Of a stretch of DNA of 64,000 nt, positions 1 to 64,000 are shown in pieces. The notes under the pieces are model-generated. The model had not been told where the DNA came from. It searched no databases and was given only the letters and a program-made list of their open reading frames with translations. Positions within the stretch are counted from its first letter, which is position 1. The number at the start of each line of letters is the position of its first letter. The stretch spans positions 1 through 64,000 of the forward strand of contig JAFGEW010000016.1 in NCBI GenBank assembly GCA_016931415.1, given 5' to 3'. Origin of the DNA: Verrucomicrobiota bacterium (GTDB lineage: Bacteria; Auribacterota; JABMQX01; JAFGEW01). A program made the position numbers and the translations under genes.

Positions 1-276
1 CAGCACATGGCGCAGATGGCGGCCGAGGCGGGTTGCGCGGGAGTCGTGGCGTCGGCCCAAGAGCTCAAGCCCGTGCGCGAGGCCGTCGGCAACGACGTGC
101 TCATCGTGACGCCCGGCGTGCGCCCCGCGTGGGCGCAGAAGGACGACCAGAAGCGCACGATGACACCGCGCGAGGCGAGCGACGCCGGCGCCGATTACCT
201 GGTGATCGGCCGGCCCATCACGGCGCACAGGGACCCCGCCGAGGCGCTGCGCCTCATCCGCGAAGAGCTGACCTAA
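1..276 (+). CDS. pyrF: Orotidine 5'-phosphate decarboxylase, C-terminal part
   Basis: This is the 3' end of a gene that starts before the window. The 91 residues present carry the C-terminal signature of OMP decarboxylase: VTPGVRP followed by the phosphate-gripping segment DYLVIGRPIT and a final helix RLIREEL. The enzyme decarboxylates OMP to UMP, the last step of de novo pyrimidine synthesis in the cytoplasm. The catalytic Asp-Lys-Asp cluster lies upstream and cannot be checked. The family assignment is firm; completeness is unknown. Confidence 0.93.
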   Translation, partial: QHMAQMAAEAGCAGVVASAQELKPVREAVGNDVLIVTPGVRPAWAQKDDQKRTMTPREASDAGADYLVIGRPITAHRDPAEALRLIREELT

Positions 277-305
277 GGCGCTCCACGCCCGCACGAAACC
301 TGGCT

Positions 306-333
306 TTGCGGCGGGGCGTCGAAAGGGTAGAAT
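306..333 (+). promoter_or_regulatory. Putative sigma-70 promoter of the TPR gene
   Basis: TTGCGG and TAGAAT are separated by 16 bases in the gap after pyrF. The -10 box has 5 of 6 consensus bases and the -35 box 4 of 6. The predicted start near 340 leaves about 20 bases of leader before the ATG at 359. Confidence 0.45.
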
Positions 334-358
334 TGGCACGGACGATGAGGCCCCGCCA

Positions 359-1627
359 ATGAGACTCGCAGCCATAGCCGCGATCCTGCTCGCCGCGCTG
401 GCGCCGGCTAGCGCCGTGGCGAGCGAGTGGGACGACTACCTCGCCGGGAAGTTCCAGAACTTCGTTTGGGACGACGAGGTGCGCACCGGCTACGAGGCCT
501 ACGCCGCCCAGGACTACGAGGCGGCGGCCGAGGCGCTCACGACAGCCATCGACAAGGGCTGCAAGGACCCCGTCGTCGTGTTCCGTGCCGCATACGCGCT
601 CCGCGCCACGGGTCAGACCGACAAGGCGGCCGGCTACTTCACAGCCGCGGCTGCCCAGTTCGGTAAGGCCCGCACCGACCACCACTATCGACCTGAGGCG
701 CACTACTACCTCGCCGAGTTCTACGTCCAGCACGCCAAGCACGACGAGGCCGAGTGGGAGCTCGAGCAGGCTATCGAGCTCCGCAAGAATTTCGCCGAGG
801 CTTACCTGCTCTACGGCGACCTGTTCACCGCCCAAGGCAAGTACGCGTTCGCCGCCGAGAAGTACCGCCGCGCCCACGAGGTCGACCCGAAAAGCACCAA
901 GCCGCTCTACAACTTGGCCGTCACGCTGGTGCACGCGGGCAAGCTTGATGACGCCCGGGCCGCGATCGGCGAGGCGCGCAAGCTCGAGCCCGAGAACGAC
1001 AAGGTCGGCCTGCTCGCCGCGACGATTGCCCTCGCCGCCAAAGACCTTGACGGCGCGCACGCCGAATACGCTGCCATATACGTGCGCAACGCCGGGTCCA
1101 TCGACGCCCTCCTCGGCCTCGGCTACGTGGCGTGGCGCAGAGGCGAGTTCGACGAGGCAGCCACGCAGTACGCGGCCGTGCTGGAGCTCGAGCCGGACCA
1201 CATCGAGGCGGTCTACGGGCTGGGCCTCGCCGAGGCGAAGCTCGCCAAGACCGACGAGGCGATCGGCCACTTGCTGCGCGTTATTGAGATCCAGCCCAAC
1301 AACAAGAACGCCCACTACAACCTCGGCTCGCTGTATCAGAACAAAGGCGACTTCGACAAGGCCATCGAGCAGTACGGCGAGGTCATGAAGCTCGACCCGA
1401 ACGACCGGACACCCAACTACAACCTGGGCGTCATATTCATCCGTATGCGGCGCTACGCCGAGGCCCAGACCTACCTCGAGGAGGCTGTCGAGGCGTTCGG
1501 CGCCGACACGCAGTGGGGCCGCGCGGCACAACAGATGCTCGACCTGGTGATTCAGATCCGGCAGGACCGCCCGGTCGAGGTCGAGAAGGAGCTTGAGAAG
1601 CTCGACAAGGGCGGGCCGGCCGATTGA
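359..1627 (+). CDS. Exported TPR-repeat protein
   Basis: This 422-residue protein starts with a cleavable signal peptide (hydrophobic core AAIAAILLAAL, likely cleavage after AVA near residue 21). The rest is a run of about eight to nine tetratricopeptide repeats, regular from residue 130 onward with YNLG and consensus-like repeat ends such as ELEPDH and KLDPND. TPR solenoids bind partner proteins, so a periplasmic or envelope scaffold is likely. The specific partner cannot be read from the sequence. A GAGG box 8 bases upstream supports the ATG. It is probably monocistronic, since a separate promoter precedes the next gene. Confidence 0.85.
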   Translation: MRLAAIAAILLAALAPASAVASEWDDYLAGKFQNFVWDDEVRTGYEAYAAQDYEAAAEALTTAIDKGCKDPVVVFRAAYALRATGQTDKAAGYFTAAAAQFGKARTDHHYRPEAHYYLAEFYVQHAKHDEAEWELEQAIELRKNFAEAYLLYGDLFTAQGKYAFAAEKYRRAHEVDPKSTKPLYNLAVTLVHAGKLDDARAAIGEARKLEPENDKVGLLAATIALAAKDLDGAHAEYAAIYVRNAGSIDALLGLGYVAWRRGEFDEAATQYAAVLELEPDHIEAVYGLGLAEAKLAKTDEAIGHLLRVIEIQPNNKNAHYNLGSLYQNKGDFDKAIEQYGEVMKLDPNDRTPNYNLGVIFIRMRRYAEAQTYLEEAVEAFGADTQWGRAAQQMLDLVIQIRQDRPVEVEKELEKLDKGGPAD

Positions 1628-1666
1628 CGCCAACTCACGTGTTTCCAAATGGTAACGAAATCGGCA

Positions 1667-1695
1667 TTGACGCCGCCTGTCGCGCGGTGTATAGT
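1667..1695 (+). promoter_or_regulatory. Sigma-70 promoter of pseudopilin gene 1
   Basis: TTGACG, 17 bases, then TATAGT: both boxes match the sigma-70 consensus at 5 of 6 positions with ideal spacing. The start would fall near 1702, about 50 bases before the ATG at 1753. Confidence 0.75.
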
Positions 1696-1752
1696 AGACT
1701 GTGAGGGTGCTCAGGGAGAGAGACGCGACCCGCTTGGAAGGATGGAGTCCCG

Positions 1753-2439
1753 ATGAAACGAGAGCGATATGGCTTCACATTGATCGAACTGCTGGTGGTG
1801 ATCGCCATCATCGGCATCCTGGCCAGTATCATGCTCCCGGTGCTGGCGAGCGCGCGCACGCGGGCCAAGATCAACACGTGCAAGGTCAACATGCTCCAGT
1901 TCTCCAGGGACATCGACATGTACAAGATCAACTGGGACCAAGCCTACCCGAGCTACCTGTCCAACCTGCTCCGCAGCAAGGATACCAATCTGCCGACACC
2001 GAAGAACTACATCTGCCCGCTTGATTGGACCGACGGCAAGGACGGCGGTGTGCCGGACAAGGTGAAGAACACCAACACACTTTTCCTGAAAGACGCGCAA
2101 TACGACGAGACCGACGACACGGAGTTGAACACGGACTACAAGGACTGGCGCAACCAGCGCGTGAAGCGGTGCAGCTACCTGTACGAGTTCTGCGCGGCCA
2201 TCTGTAGTTGGGATCCGGAAAGCCCGCAGAGGCCCTGGTACGTGGTGAAGGAAGAGCAGATGAAGAAGGGCGCCGACGGCAAGTACGCCGGCGGCCACGT
2301 GCCCATAGTCCGCTGCTTCTGGCACGGCAAGCAGCAGAAGGACGGCACCGGCTATATCAAGGACAAGCAAGTGCTCAACGTTGCCGTCACGGATCGAAAC
2401 GTGTTCAATAGCAGCGCAAAGTGGGAGGATGATCTGTAG
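1753..2439 (+). CDS. Type II secretion/type IV pilus-like pseudopilin (DUF1559-type)
   Basis: The 228-residue protein begins with a class III prepilin leader: short basic MKRERYG, then the cleavage/methylation signature [16 protein letters not shown]. Prepilin peptidase would cut after the glycine and the phenylalanine would be methylated. The soluble domain has the layout of the large pseudopilin family of PVC bacteria, with cysteines (CPLDW, RCSYLYEFCAAICSW, VRCFWH) that could form disulfides. Such proteins enter T2SS-like pseudopili or surface fibres. The single gene has its own strong promoter and no secretion ATPase nearby, as is usual for this expanded family. The substrate is unknown. 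Confidence 0.88.
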   Translation: MKRERYGFTLIELLVVIAIIGILASIMLPVLASARTRAKINTCKVNMLQFSRDIDMYKINWDQAYPSYLSNLLRSKDTNLPTPKNYICPLDWTDGKDGGVPDKVKNTNTLFLKDAQYDETDDTELNTDYKDWRNQRVKRCSYLYEFCAAICSWDPESPQRPWYVVKEEQMKKGADGKYAGGHVPIVRCFWHGKQQKDGTGYIKDKQVLNVAVTDRNVFNSSAKWEDDL

Positions 2440-2529
2440 AAGCGCCTGAGTGAACGCGCCGCTGTTCTGTCGCTTATTCCCCTGAGCACATGCTCCCCTG
2501 TTCAACAACGAAGAGGAGCCTGCACGGTC

Positions 2530-3936
2530 GTGGCGATGAAAGCCCATCATCGGCTGGGACGGCCAAGATCACTGCGAGTCCTGGCCCTCGTGCCTGTCTT
2601 CCTGGTGTCCTCCTGTGCTGCGTCTCCCGCCCAAGAGACACTGGACTATGCCGAATGCCTATCCGGCCCGGCGAAGACACTCACAGCCAGCGTGGCCGAG
2701 ATCGACCGCGAGAGCGGAGACATCCAATGCACGGGCGGCGACGCCGCTCAGCCTCACCAACCTTTCACCTGGGAATGGGGGGATGGAGAACGGAGCACAG
2801 GTTTCTTCCCCCAGACGCACCGGTATAAGGACCGTAACAGGAACTACATCGTGAGCGTGACGTCTCACCACGCCGACGGCACGAGCGAAACGGAGAGCGT
2901 CCTTGTGCGCTTTGTCCCGTTCTCGCTGCCCGCCGGAACAACCGACCTCCTGAATGACACCCGCGTCGACATCCCGTCCAGAATGCTTCGCGTTCGCCCG
3001 ACCCGTGCTCCATACAACGTATCACCCAGCCTGACCATCTTCGACGACAGCTTCTTCACGGCATGCAATGGGGAGACCGTCGAGTACGTGCTGACCGTGG
3101 CGGCGGCGATCCAGATGGACCTTGCCAACAACAACGTGGTCAAGATCGACGAGCGGTTCGAGCAGGTGCTCCTCCGCGACCCCAAGTGGCGGGGGATGTA
3201 CTCGGTCTGGTATTCAGACCCCGTGTGTCTTGCGAGCGGTGATACTGGATTCCAGGGCACCATCGAGTGGTCCTCGTTCTTTCACGAGATGGGGCACAAC
3301 GTCACCCTGAACTCGCCCGCGGAGTATCACTGGGGATTCAAGCAGGATGGGTCGGCGAATACCATCTATTCGGAAACCCTAGCCCAGATCTTCCAGCATG
3401 CAACGGCGTATGAATTGGTCAACAACCGGGACACGTACGGAATCGGCCCCGATCTGGCGTTCGATATCGCACGGAGCCCCCGCGCCTCGATGGACATTGT
3501 GCGGCGCTCGTATGTGGATTACCGGAAGAACGGCTGCCGTTTCTGTTCCTGGAATGACGAAAAGACAGAACCCGACGAGACGGTTAACACATTCATGACC
3601 CTCGCCTACAAGTTCTTCGAGCACGCGGAGAAGGACGCACACGGCTATCAGGAGCCCGTGAAGCGGCTCATGGCCTTCCTGCAACGTTTCAATCCCGAAT
3701 GGGATAAGGGCTTCAGTGCACGGAGCAACAGCCCGCAAGCGGAGCAGTTCCGCGCAACACTGATGTCTGCCGCGCTCTCGTACGCCTTTGACAGAGATCT
3801 GCGGCAGGAGTTTCGTGAGCTGCTGTTCCCTATCGACGACGAGGTCTTCCGGCAGCTCATGGATTCCGGCACGGCCGGAGAGAGCAGCGCTCAGGAGGAA
3901 GGCGCTGATGCCAAGACCGATGAGCCGTCCCACTAG
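2530..3936 (+). CDS. Lipoprotein with PKD-like domain and HEXXH metallopeptidase motif
   Basis: A GTG start at 2530, preceded by GAGGAG, gives 468 residues; an in-frame ATG lies at 2536. The N-terminus is basic, then hydrophobic, ending in the lipobox VSSC, so outer-membrane or surface anchoring is likely. Residues about 45-125 look like a PKD/Ig-like beta domain (WEWGDGERS, typical of PKD WDFGDG). The middle holds HEMGH with a downstream glutamate in SETLAQ about 30 residues later, the arrangement of gluzincin zinc peptidases. It resembles M60-like glycan/mucin peptidases in general layout, but I cannot assign the family firmly. A role in degrading extracellular protein is inferred. Confidence 0.7.
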   Translation: MAMKAHHRLGRPRSLRVLALVPVFLVSSCAASPAQETLDYAECLSGPAKTLTASVAEIDRESGDIQCTGGDAAQPHQPFTWEWGDGERSTGFFPQTHRYKDRNRNYIVSVTSHHADGTSETESVLVRFVPFSLPAGTTDLLNDTRVDIPSRMLRVRPTRAPYNVSPSLTIFDDSFFTACNGETVEYVLTVAAAIQMDLANNNVVKIDERFEQVLLRDPKWRGMYSVWYSDPVCLASGDTGFQGTIEWSSFFHEMGHNVTLNSPAEYHWGFKQDGSANTIYSETLAQIFQHATAYELVNNRDTYGIGPDLAFDIARSPRASMDIVRRSYVDYRKNGCRFCSWNDEKTEPDETVNTFMTLAYKFFEHAEKDAHGYQEPVKRLMAFLQRFNPEWDKGFSARSNSPQAEQFRATLMSAALSYAFDRDLRQEFRELLFPIDDEVFRQLMDSGTAGESSAQEEGADAKTDEPSH

Positions 3937-3965
3937 GGCCGGGGTGCTCCCGGCGTCACCGGCCC
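3936..3965 (+). terminator. Hairpin between convergent genes
   Basis: GGGCCGG at 3936-3942 pairs with CCGGCCC at 3959-3965, and the plus strand continues TTCTCTG. It could end transcription of the lipoprotein gene. It overlaps the last codons of the convergent pseudouridine synthase gene. Confidence 0.45.
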
Positions 3966-4666
3966 TTCTCTGAGCAGCCTCTTCCCGGATCTGTCGGTGG
4001 CCACGGCCAGTCGGGCGGCGGCCCGGCGGCGATTTCGACGGTCTCGTTCCTCGTCGGGTGCCTGAAGCTGATCGCGCGTGCGTAGAGGGCGATGGCGCCG
4101 CTAGGAAGCGGCGCAGAGGCACCGTACTTGACGTCGCCGAGAATCGGATAACCAATGCCGGCCAGTTGCGCGCGGATCTGGTGGCTGCGGCCGGTTCTCG
4201 GCGTGATCTCGAGCAGGCTGATGCTCTTCGCCGTCCCCAGCATGCGGTAGTGAAGCTCTACCTCGCGCGCGCCCGGCGTGCCCGCCTTGACCAAGTGCGA
4301 CCGCCTCGCCTCCTCGTCCTTGAGCATGAGGCCGGTGAGTGTCTGCTCGGGAGGCTTCGGCGTGCCCTCGACGACGGCACGGTAGACCTTCTCGACACGG
4401 CCTTCGCGGAACTCGGCCGAGAGCCGTGCAGCCGCCTTCGAGGTTCGCGCGAACAGCAGCACGCCGGCCACAGGACGGTCGAGCCGGTGGACCAGGCCGA
4501 GGAAGACCTTGCCCGGCTTGGCGTACTTGTCCTTGAGCCAAGCCTTGGCGGCGTCGAGCAGCGTCGGGTCGCCCGTCTCGTCGCCTTGCGAAAGCACGCC
4601 GGCCGGTTTATAGACCGCGAGCAAGTGGTTATCCTCGTACAGGATCTCGAGATCACGCGCATCCAT
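3956..4666 (-). CDS. RluA-family pseudouridine synthase
   Basis: The 236-residue enzyme would convert uridine to pseudouridine in rRNA or tRNA. HRLDRPVAG contains the catalytic aspartate of the RluA family, and RTGRSHQIRAQL and YPILGDVKYG are the other family motifs. It lacks an N-terminal S4 RNA-binding domain, so it resembles the short RluA/TruC-type members; the target site cannot be predicted. The ATG at 4666 is chosen because GGGAG lies 9 bases upstream. The in-frame ATG at 4675 would sit directly on that box. It follows the metallo-hydrolase gene by about 20 bases and is probably co-transcribed. Confidence 0.88.
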   Translation of the reverse strand: MDARDLEILYEDNHLLAVYKPAGVLSQGDETGDPTLLDAAKAWLKDKYAKPGKVFLGLVHRLDRPVAGVLLFARTSKAAARLSAEFREGRVEKVYRAVVEGTPKPPEQTLTGLMLKDEEARRSHLVKAGTPGAREVELHYRMLGTAKSISLLEITPRTGRSHQIRAQLAGIGYPILGDVKYGASAPLPSGAIALYARAISFRHPTRNETVEIAAGPPPDWPWPPTDPGRGCSEKGR

Positions 4667-4685
4667 CGCGGTCATCTCCCGCCCG

Positions 4686-5528
4686 CTACTGCCCATCGAG
4701 TGGTGTGACCGCAAAGCGACCGTTGGCGGTCTTCTCGACGGTCGCAACGACGACCTCGGGGTCGTGGTAGAAGAACAGGCGCCATCCGCCCGCGGCGGCG
4801 CGGTCAAGAAACGCAAGCTTGTTGAGCAGGTTCTCCGCCGTGTGCATGTCGTAGGCTGCGTTGTAGTGCGTGCGTACGTGGTAGCTGGTCGGCATGAGGT
4901 CGCTCACGAACACCAGCACGTCACCGCCCGATTCGATGTGCACGACCTGGTGCGTGGGCGTGTGGCCGGAGACGATCTCAGTTCGGATGCCGGGCACGAT
5001 CTCCACGTCACCATCAACAAGATCCACGAGTCCTGCCTCATCGAGCGGGAGCAGCAGGCTTTGATCGTACGAGGTGTCTGTGGCGGCCGACGGGTGGAGG
5101 GCTTCCTCCCACTCGCGGCGCTGGACAATGTGACGGGCGTTCGGGAAAGCGGGCACGATCCCAGCGTCGGTTCGTACCGTGGCCGCGCCGCAGTGGTCGA
5201 AGTGCAAGTGTGTCAGCACGACGTGCGTGACCGCTTCCGGCTCGACGCCGGCGGCGCGCAGCGACGTGTCCAGCGTCACGTCGTCCGTGATGCCGTAGAT
5301 CTCGCGGTGTTTCTTCGCGAACCTGCGGCCCAGGCCGGCCTCGACAAGCACGATGTCGCCGCCGCGCCGGACGAGCAGGCAGTTGGTCGCAAGGCGGATG
5401 CGGTTCCGCTCGTCGGGCGGCATGAGGCGCTGCCAGAGCGGCTTGGGCACAACGCCGAACATGGCGCCGCCGTCCATCCAGAAGTCGCCGTCGCTGACGG
5501 TGCAGGCATCGAACTCGCCGATCTTCAT
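4686..5528 (-). CDS. Metallo-beta-lactamase-fold hydrolase
   Basis: This 280-residue protein has the MBL zinc site THLHFDHCG (HXHXDH), a following histidine in SGHTPTHQ, the bridging aspartate in VSDLMPT and a C-terminal histidine in FFYHDPE. The early segment and overall length resemble the quorum-quenching-lactonase/alkylsulfatase-like branch of soluble MBL hydrolases. The substrate is not predictable. It lies in the middle of a minus-strand trio, after the glycosyltransferase (gap about 30 bases) and before the pseudouridine synthase. Cytoplasmic: no signal peptide. Confidence 0.85.
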   Translation of the reverse strand: MKIGEFDACTVSDGDFWMDGGAMFGVVPKPLWQRLMPPDERNRIRLATNCLLVRRGGDIVLVEAGLGRRFAKKHREIYGITDDVTLDTSLRAAGVEPEAVTHVVLTHLHFDHCGAATVRTDAGIVPAFPNARHIVQRREWEEALHPSAATDTSYDQSLLLPLDEAGLVDLVDGDVEIVPGIRTEIVSGHTPTHQVVHIESGGDVLVFVSDLMPTSYHVRTHYNAAYDMHTAENLLNKLAFLDRAAAGGWRLFFYHDPEVVVATVEKTANGRFAVTPLDGQ

Positions 5529-5557
5529 CTCGCCGATCCCGTGATCCTGTCTGTTCG

Positions 5558-6988
5558 CTACGCGATGGCGGCGCGTTCCTCGTCGGAGATCGCCTTGAGC
5601 ACACGGTCGGCCACGCGGCGCACGTCGGCATTGACGGCACCGAGCGTCTCGAGGATGCGGCCCGACCACGTGTAGCCGCCGCTGAAGACGAGCTTGAGGC
5701 CGTTTTCGCGGATGCGACGCCGGTCGCGCGGGCTGAGGTGGTCCATGTCGACGATGCACCTCGCCAGCCGCTTGAGGTCCTTCGCCGCGTCTTTGACGAC
5801 GAATCCGTCGACACCATCGGTGACCTGCTCGGCCAAACCGCCGCCGTCGGACGGCACGACTAGCAACCCGCCCGACTTGCGCACGAGGAGCCGCACCTCG
5901 GCCGGGATGAGGCCAAACGGCTCGTTGAAGGCCAGGATCGGCACCGCGACCGTGTTCTTGTACTGGCTCAGGCAGGCGCAGTAGTCGAAGTCGAACGCAT
6001 TGATGACGCTCGCCGGGCGGCCGAGTGTGTCGGCGTGCGCCTCGAGCGCCGGATACGGCCCGAGGATGACGATCACGGGGTGGTACTCGTCGGGCAGGTG
6101 CTTCATCACGTCGAGGGTGAGCTCGAGCCGCTTGTACGGCACGGGGCGTCCGAAGCTGAGCACGAGCTTCTTGTCGAGCGGCACCTGGTAACGCTCGCGC
6201 CCGTCGGCGGCCAGCTTGTCGTTGTATCTCTTGATGGTGGCGACGATATCGCGCTCGCTGCGGACGCGGTACTTGCGGTCGAGCGGATCGACGCCGTTGC
6301 CCGTCGGCACGATGGTGGCGGGGTCGGCGGCGTAGTCCTTGACGAGATGGTCGCTGATGAACCGGCTGATCGTGCCGATGCGCACGTTCGGAAACCGCTT
6401 GGCCCAGTAGAAGCTCGCGTACTCGGCGCCGATCTTGTCGGGATCGACCGGCTCGCGGTCGTGCTTGAGCGTGGTCGAGTGCACGACGCGCAGCCATTGG
6501 ACCGATTCGTCGTTGTCCTGCATCGTGCCGTAGACGGGGCTCAGGATGAAGAATGTGTCGTGGCAGTAGACGACCGTCGCGCTGTGGTTGCGTGCGATCG
6601 ACCGGGCGATCGAGGCGCCGGCGGCGCTCTCGATCTTGATCTGTTCCATCGTGCCGAAGAAATCTTCGCCGCCGGGCCAGTTGGCCGAGACCGGGTGGCC
6701 GTTGGGCGAGCGGTTGAGCAGCGAGTAGTACTCGCCGCCCATCGCCCGGATCGCCTTGCGCGCCTTGGCGAGGAATGCTTCGTCGTAGTTGCGGTAGGTT
6801 GGGCCGAAGTGGGTCTCGACGAAGTAGGGCGCCAGCTTGATCCCTTCGGCCGCGAGCGCCTTGCGCACACGCGGCAGCGCGGCGAGATGCCCGCGGGTCA
6901 CGGTGCATACGCCGCCGCCGAGGGCGGCGATACCTTCGATGGTCAGATGGACAACGGCCAGGTCGAGCGTCGGTTTCGTTGTGGCCAT
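5558..6988 (-). CDS. GT-B fold glycosyltransferase (GT4-like)
   Basis: The 476-residue protein is a retaining GT-B enzyme. The C-terminal half has LVLSFGRPVPYKRLEL, the usual start of the nucleotide-sugar domain, and EPFGLIPAE, the EX7E motif, followed by PSDGGGLAEQVTDG. The N-terminal half includes a GGV loop near residue 25, typical of acceptor domains. Family relatives include trehalose and glycogen synthases and mannosyltransferases, so donor and acceptor remain open. The start is set by AGGAAAGGGAG just upstream of the ATG at 6988, with a good promoter further upstream. It heads the operon with the MBL hydrolase and pseudouridine synthase. Confidence 0.87.
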   Translation of the reverse strand: MATTKPTLDLAVVHLTIEGIAALGGGVCTVTRGHLAALPRVRKALAAEGIKLAPYFVETHFGPTYRNYDEAFLAKARKAIRAMGGEYYSLLNRSPNGHPVSANWPGGEDFFGTMEQIKIESAAGASIARSIARNHSATVVYCHDTFFILSPVYGTMQDNDESVQWLRVVHSTTLKHDREPVDPDKIGAEYASFYWAKRFPNVRIGTISRFISDHLVKDYAADPATIVPTGNGVDPLDRKYRVRSERDIVATIKRYNDKLAADGRERYQVPLDKKLVLSFGRPVPYKRLELTLDVMKHLPDEYHPVIVILGPYPALEAHADTLGRPASVINAFDFDYCACLSQYKNTVAVPILAFNEPFGLIPAEVRLLVRKSGGLLVVPSDGGGLAEQVTDGVDGFVVKDAAKDLKRLARCIVDMDHLSPRDRRRIRENGLKLVFSGGYTWSGRILETLGAVNADVRRVADRVLKAISDEERAAIA

Positions 6989-7082
6989 GCTGGCTCCCTT
7001 TCCTGCAGGACGGACTGGATTTCCCCGAACAGCATGTTGTGCGACCCGGTGGCCGCAACCCCGAAGCGGTCCCGGAGGCCGG

Positions 7083-7111
7083 AGTAAACCACAGCCCACC
7101 CGCAGTGTCAA
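7083..7111 (-). promoter_or_regulatory. Sigma-70 promoter of the glycosyltransferase operon
   Basis: On the minus strand TTGACA is followed after 17 bases by TTTACT. The -35 box is perfect and the -10 box has 4 of 6 consensus bases. The predicted start is about 85 bases before the ATG at 6988. Confidence 0.6.
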
Positions 7112-7152
7112 CACGAGCAGGCGAAGCGGGACGGCGGGCCGTCTATTGCCCC

Positions 7153-7181
7153 TTGACCTCAACGCGATCCAGGCGTTAGAT
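7153..7181 (+). promoter_or_regulatory. Possible sigma-70 promoter of the NHL-repeat gene
   Basis: TTGACC, 17 bases, TTAGAT (or TAGATC one base on). The -35 is good but the -10 is poor. It lies about 75 bases before the ATG at 7260, divergent from the glycosyltransferase promoter. Confidence 0.35.
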
Positions 7182-7259
7182 CAACGGCGGGGTCAGCGTG
7201 CAGCCGTCCTTTGCAGACCCCGCCCGCAAGGACATCGCTCGTTGAGGAAAGGGTTCGAC

Positions 7260-10220
7260 ATGAAGCTCACCACTCTGACTATCCTGATCGCTGCAGCCGT
7301 CCTTGCCCCGCTCTCGGTCTGCGCCACAGTGCAGACCGAAGCCAAGGCACCCGGTGGGGGCATGGAAACGCTCACGCTCAAGAACCCCGAGGGGCTGTTC
7401 TTCGACTCGAAGGACCGGCTTCTCGTGGCCGATACGGGCAACAACCGCATTCTGGTATTCTCGCCGCAGCTTGCGCTGATCGGCACGATCGGCCAAGAAG
7501 GCCAGGGTGAAGGCCAATTCCGGCAGCCGGCGGACGTGGCCGTCGATTCGAGGGGCCGCATCATCGTGGCCGACGCCGGCAACAACCGTATCGTTGTTCT
7601 CGATGTCAACGGGCGGTTCGTCAGCACGTTCGGCTCAGCCGGGAAAGAGGACGGCCAGTTCAACCGCCCGTCCAACGTCACCGTCGACGAGCGAGATAAC
7701 ATTATCGTCACCGACCGGTTCAACTTCCGGCTCCAGGTCTTCGACCGCAACGGCACACACCTCTTCACGCTCGCCAACCGCGAGGGCGAGAAGAACGCCG
7801 AGCGCATCGCGCTCGAGAAACAGTGGGCCATCGAGCGCGAGCCAAACAAGCGCCCCGAGGAGATCGAGGTCAACCCGAAGTGGGAGTCCACCGATACGGG
7901 CCAGTTCAACGAGCCGGGCGGCACATGGTATGACGCGAAGGCCAAGGAGCTCTGGCTCGCCAACGGCTGGAACTGCCGCTACGAGCGCTTCGACTACGAT
8001 TCGCGCACGGGCGAGATCCGCCGCAAGACGAACGAGGCAATTGACGGCATCGTCTGGGGACCGTGGATCACGCGCAACTGCACCGGCACGCCCGACGGGC
8101 GTCTCATCGGCCTGCAGACAGCGTGGGGCGGGCTCCAGGTCTACAGCAACCGGAGCCGGCTCACGTCGCTCTCGCAGATGGACCGCGAGGTGCACGGCGG
8201 CTCGTACGGCGAGATGAAGGACGTCCACGACCTCGCCGTCAACTCGGCGGGCGAGATTGCCGTGGCCGATTCCGCCAACAGCCGCATCGTGATCTTCAAC
8301 AAGGACTTCACGATGCCGCCCAGCCCGGGTGTGGACTGGCTGTCGGCCGACGGCGGCAAGATCACGTGGCGCACGGGCAAGCCGTGCCCGACCCAGCTCG
8401 TGCTGCGCTACGGCTTGTATCCCGAGCGCACGCCGGGCCGCGAGAACCCGTGGACCGACGGCAAGGACGAAGTCAGGCTGATGCCCGTCAGCGCGCGCCC
8501 CGTCATCGAGCACGAGGCGGTGCTGAGCGGGCTCCGGCCGGCGGCGCGCTACTACTACAAGGTCGCTATCCCCGAAATGAAGACGATCCCCGGCGCCGGC
8601 TGGTCGCGCGAGTATGCGATCACCACGCACGCCAGGGAGGGCGAGACGGAGTACCTCGGGTTCACGCTCAAGACGCTGCTGCTGCCCAACGTCGTCAATG
8701 TCGAGTCGGTCCGGGCCGACACCGAGTTCCCCGAGAAGATGAGCGCGTCGGACATCGAACGCTACTACAAGGCGCAGTGGCGTCAGACCGTGCTCTTCTA
8801 CTGGATCAACTCGCACATGAAGTACTGGATCGACCATGACGTGTACGTTGACGAGACGATGTACCGATCGGGCGACATGAACAAGGGCCGGTTCAAGGAC
8901 GATGCCGAGCGCGAACGGTACGCCTCGCTGCCCGAGCCGAACCATGGGGCCTCGTTTGACCGCCTGATCGGCGAGGCCGGCAATGAGAACAAGGTCTACT
9001 TCGGCCAGATGCTCTGCACGTGCATCGTGGACTGGCAAGAAGGAGGCAAGACGTGGGCCTTCCGCGGCTCGGGCGGAGGCACCTACGGCATCGAGTGGCC
9101 GACGCCCGGCCGCACCGATTACCTCGGCGGCAGCGACGTCGCCTGGCTCATGTGCCACGAGTACAAGCACCAGGTCGAATCGAACTACGGCGTGAGCGGG
9201 CTCGACAAGCCGGAGGACCGGATGTGGTTCTGCCATTTCTCGCCCGTCTTTCCCGGCTGGGATCAGGCGTCCTCCGACGACCACGGCGAGCACTGGGACG
9301 GCATTGCCTGGCAACTGCGCCATCACAAACGGGACTCGTACCTGCGCGCCATGTACAGCAACGTCTACACCGCTGTTGACGCCGACGGCGACGGTATCCC
9401 GGACAACGATCCCCGCGTCCCGCTCGACGAGAGACGCCTCGGCTCGAACCCCCAGAGCCCGGACACAGACAGCGACGGGCTGGCGGACATGGACGAGCTG
9501 CTCGCCAGCACGTGGGTACGCGCCATGCTGACCGACGTACGCAGCCGCGTCGAGGTCGACTACATCCGCCCGAACCTCAACAGCCCCGACAGCGACGGTG
9601 ACGGGCTCACCGACGGGATCGACAAGTACCCGATCCACCCGTACGCCACCGAGATCACAAAGGGCACGGCGACCGTCGACGGTATGCTCGACGAATGGAC
9701 CGGCAAGCCGCAGATCGCGTTCAGCGCCGAGGGCGTCACGATCGAAGTCTGGTCGCGCTGGAACAACACGAACACCTCGCCGGAACAAGAACCCGACGTC
9801 AACGACGCACTCTTCTATGCCGTGCGCGTGACGGGGCTGTGGACGAACCTGAGCTTCGTGGTCGACCTCAAGGCCGACGGATTCTACTCCGGCAACGACA
9901 ATCTCTACGTCGAGATCGCCCCGAACGCGGACAACGGCCCGACGCTACGAAATGCCCGGATGCACATGTGCGATCTCGGCCGGTGGCCATGGTTCGATGA
10001 CCAGCACGTGTACCTTCGCCCCGACGAGCTTCGCTTCGCTTCATCGGTCAAGGACGGTCAACAGGTCTTCGAGCTGGCTGTCCCGAGACGCGATATCCTG
10101 GGCTTGTACCTGAAGCGCGGTGAGGAGATCGGCCTGATGCTCTACATCGGCCTGCCCGGCAAAGGCCCGATCTCCGTCTTCGAGCCTTACCAGATCTTCG
10201 ACAGCACGCTGGTGGAATAG
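7260..10220 (+). CDS. Large secreted NHL-repeat protein with HEXXH, thrombospondin-type Ca repeats and CBM9-like domain
   Basis: The ATG at 7260 follows GAGGAAAGGG and opens a signal peptide (residues 1-22), giving 986 residues. In order: NHL beta-propeller repeats at about 35-200 and again near 320 (VADTGNNRI, VADAGNNRIVVLD); a fibronectin-III-like domain near 350-450; a region with CHEYKHQVE near 640, an HEXXH motif suggesting a zinc peptidase; two Asp-rich calcium repeats (DADGDGIPDND, DTDSDGLADMD, DSDGDGLTDGID) near 700-800; and a C-terminal beta domain beginning with GTATVDGMLDEW, like family-9 carbohydrate-binding modules. An extracellular enzyme or adhesin acting on polysaccharide or protein is inferred; the enzymatic role is unproven. 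Confidence 0.75.
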   Translation: MKLTTLTILIAAAVLAPLSVCATVQTEAKAPGGGMETLTLKNPEGLFFDSKDRLLVADTGNNRILVFSPQLALIGTIGQEGQGEGQFRQPADVAVDSRGRIIVADAGNNRIVVLDVNGRFVSTFGSAGKEDGQFNRPSNVTVDERDNIIVTDRFNFRLQVFDRNGTHLFTLANREGEKNAERIALEKQWAIEREPNKRPEEIEVNPKWESTDTGQFNEPGGTWYDAKAKELWLANGWNCRYERFDYDSRTGEIRRKTNEAIDGIVWGPWITRNCTGTPDGRLIGLQTAWGGLQVYSNRSRLTSLSQMDREVHGGSYGEMKDVHDLAVNSAGEIAVADSANSRIVIFNKDFTMPPSPGVDWLSADGGKITWRTGKPCPTQLVLRYGLYPERTPGRENPWTDGKDEVRLMPVSARPVIEHEAVLSGLRPAARYYYKVAIPEMKTIPGAGWSREYAITTHAREGETEYLGFTLKTLLLPNVVNVESVRADTEFPEKMSASDIERYYKAQWRQTVLFYWINSHMKYWIDHDVYVDETMYRSGDMNKGRFKDDAERERYASLPEPNHGASFDRLIGEAGNENKVYFGQMLCTCIVDWQEGGKTWAFRGSGGGTYGIEWPTPGRTDYLGGSDVAWLMCHEYKHQVESNYGVSGLDKPEDRMWFCHFSPVFPGWDQASSDDHGEHWDGIAWQLRHHKRDSYLRAMYSNVYTAVDADGDGIPDNDPRVPLDERRLGSNPQSPDTDSDGLADMDELLASTWVRAMLTDVRSRVEVDYIRPNLNSPDSDGDGLTDGIDKYPIHPYATEITKGTATVDGMLDEWTGKPQIAFSAEGVTIEVWSRWNNTNTSPEQEPDVNDALFYAVRVTGLWTNLSFVVDLKADGFYSGNDNLYVEIAPNADNGPTLRNARMHMCDLGRWPWFDDQHVYLRPDELRFASSVKDGQQVFELAVPRRDILGLYLKRGEEIGLMLYIGLPGKGPISVFEPYQIFDSTLVE

Positions 10221-10378
10221 CCATCAGGCAGTCGCACACAGCGGGCCGCCGGTGCCGGAGCGGCCCTGGAGACGTCTGAGCGAAACGACGCTGCAGCGCG
10301 GAGCCTGCGTGACGGCATTGCCTGTCCCTGTACCGCGCCGGCGCCAAAGCGCGCCCGGGGGCGGCATGCGGTTTTCCC

Positions 10379-10406
10379 TTGAACACCGGATGCCGGCCGG
10401 TAAGAT
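10379..10406 (+). promoter_or_regulatory. Putative sigma-70 promoter of zinc-ribbon gene
   Basis: TTGAAC, 16 bases, TAAGAT lies in the 225-base gap after the NHL gene, about 40 bases before the ATG at 10446. I see nothing else in this gap. Confidence 0.5.
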
Positions 10407-10445
10407 GGTTGCCTGGACGACAACTCAAACGAGGACCATGCGGCG

Positions 10446-11816
10446 ATGCCTGACGAGACCAATGAACCGGGCGATCTCGTAACCTGTCCGAGCTGCGGCA
10501 AGATCTGGCCGAAGGGCACGAAGTTCTGCACCCTGTGCGGCACGTGGATCGAGACGGGCCAAGTCCTCGATCCGACGGTCCCGCCCAAGCCGGCCCCGCC
10601 TGCCCAGCCTGCGATTGGGGGCAGCCCACCTGGAATCGGGCCCAGCCAGGGCGGTGTGCCGCCCCAGGCGCCGCGCTTCAGGCCGGGCGCTATACCGTCG
10701 CCGCCGCCAGGGGGAGGATTGTCACAGTCCACCTTGGGTCCAGGCCCCGTCTCACCGGCCGGGCCACCGCCTGGAGGCATGCCGGGTCAGCCGCCCCCGC
10801 CGCCACAAGGCATGGCCGGCCCGCCCGAGGCCGAGGCACCCAAGAAGAAGTACTCGTTCTTGACGGAGTCCCGCCGCGAAGAGCACGTGCCCCAGGGACC
10901 GATGTTCATCCCGAAACGGGAGGAGAAGAAGAAGAAGCGCGTCGGCATCAGGCAGATCATCATCGTCGTCATCTGCATGCTCGCGATCGCTTACGCGGTC
11001 ATCAGCATGGCCTTCAAGCCGCTCCACGGCTATCTGATGGGCACCGTGTTCGAGTTCGCCGGCAAGCCTGAGCAGGCCATGAAGTACTACAGGAAGGCCG
11101 CCGGCAGTGACGGGATGTGGTCCGAGAAGGCCTCCGCGGCAATGACCAGGATCGGCAAGGGCGTCGTCAAGCGCCACGTCGAGACGCAGTTCGGCGGCAA
11201 CTGGACGGCGAAGACCAAGATCACGATTCAGGGACGCACCACGCCCATCCAGCTCAAGTCGGACCTCGCCTACAGAGCACCTGGCTTCATCGCGGAGCGA
11301 ATCCGCCGGACGGAACCCGACGCACCTGCCGGCCAGCGCTTGCTCAACGACCAGCTCTACGGTGTACAGTTTGGCACTGGGTTCAGCGAAGGTCCCATTT
11401 CGATCGAGGCGTTCAGCGAACGGATCGAGCAACGAGCCGGGCTGAAGATGAGCGAGCTGTTCGATAAAGCCAACACCGACCGAGTGGTCCAGGTGCTGTT
11501 CGACGATCTGGGGATGAAGCTCGATGAGGTCATCGGCGAAGGGCCGAACAAGACCTATCAGTTCTCCATCGACGTCACCGACGACGTGGATCGCCTCCGC
11601 AAGCTCGAAGCGGTCATGACGCCGTTCTTCCCTTGGGGCGAGTGGCGACTCCGGTCCAGACAGAGGGACATTGTCCGGGTCGAACTGAACTTCCTCGAGA
11701 AGGAGGGGCTCCTCGAGGAGGTCTGCTACTATGACGCCAACGGTGGCATCGTGGCCCAGCAGGTGTTCGAGGACCTCAACCCCGGCGCCACGGTCGACGA
11801 CAGTCTGTTCCGGTAG
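10446..11816 (+). CDS. Zinc-ribbon, proline-rich, single-pass membrane protein
   Basis: The function of this 456-residue protein is unknown. Residues about 13-34 form a zinc ribbon (CPSCG then CTLCG). A proline/glycine-rich, low-complexity linker follows to about residue 125, then a basic stretch (KREEKKKKR) and one transmembrane helix (IIIVVICMLAIAYAVISM) near residues 180-197. The remaining roughly 255 residues would be outside the cytoplasm and start with a short TPR-like segment (AGKPEQAMKYYRKAAG). The architecture suits sensing or scaffolding at the membrane. The stop lies 5 bases from the convergent nagB stop. Confidence 0.75.
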   Translation: MPDETNEPGDLVTCPSCGKIWPKGTKFCTLCGTWIETGQVLDPTVPPKPAPPAQPAIGGSPPGIGPSQGGVPPQAPRFRPGAIPSPPPGGGLSQSTLGPGPVSPAGPPPGGMPGQPPPPPQGMAGPPEAEAPKKKYSFLTESRREEHVPQGPMFIPKREEKKKKRVGIRQIIIVVICMLAIAYAVISMAFKPLHGYLMGTVFEFAGKPEQAMKYYRKAAGSDGMWSEKASAAMTRIGKGVVKRHVETQFGGNWTAKTKITIQGRTTPIQLKSDLAYRAPGFIAERIRRTEPDAPAGQRLLNDQLYGVQFGTGFSEGPISIEAFSERIEQRAGLKMSELFDKANTDRVVQVLFDDLGMKLDEVIGEGPNKTYQFSIDVTDDVDRLRKLEAVMTPFFPWGEWRLRSRQRDIVRVELNFLEKEGLLEEVCYYDANGGIVAQQVFEDLNPGATVDDSLFR

Positions 11817-11821
11817 TTGCG

Positions 11822-12583
11822 TCAGCGCAACGGCTCCGGCTCGATCGTAAGCAACCGCGCGCAGTCGCTCGTTACAACGGCAGTGACCAGGCGGTGAAGC
11901 TGAAGGACCGAGGCCGGCACCATCGCCGTGATGGGCCCCTCGAAGGCTTCCCGCACGATCTTCGCCTTCTTCGCTCCGCTCGCGAGCATCATGATCTTGC
12001 TCGCCTTGAGGATGGTGCCGCACCCCATCGTGATCACCTGGCCCGGCGCCCGGTCCGCGCCACCGAAGACGGCGGCGGCGATCTCGCGTGCCTCGCCGCG
12101 CAGGGGCCTGGTGCGCGTGAGCGAGCCGAGCGACGAGCCGGGCTCGTTGAACCCCACGTGGCCGTTCAGGCCGATGCCAAGCACAAGGAGGTCGATGCCG
12201 CCGGCCGCATCGATGGACGCCTCGTAGGCCTCCGCCTCAGCGTCGAGATCGGGTGCGAGGCCGTCGGGCACATGTGCGTTCTCCGGCTTGAGGTTGATGT
12301 GATCAAACAGATGCTCGTGCATGTAGGTGCGGAGGCTGTCCGCATCGTCTTTGCCCAGACCGCCGTACTCGTCCAGATTGAAGGTGACCACGCTGCTGAA
12401 GTCGAGCCCTTCGTCGCGGTGGCGGCGGACCAGCTCGCGGTACAAGGGGATCGGCGTATTGCCCGTTGGCAATCCGAGGACGAACGCCTCTTTGAGCGCG
12501 AGCGTGCGCGACATTTCCTTCTCAATGAGATCGGCCGCCAGCCGTCCCATCGCTTCGGCATCATCGACTACGTACAAGAGCAT
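11822..12583 (-). CDS. nagB: Glucosamine-6-phosphate deaminase
   Basis: The 253-residue enzyme converts glucosamine 6-phosphate to fructose 6-phosphate plus ammonia, feeding amino sugars into glycolysis. The signatures are LPTGNTP (phosphate loop), FNLDEYGGL with the catalytic aspartate, and GIGLNGHVGFNEPG with the catalytic histidine and glutamate. The N-G-H form, rather than D-G-H, is that of the Bacillus-type enzyme. The ATG at 12583 is chosen because GGAGG lies 9 bases upstream; the ATG at 12589 would be only 3 bases from it. It follows the dehydrogenase operon by 89 bases on the same strand, so co-expression is possible. Confidence 0.93.
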   Translation of the reverse strand: MLLYVVDDAEAMGRLAADLIEKEMSRTLALKEAFVLGLPTGNTPIPLYRELVRRHRDEGLDFSSVVTFNLDEYGGLGKDDADSLRTYMHEHLFDHINLKPENAHVPDGLAPDLDAEAEAYEASIDAAGGIDLLVLGIGLNGHVGFNEPGSSLGSLTRTRPLRGEAREIAAAVFGGADRAPGQVITMGCGTILKASKIMMLASGAKKAKIVREAFEGPITAMVPASVLQLHRLVTAVVTSDCARLLTIEPEPLR

Positions 12584-12672
12584 TGTCATCAACCTCCGAT
12601 TCTCGCGCCCCCGCGGATGCTACTCCATTCGGACAAACCCCTTCCACGCTGCGTCCGCAGCACGGAGAGTAA

Positions 12673-14022
12673 CTACGATGGGTCCGAGCCGCCGTACGTC
12701 TCAAGCGTCGTACGCACAAGCCCGAGGAATCGTGCACCGACCGCCCCGTCAATGATTCGATGGTCGCAACTCAGTGTGAGCCTCATACGCTTGCGTACGC
12801 TGATGCCGCCCTCGTGCGCAACGGCAGCATCTTCGACGGCGCCGACAGCCAGGATCGCTCCCTGTTCGGGATAGATGATGGCCGCAAACGACTCGACGCC
12901 CAGCATCCCCATGTTCGTGATCGTGAACGTGCCACCGCCCATCTCGTCCGGCCCGAGCGCCTTCGCACGCGCCCGCTCGGCCAAGCGGCGCGACTCGATC
13001 GCGATCTTCTCGATCGAGCGCTTGTCGGCATCGCGGATGACGGGCACGACGAGGCCCTCGTCGAGCGCCACGGCTACCCCGATGTGGACCGCGTCGTTCA
13101 TCTGCACCGAGAAGGCCCCATCGGGCGTCTCGATGCAGCGCGCGTTAACGATCGGCATCGCGCGAAGCGCCGCGGCACAGGCAGCGACGACGTAGTCGTT
13201 GTAGGACGGCTTCTTGCCGTCGAGGCCGGGATGCGCCTCGCGCGCGCGGGCGACCGCTTCCATGTCAACGTTCATCGTCGCGGCAAACGACGGGATCGTC
13301 CGCGCGCTCTGCGTCATGCGCTCGGCGATGATCCGGCGCATCGGGCTGAGCGGCTGCGGCCGCGTCTTGAGCGCGCGCTCGACGACTTCAACGGTGATCG
13401 TCGCGCCCCCGGCGAGCCGGAGCAGCTCGTCAAGCGTCGCTCCCGTGTTGCGCGCCAGCTCGCGCGCCGCCGGCGTGAACGTCTGCGGACCAAGCCCGCG
13501 CTCGTCGATGGCCGCCTGGACGTCGGCCTCGACGACTCGCCCGCCCGGACCGCTGCCCGCGAGTTGCGTCGTGTCGAGAAGCCACTCCCCTGCCAGCTTG
13601 CGCGCCCGCGGCGAGAGCCGGTGCCTCGGCGCCTCGGCGGCCTCCGCGTCAGCGCGAGGCACGTGTACGGCATGGACAGCTTCGGATCGTGGTGCGGGGC
13701 GCTTCGCCTGGGGCGCTGGAGGCGCCGCCTTTGCCTCGCGCTTCCTGGTGGGCTTCTTCGGTGCGGCCTCGGGAACCGCCTCGCCGGGCTCGCCCACGTA
13801 GCCAATCACCTCAAGGACGTCGTACGTCTCGCCCTGTCGGCCGATGAGCCTGAGCACCGTGCCCGCCGTCGAGCTCTCGACCTCGAGCACGGCCTTATCG
13901 GTCTCGATCTCGACGAGCGGCTGCCCTTTTTCGACCTGATCGCCCTCGGCAACAAGCCACCGCAGGATCGCGGCGGACTCCATCGTCTCGCCGAGCGCCG
14001 GAAGGATGATCTCAGTCGCCAT
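12673..14022 (-). CDS. pdhC: 2-oxo-acid dehydrogenase E2 (dihydrolipoamide acyltransferase)
   Basis: The 449-residue E2 transfers the acyl group from lipoate to CoA. Residues 1-78 are a lipoyl domain with the modified lysine K43 in ETDKA. A flexible Ala/Pro-rich linker leads to an E1/E3-binding domain (SPRARKLAGEW, about 145-180), and a second helical segment (FTPAARELARN) resembles another copy. The catalytic domain fills the rest and ends with DHRIIDGA, containing the active-site histidine and aspartate. The start is 5 bases after the E1 beta stop. The substrate could be pyruvate or acetoin; no E3 gene is in the window, so E3 must be encoded elsewhere. Confidence 0.93.
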   Translation of the reverse strand: MATEIILPALGETMESAAILRWLVAEGDQVEKGQPLVEIETDKAVLEVESSTAGTVLRLIGRQGETYDVLEVIGYVGEPGEAVPEAAPKKPTRKREAKAAPPAPQAKRPAPRSEAVHAVHVPRADAEAAEAPRHRLSPRARKLAGEWLLDTTQLAGSGPGGRVVEADVQAAIDERGLGPQTFTPAARELARNTGATLDELLRLAGGATITVEVVERALKTRPQPLSPMRRIIAERMTQSARTIPSFAATMNVDMEAVARAREAHPGLDGKKPSYNDYVVAACAAALRAMPIVNARCIETPDGAFSVQMNDAVHIGVAVALDEGLVVPVIRDADKRSIEKIAIESRRLAERARAKALGPDEMGGGTFTITNMGMLGVESFAAIIYPEQGAILAVGAVEDAAVAHEGGISVRKRMRLTLSCDHRIIDGAVGARFLGLVRTTLETYGGSDPS

Positions 14023-14027
14023 CGCCC

Positions 14028-15002
14028 CTACTCCACCAGGTTCATCGCCGCGGCGACAATTCTCTCGACAGACGGCACGGCGGCCGCCTCGAGCGGGGGA
14101 CTCATCGGGATCGGCACGTCCTCGCCGCACACACGCGCCACCGGCGCATCGAGCCAGTCGAACGCCTCCTCCTGGATGCGCGCGATGAGCTCGCTCGGCA
14201 CGCCGTTGGTGCGGCAGCCTTCCGAAACGCAGACAACGCGTCCCGTCTTGCGCACCGACTTGAGGATCGCACCCATATCGAGCGGCTTGATCGTGCGCAG
14301 GTCGATCACCTCGGCGTCGATGCCTTCGGCCGCAAGTTGCCGAGCCGCTTCGAGGGAATCGAGCACGACCTTCGAATACGCGATGATCGTCACGTCCTCA
14401 CCCGGGCGCTTGATGTCGGCCACACCGAGCGGGATCGTGTATTCTCCGTCGGGAACCTCGCCCTTGGTCCCGTAGAGCATCTTGTGCTCGATGAACAGGA
14501 TCGGATTCTCGTCGCGAATGCAGGTCTTGAGCAACCCTTTCGCATCGTACGGCGTCGCCGGCATGACAAGGTACAGGCCCGGCACGTTGTTGAACCATGC
14601 CTCGGGCGACTGCGAGTGCTGCGCGGCGATGCCGCGGCCCGTGCCGCCCTCGGTGCGCAGCACCATCGGCACCTTCGTCCGGCCGCCGAACATGTAGCGG
14701 TTCTTGGCCGCCGTGTTGACCAGCTGGTCCATGGCAAGTGTGAGGAAGTCGGCATACATGATTTCAGCGACGGGCCGCATGCCCATCATCGCCGCGCCGG
14801 TGGCCGCGCCGGCAATCGTGTTCTCGCTGATCGGCGTGTCGCGCACGCGCTCCTCGCCGAACTCCTCATAGAGGCCGCGCGTGGCCCCGTAGGCGCCGCC
14901 GTAGATGGCCACATCCTCGCCCATTACGAAGACCGCCGGATCGCGCCGCATCTCCTCGGCGAGCGCGTCGCGCACGGCCTCCCAGTAGTAGCGTTCAGGC
15001 AT
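14028..15002 (-). CDS. pdhB: 2-oxo-acid dehydrogenase E1 component, beta subunit
   Basis: This 324-residue protein is the beta chain of the thiamine-diphosphate-dependent E1. [29 protein letters not shown] and HSQSPEAWF are characteristic, as is the C-terminal transketolase domain with [12 protein letters not shown]. It pairs with the alpha chain encoded immediately upstream, whose stop is only 3 bases away. Its glutamate in the SENT segment is expected to activate ThDP. The class (pyruvate versus acetoin) cannot be settled by sequence reading alone. Confidence 0.94.
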
Positions 15003-15005
15003 CGG

Positions 15006-15971
15006 TTACTCCACGTAGAGAAAATCGTACAGCTCGGACGCGTCGGGGTACGGGCTGTTGAGCGCATACTCGGTCGCCGCCTCGACGGCGTCAGCCACAC
15101 CCTTCTCGAGCGTCGCGATCTCGTCGGGCGAGGCGATCTTCTTCTCGACGAGGTGGCGCTTGAACAGCTCGATCGGGTCGTGCTCGTTGCGGTAGTGGTC
15201 TTCTTCCTCGCGCGTGCGGTACTTGCGCGGATCGCTGCGCGAGTGGCCGTAGTAGCGGTAGGTCTGGGCCTCGATGAGCGTCGGGCCCTCGCCGCGGCGG
15301 GCGCGCTCGACAGCCTCGGCCACGGCCTCGCGCACGGCAAGCAGATCCTGGCCGTCGACGGTCGCACCGGTCATGGCGTAGCCGCTCGCCCGGTCACCAA
15401 TGGACGAGACAGCGCAGGCGCGCTTGGTCGAGACGCTCATCCCGTACAGATTGTTCTCGATGATGTAGACCACGGGCAGCCTCCACAGGCCGGCCATGTT
15501 GAGCGACTCGTGGAACACGCCGTTGTTGCAGGCGCCGTCGCCGAAAAAGCAGAGCACGACGCGCCGCTCGCCGCGCATCTTGATCGCCAGACCCGCGCCG
15601 GTGGCCACGGGGATGTTGCCGCCCACGATGCCGGTGGCGCCCAGATTGCCCTTGGCCACATCGGCGATGTGCATCGAGCCGCCGCGCCCGCGAGAATAGC
15701 CCGTGGACTTGCCGCACAGCTCGGCCATCATCTGCGGCAACTGCCCCCCCTTGGCGATGCAGTGGCCGTGCCCACGGTGCGTCGACGTGATCACGTCATC
15801 CGGCTCAAGCACCGAGCAGGCCCCGACAGCCACGGCCTCCTGGCCCGCGTACAGGTGCGAGGCGCCCTTGATCACGTTGCGCCCGAGCAGCTCGTAAACC
15901 TTATCCTCGAAGCCCCGGATCTCCAGCATCTGCCGGAGGTAGCCGAACAGGCGTTCCTTATCACCGGCCAA
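15006..15971 (-). CDS. pdhA: 2-oxo-acid dehydrogenase E1 component, alpha subunit
   Basis: The 321-residue alpha chain binds thiamine diphosphate through GDGACNNGVFHES and the later ENN, the GDG-NN motif. STHRGHGHCIAKG and YSRGRGGSMHI are conserved active-site segments. With E1 beta and E2 it oxidatively decarboxylates a 2-oxo acid. The length and HRGHGH loop fit both PdhA and acetoin dehydrogenase AcoA. The start is TTG at 15971, supported by AGGAGG exactly 7 bases upstream; no better-placed ATG exists. It is the first gene of the operon, with its own promoter. Confidence 0.94.
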   Translation of the reverse strand: MAGDKERLFGYLRQMLEIRGFEDKVYELLGRNVIKGASHLYAGQEAVAVGACSVLEPDDVITSTHRGHGHCIAKGGQLPQMMAELCGKSTGYSRGRGGSMHIADVAKGNLGATGIVGGNIPVATGAGLAIKMRGERRVVLCFFGDGACNNGVFHESLNMAGLWRLPVVYIIENNLYGMSVSTKRACAVSSIGDRASGYAMTGATVDGQDLLAVREAVAEAVERARRGEGPTLIEAQTYRYYGHSRSDPRKYRTREEEDHYRNEHDPIELFKRHLVEKKIASPDEIATLEKGVADAVEAATEYALNSPYPDASELYDFLYVE

Positions 15972-16017
15972 CGCCAGGCCTCCTTTCCCTCATGAGGTGA
16001 CCACCACAAAGGACGCG

Positions 16018-16046
16018 ATGATACGTTCCCACTGTCCTGGAGTCAA
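16018..16046 (-). promoter_or_regulatory. Sigma-70 promoter of the E1-E2 operon
   Basis: Minus-strand TTGACT, 17 bases, TATCAT. Each box misses consensus at one or two positions. The predicted start near 16011 is about 40 bases before the TTG start codon. Confidence 0.7.
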
Positions 16047-16142
16047 CAGCCAGGCATCAGATTCCGTCGGAGAGATGAACCCTTGGCTCTTCGGAACGTC
16101 AGAAGAGAGGAAGACTATGTGTGGGCAAGGTTATTGCCTGCC

Positions 16143-16171
16143 TTGAAAGTGCCCTGTCCAGCTAGTATATT
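16143..16171 (+). promoter_or_regulatory. Sigma-70 promoter of the zinc-ribbon/pseudopilin operon
   Basis: TTGAAA, 17 bases, TATATT: 5 of 6 matches in each box. The start near 16178 is about 30 bases before the GTG at 16210. Confidence 0.7.
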
Positions 16172-16209
16172 GATCCTGGGAAACACTGACGCACGGGAGG
16201 AACTACCTG

Positions 16210-16800
16210 GTGGCCCAGCGGGACATCGGCTGTGAGGGCTGCGGCGCTGTGCTGCCGATGACGATCAGCAGCTTCAGCACCGACACGCCAAACGTCTGGC
16301 ACCCGGGCAAGAGGTGCCCGATGTGCGGGTCTGAGAAGTTCTATCCAGTCATCCCGATTACGGACACCGACCGGGCTCAGGAACAGGAGGTTTCACTCAA
16401 GCGCAGGCTGCTCACGAACCCGTGGACGGGCATCGCGGCGCTTGGCCTTACTATCCTCGTGGTGCTCGTGGTCGTGCTCTGGCCGCGTCACAGCGGGGAC
16501 CGGGGCGCGAAGGTTCTGTTCTTCTGCAGCAACTGCCAGGAAGTGTTCTTCGCCAAAAGCGCCTCGATGCCGCCCGTGAAGTGCCCCAAGTGCGGCGAGC
16601 GCGCCGGCTACCGCGCGGCAAAGTGCCTCAAGTGCAGCCTTGTCTTCTCATACGGCGAGAAGCAGTGCCCGTACTGCAAAGAGACGAAGAAACCCCTCGT
16701 GCTCGAGACCCTCGACCAGGTCGACGCAGCCAAAACGGCACATCGGGCTTACGTCAAGCGTCAGCAGGAGATGGAACAGGAAGATGAATACGAGCAGTAG
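16210..16800 (+). CDS. Double zinc-ribbon single-pass membrane protein
   Basis: This 196-residue protein has an N-terminal zinc ribbon (CEGCG ... CPMCG), one transmembrane helix near residues 75-93 ([17 protein letters not shown]), then further CXXC pairs (CSNC, CPKCG, CLKCS, CPYCK) forming one or two ribbons on the other side of the membrane, and a charged C-terminal tail. GTG at 16210 is preceded by GGGAGG at 9-base spacing. The function is unknown. Its last 17 bases overlap the start of the next pseudopilin gene, so the two are translationally linked and may act together. Confidence 0.78.
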
Positions 16801-17365
16801 GCCCATCGCCCGCGCACGTGGCTTCACGCTGATCGAGCTGCTTGTCGTCATTGCCATCATCAGCACACTGGCGGCAATGCTCATGCCGGCTCTGGGAAGC
16901 GCCCGCGAGCAAGCCCGGCGCGCCGCGTGCAAGAGCAATCTGAGACAGATCGGACTAGGGCTGTTCATGTACTCCATGGACTGGGAAGGCCGCTACCCGC
17001 CGATAAGCAGCCACCAAGGCACGTTGCATGACCTCGATCTCATCTACAGAGTCGGGCAGATCGACAACATCAGGGTCTTCCAGTGTCCCTCAGATGTGGC
17101 GAAGGACCCGCCGACGACCGACAGCAGCTTCGGCTATCTTGGAGGGCTCTCCGACCTGATGGTGCAGACCACGGAGTGGCCGGTGGTGGCCGATGACGGT
17201 GTTGGGGAGCGCCTGAGCCCGACGCAGGAGTACTCTAACCACACCGAGGGGGGCGACGTCTTCTTCATGGATAGCCATGTGGAATGGGTCAACCGCTCCA
17301 AGTGGCCCAGAGTCCTGTCGAGTGATCCGGCAACGGCGATCTATTACCCGTTCAACCTGAACTGA
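16784..17365 (+). CDS. Pseudopilin (DUF1559-type)
   Basis: The 193-residue protein has the prepilin leader RARG followed by [16 protein letters not shown] and would be processed by prepilin peptidase. [18 protein letters not shown] is the segment that usually follows the helix in this family. [14 protein letters not shown] is a version of the C-terminal H-X9-DG-type motif seen in PVC pseudopilins. The start at 16784 overlaps the preceding zinc-ribbon gene by 17 bases and is preceded by AGGAAG at short spacing. A role in a pseudopilus or surface fibre is inferred from the family. Confidence 0.85.
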
Positions 17366-17504
17366 CCCCATCTAAGTCGTTACCGACAAGGGCGATGCAA
17401 ACGCAACGCCCCGCCAGCCGCGTGCGCGTGACGCCAAGCGTCCAGCCCATCAGACCTGGCCATCACCTACCTCTACTGGACCAGCATCAAAGACGACCGC
17501 CTTT

Positions 17505-17518
17505 GTACAGAAATGTAC
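17505..17518. repeat. Short perfect inverted repeat upstream of the csp promoter
   Basis: GTACA and TGTAC flank GAAA, 8 bases before the -35 box. It could be an operator half-site pair or chance. Confidence 0.3.
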
Positions 17519-17526
17519 TTCCGCTC

Positions 17527-17555
17527 TTGACATCTGGCAGTTTCGAGTGTATGGG
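17527..17555 (+). promoter_or_regulatory. Promoter of the cold-shock gene
   Basis: A perfect TTGACA, 17 bases, then TATGGG. The start near 17562 gives a leader of about 220 bases before the ATG at 17785, similar in style to the long leaders of cspA-family mRNAs. Confidence 0.6.
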
Positions 17556-17630
17556 ATGCAATACACGTGGCTCCGAGGTCTGTGTCGGACACGTGCTGGC
17601 ACGGCTCGTGCAGGAGGAGCAACGTGCCTG

Positions 17631-17664
17631 CCGCCAAACAGGGCGTTGCACTGGCGGTTTTCTT
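17631..17664 (+). terminator. Hairpin plus T-run inside the csp leader
   Basis: CCGCCA (17631-17636) pairs with TGGCGG (17652-17657) and TTTTCTT follows directly. The loop is 15 bases. It has the form of an attenuator, or of the terminator of a short RNA started at the promoter above. Confidence 0.35.
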
Positions 17665-17784
17665 ATCGGGGTGGTGCTTTCCGGTTTTCGGTGAGCGTAT
17701 GCAGGGCAACCAGTTTCCCAGTCTCCCACTGTGGGCCCGTGGACCGAACACCCAGGTACACGTCTAGGGTGGAGGGGTAGCAAC

Positions 17785-18042
17785 ATGGTAACAGGCAACG
17801 TGAAGTGGTTCGACAGCAAACTCGGGTACGGGTTCATCCACGACGACAAGCACGGCGAGATCTTCGTGCATCACTCCGCCATAACGGGTGAGGGCTTCAA
17901 GACGCTCCGCCGTAACGAGGTCGTCCAGTTCGATATTGTGGAGGACCCTCGCGGCTTGCAGGCAGCCAATGTCGTCCGGAGCGTTGGCTCGAACGGGGAC
18001 CCCGTGAACAAAGCCGGCAAGAACGGCACGGGCGAGAGCTAA
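17785..18042 (+). CDS. Cold-shock-domain protein
   Basis: The 85-residue protein is one S1-like cold-shock domain. VKWFDSKLGYGFI is a version of RNP1 and IFVHHSAI is RNP2; a short Gly/Asn-rich tail follows. Such proteins bind single-stranded RNA and DNA and act as RNA chaperones in the cytoplasm. The ATG at 17785 is preceded by GGAGGGG at suitable spacing. It is monocistronic, and the long leader suggests post-transcriptional control, as known for cspA of E. coli. The family is certain; the physiological trigger is not. Confidence 0.92.
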   Translation: MVTGNVKWFDSKLGYGFIHDDKHGEIFVHHSAITGEGFKTLRRNEVVQFDIVEDPRGLQAANVVRSVGSNGDPVNKAGKNGTGES

Positions 18043-18121
18043 GTCGGCTGTGCGCCTTGCCTGAACGCCGTCTCTCGTTCTCCGACATATGCCCACGCGC
18101 CGTTCTGTGCCTGCGTGCGGT

Positions 18122-19867
18122 TCATTCAAGATCCCTTGCGCAACGCATTCCGCCGTTAATATCCGAGGCGTGGGGTGGGAAACCGCTGCGGAAGGCACAG
18201 CGCATCACATAGGCGTAGTAGCACCAGGCGCCGCCACGGATGGCCTTCAGGCCGCCAGCCGAGTCTGTGCAGACGGGGTCCTCGACGCCCGGGGCCAGGC
18301 TCTTGTAGAACGCCTCATCGTACCAATCTTCGCACCATTCCCAGACGTTGCCGGCCATCTCGAATAGCTCGTAGCGATTGGGCGGGAACGACTTGACCGG
18401 CACCGTGCCCAGGCTCGAGTGGAAGTGCGCACGATCGGCGTCGGGGAGATCGCCCCAAGGGAACTCGCGCTGCTCGAGCCCGCCGCGGGCGGCGAACTCC
18501 CATTCGGCCTCAGTCGGCAGGCGGCAGCCGCGCCACTCGGCATAGGCCCGGGCGGCGTACCAGCTCACGAAGACGACGGGGTGGTCGCGCAACTCGGGAG
18601 GATACGTGTTGTAGCTCCAAAGCGCGAGGTAGTCGCGGTCGGTACGAGCGCGGTCGGCCAACGCACGGCGCCACTCGGGCCGCGCCTGGAGGAATTCGAA
18701 GAACTGCGCGTTCGTCACGGGCGCCTGGTCGAGGTAGAAGGGCTTGACCTTTACGGTATGAACGGGCCGTTCGTCCTCGTCGCCGGTTTCGCCGCCCATC
18801 TTGAACGTGCCGCCCGGCACGAGCACCATGCCGGCCGGCGGGGGGCGGCGTGTCGGCGGCACAGGCAACGGAGTCCCGATTTCGACGGGGCGTGTGGACT
18901 CCGCGGCTGCACCCGTGTGCCGTCTGTCGTTCGTCTCGGCAAGGGCTGCCGCGTTCGCCGTGGACGACTCGCCCCAGACCTGGCGACCGCCGAGCCGGTC
19001 GATGTCGAGCAGCACCTCCGACGCCGACTGGTAGCGTTCGGCAGGGTCGGCGGCGAGCAGCTTGGCGATAATCTCGTCGACAGCCTGTGGCAACTGGGGA
19101 TTGGCGGCCGCCGGCATGCGGAACAGCCCGACAGGCAACCGCCCGGTGAGCATCTCGTAGAACACGACGCCGAGCGAGTAGAGGTCGGAGCGCGCGTCGT
19201 CGCCTGTGCCGGCGAGCCGCTCGGGCGCGACGTAGTACATCGTGCCGAAGCGGTCCTTCGTCACCGTGTAATCGGCGCGTTCCTTGAGGCGCGCGATGCC
19301 GAAGTCGGCGATCTTGACTTGGCCGTCCTGGCTCAAGAGCACGTTCTCGGGCTTGAGATCGCGGTGCAGCGTGTGGCGATGCGCGTAGCGCAGACCCGAG
19401 CAGATCTGGCGAATGATGTAGACCGTGTCCGTGAGGTGCTCGGGACGATCGACAGCGTGGGCGTGCGCGCGGATCCACTCGCGCAGCGAGATGCCATCGA
19501 CGAACTCCATCGTGATGTACTTGACGCCGCCGGCCTCGCCGACGTCGTTGATGCGGATGATGCTGTCGTGATTGAGGCGTCGGGCGATGCGCGCCTCCTC
19601 GAAGAAACGCCGGGCGAGCGTCTCGCTCGCCAGCAGCGCCGGGCTCATCATCTTGACCGCCACCGGCTCGCCGAGCAGCAGGTCGTCGGCGCGAAACACG
19701 ACACCCATGCCCCCTTGGCCAAGTCGAGCGCACAGCACGTAGCGGTCGGACACCGTGTCACCCAGGTCGAACGGCTGAGCGGCCGGACGCCCCTCGACGA
19801 ACGTCGTCGCGTCGTTGAGCGGATCGCGCGCCTCGCGCGCTGCGCTGCCGGGTGCTCTGGGGTTCAC
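18122..19867 (-). CDS. Ser/Thr protein kinase fused to FGE-sulfatase-like domain
   Basis: The 581-residue protein has a Hanks-type kinase at about 40-305: glycine loop GQGGMG, VAVKMM lysine, HRDLKPEN catalytic loop, DFG and APE, all present, so it should be active. After a Pro-rich linker, residues about 350-580 form an FGE/SUMF1-like domain: MVLVPGGTFKMGG, RLPTEAEWEFAARGG, GNVWEWCEDWY and IRGGAWC. Only one cysteine is present where sulfatase-modifying FGE has two, so formylglycine synthesis is doubtful; binding or regulation is more likely. No transmembrane helix is visible. The GTG start overlaps the FHA gene stop by 4 bases, implying coupled translation. Confidence 0.9.
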   Translation of the reverse strand: MNPRAPGSAAREARDPLNDATTFVEGRPAAQPFDLGDTVSDRYVLCARLGQGGMGVVFRADDLLLGEPVAVKMMSPALLASETLARRFFEEARIARRLNHDSIIRINDVGEAGGVKYITMEFVDGISLREWIRAHAHAVDRPEHLTDTVYIIRQICSGLRYAHRHTLHRDLKPENVLLSQDGQVKIADFGIARLKERADYTVTKDRFGTMYYVAPERLAGTGDDARSDLYSLGVVFYEMLTGRLPVGLFRMPAAANPQLPQAVDEIIAKLLAADPAERYQSASEVLLDIDRLGGRQVWGESSTANAAALAETNDRRHTGAAAESTRPVEIGTPLPVPPTRRPPPAGMVLVPGGTFKMGGETGDEDERPVHTVKVKPFYLDQAPVTNAQFFEFLQARPEWRRALADRARTDRDYLALWSYNTYPPELRDHPVVFVSWYAARAYAEWRGCRLPTEAEWEFAARGGLEQREFPWGDLPDADRAHFHSSLGTVPVKSFPPNRYELFEMAGNVWEWCEDWYDEAFYKSLAPGVEDPVCTDSAGGLKAIRGGAWCYYAYVMRCAFRSGFPPHASDINGGMRCARDLE

Positions 19868-21324
19868 GTATCGCCGTCTCCGAACTGCTGCGTGAAAGGC
19901 TCGAAGGCTACAGTTGTCCGGCCAAGCGTGATGTGATCACTGTGCTGGAGCAAAGCCGTCTCATCGGCGTGGAGGCGTCGTTCGTTGAGCCAGGTGCCCT
20001 CGTCGCTCCCGAGATCCTCGATGAAGAAGAGCCCGCCCTTGGCGATGAGACGGGCATGCACAGGCGCAACGCCGGGCTGCGCGATCAGCACGGCGGCATC
20101 CGGGGAGGCGCCAACCGTGACGTGCCGCCGGACGATCACGTATTGCTCGCGGGCCGCCGCGTCGTCGGAGCGCGAGAGCACGACGCCGAGCACCTGCTCG
20201 GCACCGGGCACACGGAGCTCGGTCAGTTCGATCTCGGGCGGCCGGCCCGAGCCGCGGTTGGTGCTGAACGCCGGCCAGCGCAGATGATCCTGGCCACGAA
20301 CAATGCGCGCGCTGAGGTCGAACAAGCCCGCGACGTCGAGCGGCTCGCCTTCGTCGAGCGGCCCACTCGACTCGATAACAACACGCCCGTCGCGCCGGCC
20401 TAGCCGGGCCACCCGTACGGCATCGGCCGACACTTCGACTCGGAACGCATACCGGTGGATGCGGCGCGAGAGCTCGCGCGTCGCCGTGGTTTCCGGCATG
20501 AGCCGGAGCACGACGTTGTTGTGGTCGCGCGTATTCGGATCGACCAGGGCCGAGCGCCCGAGAGCCAACGAGTCCTTTGCGAACAGGGCCACGGTACGCA
20601 CGTCGTCGGTGTCGAGCCAGCGAAAGGCCGCACTCTCGACAAACGATACTCCCCGCTCCCCCGGCGGAAGAACGACGTGCTTCAGCACAGGGCGCACCTC
20701 GCGCCGCTCGCACTCGACGAGGCGGATGGGCACCCAGGCGGCCCGACGACGCGGGTGCATGACGCCGCGCGGCCGGGGCCGCTTCTGCGTGAACACGTTC
20801 TCGAAATCCCCTACGACGTCGCTGTTCTCCACGATGAACTGGAGCGTGGTCTCCTCGGTGCGCGCCGGGTTGATGGTCACAGTGAACTCGCCTGTGGAGA
20901 CAGTGAAGACCTGCGCAGCATCGAGCCCCTTAACGCGCACGCGGCACACGGCCTCGCCGTGCCGCATCGGCACAACTGAGAACCGCACGGGTACGTGACG
21001 GCCGGCTGCCACGTCGCGCACGAGGCTGCGCAGCGGCGCACCGGCCACAGGCGTCTCTATTTCGACCATCGCCATACTCATCGCGGCGGTTCCCCTGTTC
21101 GTCAACCGGAGCTCGAGCACGCCGGCGGCGCCCTGCTGGAGCACGCGCGCGGCGTCGATCTCGATCCGGAACGGTCCGCTCGCCGTGTTTTCGTCGAGAA
21201 CGAGCGATTGATCCGGCAACGGTGACATCACCGGGGCGCCGCAGTGCTCGCAGTAACGCGCACCCGCAGCATCACGCCCGCACGCCGGGCACTCGGTAAC
21301 AAGTCTGTGGCCACGCGCTTCCAT
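19864..21324 (-). CDS. Zinc-ribbon and FHA-domain protein
   Basis: This 486-residue protein starts with a zinc ribbon (CPACG ... CEHCG, residues 12-29). A beta-rich Ig-like region follows at about 50-155, then a long region I do not recognise. The C-terminal 100 residues are an FHA domain (VTVGASPDA, APVHARL, IEDLGSDEGTWLNERRL, ITLGRT), which binds phosphothreonine. The likely partner is the kinase encoded next, which its stop overlaps by 4 bases. Its own ATG overlaps the upstream stop as TAATG. Soluble and cytoplasmic. Confidence 0.85.
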   Translation of the reverse strand: MEARGHRLVTECPACGRDAAGARYCEHCGAPVMSPLPDQSLVLDENTASGPFRIEIDAARVLQQGAAGVLELRLTNRGTAAMSMAMVEIETPVAGAPLRSLVRDVAAGRHVPVRFSVVPMRHGEAVCRVRVKGLDAAQVFTVSTGEFTVTINPARTEETTLQFIVENSDVVGDFENVFTQKRPRPRGVMHPRRRAAWVPIRLVECERREVRPVLKHVVLPPGERGVSFVESAAFRWLDTDDVRTVALFAKDSLALGRSALVDPNTRDHNNVVLRLMPETTATRELSRRIHRYAFRVEVSADAVRVARLGRRDGRVVIESSGPLDEGEPLDVAGLFDLSARIVRGQDHLRWPAFSTNRGSGRPPEIELTELRVPGAEQVLGVVLSRSDDAAAREQYVIVRRHVTVGASPDAAVLIAQPGVAPVHARLIAKGGLFFIEDLGSDEGTWLNERRLHADETALLQHSDHITLGRTTVAFEPFTQQFGDGDT

Positions 21325-22814
21325 TACTGCCCATGCTCCTGTTCGAGCTGTTCGGGCGGGGTGGAGGCGTTCGGTGTGCCCGCGACGCTCTCGCCGCTGA
21401 GGCCACTGGAGATCGCCGGCGCAATCGCCGCGTCGGCGCGATACCGTTCGGCGAGGGCAAGCGCCGCTTCGGGCGAGTTGGCCGCGACGAGCGCGAGCAG
21501 CTGTTCGGGTGACATCTTCGCCTGCTCCTGAAACCGCCGCAGTTCCACGAGGCGGTCCGCGCGCTCATCGTCAAGGATGGCGATGAGCGCCTCGGTCGTT
21601 GCACGTTGATACGCGTCGATGCGGCGCGCGTCGACCTCGACACGCCTGAGGCGGTCGCGGTGGCGGGCCTCGCGGATCTTCTCGAGCAGCTCGAGGCCTC
21701 GCTCGCGTTTGGCCCAGCGCAGCTCATCGAGCGCCTTGTGCTTGTCGAGTTCGGACGCGAACGTGATCGCGCCTCGCTCGATCTCGCGCTTCGCCTGTTC
21801 GAGGGCGACGCGCTCGCGATAGGCGCGCTTGAAGTCTTCGATCTCCTGTTCGCGCAGGAGGAGTTTGAGGCCGGCCTCGTGCTCCGCGTCGCGCACGAAG
21901 CGCTCGAACTCCTGCTCCGAGGAGAACCGTTCAATGCGATCGGCGCGCAGTTCGTCATGCACACGGCGGTAGACCTCGAGCGCACGCGTAAGCTGGAAGG
22001 CCTCGCCACGTTCTGCGCGCAGCCGCTCGTAGGCGTCACCGTAGAAGTCGATGCAGCGCAGCTCAACGAGGTCAAGACCGCTGCGTGCGCAGAGGCCGTC
22101 GAGTTGGACGCGCAGTTCGTCGTCGACCGCTTCGCGCAGGCCGGGCTTGGAGCAGAGCGCATCGAGCGTCTCGCCGCGGACAATATCGGCGACGACCGGC
22201 TGCCCGGCCTCGCACCAGAGCACGCGAACATCGTCGAGGAGCACGCGCCATCGTGCGCCGACCAGTTCGCGCCGGAATGCATCCGGCTCGACGAGGCGCA
22301 CGGTGACGAACGCCTTCACGGACACGAGCTGCTCGTCGGCCGTCCAGGCGTCTCGCAGGTCGAGCTCGACGGGCACCTCATCGGCCGAGACAAGCACAAC
22401 GTTTGTCGGGTCTTTCCGGCCAAGCGACGCTATCCGCTGCGGCAGACTCTCAATCGTGTGCCGTCCCGGGTCGAGCGCGCCGATGTACCGGTCGCCGCGG
22501 TAGACGAGCGCACGCGTGCCCGGCTCGACCACAAGCGACTTGCTCAGGACACCGGCCAGGTCGTCCACCTCGAGCACGACGGCGAACTCCTGCGGCTCGC
22601 GCGCCCAGCGGTTGTCGATAACAGTCGCCTTGCGGTGCCTTGTGAGCTCGGCGCCGCAGTGGCCGCAGAACTTCGCGCCGGTCGATGTATCGTGGCCGCA
22701 CCGGCCACAGCGCACCGCGCGCCCGGGCGCCGGCATGCCGCACTCCGGGCAGAAGGCGCCCGACTTGCGGACGCGCCCGCCGCAGTGCGGACACTCTGTG
22801 CTCAGGAAACCCAT
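21324..22814 (-). CDS. Tandem zinc-ribbon protein with SPFH-like and coiled-coil regions
   Basis: The first 65 residues of this 496-residue protein carry three CXXC pairs plus CGHCG, two zinc ribbons in tandem. Residues about 80-260 (VVEPGTRALVYRGDRYIGALDPGRHT, then a beta/alpha stretch) resemble SPFH/band-7-like domains of the soluble zinc-ribbon type. Residues 270-430 are strongly charged Glu/Arg-rich helices, likely a coiled coil that oligomerises. No membrane helix is seen. SPFH proteins build ring or cage assemblies. A scaffold for the FHA and kinase proteins is inferred from gene order and 1-base coupling to the FHA gene. Confidence 0.72.
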   Translation of the reverse strand: MGFLSTECPHCGGRVRKSGAFCPECGMPAPGRAVRCGRCGHDTSTGAKFCGHCGAELTRHRKATVIDNRWAREPQEFAVVLEVDDLAGVLSKSLVVEPGTRALVYRGDRYIGALDPGRHTIESLPQRIASLGRKDPTNVVLVSADEVPVELDLRDAWTADEQLVSVKAFVTVRLVEPDAFRRELVGARWRVLLDDVRVLWCEAGQPVVADIVRGETLDALCSKPGLREAVDDELRVQLDGLCARSGLDLVELRCIDFYGDAYERLRAERGEAFQLTRALEVYRRVHDELRADRIERFSSEQEFERFVRDAEHEAGLKLLLREQEIEDFKRAYRERVALEQAKREIERGAITFASELDKHKALDELRWAKRERGLELLEKIREARHRDRLRRVEVDARRIDAYQRATTEALIAILDDERADRLVELRRFQEQAKMSPEQLLALVAANSPEAALALAERYRADAAIAPAISSGLSGESVAGTPNASTPPEQLEQEHGQ

Positions 22815-22817
22815 CGG

Positions 22818-23984
22818 TCAGCGTCTCGATATGACCATGCCAAGATCATCGAATTGGTCGATCTCGTAGTCGTGCGTCGCGGCGAGTCGCTTGAGACAGC
22901 GTTGGGCGATCTCGCGATGGAACCCACCATTCTCGACGAGCACGTCGAGGCACACGCTCGCGTTCCCACCGACGGCGCTTCGGACAGACGCGGCGCATTG
23001 GGCGAGTGCCTCTTCGTCGCTCGACGGATTGACCAGATAGCCGATGTACCCATCGACCCTGTCGCAACAACCGGCGCCCGCGTCAACGAGTACAGGCCGG
23101 CGGTCCGAGCCCCGCAGGGATCCCGCCGTCACGGACGCCCGCTCTGTCCAGCCCGTCGGGGACCAGAGTGCGAGGACAACGTTCCGCCCGCGTCCGACTG
23201 CGGCTGCTGTGTCGGATGCGGCGCGGAGATCATCGACCGTGCACGGCCGGACGTCGAAGCCGAATCGAGTGTAGTCGTGTCGATGCAGAACGGGTAGGAA
23301 CACCACGTCGAGCAGGACGGCGCCGGGGCGCAGCCGTCGCCGCAACGCGATCGTCACCTCGAACGGGACAGGCGATCGGTCGTCGAGGGCCAGCCAGCCG
23401 TCGGCGGAGGGCTTGTGATGGATCACGACGATGAGCCCGTTGCGCGCGATCGGTCGTCCGTCCTCGCCGGGCCAAGACGAGAGCTCGTCAAGGCGGCCGG
23501 CCACGTTCGCAAGATACGACCCGGCAAGCGCGCGCAGTTCCTCGACCCCGACAACGAAACCGCCTTCGGCGCGGAGACGCTCGACCTGTGCCGAACGGTC
23601 GCCCGGCTTGACGTGGATGGGGCAGAGCTCGGCGCCGTCGCGCGCACACGCGCGGCAGATCGGCGCGGCGCACCCCGGCTCGGCGCATTCGCCGCCGATG
23701 GAGTAGTTGAGCACGAGGTCGCGTCCGCACCACACGCAGGGACGTTCGGCGCTGGCATCGCGTGCGCCGATGGAGGCGCGGCGCCTGTGGCCATTGGCTT
23801 GGAGCTCGCGCATGGTGGCCGTCTTGCGTTGTTCGAAGTAATGCTCGACGTCGTCCTGGGCGAGACGGTAGATGCGCCCGATTTTTGCCGCGGGCAGTTC
23901 GCCGTTCTGGATCAGGCGGTAGACGGTCTTGTAGTCCACCGCCAGCAGGTCGGCCGCCGCTTGGATATCGATGATTCTGCTCAC
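22818..23984 (-). CDS. Excisionase-type HTH protein with RING/B-box-like zinc cluster
   Basis: Translated from GTG at 23984, this 388-residue protein opens with a MerR/excisionase-like winged HTH (AADLLAVDYKTVYRLIQNG ... IGRIYRL, residues 5-50). Residues about 85-127 hold eight possible zinc ligands spaced C-x2-C-x13-C-x4-C-x4-C-x2-C-x7-C-x2-H, like cross-brace fingers. The remaining 260 residues are unrecognised. No clear ribosome-binding site precedes the GTG, and upstream in-frame codons exist, so the start is uncertain. It leads the four-gene operon and could be its regulator. Confidence 0.65.
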   Translation of the reverse strand: MSRIIDIQAAADLLAVDYKTVYRLIQNGELPAAKIGRIYRLAQDDVEHYFEQRKTATMRELQANGHRRRASIGARDASAERPCVWCGRDLVLNYSIGGECAEPGCAAPICRACARDGAELCPIHVKPGDRSAQVERLRAEGGFVVGVEELRALAGSYLANVAGRLDELSSWPGEDGRPIARNGLIVVIHHKPSADGWLALDDRSPVPFEVTIALRRRLRPGAVLLDVVFLPVLHRHDYTRFGFDVRPCTVDDLRAASDTAAAVGRGRNVVLALWSPTGWTERASVTAGSLRGSDRRPVLVDAGAGCCDRVDGYIGYLVNPSSDEEALAQCAASVRSAVGGNASVCLDVLVENGGFHREIAQRCLKRLAATHDYEIDQFDDLGMVISRR

Positions 23985-24159
23985 AATCGTGGCCCGAACA
24001 CACCCTGTGACGCGCCGGTAGGATGCAATATCCGTACCACCCTGACGCGGTCTCGTTTGCCCAGAGGTGGTCTGCGTGACCAGATCGGCATGTCGGGAAA
24101 CCCCACATGGACTCCGTTGCCCCCAGGCGCCGTGCTCGACGCTAGGAGGGTCGTGTTCG

Positions 24160-24175
24160 TGGCACGGCTTTTGCA
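24160..24175 (+). promoter_or_regulatory. Sigma-54 promoter
   Basis: TGGCACGGCTTTTGCA matches the -24/-12 consensus TGGCACG-N4-TTGCA at every defined base, with GG and GC exactly 10 bases apart. The start would be near 24186, 47 bases before the GTG at 24233. Confidence 0.85.
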
Positions 24176-24176
24176 C

Positions 24177-24207
24177 CGAGACACCCGCGGACGGGTGCGG
24201 TGTCTCG
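24177..24207. repeat. Dyad at the sigma-54 transcription start
   Basis: CGAGACAC (24177-24184) and GTGTCTCG (24200-24207) form a perfect dyad across the predicted start. An inner CACCC/GGGTG pair is also possible. It could be an operator or, in part, a leader hairpin. Confidence 0.45.
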
Positions 24208-24232
24208 ACAGGCATCCGGGAGGACACAGGGA

Positions 24233-24571
24233 GTGGCATCACTGAGTTTGAACGACTTGCGACCCGGCATGGTGCTCGCGTCGCCGCTATTCGACGCCAA
24301 GGGCGTCATGCTGCTCCGGCGCGGGACGCAGCTGACGGCCACACACCTCGACCGGTTCAAGCGCTGGGGCGTGCGCGCGGCGCTCGTGGAGACGCTCGAC
24401 GGCGAAGCGCCCGACACGCCGATCGATCCCGAGCTGATCGCCGCCATCGACCAGGCGCTCGACGACAAGTTCGCTGTGCGGGACGATGACGAGATCATGA
24501 CCGAGGTCAAGCGTATCGTGCGCAAGATGACGATCGAGGAGGCGGCAAGCCGCAGGAGCTCGGACACATGA
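24233..24571 (+). CDS. Small protein resembling the N-terminal segment of HD-GYP proteins
   Basis: The 112-residue protein starts at GTG 24233, with CGGGAGG 9 bases upstream. LRPGMVLASPLFDAKGVMLLRRGTQ and LDRFKRWGV resemble the conserved module that precedes HD-GYP or GGDEF domains in many c-di-GMP proteins, but the catalytic domain is absent. A stand-alone regulatory role is possible. It is first in a sigma-54-driven operon, and its stop overlaps the next gene as ATGA. The family match is from memory and needs a profile search. Confidence 0.55.
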   Translation: MASLSLNDLRPGMVLASPLFDAKGVMLLRRGTQLTATHLDRFKRWGVRAALVETLDGEAPDTPIDPELIAAIDQALDDKFAVRDDDEIMTEVKRIVRKMTIEEAASRRSSDT

Positions 24572-25623
24572 CACGCGGCAAGGGGCAGATACGCGCGGCC
24601 ATTGTCGGCTGCGGCCGGATCGCCGGATGGCTCGAGGACGACGCGCGCCGCGGCCGCCCGAGCACACATGCGGGCGCCTATCAGGCCGTCAGAGCGACGC
24701 GCCTCGTGGCGTGCGCGAGCCGAACGCTCGAGAACGCGGAAGCCTTCGCCAAGCGGTTCGGCATCCCCGCTGCCTACGATGATTTCGCGCAGATGCTTGA
24801 CGAACAGCGACCCGATCTCCTGAGCATCTGCACGCCGGCTGAAGTACGGCTCGACTTGGTGCGCGCGGCCGCGGCCGCTGGCGTCCGCGGCATCTTCTGC
24901 GAGAAGGCCCTCGCGACAAGCCTCGCCGAGGCCGACGAGATCGTCGGACTGTGCCGCGCGCACCACATCGCGATGGCCGTCAATCACAGCCGCCGCTGGT
25001 GCTGGGACTTTCGTGCGCTCAAGCAGTTCCTCGACGAGGGCGCTCTGGGCGCGCTCCAGTCGGTGCGCGGCGCGTTCGGCGGCCACATCATCCACACGGG
25101 CACGCACTTCTTCGACGCGCTGCTGTGGCTCGTCGGACCGGCGCAGTGGGTCGAGGCGACGACGTGGCCCCTTGTGAATCCCGAGACCGGGGACACGATT
25201 GAAGACGGTAACGGCGTCGCGACGATCCGGATGGCCGGCGGCGCTTACGCGCATGTCGACGCGATCGCCAAGGACTACTTCTTGTTCGAACTCGACCTGC
25301 TCGGCTCGCATGGCCGCGTGCGCATCGGCAACAACGGCGTGCTCGAGCGTTACGAATCGGCCGAGAGCCGGCACTACAACGGTTTCCGCGAGTTGCGCCG
25401 CGTGCCGTTCGCCTCGCCGCCCGAGGGCGAGACAAACCCCTACGTGCTCGCCGTGCGCGAGCTCGTTGACGCGATCGAGGGCAACGGCCGCACGTCGTCG
25501 ACGGCGAACGACGGCCGGGCAGCGCTCGAGGTGGCCCTCGCCGTGTTCGAATCGGGCGGCCGCGGCGGCGAACGCGTCGAGCTGCCGCTCGCCAATCGCA
25601 GGCTCTGTATTGTCTCAAAGTAG
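24568..25623 (+). CDS. Gfo/Idh/MocA-family oxidoreductase
   Basis: This 351-residue protein has an N-terminal Rossmann fold (AAIVGCGRIAG, residues 9-19) and the family segment FCEKALATS, the EKP motif with A in place of P. The second domain includes a lysine-free NHSRRW stretch and HIIHTGTHFFD, the usual GXXXXXGXH-type active-site helix. These NAD(P)-dependent enzymes reduce or oxidise sugars or cyclitols. The start overlaps the small protein's stop by 4 bases. Expression from a sigma-54 promoter beside motility genes suggests a flagellin- or surface-sugar pathway; that is inference. Confidence 0.85.
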   Translation: MTRGKGQIRAAIVGCGRIAGWLEDDARRGRPSTHAGAYQAVRATRLVACASRTLENAEAFAKRFGIPAAYDDFAQMLDEQRPDLLSICTPAEVRLDLVRAAAAAGVRGIFCEKALATSLAEADEIVGLCRAHHIAMAVNHSRRWCWDFRALKQFLDEGALGALQSVRGAFGGHIIHTGTHFFDALLWLVGPAQWVEATTWPLVNPETGDTIEDGNGVATIRMAGGAYAHVDAIAKDYFLFELDLLGSHGRVRIGNNGVLERYESAESRHYNGFRELRRVPFASPPEGETNPYVLAVRELVDAIEGNGRTSSTANDGRAALEVALAVFESGGRGGERVELPLANRRLCIVSK

Positions 25624-25635
25624 GAGCGCGTGCCA

Positions 25636-26088
25636 ATGGCCGGGAAGCTCAGCGAGGAAATCATCGCCAAGTTCGAGCAGCGCCTCGAGCTGATGGCCGA
25701 GGTGTTCGAACTCGCGCAACGCCAGCACCGGTGCATCGAGGAAGGCAGAACCGAACGCCTTGACCGGCTCATCCGGCGGCGCGACCACGCGCTGCGCCGC
25801 TGGCAGCAGATCGAGGACGCCCTGAGCAGCGACCTGAAGACGGCTGCTCCTGCACGGACCACGCTCGACGCGGCACAGAAAGAGCGGTTGCTCGATCTCG
25901 TCAGCCGAGCCGACGAGCTCGTCGAGGCATTGAGACGAGAGGATACGCTGATCGCCGGCGCCATGGACGAACGGAAGGTGAGTATCGAAGAGGAAATCCA
26001 GGCGGTGCGTCAGGAGCGCGAGGCGCTACGCGCCTATTCGCGCGATGTTCCGGCCAGCCCGCCCGGAGGCGTCGACCGAAGCGCGTGA
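25636..26088 (+). CDS. Coiled-coil protein, FlgN/FliT-like flagellar chaperone candidate
   Basis: The 150-residue protein is almost entirely charged helix, with heptad-like Leu/Ala spacing, and fits the size and composition of FlgN or FliT type III export chaperones. No catalytic motif is present. The ATG at 25636 is preferred because TAGGAG, overlapping the oxidoreductase stop, lies 9 bases upstream; the GTG at 25630 is too close. A separate, better FlgN sits at 57,597 in the flg operon, so this could serve another export substrate. The neighbouring convergent gene looks like fliK. Confidence 0.5.
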   Translation: MAGKLSEEIIAKFEQRLELMAEVFELAQRQHRCIEEGRTERLDRLIRRRDHALRRWQQIEDALSSDLKTAAPARTTLDAAQKERLLDLVSRADELVEALRREDTLIAGAMDERKVSIEEEIQAVRQEREALRAYSRDVPASPPGGVDRSA

Positions 26089-26100
26089 CGCGACGCCACG

Positions 26101-27333
26101 TCACACCTCGAAGTCCAGCCCGACCATCGGCACCGGCTGCTCGGCGGGCCCGTCGAGATCCCCGTCTTGACCGGCACTGACGGAGACGCGCGACACCGTG
26201 ATCCCGAAGCTGGATAGTGCCTGCGCGAGCCACTCACGGATTCTCCCCGACACCGCCCCTCCCTCTTCCGAGCCCCCGACGTGCAGAGCGGCTGCAGCAC
26301 GACCCTGGCGGACGCGCAGATGGGCACGGACTACGTTCTCTTCGAGCGGCACCCACAGGCGGGCGTCGCAGTGCCGGGCCAGCGAGGCCTTGTTGAGAGG
26401 ACCGTCGGGCATCTCCAGCTGAACGAAAGAGGTCCCGACACCATCGCGGCGCGAGAATGGGACCTGGAGAACCCAGTTCTTCATCTCGTTCGAGGCCGGT
26501 GCGTCATTGACAACACGAAGGCCATGTCGCAACGCGCGCAGGCGGCGTACGGCATCAGCGAGTGTTCCGCTACCGTCGAGCGACGAGACGAGCAGCGGAC
26601 CGAGATCGGCGCCATGGGCCGGCAGGTCGAAATCGACTCCGCACAGTCCTGCCGCGAGGCACAGCCATTCGGCAGGCCCGCCCGAACGGACCTCGCTGAG
26701 GCATCGACAGATGCCGGCGCGAAGCGCCTCGGCCTGTGGGGCTGTGCGATCCGAGGCGGCCGCGGCCTCGAGCACGGTCAGCAGTTCGCCAAGCGAGGGG
26801 GACTCAAACAGGGCGCTGCAGATCGCCATCAGTGTTGCCTGGTCCTGATCGAGACCGTGCCGGACGATGTAGGCGGCAGCAGCTCCCGTGGTACCGAGGT
26901 CACCGTTTGTGCCCTGAGCAAGGCGGGCGACCGTGGCAAAACGCTCGTACGTGATGGGCAGGCCCGCGCCGAGCATCGAGGCGGCCAGCCAGACGTTCTC
27001 GTCGGTCGGTTCGATGCCAATGGAGACCAGATGGCGAGCCAGTTCGGCCGCGGTCGTCGCGCGGCTCGCCTCGTCAATGCCGGGCGGGGGCACAAGGCGC
27101 AGGTGGACCTTCTCGCCGAGGTCGGCCACGGTAGTGTAGAGCACCTGGCCGCGCACCAGGGGAAGTGGAGATGCGGCGACCGTCGTCACACCACGGACGC
27201 TGACAACAGCCGTGTTGGCCCCTAGGGATTGAAGAACGACAGCACGGACGACGCTGCCCGGGCGGAGCTGTCCGCGGAGGGCCGACGACGGCCGAAAAGA
27301 GATCGCGCGCTGCGGCCTGGGGGCGGCGGTCAT
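26101..27333 (-). CDS. fliK: FliK-like flagellar hook-length control protein
   Basis: The 410-residue protein has a variable, Ala/Gly-rich body and a conserved-looking C-terminus: VPLEENVVRAHLRVRQGRA, then GRIREWLAQALSSFGITVSRVSV. This matches the FliK C-terminal domain, where a beta-rich core is followed by a helix and a second short strand. FliK is exported and measures hook length, switching the export gate to filament substrates. It follows cheX by about 14 bases on the same strand. FliK is poorly conserved, so the call rests on the C-terminus and the context. Confidence 0.6.
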   Translation of the reverse strand: MTAAPRPQRAISFRPSSALRGQLRPGSVVRAVVLQSLGANTAVVSVRGVTTVAASPLPLVRGQVLYTTVADLGEKVHLRLVPPPGIDEASRATTAAELARHLVSIGIEPTDENVWLAASMLGAGLPITYERFATVARLAQGTNGDLGTTGAAAAYIVRHGLDQDQATLMAICSALFESPSLGELLTVLEAAAASDRTAPQAEALRAGICRCLSEVRSGGPAEWLCLAAGLCGVDFDLPAHGADLGPLLVSSLDGSGTLADAVRRLRALRHGLRVVNDAPASNEMKNWVLQVPFSRRDGVGTSFVQLEMPDGPLNKASLARHCDARLWVPLEENVVRAHLRVRQGRAAAALHVGGSEEGGAVSGRIREWLAQALSSFGITVSRVSVSAGQDGDLDGPAEQPVPMVGLDFEV

Positions 27334-27346
27334 GGCTGCAATGAGC

Positions 27347-27823
27347 CTAGCTTGTCTTCCGAGCGATCTCGATCGTGAAGTCGCCGACGTCGGTTGTGAA
27401 GGGCACGACAACACAGGTGACATCGGGTGGGTGGCTGTGGGTGAGTTCCCTCCCGATCGTCACCATGGGCAAGGCGATGCTGAAATTTATGTTCATGGCT
27501 TGCATTTCACCCTTGGCGCCGCCGGCGACCATGTTGGCAATTTCCCCCACACCGTCTCTCACAGTCGCATCGAGCTCGGCGTGATTCTCACCGAGCATCT
27601 TTGAGACGATCTGGCAGGCCAGGTCCTTGCTGAAGTTGACAATCACCGAGCCGGCGGCGTCGCCGGTCAGCCCGATCGAGCCAGAGATGTCGGAAATAGG
27701 CTCATCGCTGGTCTTGAGGAACGGCTTGCCGATCCGGGCCTTGGTGGAGGCCATCGTCTCCAGGACATTGAGCATGCTGTGGATAAAAGGATTGATGTAG
27801 TCTACCTTGATGACCGTTGGCAT
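27347..27823 (-). CDS. cheX: CheX-type CheY-P phosphatase
   Basis: The 158-residue cytoplasmic protein belongs to the CheC/CheX family. GVGEIANMVAGGAKG contains the E-X2-N pair that inserts into the CheY active site to speed dephosphorylation. A single copy of that motif and the length indicate CheX rather than CheC, which usually has two. It lies between cheY (28,251 start) and fliK, and the pairing with that CheY is likely functional. GGGAG 6 bases upstream supports the ATG. Confidence 0.88.
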   Translation of the reverse strand: MPTVIKVDYINPFIHSMLNVLETMASTKARIGKPFLKTSDEPISDISGSIGLTGDAAGSVIVNFSKDLACQIVSKMLGENHAELDATVRDGVGEIANMVAGGAKGEMQAMNINFSIALPMVTIGRELTHSHPPDVTCVVVPFTTDVGDFTIEIARKTS

Positions 27824-27867
27824 GATCTGCTCCCGCTTGCGTCTATCTGCGGGCTGTCGTGCGACGC

Positions 27868-28251
27868 TCAGGCACCGAGCTGGACGCCCAAAACAGCCTG
27901 GATCTTCTCTTTGAGCACGTCGATCGTGAACGGCTTGACAATGTAGTTGTTGACGCCGTTCTTGATCGCCTCGACGATCTCGGCCTTCCCGGCCTCGGTT
28001 GTGACCATGATGATGGGCACGGTGCGGTAGTTCGGATCGGCCCGCACGGCCTTGATGAACTCCAGTCCGTTCATCTCAGGCATGTTCCAATCGGTGACGA
28101 TCAGGCCTGTCTCAGGCGTGAGTTTGCCCAGTCCTTCGCGGCCATCGCCGGCTTCGGTGACGTTGCCGAAGTGCAGTTTGTCGAGCGAGTTGATGATGAT
28201 GCGGCGCATGGTCGAGGAGTCGTCGACGACCAACACGTTCATGTTCGGCAT
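27868..28251 (-). CDS. cheY: CheY-like single-domain response regulator
   Basis: This 127-residue receiver has every functional residue: acidic pair in VVDDSS, phospho-acceptor aspartate in VTDWNMPEMNG, switch threonine in MVTTE and lysine in IVKPFT. No output domain is present. The sequence resembles true chemotaxis CheY, which binds the flagellar switch protein FliM. Start at 28251 follows AAGGAGG at 9 bases. It is followed by cheX and fliK, while a second CheY-like protein is encoded next to cheA. Confidence 0.92.
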   Translation of the reverse strand: MPNMNVLVVDDSSTMRRIIINSLDKLHFGNVTEAGDGREGLGKLTPETGLIVTDWNMPEMNGLEFIKAVRADPNYRTVPIIMVTTEAGKAEIVEAIKNGVNNYIVKPFTIDVLKEKIQAVLGVQLGA

Positions 28252-28379
28252 GGGTTCTTGCCTCCTTGCCCACTTGGCGTCATGGGCAGCTGCGTCCCCT
28301 GGCATGGCTCTGCTGCTATCCTGTAAGAACATGCAGTCGGTGTGGTCACCGTAACGACGAGAATCCGTCACGACTGCTC

Positions 28380-28407
28380 TTGACACAAACTCGATTCGGC
28401 ATAGAAT
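28380..28407 (+). promoter_or_regulatory. Sigma-70 promoter of HDOD gene 1
   Basis: A perfect TTGACA, 16 bases, TAGAAT, ending 67 bases before the ATG at 28474. It is in the divergent gap with cheY. Confidence 0.7.
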
Positions 28408-28473
28408 GGCCGCCGAGTGATCTCCCCGTGGGCACAAGTGCCTAGTTTGGTATCGTCCGAGAAGGACCATGTC

Positions 28474-29319
28474 ATGACATCTAATTTCACCGAACTTGTT
28501 GATGGTTCCTGTACGCTTCCCTCGATGCCGGTTGTCGCCACGCGTGTCATGCGCGAGTTGATGGACCCCCAGGCCACAGCCGACTCGCTGTCCAAGATCG
28601 TTGAGACCGATCAGGCGCTCCTGACGCGGATCCTCAAGATCGCCAACTCGGCGTTCTACGGCTGCGCGCGCAAGGTCGGCTCAATCCAACTCGCCATCGT
28701 GGTGCTCGGCTTCAACACGCTCAAGAATCTGGTGATCGCCACGAGCACCCGGAGCCTGTACCAAAAGCAGAGCCTCGCCGAGCAGACGCTGTGGGAGCAC
28801 TCGCTCGCTGTGGGCATCGCTTCGCACGTGCTTGCCATGGCGCTCAGCCCGGGCAATCTGGATAACGCCTTCACCGTGGGTCTGTTGCACGACGTCGGCA
28901 AGCTCGTCCTGTATCAGCAGGATCCCGAGGGCTACTCGGCCATCCTGGACGGACAGGCCAAGGGGGCCACGTGCTACGAGCCTGAACAGAAGTTGCTCGG
29001 CTTCACCCACGCGCACGTGGGCGCGGTCTTGATGAACCGCTGGAACCTGCCCGAGAACTTCGAGCTGGCCATAGGCCTGCACCACTCGCTCGACGGCGCC
29101 GACTTCAACCGGCTCAAGCCGCAGCCCAAGCAGCTCACGGCGCTCGTCAACCTGGCTGATACCATCGCCAAGCGTGTCATTTCCGGCAACGACATGGCGC
29201 CGACGGACGGGATGCCGATGGCGATGGAGACGCTCGGCGCCACCAACGAGCAAGTCGACAACTACATCTCAATGATCAAAGAGACCCTCGATCAGGAGAA
29301 ACACCTGTTCGAAGACTAG
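28474..29319 (+). CDS. HDOD-domain signalling protein
   Basis: The 281-residue protein is a single HDOD domain (LPSMPVVATRVM at the start, NSAFYGCARKVGSIQLAIVVLG, then GLLHDVGK). HDOD domains are HD-related but normally lack hydrolase activity and act in signalling, often beside chemotaxis or c-di-GMP genes. The H-D pair in LLHDVGK is kept. AAGGA lies 7 bases before the ATG at 28474. The stop overlaps the convergent cheA stop by 4 bases. Its partner is unknown. Confidence 0.88.
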   Translation: MTSNFTELVDGSCTLPSMPVVATRVMRELMDPQATADSLSKIVETDQALLTRILKIANSAFYGCARKVGSIQLAIVVLGFNTLKNLVIATSTRSLYQKQSLAEQTLWEHSLAVGIASHVLAMALSPGNLDNAFTVGLLHDVGKLVLYQQDPEGYSAILDGQAKGATCYEPEQKLLGFTHAHVGAVLMNRWNLPENFELAIGLHHSLDGADFNRLKPQPKQLTALVNLADTIAKRVISGNDMAPTDGMPMAMETLGATNEQVDNYISMIKETLDQEKHLFED

Positions 29320-32003
29320 AAGGGTCTCTGCCGCCGACCCTCAGCCGTCTCCCGGTCACCGGAGGCCATCGCTACGATCTCCAGCGGGTCGAGAATCATC
29401 ACAATCCGTCCGTCGCCCATAATCGACGCCCCACCGAGCCCCCGTATCGAAGCAAGGCACTCGTCGAGCGGCTTGATCACGATCTCTTCCTGGTCATGAA
29501 GCTCATCGACGACAACACCGATGCGCTGCACGCCGATCGAGAGCACGACAACGGGTAGCTTGCTCTGGTTTGCCGCTGTACCGCGCTCAAGCTGGAGGAG
29601 GTCGCGCAGATGCACGAGACCGATCGGCTCGCCGCGCAGCAGGATCGCCTCCTTGCCCTGGAGGTGCTGTATCTGTTCGCGCGGGATGCGGATGGTTTCG
29701 TCGACGGCGTCGAGCGGCACGGCAAAGTCCTGGCCACCGGCGCTCACGAGCAACGCCTCGATGATGGCCAGAGTCAAGGGTAGTTCGATGCGGATCTGCG
29801 TCCCTTCGCCCACATGGCTCTCAATTCTTACCGTGCCGCTGAGCTTGGAGATGTTTGTGTTGACCACGTCCATACCGACGCCCCGGCCCGAGACATCCGT
29901 CACGGTCTCCGCTGTGCTGAATCCAGGACGGCAGATGAGCTTGATGATATCCTGATCGGTAAGCCGGTCTGCCTCGTCAGCGGACACAAGCCCTCGTTCA
30001 ACCGCCTTGCGTCTGACTTTGTCCGGATCGATGCCCGCTCCATCGTCGGTGATCTCGATAACGATCGCATTGCCCTCGTGCGCAGCACGCAGCACGATCG
30101 CGCCGGTCTCGTCTTTCCCGGCGGCTCGACGGGCCTCGGGAGACTCGATACCGTGATCGACGGCGTTCCGGATGATGTGCACAAGCGGGTCGCCGATATC
30201 TTCTGCGATGCCCTTGTCGAGTTCCGTATCCTCACCGTGGACAACCAGGTTGACGCGCTTGCCGTTTTTGCGGGTCAGGTCGCGCACGAGGCGGGGGAAG
30301 CGGGCGAACACGTTCCGCACCGGCACCATGCGCATGTCCATGACGTTGGCCTGCAGGTCGCCGGAAATGCGGTTGATCGAGAACACCCCCGATTTGAACT
30401 CGACGAGGAGCTCGTCGGTGAAGTCGTTGCTCTCGATCCGCTTGGCGATATGCGCGAAGGTGTTCTTCGTGATGATAAGCTCACCGACCAGGTTCATGAA
30501 CGTGTCGAGCTTGTCCTGCTCGATGCGCATCGTCTTGACGTTCTGCACCTTGGGTGTCGCGACCTCGGCCGACGATGCTGTGATGCGATTTGCGCAGGCG
30601 GCGTCGTCACGCGTCGACTCGGGGGCGGATGCGGCGCCCCTCTCGGGCGGCACGGATGCGGTCGGAGCCAACTCGGTTTCGGCCGGTGCCAGCGTCGGTC
30701 GTGCGACAGCGGGCGGGGCGTCGATCGGATCGAGCGCGCCGCGGGATCTGAGTCGATCGAGCCCCGTGGCCACAGCACCCAGGTATTCGTCGAGCAGCTC
30801 GAGAAACTCTTTCTCGAAACCGAGCCGGCCGTCGTGGACGATCTCGAGGATCTCCCCGGCCTTCACCGCCGCCTCAGCAACCGGGGCGCAGCCGACGAAC
30901 TCGGCCCCCGCTTTCAGCGAGCGGGTGGCCCGCAGGTAGGCTTCGACCACCTTCTTCTGTGTATCACCGGCGAGGATCTTCTGATGGCACGCCTGCATGG
31001 CGCTCAGTTGCTGGCCGGCGGAGACGAGAAACACCTGCACCGAGTCGGTGCAGGCGGCAGCGGACGGCGGTGGCGGCGACCCGGCCCGCGCACCAAGCGC
31101 GGCGGGCTGTTCGTGCAAGCGCTCGACCAGCCCAGGGCTTGGCCTGGGGGTGGTCATGGGATTGGCACAGGCGGTCTTGAGGTAATCGGCACTCTCAAAG
31201 CAGACGTCGAACGTCTTGTCGGTCACCTCGATGGATACATCGTGGCGAAGCACGTCGAGCAGGCTCTCGTAGGCGTGTGCGAAGTCGCGGATTACCTCGA
31301 AGCCCAGGTAGTCGGCCGTGCCTTTGATCGTATGGATGCTGCGAAAGATGCAGTTGATGAGTTCGCGGTTTGACCGATCGCGCTCGAGCTTGACGAGTGC
31401 CGCTTCCGCCGCTTGGAGGTTCTCGGCGGCCTCGATCCTGAACTCTTCGAGCATCCTGGGCATGGTGTCCTCGAGCGGCGCCGGGTTCGATTGCCCGCTC
31501 CCGGACGGTCCGGCAGGGGGCGAGGCCGGGCCGGTTGGAGACGCCGGGCTGCCGACGGACGCGCCGGACGGTGTGCCGTCGAGCACGTGACCGAGCCGAC
31601 GCATAACGTGTTCGAGCCCCGCCTTGTCCTCTCCAACGAGCAAGTCAATCTGCGCGTCGGTGTTCGCCGAGAGCTCGTTGACAAGCCGCTTGAGCATGTC
31701 CGCACTGCTGAGCAACACGTCGATGATCTCGGGCGTCGGCTCGCGCTTGGCGTTACGCAGTTCGTTGAGCAAGGTCTCGAGCTTGTGGCTCAGCTCGGCG
31801 ATCGCCGTCAGGTTGAAGAAACCGGCAGCTCCCTTGATGCTATGGATGGCCCGGAAGATCGTGTTGATGAGCTCGGGATCGGCCGGCGAGCGTTCGTACT
31901 CAAGCAGCTTTTCGTCGACGGTGTCCAGGTGTTCCTGCGACTCGGCGATGAACTCGAGCAGGAGCGTCGGGTCTCCCAAGAAGCCTGGATCGCTTGATGC
32001 CAC
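29316..32003 (-). CDS. cheA: Chemotaxis histidine kinase CheA with three HPt-like domains
   Basis: GTG at 32003 follows GGGAGG at 7 bases and gives 895 residues. HPt 1 near residue 45 has IHSIKG and HPt 2 near 205 has IHTIKG, both with the phospho-histidine. A third helical unit near 360 has TRSLKAG where the histidine would be, so it cannot be phosphorylated. The dimerisation helices, ATPase (IIRNAVDHG, DDGAGID, GRGVGMDVV) and a C-terminal CheW-like domain follow. It phosphorylates CheY and CheB in response to receptors. It is the last gene of the chemotaxis operon. Confidence 0.95.
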   Translation of the reverse strand: MASSDPGFLGDPTLLLEFIAESQEHLDTVDEKLLEYERSPADPELINTIFRAIHSIKGAAGFFNLTAIAELSHKLETLLNELRNAKREPTPEIIDVLLSSADMLKRLVNELSANTDAQIDLLVGEDKAGLEHVMRRLGHVLDGTPSGASVGSPASPTGPASPPAGPSGSGQSNPAPLEDTMPRMLEEFRIEAAENLQAAEAALVKLERDRSNRELINCIFRSIHTIKGTADYLGFEVIRDFAHAYESLLDVLRHDVSIEVTDKTFDVCFESADYLKTACANPMTTPRPSPGLVERLHEQPAALGARAGSPPPPSAAACTDSVQVFLVSAGQQLSAMQACHQKILAGDTQKKVVEAYLRATRSLKAGAEFVGCAPVAEAAVKAGEILEIVHDGRLGFEKEFLELLDEYLGAVATGLDRLRSRGALDPIDAPPAVARPTLAPAETELAPTASVPPERGAASAPESTRDDAACANRITASSAEVATPKVQNVKTMRIEQDKLDTFMNLVGELIITKNTFAHIAKRIESNDFTDELLVEFKSGVFSINRISGDLQANVMDMRMVPVRNVFARFPRLVRDLTRKNGKRVNLVVHGEDTELDKGIAEDIGDPLVHIIRNAVDHGIESPEARRAAGKDETGAIVLRAAHEGNAIVIEITDDGAGIDPDKVRRKAVERGLVSADEADRLTDQDIIKLICRPGFSTAETVTDVSGRGVGMDVVNTNISKLSGTVRIESHVGEGTQIRIELPLTLAIIEALLVSAGGQDFAVPLDAVDETIRIPREQIQHLQGKEAILLRGEPIGLVHLRDLLQLERGTAANQSKLPVVVLSIGVQRIGVVVDELHDQEEIVIKPLDECLASIRGLGGASIMGDGRIVMILDPLEIVAMASGDRETAEGRRQRPF

Positions 32004-32056
32004 GTGTGAACCTCCCTTGGTGCATGATGCGGCCGGAACGCGCGCCGGAGCCGAAA

Positions 32057-32443
32057 CTAGACCGGGGCGTCGGCCTTCTCGCCGAGAAGCATCCTGACGT
32101 TCGTCACCAGTTCGTGCGGTTTGGCCGGCTTGACAATGTAGACGTTCGCCCCGGCCTCGAAACCCCGCTGCTGGTCGCGGGCTTCCTCCTCGGTGCTGAT
32201 GACAATGATCGGCAGGGACTTCAGGTCGGGTTGCTCTCGGATCTTCTCGATAAGCGCGTAGCCATCCATCCGAGGCATGTTGACGTCTGTCACGACGAGG
32301 TCGAATCGGCCGGTGAACAAGCGTTCGAGCGCCGCGTAGCCGTTCGGCGCCCCTTCGCACGTATAACCGGCGTTCTCGAGGATATAACTGTGCAGGCTCA
32401 TCACGATTCTCGAATCATCGACTATCAGAATTCTGCTTCCCAT
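32057..32443 (-). CDS. CheY-like response regulator
   Basis: A 128-residue single receiver domain: acidic residues in IVDDSR, aspartate in VTDVNMPRMDG, serine/threonine in VISTEEE and lysine in IVKPAKP. Such receivers next to cheA are direct substrates of the kinase. Its closing helix differs from the cheY at 27,868, so the two may have distinct outputs, one motor-binding and one a phosphate sink. GAGGA 7 bases upstream sets the ATG at 32443. Confidence 0.9.
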   Translation of the reverse strand: MGSRILIVDDSRIVMSLHSYILENAGYTCEGAPNGYAALERLFTGRFDLVVTDVNMPRMDGYALIEKIREQPDLKSLPIIVISTEEEARDQQRGFEAGANVYIVKPAKPHELVTNVRMLLGEKADAPV

Positions 32444-32486
32444 CCGTCTGTCCTCTACCTTGCAGTGATACAACCCACGTCGTCTT

Positions 32487-33362
32487 TCACATCGCCTGCT
32501 TCGAGTAGCAGAGGAATGTCTCGAGCCGCTCGATCCGGAAGGCGGCCGTGATCCGCCCGACCGATTCGGAATGGCCAAGAAACACGTACCCGCCGGGGTT
32601 CAGCGCGTCGTAGAAGTAGCCCAGCGTAAGCCGGCGAGACGAATCATCGAAGTAGATGAGTACGTTGCGGCAAAAGATGACGTCGAAACCGCTCATCCGG
32701 CGCATGGCGTGTTTGTCAATCAGGTTGACCTGCTGGAGGCTGACGAGCTTCGTGACCTCGGGGGCGACCTGCCACTTGCCGTCGGAGACCGTGAAGTAAC
32801 GGGTCAACAGGTCAGGTGGCACGTCCTTGACCGAGCGCGCCTCGTATGTGGCGCGGTGTGCGGTGCGTAAGGCATTGCGGTCGATGTCGGTGCCGAGCAC
32901 CTCGACGTGCCAGTTCGTCAGGTCGGGGAGTGCCTCCCGGAGGATGATCGCGAGCGTGTACGGCTCCTCGCCCGTCGAGCAGGCCGCGCTCCAGATCCGG
33001 AGTGTGCGTGTGCCGGCTTGACGTTTGGCAGCGATGAGTCGAGGGAGCACCTTGGTCGAGAAGCCCTCGAGTTGAGGCACGTTGCGGAAGAAATAGGTTT
33101 CGTTCACCGTCAGCTCTTCGATCAGGTTGTGGAGTTCCGCGCGTCCGAGGTCGGCCTCCAGGCGGCGCAGGTACTCCTCGGGGTCGACAATGCGGAGGTC
33201 CTGCATCCGCCGTTCCAGCCGCTTCTCGACGAAGTACTGCTTGCTGTCTTCGAAAAACAGCCCGGCGTGGCCGTAGACGATGTCACGAAGCCGTCGAAAC
33301 ACCGGCGGAGGCAGTCCGGCCACGGCCACCGGTTGTGCGAACGGTCGCTTAAGCAAGTCCAT
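32487..33362 (-). CDS. cheR: Chemoreceptor methyltransferase CheR
   Basis: The 291-residue enzyme methylates glutamates of chemoreceptors with S-adenosylmethionine. The N-terminal helical domain (FRRLRDIVYGHAGL) is followed by the SAM-binding motif WSAACSTGEEPYTLAI and FCRNVLIYFD. The C-terminus lacks the receptor-tethering pentapeptide-binding insert features I would need to see to call tethering. The ATG at 33362 lies inside the end of the HEAT-repeat gene, a 14-base overlap. It acts opposite CheB, encoded upstream. Confidence 0.94.
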   Translation of the reverse strand: MDLLKRPFAQPVAVAGLPPPVFRRLRDIVYGHAGLFFEDSKQYFVEKRLERRMQDLRIVDPEEYLRRLEADLGRAELHNLIEELTVNETYFFRNVPQLEGFSTKVLPRLIAAKRQAGTRTLRIWSAACSTGEEPYTLAIILREALPDLTNWHVEVLGTDIDRNALRTAHRATYEARSVKDVPPDLLTRYFTVSDGKWQVAPEVTKLVSLQQVNLIDKHAMRRMSGFDVIFCRNVLIYFDDSSRRLTLGYFYDALNPGGYVFLGHSESVGRITAAFRIERLETFLCYSKQAM

Positions 33363-34023
33363 TGGCGTCCTCGGTGCACACCGCAGCCCGGCCCACCTCG
33401 AGGCAGTAGCGGGCCTCTTCGTTGAGTTCATGTGGGCTGATCGAGGCAAGTGCTTGCCGGGCCTGCTCGCCGCCGATCTCGGCGATTGCACCGATGCAGT
33501 TGCACTGCATCCAGCTTTCGCGACACAGGTGGCGCACCAGGAACGGGATCGCTTTCGGATTCCCGAGCCGTCCGAGAGCCTCGGCAGCAGCCGCCGCAAC
33601 GTTGACGTTGTTGTCGTCAAGGGTTTCCGCGAGTGGAAGGAAAGCATCCTCGCCGCCTATTTCGATCAAGAAACCGAGAATGTCCGAAGCGAACTTGCGC
33701 ACGTCATGGTTGCTGTCCTTCAGAAGCATGATGATCGCATCGAGATCGGAATCACCGACCTTCTCAAGGACTTCAATCGCGTAGTTGCGCACACGTGCAT
33801 CGTCCGAGTAGAGCAGGCTGATCGTCTGATGGCACACCTCCGCCCCGCCGATGGCAATGAGCGACTCGACAGCGGCTTCGCACACAGCCCGGGCCGGGTC
33901 GCTCAGGGCATGGATCAGCGCAGAAACAACGGATTCGTCGCCATGCTCGGAGAGGTCTTTGGCTGCATGCCGGCGCGCCGTTTCGTCTGCCGATGCAAGT
34001 TGCTCGAGCAGCTTATCCTTCAT
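33349..34023 (-). CDS. HEAT-repeat protein of the chemotaxis operon
   Basis: The 224-residue protein is an alpha-solenoid of about six HEAT/Armadillo-like repeats, visible as a 31-residue period (SALIHALSDPARAVCEAAVESL, then LLYSDDARVRNYAIEVL, then LLKDSNHDVRKFASDIL). Such solenoids are protein-binding scaffolds; relatives have been seen fused or next to CheR in other bacteria. GGAGG 8 bases upstream sets the start. It overlaps cheR by 14 bases, implying a linked function such as receptor or CheR docking. Confidence 0.82.
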   Translation of the reverse strand: MKDKLLEQLASADETARRHAAKDLSEHGDESVVSALIHALSDPARAVCEAAVESLIAIGGAEVCHQTISLLYSDDARVRNYAIEVLEKVGDSDLDAIIMLLKDSNHDVRKFASDILGFLIEIGGEDAFLPLAETLDDNNVNVAAAAAEALGRLGNPKAIPFLVRHLCRESWMQCNCIGAIAEIGGEQARQALASISPHELNEEARYCLEVGRAAVCTEDANGLA

Positions 34024-34071
34024 GGTTTGTTCCTCCGGTGCGTGTGTCACCCAAAGCAGACCGATGCCCGC

Positions 34072-34422
34072 TCAAGTGCTGCCGGCCAGCGCCCGAATGG
34101 CTTGTGCCTCGTCCTCGTAGATACGCAGGATCTGGTCCATCTTCGTGACCGACAGGATCCGCTTGAGCACGGGGGATGGGTTGAGGATGACCACCTCACC
34201 CTCGCGCATCTTGATTCGTTTGTGCAGCACGATGATGTTGCCGAGCACGAGACTCGGGGCGTGCCCGACCTCGGACATGTCGAGCACAAGACGGGTGTAC
34301 CCGTCGGCCTGCAGATCGGCGCAGAGCTGCTTGAGCGACTCGATCTGCTCTTTGTCGCCGACCGATAGCGCGGGATCAACGGTGACGACGGCCACGTTGT
34401 CCGTCTTCTTCACAGCGTGCAT
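34072..34422 (-). CDS. STAS-domain protein (anti-sigma antagonist-like)
   Basis: The 116-residue protein is one STAS domain. VVTVDPALSVGDK leads into the strand-helix core RLVLDMSEVGHAPSLVLGNI, where the DMSEV-X-S segment matches the phosphorylatable serine region of SpoIIAA-like antagonists. It may partner an RsbW-like ATPase; one fused to a pseudo-receiver is encoded at 40,427. Its place between cheB and the HEAT gene suggests a signalling role tied to chemotaxis. AAGGAG 7 bases upstream supports the ATG. Confidence 0.85.
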   Translation of the reverse strand: MHAVKKTDNVAVVTVDPALSVGDKEQIESLKQLCADLQADGYTRLVLDMSEVGHAPSLVLGNIIVLHKRIKMREGEVVILNPSPVLKRILSVTKMDQILRIYEDEAQAIRALAGST

Positions 34423-34458
34423 GATGCATCTCCTTGCTGCGCGAAACTTGGCGTTCCT

Positions 34459-35541
34459 CTAATCCACGAGCGCGACGAGCTGGTCGGCCACACGGTCGGC
34501 GGGCAACACGAACTCGACTCCGCCCAGTTGGACGGCTTCGCGCGGCATGCCGTAGACAACAGCCGTCTCCTCCGACTCCGCGATAGTGCGCCCGCCTAGG
34601 CGGCGGAGCTTCGCCATCGACTCGGCACCGTCCTTGCCCATCCCGGTGAGCAGAACACCGACTGCATGTGAACCGAAGACGTCGATCACCGACTCCATCA
34701 TGACGTCCACCGACGGCTTGTGCAGCGTGCCGTATGGTTCCTTGCTGATGCGGATCACCCGCTCCCGCGTGACCGTCATGTGGCTGCCGCCCGGCGCCAG
34801 ATACGCGCACCCGTTGCTGACGTGGTCGCCGTCCTCGGCTTCCTTGACCGTCAGCGCACTCGACTGGTCCAGGCGCTCGGCAAATGTCCGCGTGAAGCCC
34901 TCGGGCATATGCTGCACGATCATCACTGGAGCGCGCAGATCGGCGGGCAGCCGCGGCACAATGCCCATGAGGGTCTGCGGCCCGCCCGTGGAGACCCCGA
35001 TGGCTACAGCGCGGTTGACCGGCCCCGTCGGCCGCACGGACGCCGTGGGCCATCCTGCTGTGACCGCGACAGGCTTGGGAACCTGAGCGGCCGCCCGGAT
35101 GCGTCCCTTGGCCAGGTTTTTCAGATCGGCCTTGGCCACCGCTTTCACCTTGGCGATGATCTCTGCGCGGGCGTTCTCGATATCCAGCGAGATCTGCCCG
35201 GACGGCTTCGGCACGAAGTCAACGGCCCCAAGGCTGAGCGCGCTGATCGTCACCGCCGCTCCGGCCTGGGTCAGCGAACTGACCATCAGCACGGGGACGG
35301 GCTGGTTGCGCATGATCTCGCGGAGCGTCGTGATGCCGTCCATGCCGGGCATCTCAACGTCGAGGGTGACCACATCGGGACGGAGTTGCTCGATCTTCCG
35401 GAGCGCGAAGCGCCCGTCCGGCGCCGTGCCAATGACCTCGATCGCCGGGTCGCTCGAGAGCAGTCGGGAGAGAGCCTTCCGCATGAACGACGAGTCGTCC
35501 ACGATGAGCACTCTAACCGGATCGCCCATACTTCCTCGCAT
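34459..35541 (-). CDS. cheB: Chemoreceptor glutamate methylesterase CheB
   Basis: The 360-residue protein has a receiver (IVDDSSFM, aspartate in TLDVEMPGMDG, KPSG) joined by a basic linker to the methylesterase. The catalytic triad is visible: serine in GVSTGGPQ, histidine in QHMPEGF and aspartate in LTGMGKDGA. It removes methyl groups from receptors and is activated by CheA. The start is uncertain: ATG 35541 has a poor ribosome site, while ATG 35529 has GAGGA only 3 to 4 bases upstream. A strongly structured leader lies upstream. Confidence 0.93.
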   Translation of the reverse strand: MRGSMGDPVRVLIVDDSSFMRKALSRLLSSDPAIEVIGTAPDGRFALRKIEQLRPDVVTLDVEMPGMDGITTLREIMRNQPVPVLMVSSLTQAGAAVTISALSLGAVDFVPKPSGQISLDIENARAEIIAKVKAVAKADLKNLAKGRIRAAAQVPKPVAVTAGWPTASVRPTGPVNRAVAIGVSTGGPQTLMGIVPRLPADLRAPVMIVQHMPEGFTRTFAERLDQSSALTVKEAEDGDHVSNGCAYLAPGGSHMTVTRERVIRISKEPYGTLHKPSVDVMMESVIDVFGSHAVGVLLTGMGKDGAESMAKLRRLGGRTIAESEETAVVYGMPREAVQLGGVEFVLPADRVADQLVALVD

Positions 35542-35593
35542 TCCATTGCGGGGTACGACCGCAGGTCCTCTGCCAACTGCCAGCTCTGCGTTT

Positions 35594-35649
35594 CAGACAC
35601 AAGGTCGTGGCAGCCGGGGTCCGTAAAGCCCCGGCTGCACACGTGTCTG
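35594..35649. other. Nested perfect stems in the MCP-cheB gap
   Basis: GCAGCCGGGG (35610-35619) pairs with CCCCGGCTGC (35629-35638) around a 9-base loop. CAGACAC (35594-35600) pairs with GTGTCTG (35643-35649) outside it. No T-run follows on either strand. In the minus-strand transcript it would lie about 50-110 bases before cheB, after the MCP gene. It could be a terminator/processing site or a leader element; no known riboswitch was recognised. Confidence 0.55.
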
Positions 35650-35779
35650 CCATGCTTCGCACCACGTCCCGCCCAAGTAGCCTGCTCCGACGCACCTGCC
35701 GGAGCGGACGGCACTGAACAGAGACGCAGGTCTCGGGACGGCGTCGTCCATGACGGCGGTAGTTGGTGCTCCTGCCTAC

Positions 35780-38554
35780 CTACTTCGTCAGTTCGCCAGC
35801 GAGCTGGTCGAGCGCTTGGGCCTCTTTGGACAGGTTCTGGGTCGCCTGTAGCGCCTGGCGTGCACCGGCTTCGGTCTCCTGGGCCACGCTCGAGACGTTC
35901 TCGACAGCCTTGGCGATCTGTTGCGCGCCCGTCGACTGCTGCTCCATGGCCACCTTGACCTCCTGGCTGACCCGGTTGATTTGGTCCATGGCCTTGGCCA
36001 CCTCGCCTGCGCCACGCTGCTGCTCATCCATCGCCGTGGCCACTTCGTGGCTGATCTTGTTCAAGTTGTCCATGGCGCGCGCGATCTCGCGCATCCCACG
36101 CATCTGCTCGTCGGTAGCCGAGCCGATCTCCTGCGACATCATCGCGGTTTCCTCGATGGCGCTGACCACTTGAGCGATTATCTCGGCCACCTGATTTGAC
36201 AGCGTCACGCCATGATCGGCCTTGGCCGTCGAGTCCTTGATGAGCCCAGTGATCTCCTTGGCCGCCTGCGCCGACTGCTCGGCCAGATGCTTCACCTCGT
36301 TGGCCACCACGGCAAAGCCACGGCCCGCCTCACCGGCACGCGCCGCTTCGATTGCCGCATTCAGGGCCAACAGGTTGGTCTGATCGGCGATGCCCGTGAT
36401 CACATCGATGATATCGTTGATCTTCGAGGCGCTCCCGGCTATCGCCTTCATGCCCTCAACGGTGTCGTTCACCGCCTGGCGGCCGTTCTGTGCCATCTGG
36501 GTGGCATTGCGCGACAGCTCGCTGGCCTTCTTGGCGCTCTGCGCCACCTGCTCGACACTTTTGCTGAGTTCCTCGACCGAAGCGGTGGTCTCGGCCACGG
36601 CGCTCGACTGAGACTCGACGTTCTTGGCCACCTGGCCGATGTTGGCCGTCATCTGCTCGACGGCCGCGGTGGTCTGCGTGACCGACGCCGCCTGCCCCTC
36701 GATGTTGCGCGCCACCTCGACGATACTCGAGTTGAGCTCCTGGACGGCTGAGGCCGCTTCGGTCGCCGACGAGGCCAGCTCCTCAGCGCCCCGGCGCGAC
36801 TGCTCGGCGTTGGCGCTCAGTTCTTCGGCGCCGGTGCTGAGCTGGGCCGAGGTTTGCTGCACCTGCTTCTGCGCGGCCACATCGCGCACGGTGTCGCGGA
36901 AGATCTCCATGCAGCCGATCGCCTCGCCCTCCAGGTCTTTGAGCACCGAGCACGACACAATGCCCGGCACTTCTTCGCCCTGGCGTGTGCGCACGCTGAC
37001 CTTGCGGCCCACGATCGGCTTCTGGGTCGAGAGCACTTCCTTGAACGTGCACTGGGCCGTGCCGCACAGGTCGGTGCGGCACACGTCGGCGCACGTCATC
37101 TTGCCCACCACTTCGTCACGCTTGTAGCCGAGCGCCCCGAGCGCCGCCTCGTTGATGTAGGTAATCTTGAGCTGTGTATCCGTGGTGAAGAACGGATCGC
37201 TGACACCCTTGATGACCGACTCACCCCGGCCAATCACGCCGTTGAGCATGTCGCTGAGCGCCTGGGCCAACTCGCCAATCTCGTCGCGCGATTGCACCTC
37301 GATGCGCTGCTTGAGATCGCCGGCAGCCATCGCTTTGGCCACCTGCGTGATGCGCTTGGCGGGGCCGGCGATGCCACTGGCCACGAAGTAGCCGAGGCCT
37401 GTGGCGAGCACCACGACAACGAGACCGATGCCGACGACCCACCATGTCATACGGCCCATGGCTGCCGCCACTTTGAGGCGCGCGTCCTGGAAATCGTCTT
37501 CATAGACCCCGGCCCCGATGACCCAGTCCCATGGCTCGAAGTAGGTTACGGCGGCGAGCTTCATACGCGCCGTGTTCTCGCCGACGTTCTTCCACGGATA
37601 GCGCTCGAAGACCACTTCACCGTCCCCGGTCTTAAGTCCTCGTTCCACAATCGACTGGATGAAAAGGCGGCCATCGGAATCTTTTGCATCCCAGATGTTT
37701 TCGCCGTCTCGCTCACCGCGGTAGGAGATGATGTAGTGGCCCTTCTGGTCGCCTTGGCCACCAAGAACATAGATGTAGCCGGTCTTGCCTACGACGATAT
37801 CCATGATGCCCTGGCGCAGGCTCTCAACGCTTTCCTGCTTGACGCCAACATAGAGCACACCGACGACGTTCTGCCGGGCGGCGTCCCAGATCGGCTCATA
37901 GGCGGTGACGTACCACGCGTTGACCACGTAGGCACGGCCACGGTACGTCTCGCCGCGCAGCACGGCGGAGATGACGGGGTTCGGCGTCCCGTCGGGGTTC
38001 GTCCGCGGGATGTAGGTGCCGACGGCGCGCGTGCCGTCGAGCGTTCTGACGTTGGTGGCGACTCGCAGCATGTCACCGTCTCCATTCATCCGTTGGAAGA
38101 TGGTGCAAGTTCCGCCAACAAGATCCTTGACGTGATCGACCACCGGCACGGACTGATCGAAGCTCGTGCTCTGGCCGAGCCACTGCCCGCCCACGAGCAT
38201 CTTGGGCAGGGTGATCTGGCGCGCGGTCTTGGCTTTGTCGTACTGGTTGATGACGGACCACGAAGCCGTCTCTTCGGACAATGTGACGTTCCCGGTGCGT
38301 TGCAGTGCGTCGCGGCTCACCTCGAGCGCGCTATCGACCTGCTGCTGCACGACCTCGGCGTGGGCGCGACACATCAGGTAGACGTCCCGAGCAATCTTGG
38401 ATGTCTCGCTTTCCGCGAACTTGTCCAGTTCCTTGCCAACTTCGCGGCCCAGAACCCCCTTCTGCATCACGACGACAGAGACGATCGCCGCCGCCGTCAG
38501 CAGCACCAGGCCTATGCCCAGCCCGCTGATCTTCTTCTTGAGATCGAGCTTCAT
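35780..38554 (-). CDS. Methyl-accepting chemotaxis protein with Cache and cysteine-rich PAS domains
   Basis: The 924-residue receptor has an N-terminal transmembrane helix ([20 protein letters not shown]), a periplasmic Cache-type region of about 330 residues ending in [17 protein letters not shown], a second helix ([20 protein letters not shown]), HAMP, a PAS domain near 470-570 and the MCP signalling hairpin whose tip has [19 protein letters not shown]. The PAS has four cysteines spaced CADVC-x4-C-x4-C. The periplasmic Cache would sense small molecules and the PAS an internal signal. GGAGGG 9 bases upstream sets the ATG. Second gene of the chemotaxis operon. Confidence 0.93.
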
Positions 38555-38645
38555 GGCGCGTTGCCCTCCACTGATGGTAGTGTCTTGGTAGATGCGCTCC
38601 GGTCGACAACAGCGGCAGGTCTGCTGCACCGGGATCGCCGATCGC

Positions 38646-39125
38646 TCACGCAACCGTGCCGAGTGTACCGAGCTCTTCGGCGCTCAGGATGCTGTCCAGA
38701 TCGAGCAGCAGCATGAGCCGCTCGCCGATCTTGCCCACGCCGGTGAGAAACCGCTGGTTGACCCCGGAGCTGATCGTGGCCGGCACTTCGTCAATCGCTT
38801 CGGCCGACAGGTTCAGCACTTCGGAAACCGAATCAACGATGACGCCGATGGTGCGCCCGCCGATGTCTACGACGATGATGCGCTGCTGCTTTTCGTCGCC
38901 GGCCGGCTCGATGTCGAAGCGCTTCCGCAGGTCGATGATGGGCACCACGGTGCCGCGCAGGTTGATTAGCCCCTCGACGAACGGCGGAGCTTTCGGCACG
39001 TGCGTGATCTCGGTGAGACGGTTGATCTCGCGCACCTTGTTGATGTCAACGCCGTATTCCTCGGATCCCAGCGTGAACGTGACAAGCTGCGATTCGCACG
39101 CTAAGGTCTGTCCTCTCGTCTGCAT
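38646..39125 (-). CDS. cheW: Chemotaxis coupling protein CheW
   Basis: The 159-residue protein is a single CheW domain: [38 protein letters not shown] and the final VSEVL-containing half. It couples the receptor to CheA. It is the first gene of the operon and is followed at about 90 bases by the MCP. GGGAGG lies 12 bases before the ATG. CheA itself is nearly 7 kb away at the other end. Confidence 0.93.
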
Positions 39126-39600
39126 GGCACACCGATGCCTCCCTGGTTGATTGCCTGATTAGGGGCGGACCGGGTCTCTCTGGCCGACGACCAGACCTTA
39201 CGCTAGGCCCTTCGTCCCCGCGCCCTCCGCCCTGGAGGAGGATGCGGAAAAACCGACGGATCGCCAAGCACGCCACGTGCGTCGTGGCGGGTGCGAGACG
39301 ATCTCCCCGCGGCCGCTCTGTGGAACGCAACAGGCGCAGAGAACCACTGCGGCCAGCGTGCATGCCGTAAGCAGAACGCTTGCCAAACCGCCTGCGGCAG
39401 CCTGCCCGGAACACGGCCCACGCCAGGCCTTGGGGGATCGGAACATCTTGCCGCAGCATGCGCCGCCGAGGACTACTTGTGTTGCTCTCCAATGAAGATG
39501 GAATCCCAGGACGGAGATGCGACGCCGGTGTTGCGCGCACAACTCGAAGTGCCTAGGATGGGACCCGGTCGTCTATAAGGGCGAAGACGGGCACCGCACA
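39126..39600. other. 475-base gap between divergent cheW and ispD
   Basis: No solid gene is seen. A minus-strand frame from ATG 39446 to 39198 encodes a short hydrophobic segment (SVLLTACTLAAVVLCACC), but it lacks a ribosome-binding site and its codon use is irregular. I found no convincing sigma-70, sigma-54 or sigma-28 promoter for cheW. This leaves the promoter of the whole chemotaxis operon unidentified. Confidence 0.4.
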
Positions 39601-40326
39601 ATGAGTGATGACATGCCAGGGAAACGGTCGGTGGTTGGTCTTGTGGCGGCCGCCGGGTCGGGATCTCGTTTCGGACCGGCGCGCGGCGTGCCGAAGCAGT
39701 TCCTCGACTTGGGCGGCGAGCCGGTGCTTGTGCGCTCGGTGCGCGCTCTGCTGGCGTGCGAGGCGGTCTCGCGCGTCGTATGCGCCGTAGCAGACGAATG
39801 GCTGGACCGCGCATCAGGCATCATCGAAGGCGCGGGCCTGAGCGCGCTGGTGCGGCTCGTCGCGGGCGGAAGCGTCCGCCAAGAGACCGTGCGTCTGCTG
39901 CTCGAGGCAGCGGCCGAGCCGGAGCCGCCCGACGTGGTTCTCATCCACGACGCGGCGCGGCCCTTTGTGCCGGCCACCGTCGTCGAGGCGGCCACCGAGG
40001 CGGCGAGAGAGACCGGCGCGGCCGTCGTCGCCGCGCCAACGACGGACACGATCGCCTCGGAGCAGGACGGATTCCTTGCGCGGGTGCTGTGTCGGACCAG
40101 ACTGGTCAACATTCGAACACCGCAAGCGTTTCGTTTTGACCTGATCCGGGAGGCACACGCCCGGGCGTTCGCCGACGGCTTAGAGAACATGACGGATGAC
40201 TCGGCCCTCGTGTTGCGGTTGGGCCAGCGCGTCGCCGTGGTAATGGGTCCCGCGACGAACATCAAGATCACGACCCCCCTCGATCTCGAGCTGGCGCGCC
40301 TCCTGATCGCCGGTGCGGACCGCTAA
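39601..40326 (+). CDS. ispD: 2-C-methyl-D-erythritol 4-phosphate cytidylyltransferase
   Basis: The 241-residue enzyme joins CTP and MEP to CDP-ME in the non-mevalonate isoprenoid pathway. AAAGSGSRFG is the nucleotide-binding loop, PKQFLDL the conserved lysine segment and VLIHDAARPFV the family signature. TPQAFRF and TDD (binding the methylerythritol moiety) follow. The ATG at 39601 has only a weak ribosome site; ATG 39613 is possible. No other MEP gene is nearby. A strong hairpin ends the gene. Confidence 0.94.
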   Translation: MSDDMPGKRSVVGLVAAAGSGSRFGPARGVPKQFLDLGGEPVLVRSVRALLACEAVSRVVCAVADEWLDRASGIIEGAGLSALVRLVAGGSVRQETVRLLLEAAAEPEPPDVVLIHDAARPFVPATVVEAATEAARETGAAVVAAPTTDTIASEQDGFLARVLCRTRLVNIRTPQAFRFDLIREAHARAFADGLENMTDDSALVLRLGQRVAVVMGPATNIKITTPLDLELARLLIAGADR

Positions 40327-40335
40327 GCGGTCCGC
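40315..40335 (+). terminator. Hairpin overlapping the ispD stop codon
   Basis: GCGGACCGC (40315-40323) and GCGGTCCGC (40327-40335) form a perfect 9-bp stem whose three-base loop is the TAA stop codon itself. A pyrimidine-rich CTCTTG follows. It could terminate or stabilise the ispD transcript. Confidence 0.55.
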
Positions 40336-40426
40336 CAAGTCTCTTGCCATTGCGCCCCCGACTCGGCACAGAACTTGGTAGCCTGTGCATGGAGTCTGTC
40401 CCAGCGGGATCCCAAAGGCCTGTGCA

Positions 40427-41284
40427 GTGCCACAGACAGAGCAGACCTCAGAGAAGACGCTTGTCGTCGTCGCGCCACCCGGCGCTGAACGTTCGATCTG
40501 GGAGGCGGCTCTTGCCGCCGGCGGCTGGGCCGTGGTGTGCTTCGACGCGGCGGGTCCGGCCATCCGGCGGTTGAACCATGGCCAGCCGGACGTGCTGGTG
40601 GCTGAGATTGGGCTGCGTCCGGCGGGTGGCCTGGAGTTACTGCGGCTCGTCAAGGCTAAGTGGCCTGGTGTTCACGTCATCTGCACGGCCGGGCAGCATC
40701 GGATCGCCGACGTGCTCGAGTGTCTGCGCGGGGGCGCAGCCGACTACCTGTGCCAACCGGTCGAGGCGGACCAGCTTGTCGCTGCCGTCGAGGAGACTTG
40801 CCGGGCCAAGCCCGACGAGGAGCGAATCCAAATCGAGATGGGAGAGAAGGGCTGGATTCAGCTCCGCATGCCGTCGTCCGAGCACTCGATGCAACGACTC
40901 GACAAGTTTTTCAGGACGCTCTACTTGACAGAGGTGGCGCCCGACACGCTTGAAGAGATCAGCCTCTGTTTTACTGAGATCGTAAGAAACGCCATCGAGT
41001 GGGGACATCGCTTCGATATCAGCAAACGGATTCTGATCAGCCACATGCTGTTTCAGGACGAGATTGTCTTCAAGGTCGAGGACACCGGTCAGGGATTCGA
41101 GATGGACCGGGTGTTCGCGCCGGCCGACGACCTGATGGCCATGGAGAGCGAGCGTGAGATCGCCGGCAAGCGCCCCGGCGGGCTCGGTCTTACCATGGTG
41201 GCGGGACTGATGGACTCGGTCATCTACAACCGGGCGGGCAACATGCTCGTCATGTCGAAGAAGCTCTACGATGTCGTGGATTGA
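40427..41284 (+). CDS. Pseudo-receiver fused to RsbW-like ATPase domain
   Basis: Taken from GTG 40427 (AAAGG 8 bases upstream; GTG 40385 is the alternative), 285 residues. The first 120 form a CheY-like fold, but the phospho-acceptor aspartate is a glutamate (VAEIGLRPAGG, codon 40604-40606), so phosphorylation is not expected. Residues about 150-285 are a GHKL ATPase of the anti-sigma type: FTEIVRNAIEWGH, DTGQGF and RPGGLGLTMV. Anti-sigma kinases act on STAS proteins; one is encoded at 34,072. The start of the next gene overlaps its end by 14 bases. Confidence 0.78.
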   Translation: MPQTEQTSEKTLVVVAPPGAERSIWEAALAAGGWAVVCFDAAGPAIRRLNHGQPDVLVAEIGLRPAGGLELLRLVKAKWPGVHVICTAGQHRIADVLECLRGGAADYLCQPVEADQLVAAVEETCRAKPDEERIQIEMGEKGWIQLRMPSSEHSMQRLDKFFRTLYLTEVAPDTLEEISLCFTEIVRNAIEWGHRFDISKRILISHMLFQDEIVFKVEDTGQGFEMDRVFAPADDLMAMESEREIAGKRPGGLGLTMVAGLMDSVIYNRAGNMLVMSKKLYDVVD

Positions 41285-42197
41285 GACCCTGACCCAGCGC
41301 GAGCCGGGTTTGGGGCAGATCGTCGAGGCCATAGAAGCTGTCGGCTCGCTGCCGACGATTCCGGCGATCGCCCAGCGGGCCATGGAACTGGCCCGGGATG
41401 AGACCGCCTCGATGCAGCAGATCGCCGCGGTGGTCTCGCAGGATCAGGCGCTTGCCGCCGAAGTGCTCAAGACGGTCAACTCGGCCTACTACGGCCTGCG
41501 TCAGAGCGTGGGCACGCTGCCGCTGGCGCTCACGGTGCTGGGCGTACAAGAGATCATCGGCATCCTGCTCAGTGTCGCTATTGTCTCGGCGTTCCCCGAG
41601 CCAACGCGGAGCCGGCGTTTCGACCGCGAGGTGTTCTGGTACGCCTGCTCGCAACGGGCCTACGCCTCGAAACGGCTGGCGCATCTGACCGGTCTGGGGC
41701 GCTACGCGAGCGAGGCGTTTCTGGGCGGGCTTGTGCACGACATCGGCATCGTCGTGCTCGATCAGTACCTCCACAACAGGTTCGACGCAATGCTCGTCGA
41801 GTCTGAGACCCTGGGCCTCGATCTGCTCGACGCCGAATGGGCACACTTCAACACATCGCACGCCTCCATCGGCGCGTGGCTCGCCGAGGCGTGGGGCTTC
41901 CCCGACGCGCTCATCGAGGCGATCGCCTATCATCACGACCCCGCCCGTGCCTCGTGGGATCCGCCAATCACCGCGCTGGTTACCCTCGGCGAGTTCGTTC
42001 ACGACCTCCACGCGGCGCGCACCGAGGCGGACAAAGCGGTGCTGGCCCTCGAACGGAACGTGACGTGGACGCAGCTCATGTCCTTGGGGTCTCCTGTGAA
42101 ACGCGCGGGTTCTTTGGGCGAACTCATCGAGAAGATCGGCGCGGAGATCGAGTCGGCGCCCGAGCTTATCGGCCACGCGAAATCGGCGGCGCGCTGA
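41271..42197 (+). CDS. HDOD-domain signalling protein
   Basis: This 308-residue protein is a second HDOD domain (LPTIPAIAQRAMELARD, NSAYYGLRQSVGTLPLALTVLG, then LGGLVHDIGI) with a roughly 60-residue tail. The HD pair is retained. It is translationally coupled to the pseudo-receiver/ATPase gene, so the two may form a switch. Its last 32 bases overlap the convergent Maf gene tail to tail, so the two transcripts are antisense at their ends. Confidence 0.87.
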   Translation: MSWIETLTQREPGLGQIVEAIEAVGSLPTIPAIAQRAMELARDETASMQQIAAVVSQDQALAAEVLKTVNSAYYGLRQSVGTLPLALTVLGVQEIIGILLSVAIVSAFPEPTRSRRFDREVFWYACSQRAYASKRLAHLTGLGRYASEAFLGGLVHDIGIVVLDQYLHNRFDAMLVESETLGLDLLDAEWAHFNTSHASIGAWLAEAWGFPDALIEAIAYHHDPARASWDPPITALVTLGEFVHDLHAARTEADKAVLALERNVTWTQLMSLGSPVKRAGSLGELIEKIGAEIESAPELIGHAKSAAR

Positions 42198-43743
42198 GCG
42201 CGCTCGCCAGGCTCAGATCGAGCCGCTGGCGGATCTCGCCCCGGAGGCGCTCGCGGGCGGCGGGCGGCTGGGCTTCCCACCGCTTATCGAGTTGGGCCGG
42301 AAGCAGTTCCTCGATCTGCTCGACGAGTTGGACGTCGCTCACCCCACGAATCGACGCACCGCGCGAGAAGAAGTTGTAGAACTCGCACTCGGGGTGGGCC
42401 TTGACGATGCGCTCGAGCTCACGCAGGTAGCTGAACAGGCTCTGGTGTGTGGGGACGGGCGCGCCATAGCGGTCGGTAACATGCACGACCTTGGCCAGGT
42501 AGGCCATCGTGCGGTGGAAGCCCTCGAGCGAGCGGAAGCGGTCGATTTCCTGGAGCCAGTGCCGGTTGCGCGCCAGGTTGGCCGAGTAGACTTTCCAGTC
42601 GGGAAACGCGCAGTCCTGACCGACGAAGAACAGCCGGCTGACGCCCTGTCGCACGGCCAGGTCGAGCGCGACACAGGCGGCCGAGCCGCCGCTGTTCGTT
42701 ACACCCTTGGCAGCGATAAGGTCCTCAATCGTCGAGACCACGGAATGGCCGGCCTGGACCACAACGAGCTTGCGGCCCCTGAACCGGGCGACCACCTCCC
42801 GGGCCGCCGTCGGGATGAAGATGAGCGCGCCAGGCGGGGTCGGATCGAAGGCAAAATGCTCAGCGCTCGCAGGCTGCGGATCGACCGTGACCACGAAATC
42901 CGGCGAGACGCCGGCACCCCGAAGTGCTTCGTAGACCGTGTCGACCGTGATGATCCAGGCCCGGTGCTGGAGCGAGACGAGGTGCGGCAGCGCCTCGTCG
43001 AGAGAGGGGCCGGCACTCACGAGGAACACCGGCTGTCCCGCCAGCGCCGGAAGCACGTCGGCCACGCCGGGACTGTCGGCGACGGCCTCAACGTTGGCGA
43101 CCAGATTGGCCACCGCCTCGTCGTGGTGTACGGCGGCTGCCGAGCGCTCGATCTGGATCACCTCGAGCGCGTTCACGAGGCGCTCGTAGCCATCGGGCGC
43201 CACCGAGAGCAGCGGCGTGTGGATGAGCACGTGGCGGCGCTCATCGGGCACGGCACCGAACACGCCGCCGATAATGTCGTTGAACACGACGGCGGCCTCG
43301 TGCTCTGATGCGGCCGTGGCGAGCCACACGTTAGGACGGGAGAGCAGTCGGCGCAGGTCGCGCAGTTGGAACGCAGCCGACAGGACAGCCCGGTTGAGCT
43401 CGAGCACGACAAGCTGGCCGCCGTCGCCGACAAGTTCGGCGAGCGCCTCCGCGTGATAGCCCAGGCCGAAACCGTAGAGGAGCACGAAGTCGCCGGGACC
43501 GGCACCGGCCCGCTCGGCAAAGTGTCGCGCCTCCGTCTCAGGGTCGTAGTGACTGTGCAGGCGCACGCCTTTGTAGCTGATCGTCGGCGCGCCGGTTCGG
43601 GCCTCGTTGACCTCGACCTCCGGCGGCAGGGCGCGAAGCAGGTAACGCTCGAGCTCGATAGCCCGCTCTCCCAAGGCAGCCAGATTGGCCTCGTAATACG
43701 GGCCGCGGCTGCTTGCTGGCAAGTCTGCGGTCGGGCCGCTCAC
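42166..43743 (-). CDS. Maf/DUF115 flagellin glycosyltransferase-like protein
   Basis: The 525-residue protein has the DUF115/MptE-like core: LLYGFGLGYHAEAL, PVFLVSAGPSLDEAL, ITVDTVYEAL and FFVGQDCAF. Maf proteins attach nonulosonic or related sugars to flagellin in Campylobacter, Clostridium and Aeromonas, so the same role is likely here. No nonulosonate synthesis genes are in the window. GTG start overlaps the NHL-gene stop as GTGA. Last gene of the minus-strand cluster. Convergent overlap with the HDOD gene is 32 bases. Confidence 0.85.
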   Translation of the reverse strand: MSGPTADLPASSRGPYYEANLAALGERAIELERYLLRALPPEVEVNEARTGAPTISYKGVRLHSHYDPETEARHFAERAGAGPGDFVLLYGFGLGYHAEALAELVGDGGQLVVLELNRAVLSAAFQLRDLRRLLSRPNVWLATAASEHEAAVVFNDIIGGVFGAVPDERRHVLIHTPLLSVAPDGYERLVNALEVIQIERSAAAVHHDEAVANLVANVEAVADSPGVADVLPALAGQPVFLVSAGPSLDEALPHLVSLQHRAWIITVDTVYEALRGAGVSPDFVVTVDPQPASAEHFAFDPTPPGALIFIPTAAREVVARFRGRKLVVVQAGHSVVSTIEDLIAAKGVTNSGGSAACVALDLAVRQGVSRLFFVGQDCAFPDWKVYSANLARNRHWLQEIDRFRSLEGFHRTMAYLAKVVHVTDRYGAPVPTHQSLFSYLRELERIVKAHPECEFYNFFSRGASIRGVSDVQLVEQIEELLPAQLDKRWEAQPPAARERLRGEIRQRLDLSLASALSAPPISRGR

Positions 43744-44756
43744 GATGCCTCCTCGTCGTCGGGCTCGAACGCCACGTTGTAGCAGACAAGACGGCTATTC
43801 CAGCCGTCGAGGCACCATAGCGTCGCGTCCGGTCCTGTCGCGCACGAGGTCAGGTGCTCAATGCCGGGCACGTTTGAGAACCGGCGGCCGCCCTGCTCGT
43901 CGAGAAGGCAGAGCGTGCGGCCTGCGTCGGCCACGGCGGCGACGAGGCCATCGCCGAGGGCGCACACGTTCGTTGGTGAGAATCGCAGCCCGTTGGAGGC
44001 AGCGAATGGCTCAACCTCACCCGTTGCCAGAGAACAGACGAGTACGGCCCCGATGCCGGGATCGGCGATAAGGATCCGATCGCCGCTGATGGCGACGAGG
44101 CCCTGCGGGTGTTCGAGCGTGCCGAGCGTGTAGCCCTGCTCGCGAAACAGCGTATCGAGTCGCGAGAAGCGATCTGCCTGCCCGAGCCACCGCTGATAAA
44201 CGTAGCCGCTCTTGAATCCGCGCCCTTCGTAGTGCGCACGGTCATACCCGCCTCGCCCGAGTGTGGCGACAAGCTCGCCGTCGGTTCTGAACACCTGGAG
44301 GCGGTGGTTGCAGCGGTCGGCCACGACCAAGCGTTCGCCGTCCAGCACAGTTATGCCCCACGGTTCATTGAACGTTCCGGGCGCGCGGCCGTACGCGCCG
44401 AACACGCCGAGGACCTCGCCCGTAAGCGTCAAGTGCTGGACGCGGTGGTTCCATCGGTCGGTAACCCAAATCCCGCCGCGGCCATCGACGACCGCCTGCG
44501 TTGGGTACCGGAACGCGCCGGGCTCGGCCCCCTCGCGGCCCAAGCGCTGCACAAGGTGTCCTTCCTCATCGACAACAACAAGACTGTGATGGCATTCATC
44601 AACAAGGAGCGTCTGTCCGTCGCCCAGTGGCACGATGCCGCTTGGGCCAAACAGCAGTTCTCCGGCGACGCGCTCCCAGCGCGGCGTGAACACGGGGCGG
44701 CGCAACGCCGGGCCGGCGTCATGCGTCTCGTTTGGAGCGGCAAGGCACGTGCTCAT
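43740..44756 (-). CDS. NHL-repeat beta-propeller protein
   Basis: This 338-residue protein lacks a signal peptide, so it appears cytoplasmic. It contains four or five NHL-type repeats (VDGRGGIWVTDRWNHRVQHL, VLDGERLVVADRCNHRLQVF, ISGDRILIADPG), enough for a beta-propeller. The propeller likely binds a ligand or partner. Its stop overlaps the Maf start by 4 bases, and its own start overlaps the DUF362 stop, so it belongs to the glycosylation cluster. No catalytic motif is seen. Confidence 0.8.
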   Translation of the reverse strand: MSTCLAAPNETHDAGPALRRPVFTPRWERVAGELLFGPSGIVPLGDGQTLLVDECHHSLVVVDEEGHLVQRLGREGAEPGAFRYPTQAVVDGRGGIWVTDRWNHRVQHLTLTGEVLGVFGAYGRAPGTFNEPWGITVLDGERLVVADRCNHRLQVFRTDGELVATLGRGGYDRAHYEGRGFKSGYVYQRWLGQADRFSRLDTLFREQGYTLGTLEHPQGLVAISGDRILIADPGIGAVLVCSLATGEVEPFAASNGLRFSPTNVCALGDGLVAAVADAGRTLCLLDEQGGRRFSNVPGIEHLTSCATGPDATLWCLDGWNSRLVCYNVAFEPDDEEAS

Positions 44757-46024
44757 CCGGTCTCGGTCTCGTCTGTACCGGCGGCGGCGCAGACGTGTTC
44801 CTGCGCCTCGAGGCGCATGATGTGCTCTTCTTGCACGAGGAAGTCCTCGCTGTGAAAGAGGCTCTCAAGCCCGATGATGTTGCGGAGCACGTCGCGGATC
44901 ACAAAGCCGGGAGGCGGGCATCCGGGCACGTAGACTTTGCCGTCGCGCTTGGCGCGCTGGCAACGCCCGATGCACACCCACTGCTCCAGGCCGCCGTTGC
45001 GATTGCTGAAGTCGGCGTTCTGCCCGAGCGAGAGATTGAGGTACTCGAACCTTTTGCGCAGCAGGTCAAGGCTTCCGTCCTCGTCCATGCGCCTGAGGGC
45101 GACCATGAGCCCGCCGATGCAGTCGCTGCACGCGTCGCGGCACAGGATGTTGACGCCTTCGTAGTGGCCGCCGGCAAGCGCCTCGAAGGGCGACCGGAAC
45201 GCTGTCTGAACGTCCTCCAGGCGCGTGCCGAGGATCTCGATCTTGTCGACGTCGATCTCGCCCAGCCCACGTCGGGCCGCGGTGGCGATGTGCCGGATCT
45301 CGTGCGGATCGAAACCCATAATGCGCGTCGCCACAGCGTCAACCGTTGCCGGCCTAACGCCGGCGAGGATAAGGTTCATCGGTTTGGCGTCGCCGCTCTG
45401 CGGTCCGAGGCCTTCATGGCCGATGATTCCGTCGACGACGATGAGGTGCACGGGCACGTGGCGGTTGATGTCGACGATGCCGCCCTCAAGCCCAACGAGG
45501 TGCGCCTTGCGCTTCGTGCGCGGCGAGATGACGCCTTTCATGTTCTTGAGGCTGACCGACACGGTCGTGTGGACGTGCGTCTTGAGCAACGGCACGTTGA
45601 TAATTACGTCGCTCGAGAGTACCTCGCGCGCAACCTGAATGTTGCGCAACGACTCCGGCTCGCGGATATCGATGCGCTCCGTCTCGTCCTCATTGAGGTC
45701 GACGAGCCGCACGCGGCAGCGGCGAGCCAGTTCGTCGTAGCCGGTGGCGTGGAAGACGCGCTCGGTCGAGAGGCCGACGGTGGTGCCATCGGCGATTACG
45801 ATGTTGCCGGCGCCGGCTTGGCGCACGAGGCGCACGAGGGCCTCGACGACAGCGGGGTTTGTCGTCGCGCCCGAGCGCCAGTCCTTGTCAATGCAGAGAT
45901 TGGGCTTGATGAGCACCTTGGCGCCCGGTGGAACGAAGCGTCCGATGCCGCCAACGAGGTCGATGGCCCGCCGCACGGCGTCCGCCACATCGTCCGTTGC
46001 TCGAACAATCCCCACCTTGTTCAT
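44753..46024 (-). CDS. DUF362-domain protein with cysteine clusters
   Basis: Start at ATG 46024 gives 423 residues. VLIKPNLCIDKDW, VVEALVRLVRQAGAGNIVIADG and VPLLKTHVHTTVSVSLKNMKG are the DUF362 hallmarks; GPQSGDAKPMNLILAG closes the domain. Cysteines CRDACSDC, CIGRC and GCPP in the last 130 residues could bind a 4Fe-4S cluster or zinc. The function of DUF362 is not established. It sits in the Maf cluster in ATGA overlap with the NHL gene, so a role in flagellin modification is plausible but unproven. Confidence 0.82.
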   Translation of the reverse strand: MNKVGIVRATDDVADAVRRAIDLVGGIGRFVPPGAKVLIKPNLCIDKDWRSGATTNPAVVEALVRLVRQAGAGNIVIADGTTVGLSTERVFHATGYDELARRCRVRLVDLNEDETERIDIREPESLRNIQVAREVLSSDVIINVPLLKTHVHTTVSVSLKNMKGVISPRTKRKAHLVGLEGGIVDINRHVPVHLIVVDGIIGHEGLGPQSGDAKPMNLILAGVRPATVDAVATRIMGFDPHEIRHIATAARRGLGEIDVDKIEILGTRLEDVQTAFRSPFEALAGGHYEGVNILCRDACSDCIGGLMVALRRMDEDGSLDLLRKRFEYLNLSLGQNADFSNRNGGLEQWVCIGRCQRAKRDGKVYVPGCPPPGFVIRDVLRNIIGLESLFHSEDFLVQEEHIMRLEAQEHVCAAAGTDETETG

Positions 46025-46145
46025 CGGCACCTTGACCCTTTTCAATCGCGCCGGTCGCCTGCACACCACGAGCGGGCCACACATCCCCGTCCGGCGTCCT
46101 GTCGATCGCTACTCGGTGACTGAACACTCCTCGACACAAAGCGGC

Positions 46146-46760
46146 CTAGATCGCCCGCACCTCGACGGATTGCGAAATCGCAACGATCTGCTGGCGGATC
46201 TGGCTCTGATAGCCGAACGATGAGATCACCACGACCTCCGGCGTGAGCGCCGATATCGTCTCCGGCGCTCCGACGCACAGGCCGTTGACGGCCTTGCCGT
46301 GCTTGCGCGGATCGCTGTCGACGATACCGACCACGTCGAACCCGAGCTCGTGGCCGACGGCGACGGCGATCTCGCCCGTCTCGGCTGCGCCGTAGAAGAC
46401 CACGCGCCGAAACCCCTCATCAAGAATGCCCTGAAGCTGCCGGCGGATCTCGTCCTTGGCGTGGATATAGAGCCCCACGGTCTCGTTGAGGTACTTGCGG
46501 AACAACTCGGTCAAACGCACCCCGCCGGCCTCGGTCAGGTGGTAACTCATGTCGCGGTTCGTGCGCCCACGCACGGCGACATAGCCCGCGCCGACAAATT
46601 CCTTGATGTAGTTGTTCACCATAGCGGGGACGATGCCGGCCATCCGCGCAAGGCGCGATTGGGTCGTGTTTGACTCCTGGTGGATGCCGAAGAGCAACAC
46701 AAGCTCGCGGAGCACGGCACTCGGCCGGAAGAACTGCAATGCTCTGTTGCCGATCTCCAT
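46146..46760 (-). CDS. Winged-helix protein with Rossmann-like C-terminal domain
   Basis: The 204-residue protein has a MarR/ArsR-like winged helix (IHQESNTTQSRLARMAGIVPAMVNNYIKEF, YHLTEAGGVRL; residues 20-85). Residues about 115-190 resemble a CoA/nucleotide-binding fold (RRVVFYGAAETGEIAVAVG, VVGIVDSDP). It resembles sugar-pathway regulators and aminotransferase-linked sensors. It could control the Maf cluster in response to a sugar nucleotide. The ribosome site AGGAG sits only 3 bases from the ATG, so the start is slightly uncertain. Confidence 0.7.
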   Translation of the reverse strand: MEIGNRALQFFRPSAVLRELVLLFGIHQESNTTQSRLARMAGIVPAMVNNYIKEFVGAGYVAVRGRTNRDMSYHLTEAGGVRLTELFRKYLNETVGLYIHAKDEIRRQLQGILDEGFRRVVFYGAAETGEIAVAVGHELGFDVVGIVDSDPRKHGKAVNGLCVGAPETISALTPEVVVISSFGYQSQIRQQIVAISQSVEVRAI

Positions 46761-46800
46761 CGTCTCCTGCCCTATTACGCCTGTCGCGATCCTCGTGGTC

Positions 46801-48669
46801 TCACGCCGACACCGTGGCCTGCGCGGTGATCGTCGTCCGCACTTCGCGCAGCAGCCCGACCCAGAACTCGGCGGCGTCGGTGATGTCATCCATGACGGTG
46901 ATGTATTGCCGCACGGCACGCGTCTGATCGCCTCTGTCGCTCTGCCCGCCCGGGACGATAAGCCGGCGATCGCGCATAATTGTCATCGCGCGCGTCAGAC
47001 CGTCAGCCATCAGCTCGAACGCCGCCCGGTGTGCCTCGAGAGCGGCGGACTCCCGCGCGTACCGTGCTTGGAGATGCGCCAGGCGCCCCGGATCGCGGCG
47101 AGTCCCATCGAGAAGGTGCAGAATGGCGTTCAGGGTGGCCCGGCACCCTCTGGCGTCGCGCGCCACGGCCTTGAGCTCGCGGCGCATCGTTTCCATTTCC
47201 GCCACGACGTGCGTCGCGTCCGTCTCGACCGCGCTCGCCGCGGCGGCATCAAGGATGCCGTCAACATCCACGGGCCGGGTGCACGAGCGCAGGATGAATT
47301 CCTTGAGCGTCATGAGACGCGTGCCGGCGATCCGGGCTCCGCCCTCGGTGGCATCGACAACGCCATCCTGAAGCCGCGCCGCGCCCGCATGGAACAGCTC
47401 CTCGAAATGGCGAAGGAACACGACCATCGAGGCGTGGCTGTTGACCGGCTGCCCAAAGATGTCAGGCACTGGGATCACGTTGCCGGTGCCGGGGCCACGG
47501 CTCTCGACGCGGGCCATTGCCGTGCCCTTGGCGTGCGACAGGTCACCCGTGTAGGCAAGGTCCTGGCCAATGAGGGCAACGGGCCAGCAGCCCATCTCGA
47601 GCGCGAGCTGGAATGCCGTGTGTGCCACCGAGAGGCCTTTGTCGAGCCCGCCGTGGGGTCCGATGGCATTCGAGAACCAGCGCGAGGCCGTTTTGTTTGC
47701 GATCTCGGCATAGAACCGGCGCCCTTCGAAGCGATCGAGAATCGGCGGGTAGACTTCCGAATCGACCACAAGCCGAAGCGACGATGTATCTAGACCATCG
47801 AAGTAGCGCAGGTTGTGCGAGGCAAAGTCGATGCTCACAACGAGATCGGGCTGCACACCGTGGTCCAGCAACACGCGGAGCGCCGTGTCGACGGCGATAA
47901 GAACCGCGCGCCCTTTGGCGTGGACAAGTTCGTGCACGTTCTTGCTGAGCGACGGCCCGGCCGACACGATGATGGCCGGCACGCCATCGAACGTGCGGAA
48001 AAGCCGGTTCACGCCGGGCAGCGACATCGCGGCGGGCACGTTGTGCGCCATGTTGGCTGCGTAGGCGCGCCAGCTCTTCTCCCGCGAGTTGTTGTTCACC
48101 ACGGCGTAGTGCACCGCATCTTGAAGGCGCGCGATCAGTTCCGCATAGTAGGCTTGGTCGAGGGCGATTGAGGCCGGATGCTTGAACGCCTTGATCCCGT
48201 TCTGGACAAGCGAGCATTCCTCGGCCCGGAGCATCTTGAAGACATCGAGCGGCGCCAGCCCAACGGCGAACCAGAGTTTGTGCCGCTCGATGGCCTGGGA
48301 GAAATCCGTCTGTTCGAGGCAGCATCGGAACCGATCGAGGTGCGGCTCGACGATGAGCGTGAAATCGCGATCGTGCTCGCGTTCGAGGTAGGCGAGCACG
48401 TGGTGGCCGAGGCCGAGGCCAAGCAAAACGGCGTTCTCGGTGCGCGCCTCTTCATACTTTGAGGCAAGGCGGCGCGCTTCAGCGATGGGGTCACGCGCAC
48501 TGTGGAGCAGCATCGTCCCACGGCCCGGTACGGCGACGGCAAGCGTCGGCGCACCCGCCGGAGTCGGCTGCACGACAAGCGATGGCCCGACCCGGCACGT
48601 GAGGACGCGCTCGGCCAGTTCCGGCTGACGCCGACGAAGCGCGGCAACATTGCGTTCGAAGAGAGTCAT
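46801..48669 (-). CDS. Maf/DUF115 flagellin glycosyltransferase-like protein, long form
   Basis: The second Maf-type gene encodes 622 residues from ATG 48669 (GTG 48678 is possible; neither has a clear ribosome site). The core motifs are LLGLGLGHHVLAYL, AIIVSAGPSLSKN, IAVDTALRVL and ALIGQDLAYTGD. About 200 extra C-terminal residues are helical. The start MTLFERNVAALRRRQPEL is typical of Maf proteins. Two Maf copies suggest two flagellin glycosylation steps or one per flagellin, as there are two flagellin genes. It follows the 203-residue gene below on the same strand. Confidence 0.86.
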   Translation of the reverse strand: MTLFERNVAALRRRQPELAERVLTCRVGPSLVVQPTPAGAPTLAVAVPGRGTMLLHSARDPIAEARRLASKYEEARTENAVLLGLGLGHHVLAYLEREHDRDFTLIVEPHLDRFRCCLEQTDFSQAIERHKLWFAVGLAPLDVFKMLRAEECSLVQNGIKAFKHPASIALDQAYYAELIARLQDAVHYAVVNNNSREKSWRAYAANMAHNVPAAMSLPGVNRLFRTFDGVPAIIVSAGPSLSKNVHELVHAKGRAVLIAVDTALRVLLDHGVQPDLVVSIDFASHNLRYFDGLDTSSLRLVVDSEVYPPILDRFEGRRFYAEIANKTASRWFSNAIGPHGGLDKGLSVAHTAFQLALEMGCWPVALIGQDLAYTGDLSHAKGTAMARVESRGPGTGNVIPVPDIFGQPVNSHASMVVFLRHFEELFHAGAARLQDGVVDATEGGARIAGTRLMTLKEFILRSCTRPVDVDGILDAAAASAVETDATHVVAEMETMRRELKAVARDARGCRATLNAILHLLDGTRRDPGRLAHLQARYARESAALEAHRAAFELMADGLTRAMTIMRDRRLIVPGGQSDRGDQTRAVRQYITVMDDITDAAEFWVGLLREVRTTITAQATVSA

Positions 48670-48699
48670 ACGCTGCACTGCACCACCGGCCCAACCGCC

Positions 48700-49311
48700 T
48701 CAGACCACCATGCTGATGAGGCGATCGAGCAGGACCTTCTCGTCCTGGACCTTCGCGATGAGTTCGTATTCGAGCAAGTCGCTGAGCGCCACAAGATCGC
48801 CCTGCTCCATCGCGCGCTTGGTGTCTTGCAGCGCGGTGAGCAGGTCGTTGTTCATCTCCTGGATCGAGCGCCCACCAATGTCGACGGCAGCCGGGTCGTA
48901 GCCCAGGCAGGCCTGGCTCGCCTGGAGCAGGTGGACCACCTGGCGCCAATGCGACAAGCATTCGGAAAACAGCGCGAACGCCTCCTGGCGCGACCCGCAT
49001 TGCAGCGCCGTGGCAACCTGCTCGAGTTTCTCCTCGAGCCGAGGAAGCCCGTTGCGCGTCTCCTCGAGCGCCGAGACGAGCACGGCATTCGCGTCGCGCA
49101 CGGCGAACTCGATCACATCGTCGGGATCGAGTTCGTGATCGCGCAAGCCGGTCTCGCCTTGCGGGCTGAGCGTTTCGCCGTTGAACATGGTGCCGACCAC
49201 GACTTCGTTGCGTTCGGCGGCGGCCGCCTGCACGGCATCGGCCAACTCGGCGAACGTCTGGATTCCGGAGCCTTCAAGGTCAACGTCGACTCCGCCGATT
49301 TTCACCTCCAT
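48700..49311 (-). CDS. Hypothetical protein with beta-grasp-like N-terminus
   Basis: I do not recognise this 203-residue protein. Residues 1-75 (MEVKIGGVDVDLEG, VVVGTMFNGETL, DPDDVIEFAVRD) alternate strands and one helix, as in ubiquitin-like/ThiS folds, but without a C-terminal GG. The remainder is helical and acidic, with the regular helices of a chaperone. AAAGGAG 5 bases upstream sets the start. It lies just before the long Maf gene and beside flagellar genes, so a flagellin-binding or export role is a reasonable guess only. Confidence 0.5.
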   Translation of the reverse strand: MEVKIGGVDVDLEGSGIQTFAELADAVQAAAAERNEVVVGTMFNGETLSPQGETGLRDHELDPDDVIEFAVRDANAVLVSALEETRNGLPRLEEKLEQVATALQCGSRQEAFALFSECLSHWRQVVHLLQASQACLGYDPAAVDIGGRSIQEMNNDLLTALQDTKRAMEQGDLVALSDLLEYELIAKVQDEKVLLDRLISMVV

Positions 49312-49492
49312 GGCTGCTCCTTTCCCGGACATGTGGCACCGGGGACACTCCGCCCCAAAGCGAGCGAACACAGGATGTGTGCCAAGGAAGCGGCGGCGAG
49401 CGCGTTCATTCAGGGAATGACTGTTCTAGGCGGCGGCAGTCAGCCAGAGATGTGCCGGGGAACACTGCAGCATTTTCCGACCAGTCGGAAGA

Positions 49493-50125
49493 CTATGCCA
49501 CGAGGTCTACAGCCAGCATGCTGCCGGCTGGTGATGGGCTGACGTTGGCAGGTGCCGAGCCGGATACGCGGGCTGCGGCAGCCGACGGCTCCGGGTCAAG
49601 TGACCCATGGGCCGGCTCGCGGGTTTCGACGTGCGTCGTGCCTCCCGAGCAGTAGACACGGCCGCACTCGGGACAGGTGCTGTAGTGGATCGAGACGCGC
49701 GTGTCGACATCCTTGCCTTCGCGCGCTGCCTTCGTACGCTCGTGCTGCACATGCTCAGCCTCGTGAGCGCGCACCAGGGTCTCAGCTTGGGCGGGAGAGA
49801 CCGAGGTCGGGGTCTGGAACGAGACAGACGGGTCATCGGACCGGTCCTGGTACTTACGCCGGGCACACGTCTTGCACCCGTCGGTACGTTCGGTCGATGC
49901 GGTCGGATCGAGACGCGCCGAGCGCCGTTGGTCAACCGGCCTTGGGGCAATCAGGTTCAGGTCGACAAGAAGCTTCGGGCCGGGATCTTCTTCAAGTTGC
50001 GCCGACGCGTCGGCGCCCGAGGAGCGCCGCGACGACACGGCGGCGATGGGCGCCGTCGTGGGCCGCCGGTGGATGAGGCCGACGGGCAGATACGATTGCG
50101 GTTCGAGGACAGCACCGACATTCAT
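49493..50125 (-). CDS. Conserved zinc-site protein with HEAEH and paired CXXC
   Basis: The 210-residue protein has a Ser/Pro-rich first third, then a conserved-looking module: CKTCARRKYQDRSDDPSVSF, RAHEAEHVQHE and CPECGRVYCSGGTTHV. The HEXXH plus two CXXC pairs could bind zinc. Similar modules occur in uncharacterised proteins near flagellar genes in Firmicutes, from memory. The tail is low complexity. No ribosome site precedes ATG 50125; translation may be linked to the small upstream gene. A metallopeptidase or disulfide-type structural role is open. A short hairpin (49475-49490) follows the stop. Confidence 0.6.
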   Translation of the reverse strand: MNVGAVLEPQSYLPVGLIHRRPTTAPIAAVSSRRSSGADASAQLEEDPGPKLLVDLNLIAPRPVDQRRSARLDPTASTERTDGCKTCARRKYQDRSDDPSVSFQTPTSVSPAQAETLVRAHEAEHVQHERTKAAREGKDVDTRVSIHYSTCPECGRVYCSGGTTHVETREPAHGSLDPEPSAAAARVSGSAPANVSPSPAGSMLAVDLVA

Positions 50126-50170
50126 GGTGGCAGTTCGGTTCCGGTTCGGCTGGAGAGGCGGCGAAAGGCG

Positions 50171-50371
50171 TCAGACTTCCAGGTCGATACGCGGCTCGAC
50201 GACGTGCAGGTGGCGCTTGAGTCGTTTCGGGAGAAACTCGGACGCCGCGCGCGATCCACGGGCCGCTTCTCCCCCCTCGCGCCGCGCCTCGACGAGGCGC
50301 AGCCACTCGGCCGGGCAGCGGTACATGTTCTTCGCGTACTCCCCATGGGGCTGGATGCGCGCGGCTGACAT
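50171..50371 (-). CDS. Small unknown protein, 66 residues
   Basis: ATG 50371 follows GGAGG at 5 bases, and a promoter lies 53 bases upstream. The sequence is soluble, charged and Arg-rich (MSAARIQPHGEY at the start, RCPAEWLRLVEARR, FLPKRLKRHLHVVEPR). No domain is recognised. It is followed by the HEAEH protein at about 45 bases and probably forms a two-gene unit with it. Confidence 0.55.
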   Translation of the reverse strand: MSAARIQPHGEYAKNMYRCPAEWLRLVEARREGGEAARGSRAASEFLPKRLKRHLHVVEPRIDLEV

Positions 50372-50423
50372 GGCTTCCTCCGTGCCGGCCCCGGTTCGCG
50401 CGGGCGTTGGCCGACACTGGAGC

Positions 50424-50453
50424 AATCTAGCGCAGCATGGCCGGGTGCGTCAA
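50424..50453 (-). promoter_or_regulatory. Putative sigma-70 promoter of the small-gene pair
   Basis: Minus-strand TTGACG, 18 bases, TAGATT. Both boxes have 5 and 4 of 6 matches; the spacing is one base long. The start near 50417 is about 45 bases before the ATG at 50371. Confidence 0.5.
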
Positions 50454-50536
50454 GCCCCTGATTGTGTCTGGATATGCGGGCGCGCAACCTCCTCGCGTGG
50501 CTGTTGCTCTTCCGGGCGTTGGCCCACACCTGGTGC

Positions 50537-50998
50537 TCAGGTGATGATGCTAACGTAGTTGTCCGATGGCGACGCCTGATTGAGACGCTGTTGCCTGAGC
50601 CGTGCATCGAGGGCGGGCTCGCCGCCGTGCTTCTCGATCGCGTCGATCCATGTCCGCTTGAGCTCACCAAGCATGTGGAGCACTTCGTTGATGTGCTCCG
50701 GCTTGCGCCGCACATTCGCCTCCACCAAGCGCTGGATCATGTAGCTGTAGAGCCGATAAAGGCCCCCGGCAATGTCGCCGCGCGACATGTCGAGCGAGTT
50801 GCGCAGCTCGCGCACCATGTTCTGCGCCCGGATAAGCGCATCGCACGCCTCGCGGCGGTGCCCGGGACCGAACAGCTCGCGCGCCTTTGTGCAGGCGGCG
50901 ATCGCCCCCTCGTACAGGATGATCACCAACTCCATCGGTGAGGCGTTGAGAATCTTGCTCCTCAGGTACGCCTTGGCCGGTTCATGGTGTGCAGGCAT
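50537..50998 (-). CDS. fliS: Flagellin export chaperone FliS
   Basis: The 153-residue protein is the helical bundle that binds the C-terminus of flagellin in the cytoplasm and prevents early polymerisation. AYLRSKILNASPMELVIILYEGAI is the family signature, followed by the RAQNMVRELRNSL helix and YMIQRLVEANVRR. GGAGG 6 bases upstream sets the ATG. It follows fliD by 34 bases and shares its sigma-28 promoter. Confidence 0.9.
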   Translation of the reverse strand: MPAHHEPAKAYLRSKILNASPMELVIILYEGAIAACTKARELFGPGHRREACDALIRAQNMVRELRNSLDMSRGDIAGGLYRLYSYMIQRLVEANVRRKPEHINEVLHMLGELKRTWIDAIEKHGGEPALDARLRQQRLNQASPSDNYVSIIT

Positions 50999-51032
50999 CC
51001 GCTTCCTCCACTCGCGTCTCGTGTTGTCGTCG

Positions 51033-52778
51033 TCAACCAAGCAGGCTGCTCGCGCCACTGCTGTTGCCGCTCGCCATCGACATCAGCGCCAGCGTCACTC
51101 CTGTGCTCTGGGACTGGAGCTGCTGGAACTGGCTGAAAATCCGTTCGTATTCCAGGGTCAGTTGCTTCTCCCGCCTGGCGAGCTGCTCCTGTTTGCGGCT
51201 GATCTTCTTGTCGAGCGTGTCGATACGGTCTTCGATGGACTCCTTCCGTTCGACGATGTAGCCGCTGTAGGCCTTGGTGTACTCTTCGACGTAGTCGTTG
51301 AGAACGTTGGCCAGCCCGCCGTCATCGTACAGCCCGTCCAAGTCGGTGTTGAAGGCGAACAACTGAAACACCGCGTTCGGGTCGGCCGCGAGGGCGTCAT
51401 CGAGATCGTCGGCGTCTATGCTGATCGTCTTGGCTTTGCTTTCGTGGTTGATGTCCAGTCCGATCTCGGAGAGGTAGGCCAGTGAGCCCGGATTGTCGAC
51501 CGACGAGTAGATGAAAGCCCGCAACCGGCGGGACAGCGACTTGAGCCGTTGATCACCCTTGAGGGGCGAGGCGGAGTCGGTCTCTTTCGAGTAGAGCAGC
51601 TCGACCGTCTTGTTGTACTGCGTGACGAAGGCCTGGATCTTGGATGTCGCGGTCTCGGTGTCCCTGGCCACGGTCACCGTCGCCGTGCCGCCGCCACGCA
51701 GGGTGAACTCGGTTCCGTTGATGGTAAACGTGTTCGAGTCCCGCGAGAGCACCTGGCCATTGAGCGTGAACGTGGCGCCTGTCCCTTCGTGGGTGCCCGT
51801 GGCGATGCTGAGCCTGGAGAAGAGGCTTGCTGTGTCGTTCGACAACACGATGTCCTGATCATCGACGGACGAGATCAGCGACAACGAGTCGGACACGCTG
51901 TCGTAGAAGGCAAACACGCCGGCGGCCGACGAGTTGATATCGTTGACGATGTCGCTCAGGCTGTCTTCGGACGCATCGACGGTGAATGTGATCCCGTTGA
52001 TGGTGAAGTAGCCATCGGCAAACCCGAGCCCGGTATCCTCGAGGTCCTGGTCGTAGCCGGCGTAGTCGCCCCAAGTCAGACTCGGCTCGGGGTTGCCGTT
52101 GCCCGAGGTGAGCTTCATCGCGTCGAAGAAGCCGGTCGTGTCCTCCTCGAGGTTGACGAACCAGTTGGGGCCGACAGTCTTCTGCGCAATGGTCACTTTG
52201 TCCCCGCTGATCGAGGCGGAGACCCCGGCGCCCGAGGCGTTGATCTTGCCGAGGATCGTCATGATCGTGTCGCTCTCGGTGACCGTAATCTCCTTGGAGT
52301 TGACGAAGAACGTGCCGGCCACGATGCTCTTGCCGGCATCCAGGTTGAGGCTGCCACTATCGATGCGCACGTTGAAGTCGGCGTCGCCACCGGCGGTGTT
52401 GATCTCCTCGCCGCTCACCAGCGTGGTGTACGTACCGGCACTCAGGCCAATGGCACCCGAGGACTGGACGTTGGCCGCGGTGGCGAGCGTGATGTTCGAG
52501 AAGGTGTATGTGGTCTCCGAGGCGCTCGTGCCGGCGTTGGCCGTAATGACGTCGCTGTCGGAGCTCGTCGCTGTCCTGGACAAGAACGTGACTGAGCGCG
52601 TCAGCGCGTCAAGCGACGTCTGAAGCGTCCGCAGGCTGGTGCGGATCTCTTCCCAGGCGTCGATCTGGTTCTCGTAGGTGGTCCGCTTGGTCTGGAGTTG
52701 GGTCAGCGGCTTGGCCTCGAGGGCCATCAGCTGCGAGACAATAGACTGGATATCGGACGAGTTCGTGACCTGGTACAT
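51033..52778 (-). CDS. fliD: Flagellar cap protein FliD
   Basis: The 581-residue protein caps the filament and helps flagellin fold into it. The N-terminus (SSDIQSIVSQLMALEAKPL) is the conserved D0/D1 part, GEEINTA/GADFNV and Gly/Thr-rich beta domains fill the middle, and the C-terminal helices (KKISRKQEQLARREKQL, FSQFQQLQSQSTG) close the D0/D1 coiled coil. GGGAG 12 bases upstream and a sigma-28 promoter 60 bases upstream are seen. It lies directly downstream of flagellin 1. Confidence 0.92.
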   Translation of the reverse strand: MYQVTNSSDIQSIVSQLMALEAKPLTQLQTKRTTYENQIDAWEEIRTSLRTLQTSLDALTRSVTFLSRTATSSDSDVITANAGTSASETTYTFSNITLATAANVQSSGAIGLSAGTYTTLVSGEEINTAGGDADFNVRIDSGSLNLDAGKSIVAGTFFVNSKEITVTESDTIMTILGKINASGAGVSASISGDKVTIAQKTVGPNWFVNLEEDTTGFFDAMKLTSGNGNPEPSLTWGDYAGYDQDLEDTGLGFADGYFTINGITFTVDASEDSLSDIVNDINSSAAGVFAFYDSVSDSLSLISSVDDQDIVLSNDTASLFSRLSIATGTHEGTGATFTLNGQVLSRDSNTFTINGTEFTLRGGGTATVTVARDTETATSKIQAFVTQYNKTVELLYSKETDSASPLKGDQRLKSLSRRLRAFIYSSVDNPGSLAYLSEIGLDINHESKAKTISIDADDLDDALAADPNAVFQLFAFNTDLDGLYDDGGLANVLNDYVEEYTKAYSGYIVERKESIEDRIDTLDKKISRKQEQLARREKQLTLEYERIFSQFQQLQSQSTGVTLALMSMASGNSSGASSLLG

Positions 52779-52839
52779 GAGTTGCCATTGCTCCCAACTG
52801 CTCCGGCGTCGTGGGGCGGCGCCGGACGTCTCGGTTCAG

Positions 52840-52866
52840 GTATCGGCCAAACGATCGAACGCTATA
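52840..52866 (-). promoter_or_regulatory. Sigma-28 promoter of fliD-fliS
   Basis: Minus-strand TATA, 15 bases, GCCGATAC. The -10 element is identical to that of the flagellin promoter and differs from consensus GCCGATAA only in the last base. The -35 has one mismatch to TAAA. The start falls about 55 bases before fliD. Confidence 0.7.
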
Positions 52867-52895
52867 GCGAAAAACCGCGGCACCAGCAGCAGGGC

Positions 52896-52932
52896 CCCGG
52901 TGCCCCCGGCCGTGACGGCCGGGGGCACCGGG
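52896..52932 (-). terminator. Strong hairpin after flagellin 1
   Basis: CCCGGTGCCCCCGGCCG (52896-52912) pairs perfectly over 17 bp with its complement at 52916-52932 around TGA. It is 54 bases past the flagellin stop. On the minus strand a TTTTT run follows only about 20 bases later, so it may stabilise the 3' end as well as terminate. Confidence 0.75.
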
Positions 52933-52985
52933 TATGGCAAACTCAGCGGAGCGCCGAGCTCGTGTGGAGCTCAACAGGCTGTCGC

Positions 52986-53813
52986 TTAGCCACCAAAGAG
53001 GCTCAGGATCGAGTATGGCGCCGTGTTCGCCTGCGTCAGCATGGCCAGGGCCGTCTGCTGCAGAATCTGGTACTTGGTCACGGCCATCTGCTCCTGGGCG
53101 ACGTCGGCATCGGCGATCGTGCTCAGGCTCGCCTGCAGGTTGACCAGCTCGGTATCGCTGACCTGCTTCTCGAAGTCGAGCCGCATGATCCACGATCCGA
53201 TCTGCTCCTGATCCTGGACCAGCCGCGTGATCGCACTCGAAAGGTTGTCCAGCGTGGTCTGGATCTTCCCCGTCACCGTGCTGCTCGACGGGCTGCCGGT
53301 CACGTCGATATCGGTTGCCTCGATGCTGAGGTCGGCCATCGACGGCAGCGCGGCGCCGGTCAGCGACACGTTGTCGAGGTTGCCCAGACTGAACCCACTG
53401 TAGAGGGTCGGCGAGACGCCACTCTGCAGCACGTCCTCGATCTCCGCCCGCAGCTGGTTGAGCTGGAGTTGGAGGCCGACGCGCTCGGCACTCGTCACGC
53501 CGCCGGCCTTGGCCTGCGAGGTCAGGTCGGTCATCTGGATGAGCATGTCGACGACGTTCGACAGCTTGCTGTCGTTGGTCTGGAGCCAGTTGACGCCACG
53601 CTCGAGGTTCTCATTGAACCGCTGCTTGGACGCGATGTCCTGCTCGAACAGGCGCTTGACGTAGTAGCCCGACGGGCTGTCCGATGCACGGTTGATCTTC
53701 AAGCCGGTGGAAATCCGTTCCGACGCCTTGAGGATCTGGTCGCTGATCTCGGACACCGTCAGGTACGCACGGAGGGCGGAAACGTTGGTATTGATGCGTG
53801 CTAGGTCACTCAT
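52986..53813 (-). CDS. fliC: Flagellin 1
   Basis: The 275-residue flagellin consists almost only of the D0/D1 parts: INTNVSALRAYLTVSE and ERISTGLKINRASDSPSGYYV at the N-terminus and DADVAQEQMAV plus LQQTALAMLTQANTAPYSIL at the C-terminus. The short middle means no large D2/D3 domains. DSPSGYYV replaces the more common DDAAG, a form also seen in the second flagellin. GGGAGGA sets the ATG. It has a sigma-28 promoter, a long leader with a CsrA-type site, and a strong terminator. Probably glycosylated by the Maf proteins. Confidence 0.95.
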   Translation of the reverse strand: MSDLARINTNVSALRAYLTVSEISDQILKASERISTGLKINRASDSPSGYYVKRLFEQDIASKQRFNENLERGVNWLQTNDSKLSNVVDMLIQMTDLTSQAKAGGVTSAERVGLQLQLNQLRAEIEDVLQSGVSPTLYSGFSLGNLDNVSLTGAALPSMADLSIEATDIDVTGSPSSSTVTGKIQTTLDNLSSAITRLVQDQEQIGSWIMRLDFEKQVSDTELVNLQASLSTIADADVAQEQMAVTKYQILQQTALAMLTQANTAPYSILSLFGG

Positions 53814-53819
53814 TGTTCA

Positions 53820-53855
53820 TCCTCCCTGATGTCTGCTCCCGGCATCCTTGCCGGG
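53820..53855 (-). promoter_or_regulatory. Probable CsrA-binding sites in the flagellin leader
   Basis: Minus-strand CCCGGC-AAGGAT-GCCGGG (53838-53855) is a 6-bp stem showing AAGGAT in its loop, matching the core of the CsrA consensus ARGGAU. About 25 bases downstream the Shine-Dalgarno AGGGAGGA contains the second GGA, the usual double-site arrangement by which CsrA blocks ribosome binding. csrA and fliW lie directly upstream. Confidence 0.7.
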
Positions 53856-54110
53856 CCGGCCTCATGGCCGAACTGAGTTCTTCAGGCTCGCACGCTTCAG
53901 TGTGGCCTGAGTTGTTACGGCGACTGCGTGAGCGTCTTGTTCGCCTTCGGCGAACAGCCATTCACGATCTGAGAAGAGGTCCCGTCTTCCTTCGTCGCAC
54001 CCAACCTGTTCAGCCAGACATCCGCCCCAAGGCCCGCTCACTGCCGCGGTATCACTCTCCTTTCCTCTCGTCCGAGTTCAGTCGGAGTCCTTCATGTGCA
54101 GTCGCCCCGA

Positions 54111-54137
54111 GTATCGGCGGCGACGCGCGGCGCTTTA
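54111..54137 (-). promoter_or_regulatory. Sigma-28 promoter of flagellin 1
   Basis: Minus-strand TAAA, 15 bases, GCCGATAC, 28 bases past the csrA stop. It matches the FliA consensus TAAA-N15-GCCGATAA except for the final base. The transcript would start near 54104. Confidence 0.85.
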
Positions 54138-54164
54138 GTGCGATTTGGTCAAAGGCCACGCGCC

Positions 54165-54389
54165 TCAGATCTGCAGTAGGCTCTGAATCTGCTCGAGATC
54201 GACCGGCAGACTCTCGGCGGCACGTACGTTCTGCGATCGAATCAGCTCGTACACCTCCTTGCGATGCACGGGAACACACCTCGGCGCCTGCACCCCGACC
54301 TTGACGTGGTCACCGCGCACCTCGGTGATGACCACCTCGATATTGCCTATCATTATGCTCTGGTTAACCTTGCGATCGAGCACCAGCAT
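54165..54389 (-). CDS. csrA: Carbon storage regulator CsrA
   Basis: This 74-residue RNA-binding dimer has [33 protein letters not shown] and [12 protein letters not shown], the complete family signature including the key arginines. It represses translation by binding GGA motifs near start codons; a GGA-loop hairpin precedes flagellin 1 just downstream. Its ATG overlaps the FliW stop as TGATG. FliW, encoded next to it, is its known antagonist. Confidence 0.96.
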
Positions 54390-54859
54390 CAGCGGCCACC
54401 CCCTTCCCCGGTCCCCTGGTGGGCGCCAGCAGCTACCGGCTGGGCCAGACGGTGCGCGGGCGAGTAGCCGCTGTTGTGCAACACAACTTGCTTGCCCAGG
54501 TGCTTGACCGGATTGACCACGAGCGGCCCGAGCAAATTCGCGGTGATCTCCTTCGGGTTGCGGGGCACCACAAGCATAACGTGGACTTCGGCCTCGTCGG
54601 CTGCGGCAAGTCCCAGTTCGTCGAGGTCGCTCCGCTGGAGCGCGGGCGCGTAGCCGGGCAACACGGCCGTTGGATCGGTGAGGATGAATGCGACCTCGGG
54701 CGCGTCGAGCGACTGGAGCCACCAGACCGCCCGGCCTTCCTGGCGGTCCACGATGGCGAAACGTGTGCAGGTTTCGAAGCCGATGAGCCCCTCGGGAAAT
54801 GTCAGGACGGCTTCGTCCGGCAGGTCTAGTAAGCCGAAACGTGTGGTCTGGACTTGCAT
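54389..54859 (-). CDS. fliW: Flagellar assembly factor FliW
   Basis: The 156-residue protein sequesters CsrA and is titrated by free flagellin, so export of flagellin releases FliW to bind Csr[19 protein letters not shown] and [13 protein letters not shown] are conserved, as are [20 protein letters not shown]. The last 15 residues are Gly/Ala-rich. AGAGGT 5 bases upstream sets the ATG. It is followed by csrA with a 1-base overlap and preceded by flgL. Confidence 0.94.
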
Positions 54860-54915
54860 GATCGACCTCTGTCTCCGTTACCGTCTCAGACGCAGGCGCA
54901 CCCGGCGCTGAGCCG

Positions 54916-55839
54916 CTAGATGAAATCCACGAGCGAGAACTGCAGGATGCGTGACGTGGTCGCCAGCGCCGCTTGATAGATGTTGTCGGCGACGTTGTAC
55001 TCGATAATCGCCTCGGCGAGATCGGTGTCCTCGAGCTTCGAGCACTCCGCCACGTAGGAGAGCACGGCCGCGTCGATATCGTCCGCGAGCGACTCAAGCT
55101 GCCGCGTCCTGCCGCCGACTTCCGCGTTGACACCGGCAATGCGGAGGATGGCGTCTTTGAGCCGGCCTTCCTCGATGGCGAGCGCGTCAAAGTCCTGCGC
55201 TTGGTGTGCGTTGCGCAGGTCCTGCAGAATCACAAACAGGTCGTCGTTGGCCCCTTCACCACTCGGGTGAAACACCTCGCTGCCCGGCGTGTTGATGGCC
55301 ACTGTGTCGACGCTGCTGACGAGGAAGCCCCACTGCCCGTCGATCCCGTTGGGATTGGCCGTCACGCCCGTGAGCGTGATGCCGGTGGCGTCATGCTCTG
55401 CCGTGAACGGGGCGGTCAGTGTTTCCTCGCCGCCGAAGAGGTACTTGCCCCGGAACTGGCGATTGGCCAGCATGATGAGCTCTTCGGTGAGTGAGTTGAT
55501 TGTCGAGGTTGCCTGCCGGCGCTCAGCGCTCGTTGCCGCATGGGATGAAGCGGCTTGCGACACGTCAAGGATGCCCGAGAGCAGGTCTTCGATCTGGGTA
55601 AGCACCGTGCTTGTCATCTCGGTCCAGGCGATGCCCGTGTCGAGCGCGCTCCGGTACTGCTCGGCCTCGGCCTTCTGGGCGGCGAGATGCACGATTTGTG
55701 TGGTCTCGACCGGCGCCTCGGAGAGCAACTGGTAGTTGCGGCCCGTGGCGATCCTCTGCTGGATGCGCTGCATCTGGTCGAGGTCTCGCATCAGGTACAT
55801 GGTCGTTGTGTTTGTGAGCATCGAGTGGGTCACTCGCAT
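54916..55839 (-). CDS. flgL: Hook-filament junction protein FlgL
   Basis: The 307-residue protein resembles flagellin at both ends: [34 protein letters not shown] and the C-terminal helix [15 protein letters not shown]. It forms the second junction layer between hook and filament. AGAGGTG lies upstream. It follows flgK by about 17 bases. The central region is beta-rich and of usual length. Confidence 0.93.
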
Positions 55840-55856
55840 CGTTCACCTCTTCGGGC

Positions 55857-57587
55857 TCAGGCGATGCTGAGCAGCGTGTCGAGCATCTGGTCGATGGTGC
55901 TGATGTAGCGAGCCGAGGCGGTGTAGGCGTGCTCGACGGCAATAAGATGTGCCAGTTCCTCGTCGAGGTTGACACCCGAGTACGCCTCGCGCTGCTGCTT
56001 GAAGGCGTTGACAACGTTCTCCTGGTTCGTCAGCAGGCTGCCTTCGCGCGAGCTCTCGACAGCGAGCGTCGACATGGTCATCTCGTAGTACTCGCCAAAG
56101 GTGCATGCTGACGCGTCGGTGCCGATCGTGAAGGCCTGGTTGCGCAGGTTGGCGATCGCCGTGGCAATTGTGTTGTTGCCTGGGGCAGTCGAGTCCGCCG
56201 TCGCGACAAGGTTCGGGTTCGCCTCGATCTCCGTGGCGATGCTGATGGTCTGACTGTCCTCGCCGGCAAAGAACGTGTTGAGCCCAAGCGCCATGAGAGC
56301 GTTGCTCGTGTCGCCCGTGCCATCGCTCTTGACGAACGAGAACGACGCACCCGCCGGCGCGCCGGCGCCCAGCTCGATGGTCAGTTGCCCGTTCGAGACG
56401 CTCGTTTGGAGGGTGCCGCCGGCGAGGAAGTCGGCATTCACTTCGGCCGCCACGGTGCTCAGTGTCGAGGCGCCGGCGGTGATCGAGATTTCCTGCTCGT
56501 CGAGCAGGGCACCGTTGGCGTCGTAGACGGCAAGCCAGAAGCTGCCCGTCTGGATCTGGTCTTCGAACACAAGGCCGGCCGCGGCGCTGAGCGCGGCGTC
56601 TGCATCGTCGACGGCGTTCCCGGTCGTGGCCGTCGTGTAGCGATCAAGGCCGTTGCCCTGGCTGTGGAGCCGGTTGACCTCCTTGATGATCTGGGCCGCC
56701 AGCGCATCGAGGCGCGCGACGTAGGCCGGGATCGTCGTGTCGCGCGCATCGAGCAGACCCTCGAGCTCGCCACTGCTGAGCGACACGTTCTCACCCGTGT
56801 CGGCCCAGCACACGTCGTACAGCCCGTCGGCGTTGACGACGGTCTCGAGCGTGCGCACCGTGCCGGCCGACACAAGCAGGTTGCCGTTGACGAACACGGC
56901 CATCTCGCCGCCGCCGAGGTCGCGCACGGTGACTCCGGCGAGCTGGCTCAGTTGGTCGAGCAAGAGGTCGCGTTGGTCACGCAGATCGTGCGCTTCATGT
57001 GGCGTGTTCTCCATTTCAACGATCTTGTTGTTGAGCGTTTGGATCTCGACGGCCAGATCGTTGATGCCGCTGACGGTTGTGCGGATCGTCGTGTTGAGGT
57101 CGGCACGCAGCCCGTTGAGCCGGTCGTTGACATAGCGGAAGGTGCCCGCGAGTGAGCCCCCGTTGCTCACGACGGTCTGGCGCATCGCGGTGTTTTCGGG
57201 TTCGGTCGATAGCTCGTGCCACGCGTTCCAAAACTCGGCCATCATGCCGCTCAGGCTGCGGCCATCGCCGGTGAGTTCGTTGAAGACCACCTCGATCTGC
57301 TTGTAGGCCGCGTTCGAGCGGCCAAGCTCACCAAACGTCCCAAGCTCGTTGCGCAGATAGATGTCAAGGAAGGTGTCGCGTACGCGTTGAATGTCCTCAA
57401 CCTTGACACCCGTGCCGAAAACGAACTGGCCGACCTGGGTCGGCGTCGTTGGGGCAAGCACGACGCGGCGCCGCGTGTAGCCTTCTGTGCTGACGTTGGC
57501 GACGTTGTTGCCCAGCACATTCATCGTGTACTGCTGGGCAAGCAACCCGAGCCGTCCAGTGTTCAGGCTGCTGAAGAGGGAGGCCAT
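55857..57587 (-). CDS. flgK: Hook-filament junction protein FlgK
   Basis: The 576-residue protein starts with FSSLNTGRLGLLAQQYTMNVLGNNVANVSTEGYTRR, the rod/hook-family motif, and ends with VNLDEELAHLIAVEHAYTASARYIST. It is the first junction protein, exported by the type III machinery with FlgN as chaperone; flgN lies immediately upstream. Start ATG 57587 follows AGGAGG. Residues 200-480 form variable beta domains. Confidence 0.94.
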   Translation of the reverse strand: MASLFSSLNTGRLGLLAQQYTMNVLGNNVANVSTEGYTRRRVVLAPTTPTQVGQFVFGTGVKVEDIQRVRDTFLDIYLRNELGTFGELGRSNAAYKQIEVVFNELTGDGRSLSGMMAEFWNAWHELSTEPENTAMRQTVVSNGGSLAGTFRYVNDRLNGLRADLNTTIRTTVSGINDLAVEIQTLNNKIVEMENTPHEAHDLRDQRDLLLDQLSQLAGVTVRDLGGGEMAVFVNGNLLVSAGTVRTLETVVNADGLYDVCWADTGENVSLSSGELEGLLDARDTTIPAYVARLDALAAQIIKEVNRLHSQGNGLDRYTTATTGNAVDDADAALSAAAGLVFEDQIQTGSFWLAVYDANGALLDEQEISITAGASTLSTVAAEVNADFLAGGTLQTSVSNGQLTIELGAGAPAGASFSFVKSDGTGDTSNALMALGLNTFFAGEDSQTISIATEIEANPNLVATADSTAPGNNTIATAIANLRNQAFTIGTDASACTFGEYYEMTMSTLAVESSREGSLLTNQENVVNAFKQQREAYSGVNLDEELAHLIAVEHAYTASARYISTIDQMLDTLLSIA

Positions 57588-57596
57588 CGTGTCCTC

Positions 57597-58097
57597 CTAA
57601 CCGAGACGGTCCACGAGTGCCCGGTCCCGCACCGGCGTCCCCGTACCGCCCACAGGCGTGTAGGTGCCCTTGGGCTGGCGCGGTTGGAGCAGCACCCACA
57701 TGGTCTGATTGATGAAGTCGATCGAGCTGTTGATGAGCTGCGCGTTGCCGGCGTTGAGTCGCTCGAGCTGGATCACAACATCGCGCACTCGGTCGCGCAG
57801 CGCGGCGATGCGTCCGGTGTCGTCGTCGTACCCGAGCTCGATCAGGCGCGTGAGCGTCACGTCACGGTCGCCAACGCCGAGGCGCTGCGCGAGCGTGCGG
57901 GCGATCTGGCGGCGCGTGTCATCGAGCGCTTTCGTGCTTCCGATGAGCAGTTCCTGAGCTTCGAGGGCGAGTTTGAGCTCCTGGAGCTTGCCGCGCACCA
58001 GCGCCTGTTGCTCGGCGCGCGCCGACTCGATGAGTTCCTCGTAGCAGCCGATCTCGCGCTCGAGCACGCAGGAGAGTTCTTCGACCAATTCGTTCAC
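57597..58097 (-). CDS. flgN: FlgK/FlgL export chaperone FlgN
   Basis: GTG 58097 follows GGAGG at 8 bases and overlaps the flgJ stop as GTGA. The 166-residue helical protein has the FlgN layout: LVEELSCVLEREIGCYEELIESARAEQQALVRGKL, a long coiled coil, and a C-terminal INQTMWVLLQP segment that in the family binds FlgK/FlgL. It delivers the junction proteins to the export gate. No flgM (anti-sigma-28) gene lies beside it, unlike in enterics. Confidence 0.87.
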   Translation of the reverse strand: MNELVEELSCVLEREIGCYEELIESARAEQQALVRGKLQELKLALEAQELLIGSTKALDDTRRQIARTLAQRLGVGDRDVTLTRLIELGYDDDTGRIAALRDRVRDVVIQLERLNAGNAQLINSSIDFINQTMWVLLQPRQPKGTYTPVGGTGTPVRDRALVDRLG

Positions 58098-58552
58098 GGA
58101 GACATCCTCCGAGCACCGTTGTCGTTGAGCGCCTCCGTGGGCACGTCCGCGTCCATGACCACGTGTCGGTCGCCGGCCTCCGGCGGGACGGCACCGGCTT
58201 GGCCAGCTCGCTGGGCCTGCGCGAGCAGCTCGAGCTCTTCGAGCGAGTTGTAGAGGATCCGGCCGATGCCCGTGCTGCCCGACTTTGCCATCTCGTCGGC
58301 GAACTGGTCGTCGAGCATCTCGCGGTAGATGCCCTCGGCCATCGAGCCGCCAAAGAGCGTGTCCTTGGGCTCGCCCTCGCGCATGACGCGCATGAGCTTC
58401 GAGAGGAACACGGCCTCGAAGCTCTCGCATGCCGCCAGAAGCTTGGGGATGCGCACCGCGGCAGCCTGCGGGCTCTCGGCGCGCGCGGTGAGCGCGGCGC
58501 GGTCGAGCGCCGGCATGAAGGCGATGGTCGATGTCGATACACCGTTGGTCAC
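58094..58552 (-). CDS. flgJ: FlgJ-type rod-binding protein
   Basis: GTG 58552 is preceded by TAGGA, which overlaps the FlgI stop. The 152-residue protein holds only the FlgJ N-terminal rod-binding domain (SFEAVFLSKLMRVMREGEP, GGSMAEGIYREMLDDQFADEMAKSGSTGIG). The C-terminal muramidase domain of enteric FlgJ is missing, as in many bacteria where a separate enzyme opens the peptidoglycan. The C-terminal tail is low complexity. Confidence 0.9.
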   Translation of the reverse strand: MTNGVSTSTIAFMPALDRAALTARAESPQAAAVRIPKLLAACESFEAVFLSKLMRVMREGEPKDTLFGGSMAEGIYREMLDDQFADEMAKSGSTGIGRILYNSLEELELLAQAQRAGQAGAVPPEAGDRHVVMDADVPTEALNDNGARRMSP

Positions 58553-58562
58553 AGACAGGTTC

Positions 58563-59678
58563 CTAGATGATCTGCAACTGCGCCTGGATCTTGCCGGCTT
58601 CTTTGAGCGCCTGCAGGATCATGATGATGTCGCGTGGCGGCACACCCATTTCGTTGAGCACGCGCACGATGTCGCCCACCTTGGCGCCGTCCTCGAGCCG
58701 GAGACTCGAGCCCGGCTGCTCTTCAACCTTGGTAAAGAGCTTCTCGAAGAACACCGTGATCGAGTCGGTAAATGGCGCCTGGGGTTGCGAGACCTGGGGC
58801 ACCGAGTCGACGGTCACCGTGATCGAGCCGTGCGTGATGTCGGCGGCGGCCACGGTCGCCTCGTCGCCGGCGATGATGGTGCCCGTGCGCTCGCTCACGA
58901 TGATGATGGCCGCCTCGTCGGGCTCGAGGGTCAGCTGCTCGACAAGTGACATGAACGCGATAACCTCTCTGTCGTGGCGGTACTGCTTAGGTATCGTGAT
59001 CTCGACGGTCGCACCGTCCACGGCATAGGCGGAGTCTCTGAACCGGCGGCTGATCTCGTCGGCGAGCCGCGCCGCGTTGGTCATGTCCGGCCGGCGCAAC
59101 GTCAGGTAAAGCGTGCGACCGTCGGTGAACTCGGTCGGGATCTGCTGCTCGATGATTACGCCGTTGGGGAGCCGGCCCGAGGCGGTCTGGCCCTTCGCCA
59201 CCGTGCTGCCGCCGATGCCGCCCCCCCCGGCAAGAAAACCGCCAACCGACACCGGGCCTTGTGCGAGCCCGTAGATCTGCCCGTCGATGCCGCGCAGGTC
59301 GGCCTGGATGAGCGAGCCGCCCTCGAGGCTCGTCGCGTCACCGAGCGCATGGATCGAGGCGTCGATGCGGGTGCCGGGCTTCGCGAACGGAGGCACGGTG
59401 GCAAGAATAACAACCACGGCGTTGTTCTTCGTCTTGCTCGTCTCTCGCGGCAGGTTGATGCCGTAGTGCTTGAGAAGGTTCTCGACCGCTTCAGTCGTGA
59501 ACTTCGTGCCGGTCTTGTCGCCCGTGCCCTGGAGGCCGGTGACGAGGCCGACGCCAACGAGCTGGTTGTCGCGCACGCCGTTGAAGTCGGCGAAGTCCTT
59601 GATGCGGACCCGGCTCGCCGAGGCCCCCACCGGTGCCAGGACTCCCAACGCGACCAGGATGATGACGAGGCGCTTCAT
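58563..59678 (-). CDS. flgI: Flagellar P-ring protein FlgI
   Basis: The 371-residue protein begins with a signal peptide (LVIILVALGVLAPVGASA) and then RVRIKDFADFNGVRDNQLVGVGLVTGL, the family signature. It builds the periplasmic P-ring bushing around the rod in peptidoglycan. GGGGIGGSTVAKG and IPTEFTDGRTLYLTLRRPD follow. AGGAGGG 7 bases upstream sets the ATG. Together with flgH it shows a diderm envelope. Confidence 0.95.
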   Translation of the reverse strand: MKRLVIILVALGVLAPVGASASRVRIKDFADFNGVRDNQLVGVGLVTGLQGTGDKTGTKFTTEAVENLLKHYGINLPRETSKTKNNAVVVILATVPPFAKPGTRIDASIHALGDATSLEGGSLIQADLRGIDGQIYGLAQGPVSVGGFLAGGGGIGGSTVAKGQTASGRLPNGVIIEQQIPTEFTDGRTLYLTLRRPDMTNAARLADEISRRFRDSAYAVDGATVEITIPKQYRHDREVIAFMSLVEQLTLEPDEAAIIIVSERTGTIIAGDEATVAAADITHGSITVTVDSVPQVSQPQAPFTDSITVFFEKLFTKVEEQPGSSLRLEDGAKVGDIVRVLNEMGVPPRDIIMILQALKEAGKIQAQLQII

Positions 59679-59713
59679 CGCTGAACCCTCCTGCCTTCCA
59701 CGCTCCGGTTCGA

Positions 59714-60334
59714 TCAGAAGATGTTGAGGAAATCCATCACCCGCTCGAGCCACCCGCGTTTCATCACCTCGACCAAGGGGCCCTGGTAGGTGATCTTCGC
59801 GTCGGCAATAAGCGTTGATTCGACCGTGTTGTCGGCCGCGACGTCGTCAGGGCGCACCAGGCCGGTGAGCACCACCTTGACTGACGAGCCGTAGATCTCG
59901 ACCTCGCGCGTGGCTTCGATGAGCATGTTGCCGTTCGGCTGCACGTCGATCACCCGCGCGGTGACGCGCGTCTCGAGCGTCGTCGAGGCGCTGCTCTTGC
60001 CGGCGCCGCTCGACTCGCGCGAGCTGTCCCAGGCGAACGCCGGCTTTTCACCGTCTTTGACCAGGCGCTTGTCGCTCGGGAAAAGAAACGTTGTGATCGC
60101 CGCGTCGGTCTTCGACTCCTTCGTGCGCTCGGTCGAGGCGTCGGTCGACGCCTTGCTCGTCTCCTGGATGACGATCGTGACCAGATCGCCGACGGCGTTC
60201 GCTTTGCGATCGGCGATGAGCGAGTCGCGTACGCGCTTCTCGAAAAGGCTGGCTGCATTCGCACTCGAGGCAAGACCGAACATGAACACCCCCGCGCCAA
60301 GCACGATAGCCGCAGGTATCAGTTTCGTTTTCAT
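59714..60334 (-). CDS. flgH: Flagellar L-ring protein FlgH, without lipobox
   Basis: The 206-residue protein has a signal peptide (IPAAIVLGAGVFMFGLASSANA), then SLFEKRVRDSLIADRKANAVGDLVTIVIQE, typical of FlgH, and AKITYQGPLVEVMKRGW at the C-terminus. FlgH is normally a lipoprotein with a Cys after the signal; here no cysteine exists anywhere, so the ring must be held in the outer membrane another way. GGGAGGA sets the start. Confidence 0.92.
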   Translation of the reverse strand: MKTKLIPAAIVLGAGVFMFGLASSANAASLFEKRVRDSLIADRKANAVGDLVTIVIQETSKASTDASTERTKESKTDAAITTFLFPSDKRLVKDGEKPAFAWDSSRESSGAGKSSASTTLETRVTARVIDVQPNGNMLIEATREVEIYGSSVKVVLTGLVRPDDVAADNTVESTLIADAKITYQGPLVEVMKRGWLERVMDFLNIF

Positions 60335-60349
60335 AGCTCGTCCTCCCGC

Positions 60350-61318
60350 CTACAGCTCGAGCTCAACCTCGTTCGGCGCAACGACATGTGCGTGAACGAC
60401 CTTCTTCGAGTCCTTGTTCATGACATCGACCCGCTCGCCCACACAGGCGTCGGCGAGCGCAATCCCCTTGGTGCGCACGCGGACGGCGCCCTTGCGGGCC
60501 CGAATCGTCACGTAGTTGTTGCGCCGTACGGCAAGCGGCTCACCGACCATCACGTCGGTGAGCAGCATGCCTGCGCTGAGCGAGCGCGTCGCCCGCTTGC
60601 CTGCGACATCCTCGATGGCCATGAAATAGCCGCCGACTGTTCCGGTGACTTCGCGACGCTCGATCTTGACGTGCTCGGCTGTGATCACTTCGTTCTGGCC
60701 CGCGCGCCGCTCGAGCACGACAACGGGCCGAAACAACCGGATCTTGACCGACACGCGCTCGGTGGTTGCCTCGACACCATCGATGCGTACCGCCACTGAG
60801 AAGGCCAGGTAGCCGGCAAGACGCGAATTGCCCACCGGCACGACGCTGTACTCAACCTCGCCGACGGGTGCCGCGAATGACCGGGGTACGCGCACGAACT
60901 CGAGGATGAGATCGTCATCCGGCAACCCCGTCTGCTCGGCGACGTAGTCGTGCACGGCGCGCTTGAGATCCTCCGGCGCGATCCGCTGCCCCGAGCGCGA
61001 CACGTACACCCACTCGGGGCCTTCGATGGCGATCCGGCTCATGTCAAGCGGCAGGTCGCCGAGCGCCGCGCGCACATCGGCCGCCGAGAGTCTGATGCTC
61101 TCGTTGATCTGCGGCGCCTCGGCCACGGTGACGCCGGAGACAAGCTTGACCACCTCGGGCATGGCGGCGTCCACCTGGGCTAGGTCGGCAATGGTCACCG
61201 TCTCGCCCTTGACCTCAGCAACGTCCTTGAGCCGCACCGTCACCGGCGTCTGCGCCAGCGCGGCAGTGGTGAGCAGGATCACGAGCAACGCGATGGCTAT
61301 CTGCATGAGCGGCTTCAT
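60350..61318 (-). CDS. flgA: P-ring assembly chaperone FlgA
   Basis: The 322-residue protein has a signal peptide (QIAIALLVILLTTAALA) and, in the C-terminal half, the SAF-like domain common to FlgA: VITAEHVKIERREV, RSLSAGMLLTDVMVGEPLAV and VTIRARKGAVRVRTKGIALAD. The N-terminal half (VRLKDVAEVKGETVTIADLAQV) is longer than in enteric FlgA. It helps FlgI monomers assemble in the periplasm. It lies between flgG and flgH. Confidence 0.9.
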   Translation of the reverse strand: MKPLMQIAIALLVILLTTAALAQTPVTVRLKDVAEVKGETVTIADLAQVDAAMPEVVKLVSGVTVAEAPQINESIRLSAADVRAALGDLPLDMSRIAIEGPEWVYVSRSGQRIAPEDLKRAVHDYVAEQTGLPDDDLILEFVRVPRSFAAPVGEVEYSVVPVGNSRLAGYLAFSVAVRIDGVEATTERVSVKIRLFRPVVVLERRAGQNEVITAEHVKIERREVTGTVGGYFMAIEDVAGKRATRSLSAGMLLTDVMVGEPLAVRRNNYVTIRARKGAVRVRTKGIALADACVGERVDVMNKDSKKVVHAHVVAPNEVELEL

Positions 61319-61331
61319 GTTCCTACCCCGC

Positions 61332-62126
61332 TTACCTCTTCAGGCTGTTGGCCAGACCAAGCATCTCGTCGCTGGTCTGGATCGACTTCGAGTTGACATC
61401 GTAGGCACGCTGCGCTGTGATCAGATCGACCATCTCGTCGATCACAGAGACGTTGGACATCTCGAGCATGCCCTGCACAAGCGAACCGCGCCCCTCTGAA
61501 GCTGGATTGCCGACGGTGGCCTCACCCGAGGCTGGCGAGGTCACGTAGAGGTTGCCCCCGAGGGATGTCAGCCCGGCTTGATTGACGAACGTCGCCAACG
61601 TGATCTGGCCTACCTCGGTTGCCGTGTTCTCGCCCGCAACACGCGCCTGCACGGTGCCGTCGGGCGCGATGCTTATGTGTTCGTAGGGGACGTTCTCCGG
61701 GATCGTGATGCTGGGATCGAGCACGTAGCCGTCGCTGGTCACCACGCGACGCTGGTCATCGAGCTTGAACGCGCCGTCGCGCGTGTAACCCGTAGAGCCA
61801 TCCGGGAGCTGCACCTGGAAGAAGCCGTCGCCGTCGACGCGGACGTCGAGCGGTTGCTCGGTGAGCTTGGGCGTCCCCGGCGTGAACATCTTCTGCGTCG
61901 CCGCCGGCCGCACGCCGAGACCGATGCTGATGCCCGTGGGGATCTGCGTCGAGTCCGATGAGGCGCCGCCCGCCATACGGATCTGCTGGTAGAGCAGGTC
62001 CTGGAAATCGACGCGGGACTTCTTGAAGCCGGTCGTGTTGACGTTCGCCAGGTTGTTGGCGATCGTATCAACGTTCATCTGCTGCGCGGCCATGCCGGTC
62101 GCCGCGGTGTAGAGTGCTCGCATCAT
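61332..62126 (-). CDS. flgG: Flagellar distal rod protein FlgG
   Basis: The 264-residue protein has the rod/hook N-terminal motif MNVDTIANNLANVNTTGFKK, the FFQVQLPDGSTGYTRDGAF beta region and the C-terminal VDLITAQRAYDVNSKSIQTSDEML helix. The length and motifs fit FlgG. Two adjacent ATGs (62126, 62123) follow GGGAGGA. It follows flgF by about 18 bases. Confidence 0.95.
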   Translation of the reverse strand: MMRALYTAATGMAAQQMNVDTIANNLANVNTTGFKKSRVDFQDLLYQQIRMAGGASSDSTQIPTGISIGLGVRPAATQKMFTPGTPKLTEQPLDVRVDGDGFFQVQLPDGSTGYTRDGAFKLDDQRRVVTSDGYVLDPSITIPENVPYEHISIAPDGTVQARVAGENTATEVGQITLATFVNQAGLTSLGGNLYVTSPASGEATVGNPASEGRGSLVQGMLEMSNVSVIDEMVDLITAQRAYDVNSKSIQTSDEMLGLANSLKR

Positions 62127-62144
62127 TTCTCAGATCCTCCCAGG

Positions 62145-62906
62145 CTATCGCGCGGCCCCGACGGTTCGGATCGCGTCGCTCAGCGTGTCATCCTGCAGCC
62201 GGGCCATTTTCTGCGCCATCTCGTAGTCACGGTAGTTGCCAATCAGTCCCACCATCTCCTCGACGACGTTCACGTTGGACATCTCGATCGAGCCCTGGAC
62301 GATGGGGCTCGAGACGGTCAGCTCGACCGCGTCCTCGCTCGTGGTTTCGTAGAGGTTCTGGCCCGCCTTGCGTAGCGGGTAGGGCTGTTCGAAATCGGCA
62401 AGCGTGATTCGGCCCGAGCGCGCGCCGTTGATACTGATCGTGCCGTCTGGGGCAATCGCAACATCGCCGCCTTCGGCAGTGCTGATGGTGATGGGCGCGC
62501 CGCCGTCGCCGAGCAGTCCGTATCCGTCGGCGGTCACAAGGCGTCCCCCGGCATCAAGGTGGAATGAGCCGTCGCGCGTGTAACGCGTGCCCTCTGGGCT
62601 GCGGACGCGGAAGAAACCGTCGCCGTCGATGGCAAGGTCGAACGCCCCACCTGTCTCCCGTAGCGGCCCCTGGGTGTGGACCGTGATCACCTCGGCACGC
62701 AGCCGGCCCAAGGGCGGCTGCACGAGACCCTCGCTATCGCCCACCGGCTGGGTGACTCGAGCGAAGAGCACGTCGAACGGCTCGACATGGACGCTCTCCT
62801 TCTTGAACCCGGGTGTGGAGGCGTTGGCGAGGTTGTTGGCGATGATATCGTTGCGGTCCGCATAGGTGCGCATCGCACCTCCGACCGCATAGAACCCGGA
62901 AATCAT
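62145..62906 (-). CDS. flgF: Flagellar proximal rod protein FlgF
   Basis: The 253-residue protein shares the rod fold: YADRNDIIANNLANASTPGFKK, the FFRVRSPEGTRYTRDGSF segment and the closing helix VEEMVGLIGNYRDYEMAQKMA. It is assigned FlgF because it is the first of the FlgF-FlgG pair and lacks the typical FlgG distal sequence. GGAGG 6 bases upstream sets ATG 62906. A sigma-54 promoter lies about 60 bases upstream. It opens the flg operon. Confidence 0.9.
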   Translation of the reverse strand: MISGFYAVGGAMRTYADRNDIIANNLANASTPGFKKESVHVEPFDVLFARVTQPVGDSEGLVQPPLGRLRAEVITVHTQGPLRETGGAFDLAIDGDGFFRVRSPEGTRYTRDGSFHLDAGGRLVTADGYGLLGDGGAPITISTAEGGDVAIAPDGTISINGARSGRITLADFEQPYPLRKAGQNLYETTSEDAVELTVSSPIVQGSIEMSNVNVVEEMVGLIGNYRDYEMAQKMARLQDDTLSDAIRTVGAAR

Positions 62907-62963
62907 CCTTGACCTCCGATCTCTTGATGTTCCTGGGCCTGCCCTGTACCGGCTGCTTCCTTG

Positions 62964-62979
62964 AGCAACGCGGGTGCCA
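62964..62979 (-). promoter_or_regulatory. Sigma-54 promoter of the flg operon
   Basis: Minus-strand TGGCACCCGCGTTGCT matches TGGCAC-N5-TTGCW, with GG and GC 10 bases apart. The start near 62953 is 47 bases before flgF. The remaining gap up to the flagellin-2 terminator (63127) shows no other clear site. Confidence 0.85.
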
Positions 62980-63126
62980 CGCCGCGTCGCTCCTCTGGGG
63001 TGCCGCGCTAACCCATTCTGCCAACGGTGCTTGCATTTGCTCCGAACTGCTTGTCCCAACGGTGCCTGTGCGGATGAACGGCCGGAGTTGCCGGTAGGCA
63101 GCAACCTTCTTGCCGCCGGAAAGAAG

Positions 63127-63149
63127 CGGCCCGGAACAAGTCCGGGCCG
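63127..63149 (-). terminator. Terminator after flagellin 2
   Basis: Minus-strand CGGCCCGGA-CTTGT-TCCGGGCCG, a perfect 9-bp stem with 5-base loop, followed by CTTCTTTCC. It lies about 30 bases past the flagellin-2 stop and separates that transcript from the flg operon. Confidence 0.75.
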
Positions 63150-63179
63150 TATATGGTTCATCTGGATCGTGGCGCGGGC

Positions 63180-64000
63180 TCAACCGGCCCCGAGGAGCGA
63201 CAGGAGCGAAGCGGGCGCCGCGTTGGCCTGCGTGAGCATCGCCAGCGCCGTCTGCTGCAGGATCTGGAGCTTGGTCAGCTCGAGCTGCTCGTAGGCCAGA
63301 TCGGCGTCCTCGATTGTGCTCAGGTTGTCTTGGACCGTGACCTCGTTCAGCGCGGCCTGCTCAGCCTGGAATTCGAGGCGATGCATCCAGGTGCCTAGGA
63401 CTTCCTCCTGCTTGAGAATATCGGCAAGCGCGGTGCTGATGGCCTCGATCGCCACCTTGATGTTGGTCCGTGTGGCTTCGAGCGTCGAACTGCCTGTCAG
63501 ACTCAGGTTGGCAATGCCGAGCGAGGAGAGCGTCGGCACTGCACCTGTGAGCGAGACATCTTCAAGCTCGCCGAGGGTGAATCCCGTGTAAAGGATCGGG
63601 CTGACACCGCTCTCAAGGATATTCTGGATTTCCTCGAGGAAGCCGTTGAGGCCGATCTGCAATCCGATGCGCTCGGCCGAGGTGATCCCGCCGCTGTCGG
63701 CCTGGTAGGCGATGTCGGACATCTCGGTCAGCAGGTCAACGATCTGCGCCAGTCGGCTGTCGTTGGTCTGCAGCCAGTTGATGCCGCGCTCGATGTTATT
63801 GCGCTGGTTGCGGTACTTGGAGATGTCCAGCGCCATCATGCGCGAGATGTAGTAGCCACTGGGCGAGTCGGCTGCGCTGTTGATCTTACGCCCGGTCGAG
63901 AGACGCTCCGAGCTCTTGAGGATCTCGTTGTTGATGTCGGAGAGCACCTTGTACGCGCGCAGCGCGGTGACATTGGTGCGAACTCGTGCCAGATCACTCA
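63180..64000 (-). CDS. Flagellin 2 (first base of start codon outside the window)
   Basis: The frame begins with TG AGT GAT at the right edge, so the ATG is one base outside. About 273 residues are present, close to flagellin 1 in length and sequence: start SDLARVRTNVTALRAYKVL, ERLSTGRKINSAADSPSGYY, and end LQILQQTALAMLTQANAAPASLLSLL. Like flagellin 1 it lacks variable outer domains. A terminator follows. The promoter would be outside the window. The two flagellins bracket the flg operon. Confidence 0.94.
   Translation of the reverse strand, partial: SDLARVRTNVTALRAYKVLSDINNEILKSSERLSTGRKINSAADSPSGYYISRMMALDISKYRNQRNNIERGINWLQTNDSRLAQIVDLLTEMSDIAYQADSGGITSAERIGLQIGLNGFLEEIQNILESGVSPILYTGFTLGELEDVSLTGAVPTLSSLGIANLSLTGSSTLEATRTNIKVAIEAISTALADILKQEEVLGTWMHRLEFQAEQAALNEVTVQDNLSTIEDADLAYEQLELTKLQILQQTALAMLTQANAAPASLLSLLGAG

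Follow-up and report, generated by a model that had tools for sequence, protein, structure and literature searches.

The four-gene operon

Within the window, the whole stretch of 64,000 nucleotides analysed here, ORF calls and translations confirm four consecutive minus-strand open reading frames at 18122-23984, with the following features:

22818..23984, minus strand: gene 1 (P0001), 388 aa, GTG start; HTH_17, eight-ligand zinc finger, conserved 'S-x-T-G-W' module and C-terminal winged helix
23826..23969, minus strand: HTH_17 (excisionase/MerR-like) DNA-binding domain of gene 1 (Pfam, 48.9 bits, cut-off 27)
23613..23738, minus strand: zinc finger of gene 1, C-x2-C ... C ... C ... C-x2-C ... 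C-x2-H
22824..23018, minus strand: predicted winged helix at the C-terminus of gene 1 (two-sequence AlphaFold, pLDDT 84-90, HHH-EE topology)
21324..22814, minus strand: gene 2 (P0002), 496 aa; double zinc ribbon, SPFH/Band_7 domain and coiled coil
22017..22532, minus strand: SPFH/Band_7 domain of gene 2 (Pfam, 25.1 bits, cut-off 23.6)
19864..21324, minus strand: gene 3 (P0003), 486 aa; zinc ribbon, Ig-like region and C-terminal FHA domain
19921..20121, minus strand: FHA domain of gene 3 (Pfam, 52 bits)
18122..19867, minus strand: gene 4 (P0004), 581 aa; Ser/Thr kinase (Pkinase) and C-terminal FGE-like domain (FGE-sulfatase), both by Pfam

The initial annotation had described these genes as joined throughout by overlaps of 1 to 4 bases. 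Their adjacency is upheld, as are overlaps of 1 nt between genes 2 and 3 and of 4 nt (GTGA) between genes 3 and 4, but a 3-nt gap (TGA-ccg-ATG) lies between genes 1 and 2. The neighbours, a cold-shock protein downstream and a Gfo/Idh oxidoreductase and FlgN upstream, are encoded on the other strand, and the four-gene operon therefore stands alone.

Pfam bears out the tandem zinc-ribbon/SPFH-like coiled-coil protein proposed for gene 2, through its double zinc ribbon and Band_7 matches, and likewise the zinc-ribbon/FHA protein of gene 3, whose ribbon is visible as CxxC/CxxC but falls under the Pfam cut-off, and the fusion of a Ser/Thr kinase to an FGE-like domain in gene 4. Zinc ribbons had been ascribed to three partners; they are present in genes 2 and 3, whereas gene 1 carries a different, eight-ligand finger and gene 4 has none.

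Gene 1 combines a zinc finger with a winged helix

All eight Cys/His ligands of gene 1 are aligned in a kinase fusion of Planctomycetes bacterium SM23_32, in the invariant columns C5, C8, C22, C27, C32, C35, C43 and H46, and are therefore not a product of chance; the finger was found in this one other member only. The earlier reading of gene 1 as an HTH protein with eight zinc ligands in RING/B-box-like spacing holds for the HTH and the eight ligands. No RING, B-box or FYVE model of Pfam exceeds its cut-off on gene 1, the zinc-finger region is modelled weakly by AlphaFold from two sequences, the check that had been asked for, and a cross-brace fold is unproven.

A single-sequence AlphaFold prediction of gene 1 reached a pLDDT of 37, and the two-sequence model is usable for the C-terminal winged helix only, where the last 65 residues are confidently predicted to adopt this fold. 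The winged helix does not figure in the initial annotation. The C-terminal 260 residues match the winged-helix (wH) family that is usually encoded by the first gene of ESCRT-III/Vps4-like operons in Planctomycetota (hhalign probability 97.9, E 4e-13), and a wH profile built without gene 1 retrieves gene 1 at 1e-6 and no other ORF of the set scanned. One relative of gene 1 possesses a MerR HTH. Foldseek returned no match to the gene-1 winged helix at E <= 0.001; its neighbours are VPS25 (3htu) and many DNA-binding winged helices alike, and therefore both an adaptor and a regulator fit.

Altered FHA and FGE domains accompany an intact kinase

When the FHA domain of gene 3 is aligned with GarA, GR is replaced by GA, S/R-x-H by A-x-x-H and NGT by EGT, so that the canonical phosphothreonine-binding residues are lost from a fold that Pfam still recognizes; this rules out a classical phosphothreonine reader. 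The Hanks-type motifs of gene 4 (G-loop, VAVK, HRD, DFG and APE) are intact. The phospho-binding pair of FHA and kinase suggested earlier is thus weakened, as its kinase half stands and its FHA half does not. In the FGE-like domain of gene 4, CYYAYV is aligned with the CHDSYC of FGE and the second active-site cysteine of the CxxxxC motif is missing, which rules out a sulfatase-activating enzyme; judged by its sequence, the domain is probably a binding or structural module.

The Ig-like region of gene 3, which the initial annotation did not record, finds its best match among 2849 ORFs, a weak one (E 0.009), in a protein of another genome (L066:8074-9792). This protein is encoded just downstream of the ATPase gene VpsA introduced below and has the layout of gene 3, namely zinc ribbon, Ig-like region and FHA, the last being detected separately.

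A related cluster, and a probable split system in the genome of the window

When 84,980 species genomes were scanned with gene 2, one full-length relative emerged, in Planctomycetes bacterium SM23_32 (L029:7790-9412). This relative is 35% identical across residues 1-463 and carries a Band_7 domain of its own (Pfam, 28.9 bits). Among 44 genomes of the window's small phylum, there were no relatives of gene 1 or gene 2 beyond shared HTH or zinc-ribbon motifs. Viral contigs and plasmids were searched as well and gave no real relatives: one of these searches returned FHA-region matches only, and one viral match (L028) is due to chance.

The SM23_32 relative sits within a cluster of ~13 kb. Its products include an ECF sigma factor, a kinase joined to the zinc-finger/winged-helix module of gene 1, the small coiled coil SnfB, the MIT-AAA ATPase VpsB, the Snf7-family protein SnfA and VpsA, which is a second AAA ATPase. 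The cluster also encodes a TM protein, the SPFH protein with its zinc ribbons and two more proteins with zinc ribbons, one of which has an FGE domain as well. The C-terminus of the kinase carries the gene-1 zinc finger and the remainder of the gene-1 module.

In the genome of the window, a different contig, C61, carries homologues of VpsA and VpsB beside SnfA, SnfB and a TM protein (L042:3571-6261 and 9144-11000), in the arrangement TM-SnfA-VpsA ... VpsB-SnfB. The stretch of C61 that was read contains no winged-helix, SPFH, FHA or kinase genes, which are exactly those that the window carries. The physical link between the two halves, placed on different contigs in this genome, is indirect.

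Recurrence in Planctomycetota

The Pfam Snf7 model missed the real SnfA in the window's phylum, and custom profiles were therefore needed. The gene-2 profile found matches in 22 of 392 Planctomycetota genomes, several of the weaker ones through zinc ribbons alone, and the wider neighbourhoods of these matches hold SnfA, VpsA/B, kinase, SPFH, TM and wH genes together. In the same sample of Planctomycetota, the SnfA profile matched 56 genomes and the wH profile of the gene-1 family 50. Both were present in 48 genomes, on the same contig and within 8 kb in 43 of these and on different contigs in the other five (Fisher p ~1e-50; 2.7e-39 without the genomes used in the profile). Within the window's phylum each profile hit a single genome out of 44, the window's own, and a wH gene without a detected SnfA occurred in two cases among the 436 genomes sampled.

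Read-out of 46 SnfA loci, many of which end at contig ends, revealed a VpsA/VpsB-type ATPase in 39 (a single count, as the two profiles cross-hit), wH in 35, SPFH in 18, a kinase in 14, a TM protein in 10 and FHA in three. The genes most often follow the order wH - small coiled coils - VpsB - SnfA - VpsA - SPFH - TM - kinase, and the ESCRT-III, Vps4-like and winged-helix genes are thus co-located in the manner by which ESCRT-type clusters are recognized. Kinases are statistically the weakest link because Planctomycetota possess many of them; the genome of the window, at 4.06 Mb, contains no more than about seven loci with a kinase domain.

The initial annotation had proposed a multi-protein system lacking a database name, and had made co-occurrence beyond close relatives its test. 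The families of genes 1 and 2 do recur together in many Planctomycetota, the recurrence of genes 3 and 4 is weaker, and among the genomes searched the exact order of the four genes was seen only in that of the window. A multi-protein system is therefore retained, and a self-standing four-gene set is not: the four genes seem to supply the accessory half of a cluster of ESCRT-III/Vps4-like type.

The core proteins and their affiliation

Against the PDB, the SnfA profile matched CHMP3 best (2e-6), followed by CHMP2A, yeast Snf7 and CHMP1B, the remainder being marginal chance matches; PspA/Vipp1 was absent among the SnfA matches in both PDB and Pfam searches. The SnfA of SM23_32 scores 35.2 bits with Pfam Snf7 (cut-off 27.3), and the copy of the window's genome (G000), taken alone, stays under that cut-off with 14 bits. 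A tail resembling the MIM1 consensus, D/E-xx-I/L-xxx-L-xx-V/I/L, ends 32 of 46 SnfA proteins as compared with 3% of shuffled tails, counts that come from related sequences and are not independent. SnfB as a second ESCRT-III is not supported by comparison with SnfA, and sequence comparison did not demonstrate homology of either SnfB or SnfC to SnfA.

VpsA and VpsB each have one AAA domain with intact Walker A and B motifs. The best natural PDB matches of their N-terminal profile are the MIT domains of VPS4 (VPS4B)/SKD1 (1e-3), and Pfam MIT gave no match on either protein. VpsA can be aligned with the CdvC profile over its whole length (12-365 of 370); CDC48 is nevertheless the best NCBIfam model for VpsA, slightly above CdvC, while CdvC comes first for the VpsB of SM23_32. 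Vps4_C reaches 14-15 bits on the ATPases, under the Pfam cut-off, and the PDB ranking of AAA proteins is dominated by two-domain p97 and cannot separate Vps4 from Cdc48. Both features by which Vps4 has been recognized, a MIT domain or ESCRT neighbours (PMC10936438), are found in VpsA and VpsB, which are probable members of the Vps4 clade.

These data bear on an alternative in which a Cdc48-like unfoldase pathway acting on coiled-coil substrates forms the core and gene 1 is a plain MerR/winged-helix transcription regulator, the whole serving as a protein-quality or envelope-stress regulon and not in membrane remodelling. The top rank of CDC48 for VpsA would fit such a pathway, as would the bona fide HTH_17 of gene 1, the MerR HTH of its relative and the coiled coils SnfB and SnfC, which are without assignment. 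We nonetheless hold this to be unlikely, since the natural PDB matches of SnfA are ESCRT-III proteins and its tail is MIM1-like, and since the ATPases combine a single AAA domain and MIT-like N-termini with the Vps4 features named above.

Unlikely as well is a self-standing signalling or anti-phage/conflict system, with the genes on C61 as unrelated housekeeping functions. Predicted conflict systems do contain kinase, FHA, SPFH and HTH proteins (PMC7159879), and PADLOC gave generic kinase (PD-T4-6) and mad1 HTH matches for the operon. These matches are limited to common kinase, HTH and AAA folds, with no specific full-length match among them; for MADS, matches are confined to the small gene-1 HTH and the kinase fold and fall short of the curated cut-offs. 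In other genomes, moreover, the same families share one operon with ESCRT-III/Vps4-like genes, and the presence of wH and SnfA is almost perfectly correlated. We therefore reject a free-standing conflict or defence system, and the signalling or conflict-type identity first suggested for the operon is not supported.

The two contigs have a GC content of 0.64-0.66, in agreement with nine other contigs of the genome, and the tetranucleotide profiles of the window's contig (C16) and C61 correlate with those nine at r 0.95-0.97 and with Planctomycetota loci at r 0.09-0.84, which makes different source organisms unlikely. An assembly artefact, in which C16 and C61 were binned together from different organisms and the split system is not real, might be invoked for an assembly of 134 contigs with 4.5% estimated contamination and a phylum in which no relative has the genes, but it is very improbable given this composition, the single copy of SnfA and the complementary gene sets of C16 and C61.

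Comparison with known systems

In archaeal loci, Vps4 and ESCRT-III are found together with a winged-helix protein and with STK, FHA or zinc-ribbon SPFH proteins (PMC10936438). With the archaeal ESCRT systems of the Main, Halo_FHA and Meth_adaptin clades, the bacterial system shares ESCRT-III, a Vps4-like MIT-AAA protein, a Ser/Thr kinase, FHA, zinc-ribbon SPFH-coiled-coil proteins and Ig-like domains, as well as a winged-helix protein that is encoded upstream and contains a globular domain without assignment (PMC10936438). Unlike them, it has two Vps4-like ATPases per locus, its kinase bears an FGE-like domain and its gene 1 an N-terminal HTH and an eight-ligand zinc finger, whereas the PP2C phosphatase and the adaptin appendage were not found in it.

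Among bacteria, according to work cited in PMC10936438, the SPFH protein YdjI brings the ESCRT-III-superfamily polymer PspA to the membrane. The pairing of such a polymer with an SPFH protein is thus common to PspA/Vipp1-YdjI and the present system, yet SnfA matches CHMP/Snf7 and is accompanied by MIT-AAA ATPases. The main text of PMC11237479 reports that VPS4-like ATPases were transferred from archaea to bacteria, where a TPR/6TM gene displaces Snf7, and that some bacterial operons hold Snf7 homologues and AAA ATPases. These cases have MIT/Vps4-like AAA ATPases in bacteria in common with ours, and that main text contains no wH-SPFH-kinase-FHA operon and no Planctomycetota system. The open-access full text that was searched likewise yielded no description of this operon, which we provisionally regard as new to the literature.

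A model for the operon

On the homology, co-occurrence, gene clustering and motif conservation observed here, we consider it likely that the operon provides the adaptor, the scaffold and the regulators of a bacterial machine that remodels membranes in an ESCRT-III/Vps4-like manner and whose core is encoded on C61. The families of the proteins suggest membrane remodelling as the overall function, an adaptor role for gene 1, a scaffold role for gene 2 and a regulatory one for gene 4. In such a machine, gene 2 would oligomerize as an inner-membrane scaffold and, with the TM protein, mark the site of action, by analogy with the SPFH protein YdjI acting for the ESCRT-III relative PspA. Gene 1 could then nucleate SnfA polymers, as the winged helices of ESCRT-II/CdvB do, with the N-terminal HTH as a possible additional sensor or regulator of expression. 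Polymerization of SnfA would remodel the membrane, and binding of the MIT domains of VpsA and VpsB to the C-terminal MIM1-like motif of SnfA would permit ATP-driven disassembly. The kinase-FGE and zinc-ribbon/FHA proteins might tune assembly via phosphorylation and protein docking.

We give roughly even chances to the broader proposition that Planctomycetota and at least one other phylum possess a complete bacterial ESCRT machine, comprising a Snf7-clade ESCRT-III with MIT-interacting tails, MIT-Vps4-like ATPases, an ESCRT-II-like wH adaptor, an SPFH scaffold and a kinase/FHA component.

Implications

The combination of ESCRT-III and Vps4 is held to be an archaeal-eukaryotic hallmark, and a 2024 survey states that bacteria lack ESCRT homologues, the distant PspA/Vipp1 excepted (PMC10936438). 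If a complete machine of the kind outlined above does operate in bacteria, the ESCRT-III/Vps4 pair would lie outside the archaeal-eukaryotic lineage. With a bacterial operon that recurs and unites a Snf7-type subunit, MIT-ATPases, a winged-helix adaptor and SPFH/kinase/FHA components, the origin and spread of ESCRT can be tested directly, and an odd set of four genes becomes interpretable as half of a machine. The elaborate internal membranes of Planctomycetota have long been a puzzle, and the operon is also a concrete candidate for how membranes are remodelled in this group.

Core locus and small coiled-coil proteins

The ESCRT-III/Vps4-like core of the window's genome (L042:9144-11000 and 3571-6261, on another contig, C61) is itself interrupted: one glycosyltransferase-like and one WG-repeat-like gene keep apart the two MIT-AAA Vps4-like ATPases VpsA and VpsB. 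Directly upstream of the TM-SnfA-VpsA genes, several proteins that are related to one another and apparently secreted are encoded in tandem (L041:4208-8471, L042:613-2889).

Each operon carries two more small coiled-coil proteins, SnfB and SnfC, sited between the winged-helix (wH) gene and VpsB:

L075:10449-11790, SnfB/SnfC region
L074:14896-16443, SnfB/SnfC region
L072:1963-3366, SnfB/SnfC region

Pfam gives neither protein an ESCRT-III assignment, and similarity to the Snf7/ESCRT-III-like SnfA was not detectable; they are possibly divergent ESCRT-III subunits.

Close to the four-gene window operon, zinc-ribbon-like CxxC pairs flank on both sides one TM helix of a small TM protein (window 16210-16800, +), which is encoded upstream of a DUF1559-type pseudopilin (window 16640-17365).

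Variant layouts and a putative switch

A Planctomycetota subgroup (L152-L165) displays a looser layout, in which wH, VpsB and SnfA are separated by up to 8 kb; VpsA, SPFH and kinase were not found at these loci, and most SnfA copies of the subgroup have a tail without the full MIM1-like motif. Two genomes contain wH without a detected SnfA (G297:C506:3425-4225 and G300:C311:1592-2425), possibly reflecting fragmentary assemblies or a divergent system.

At the SM23_32 locus, an ECF sigma factor gene (L029:464-1138) overlaps the start of a zf-HC2-kinase-zinc finger fusion gene; together, sigma factor and fusion could constitute a sigma/anti-sigma switch over the ESCRT-like operon.
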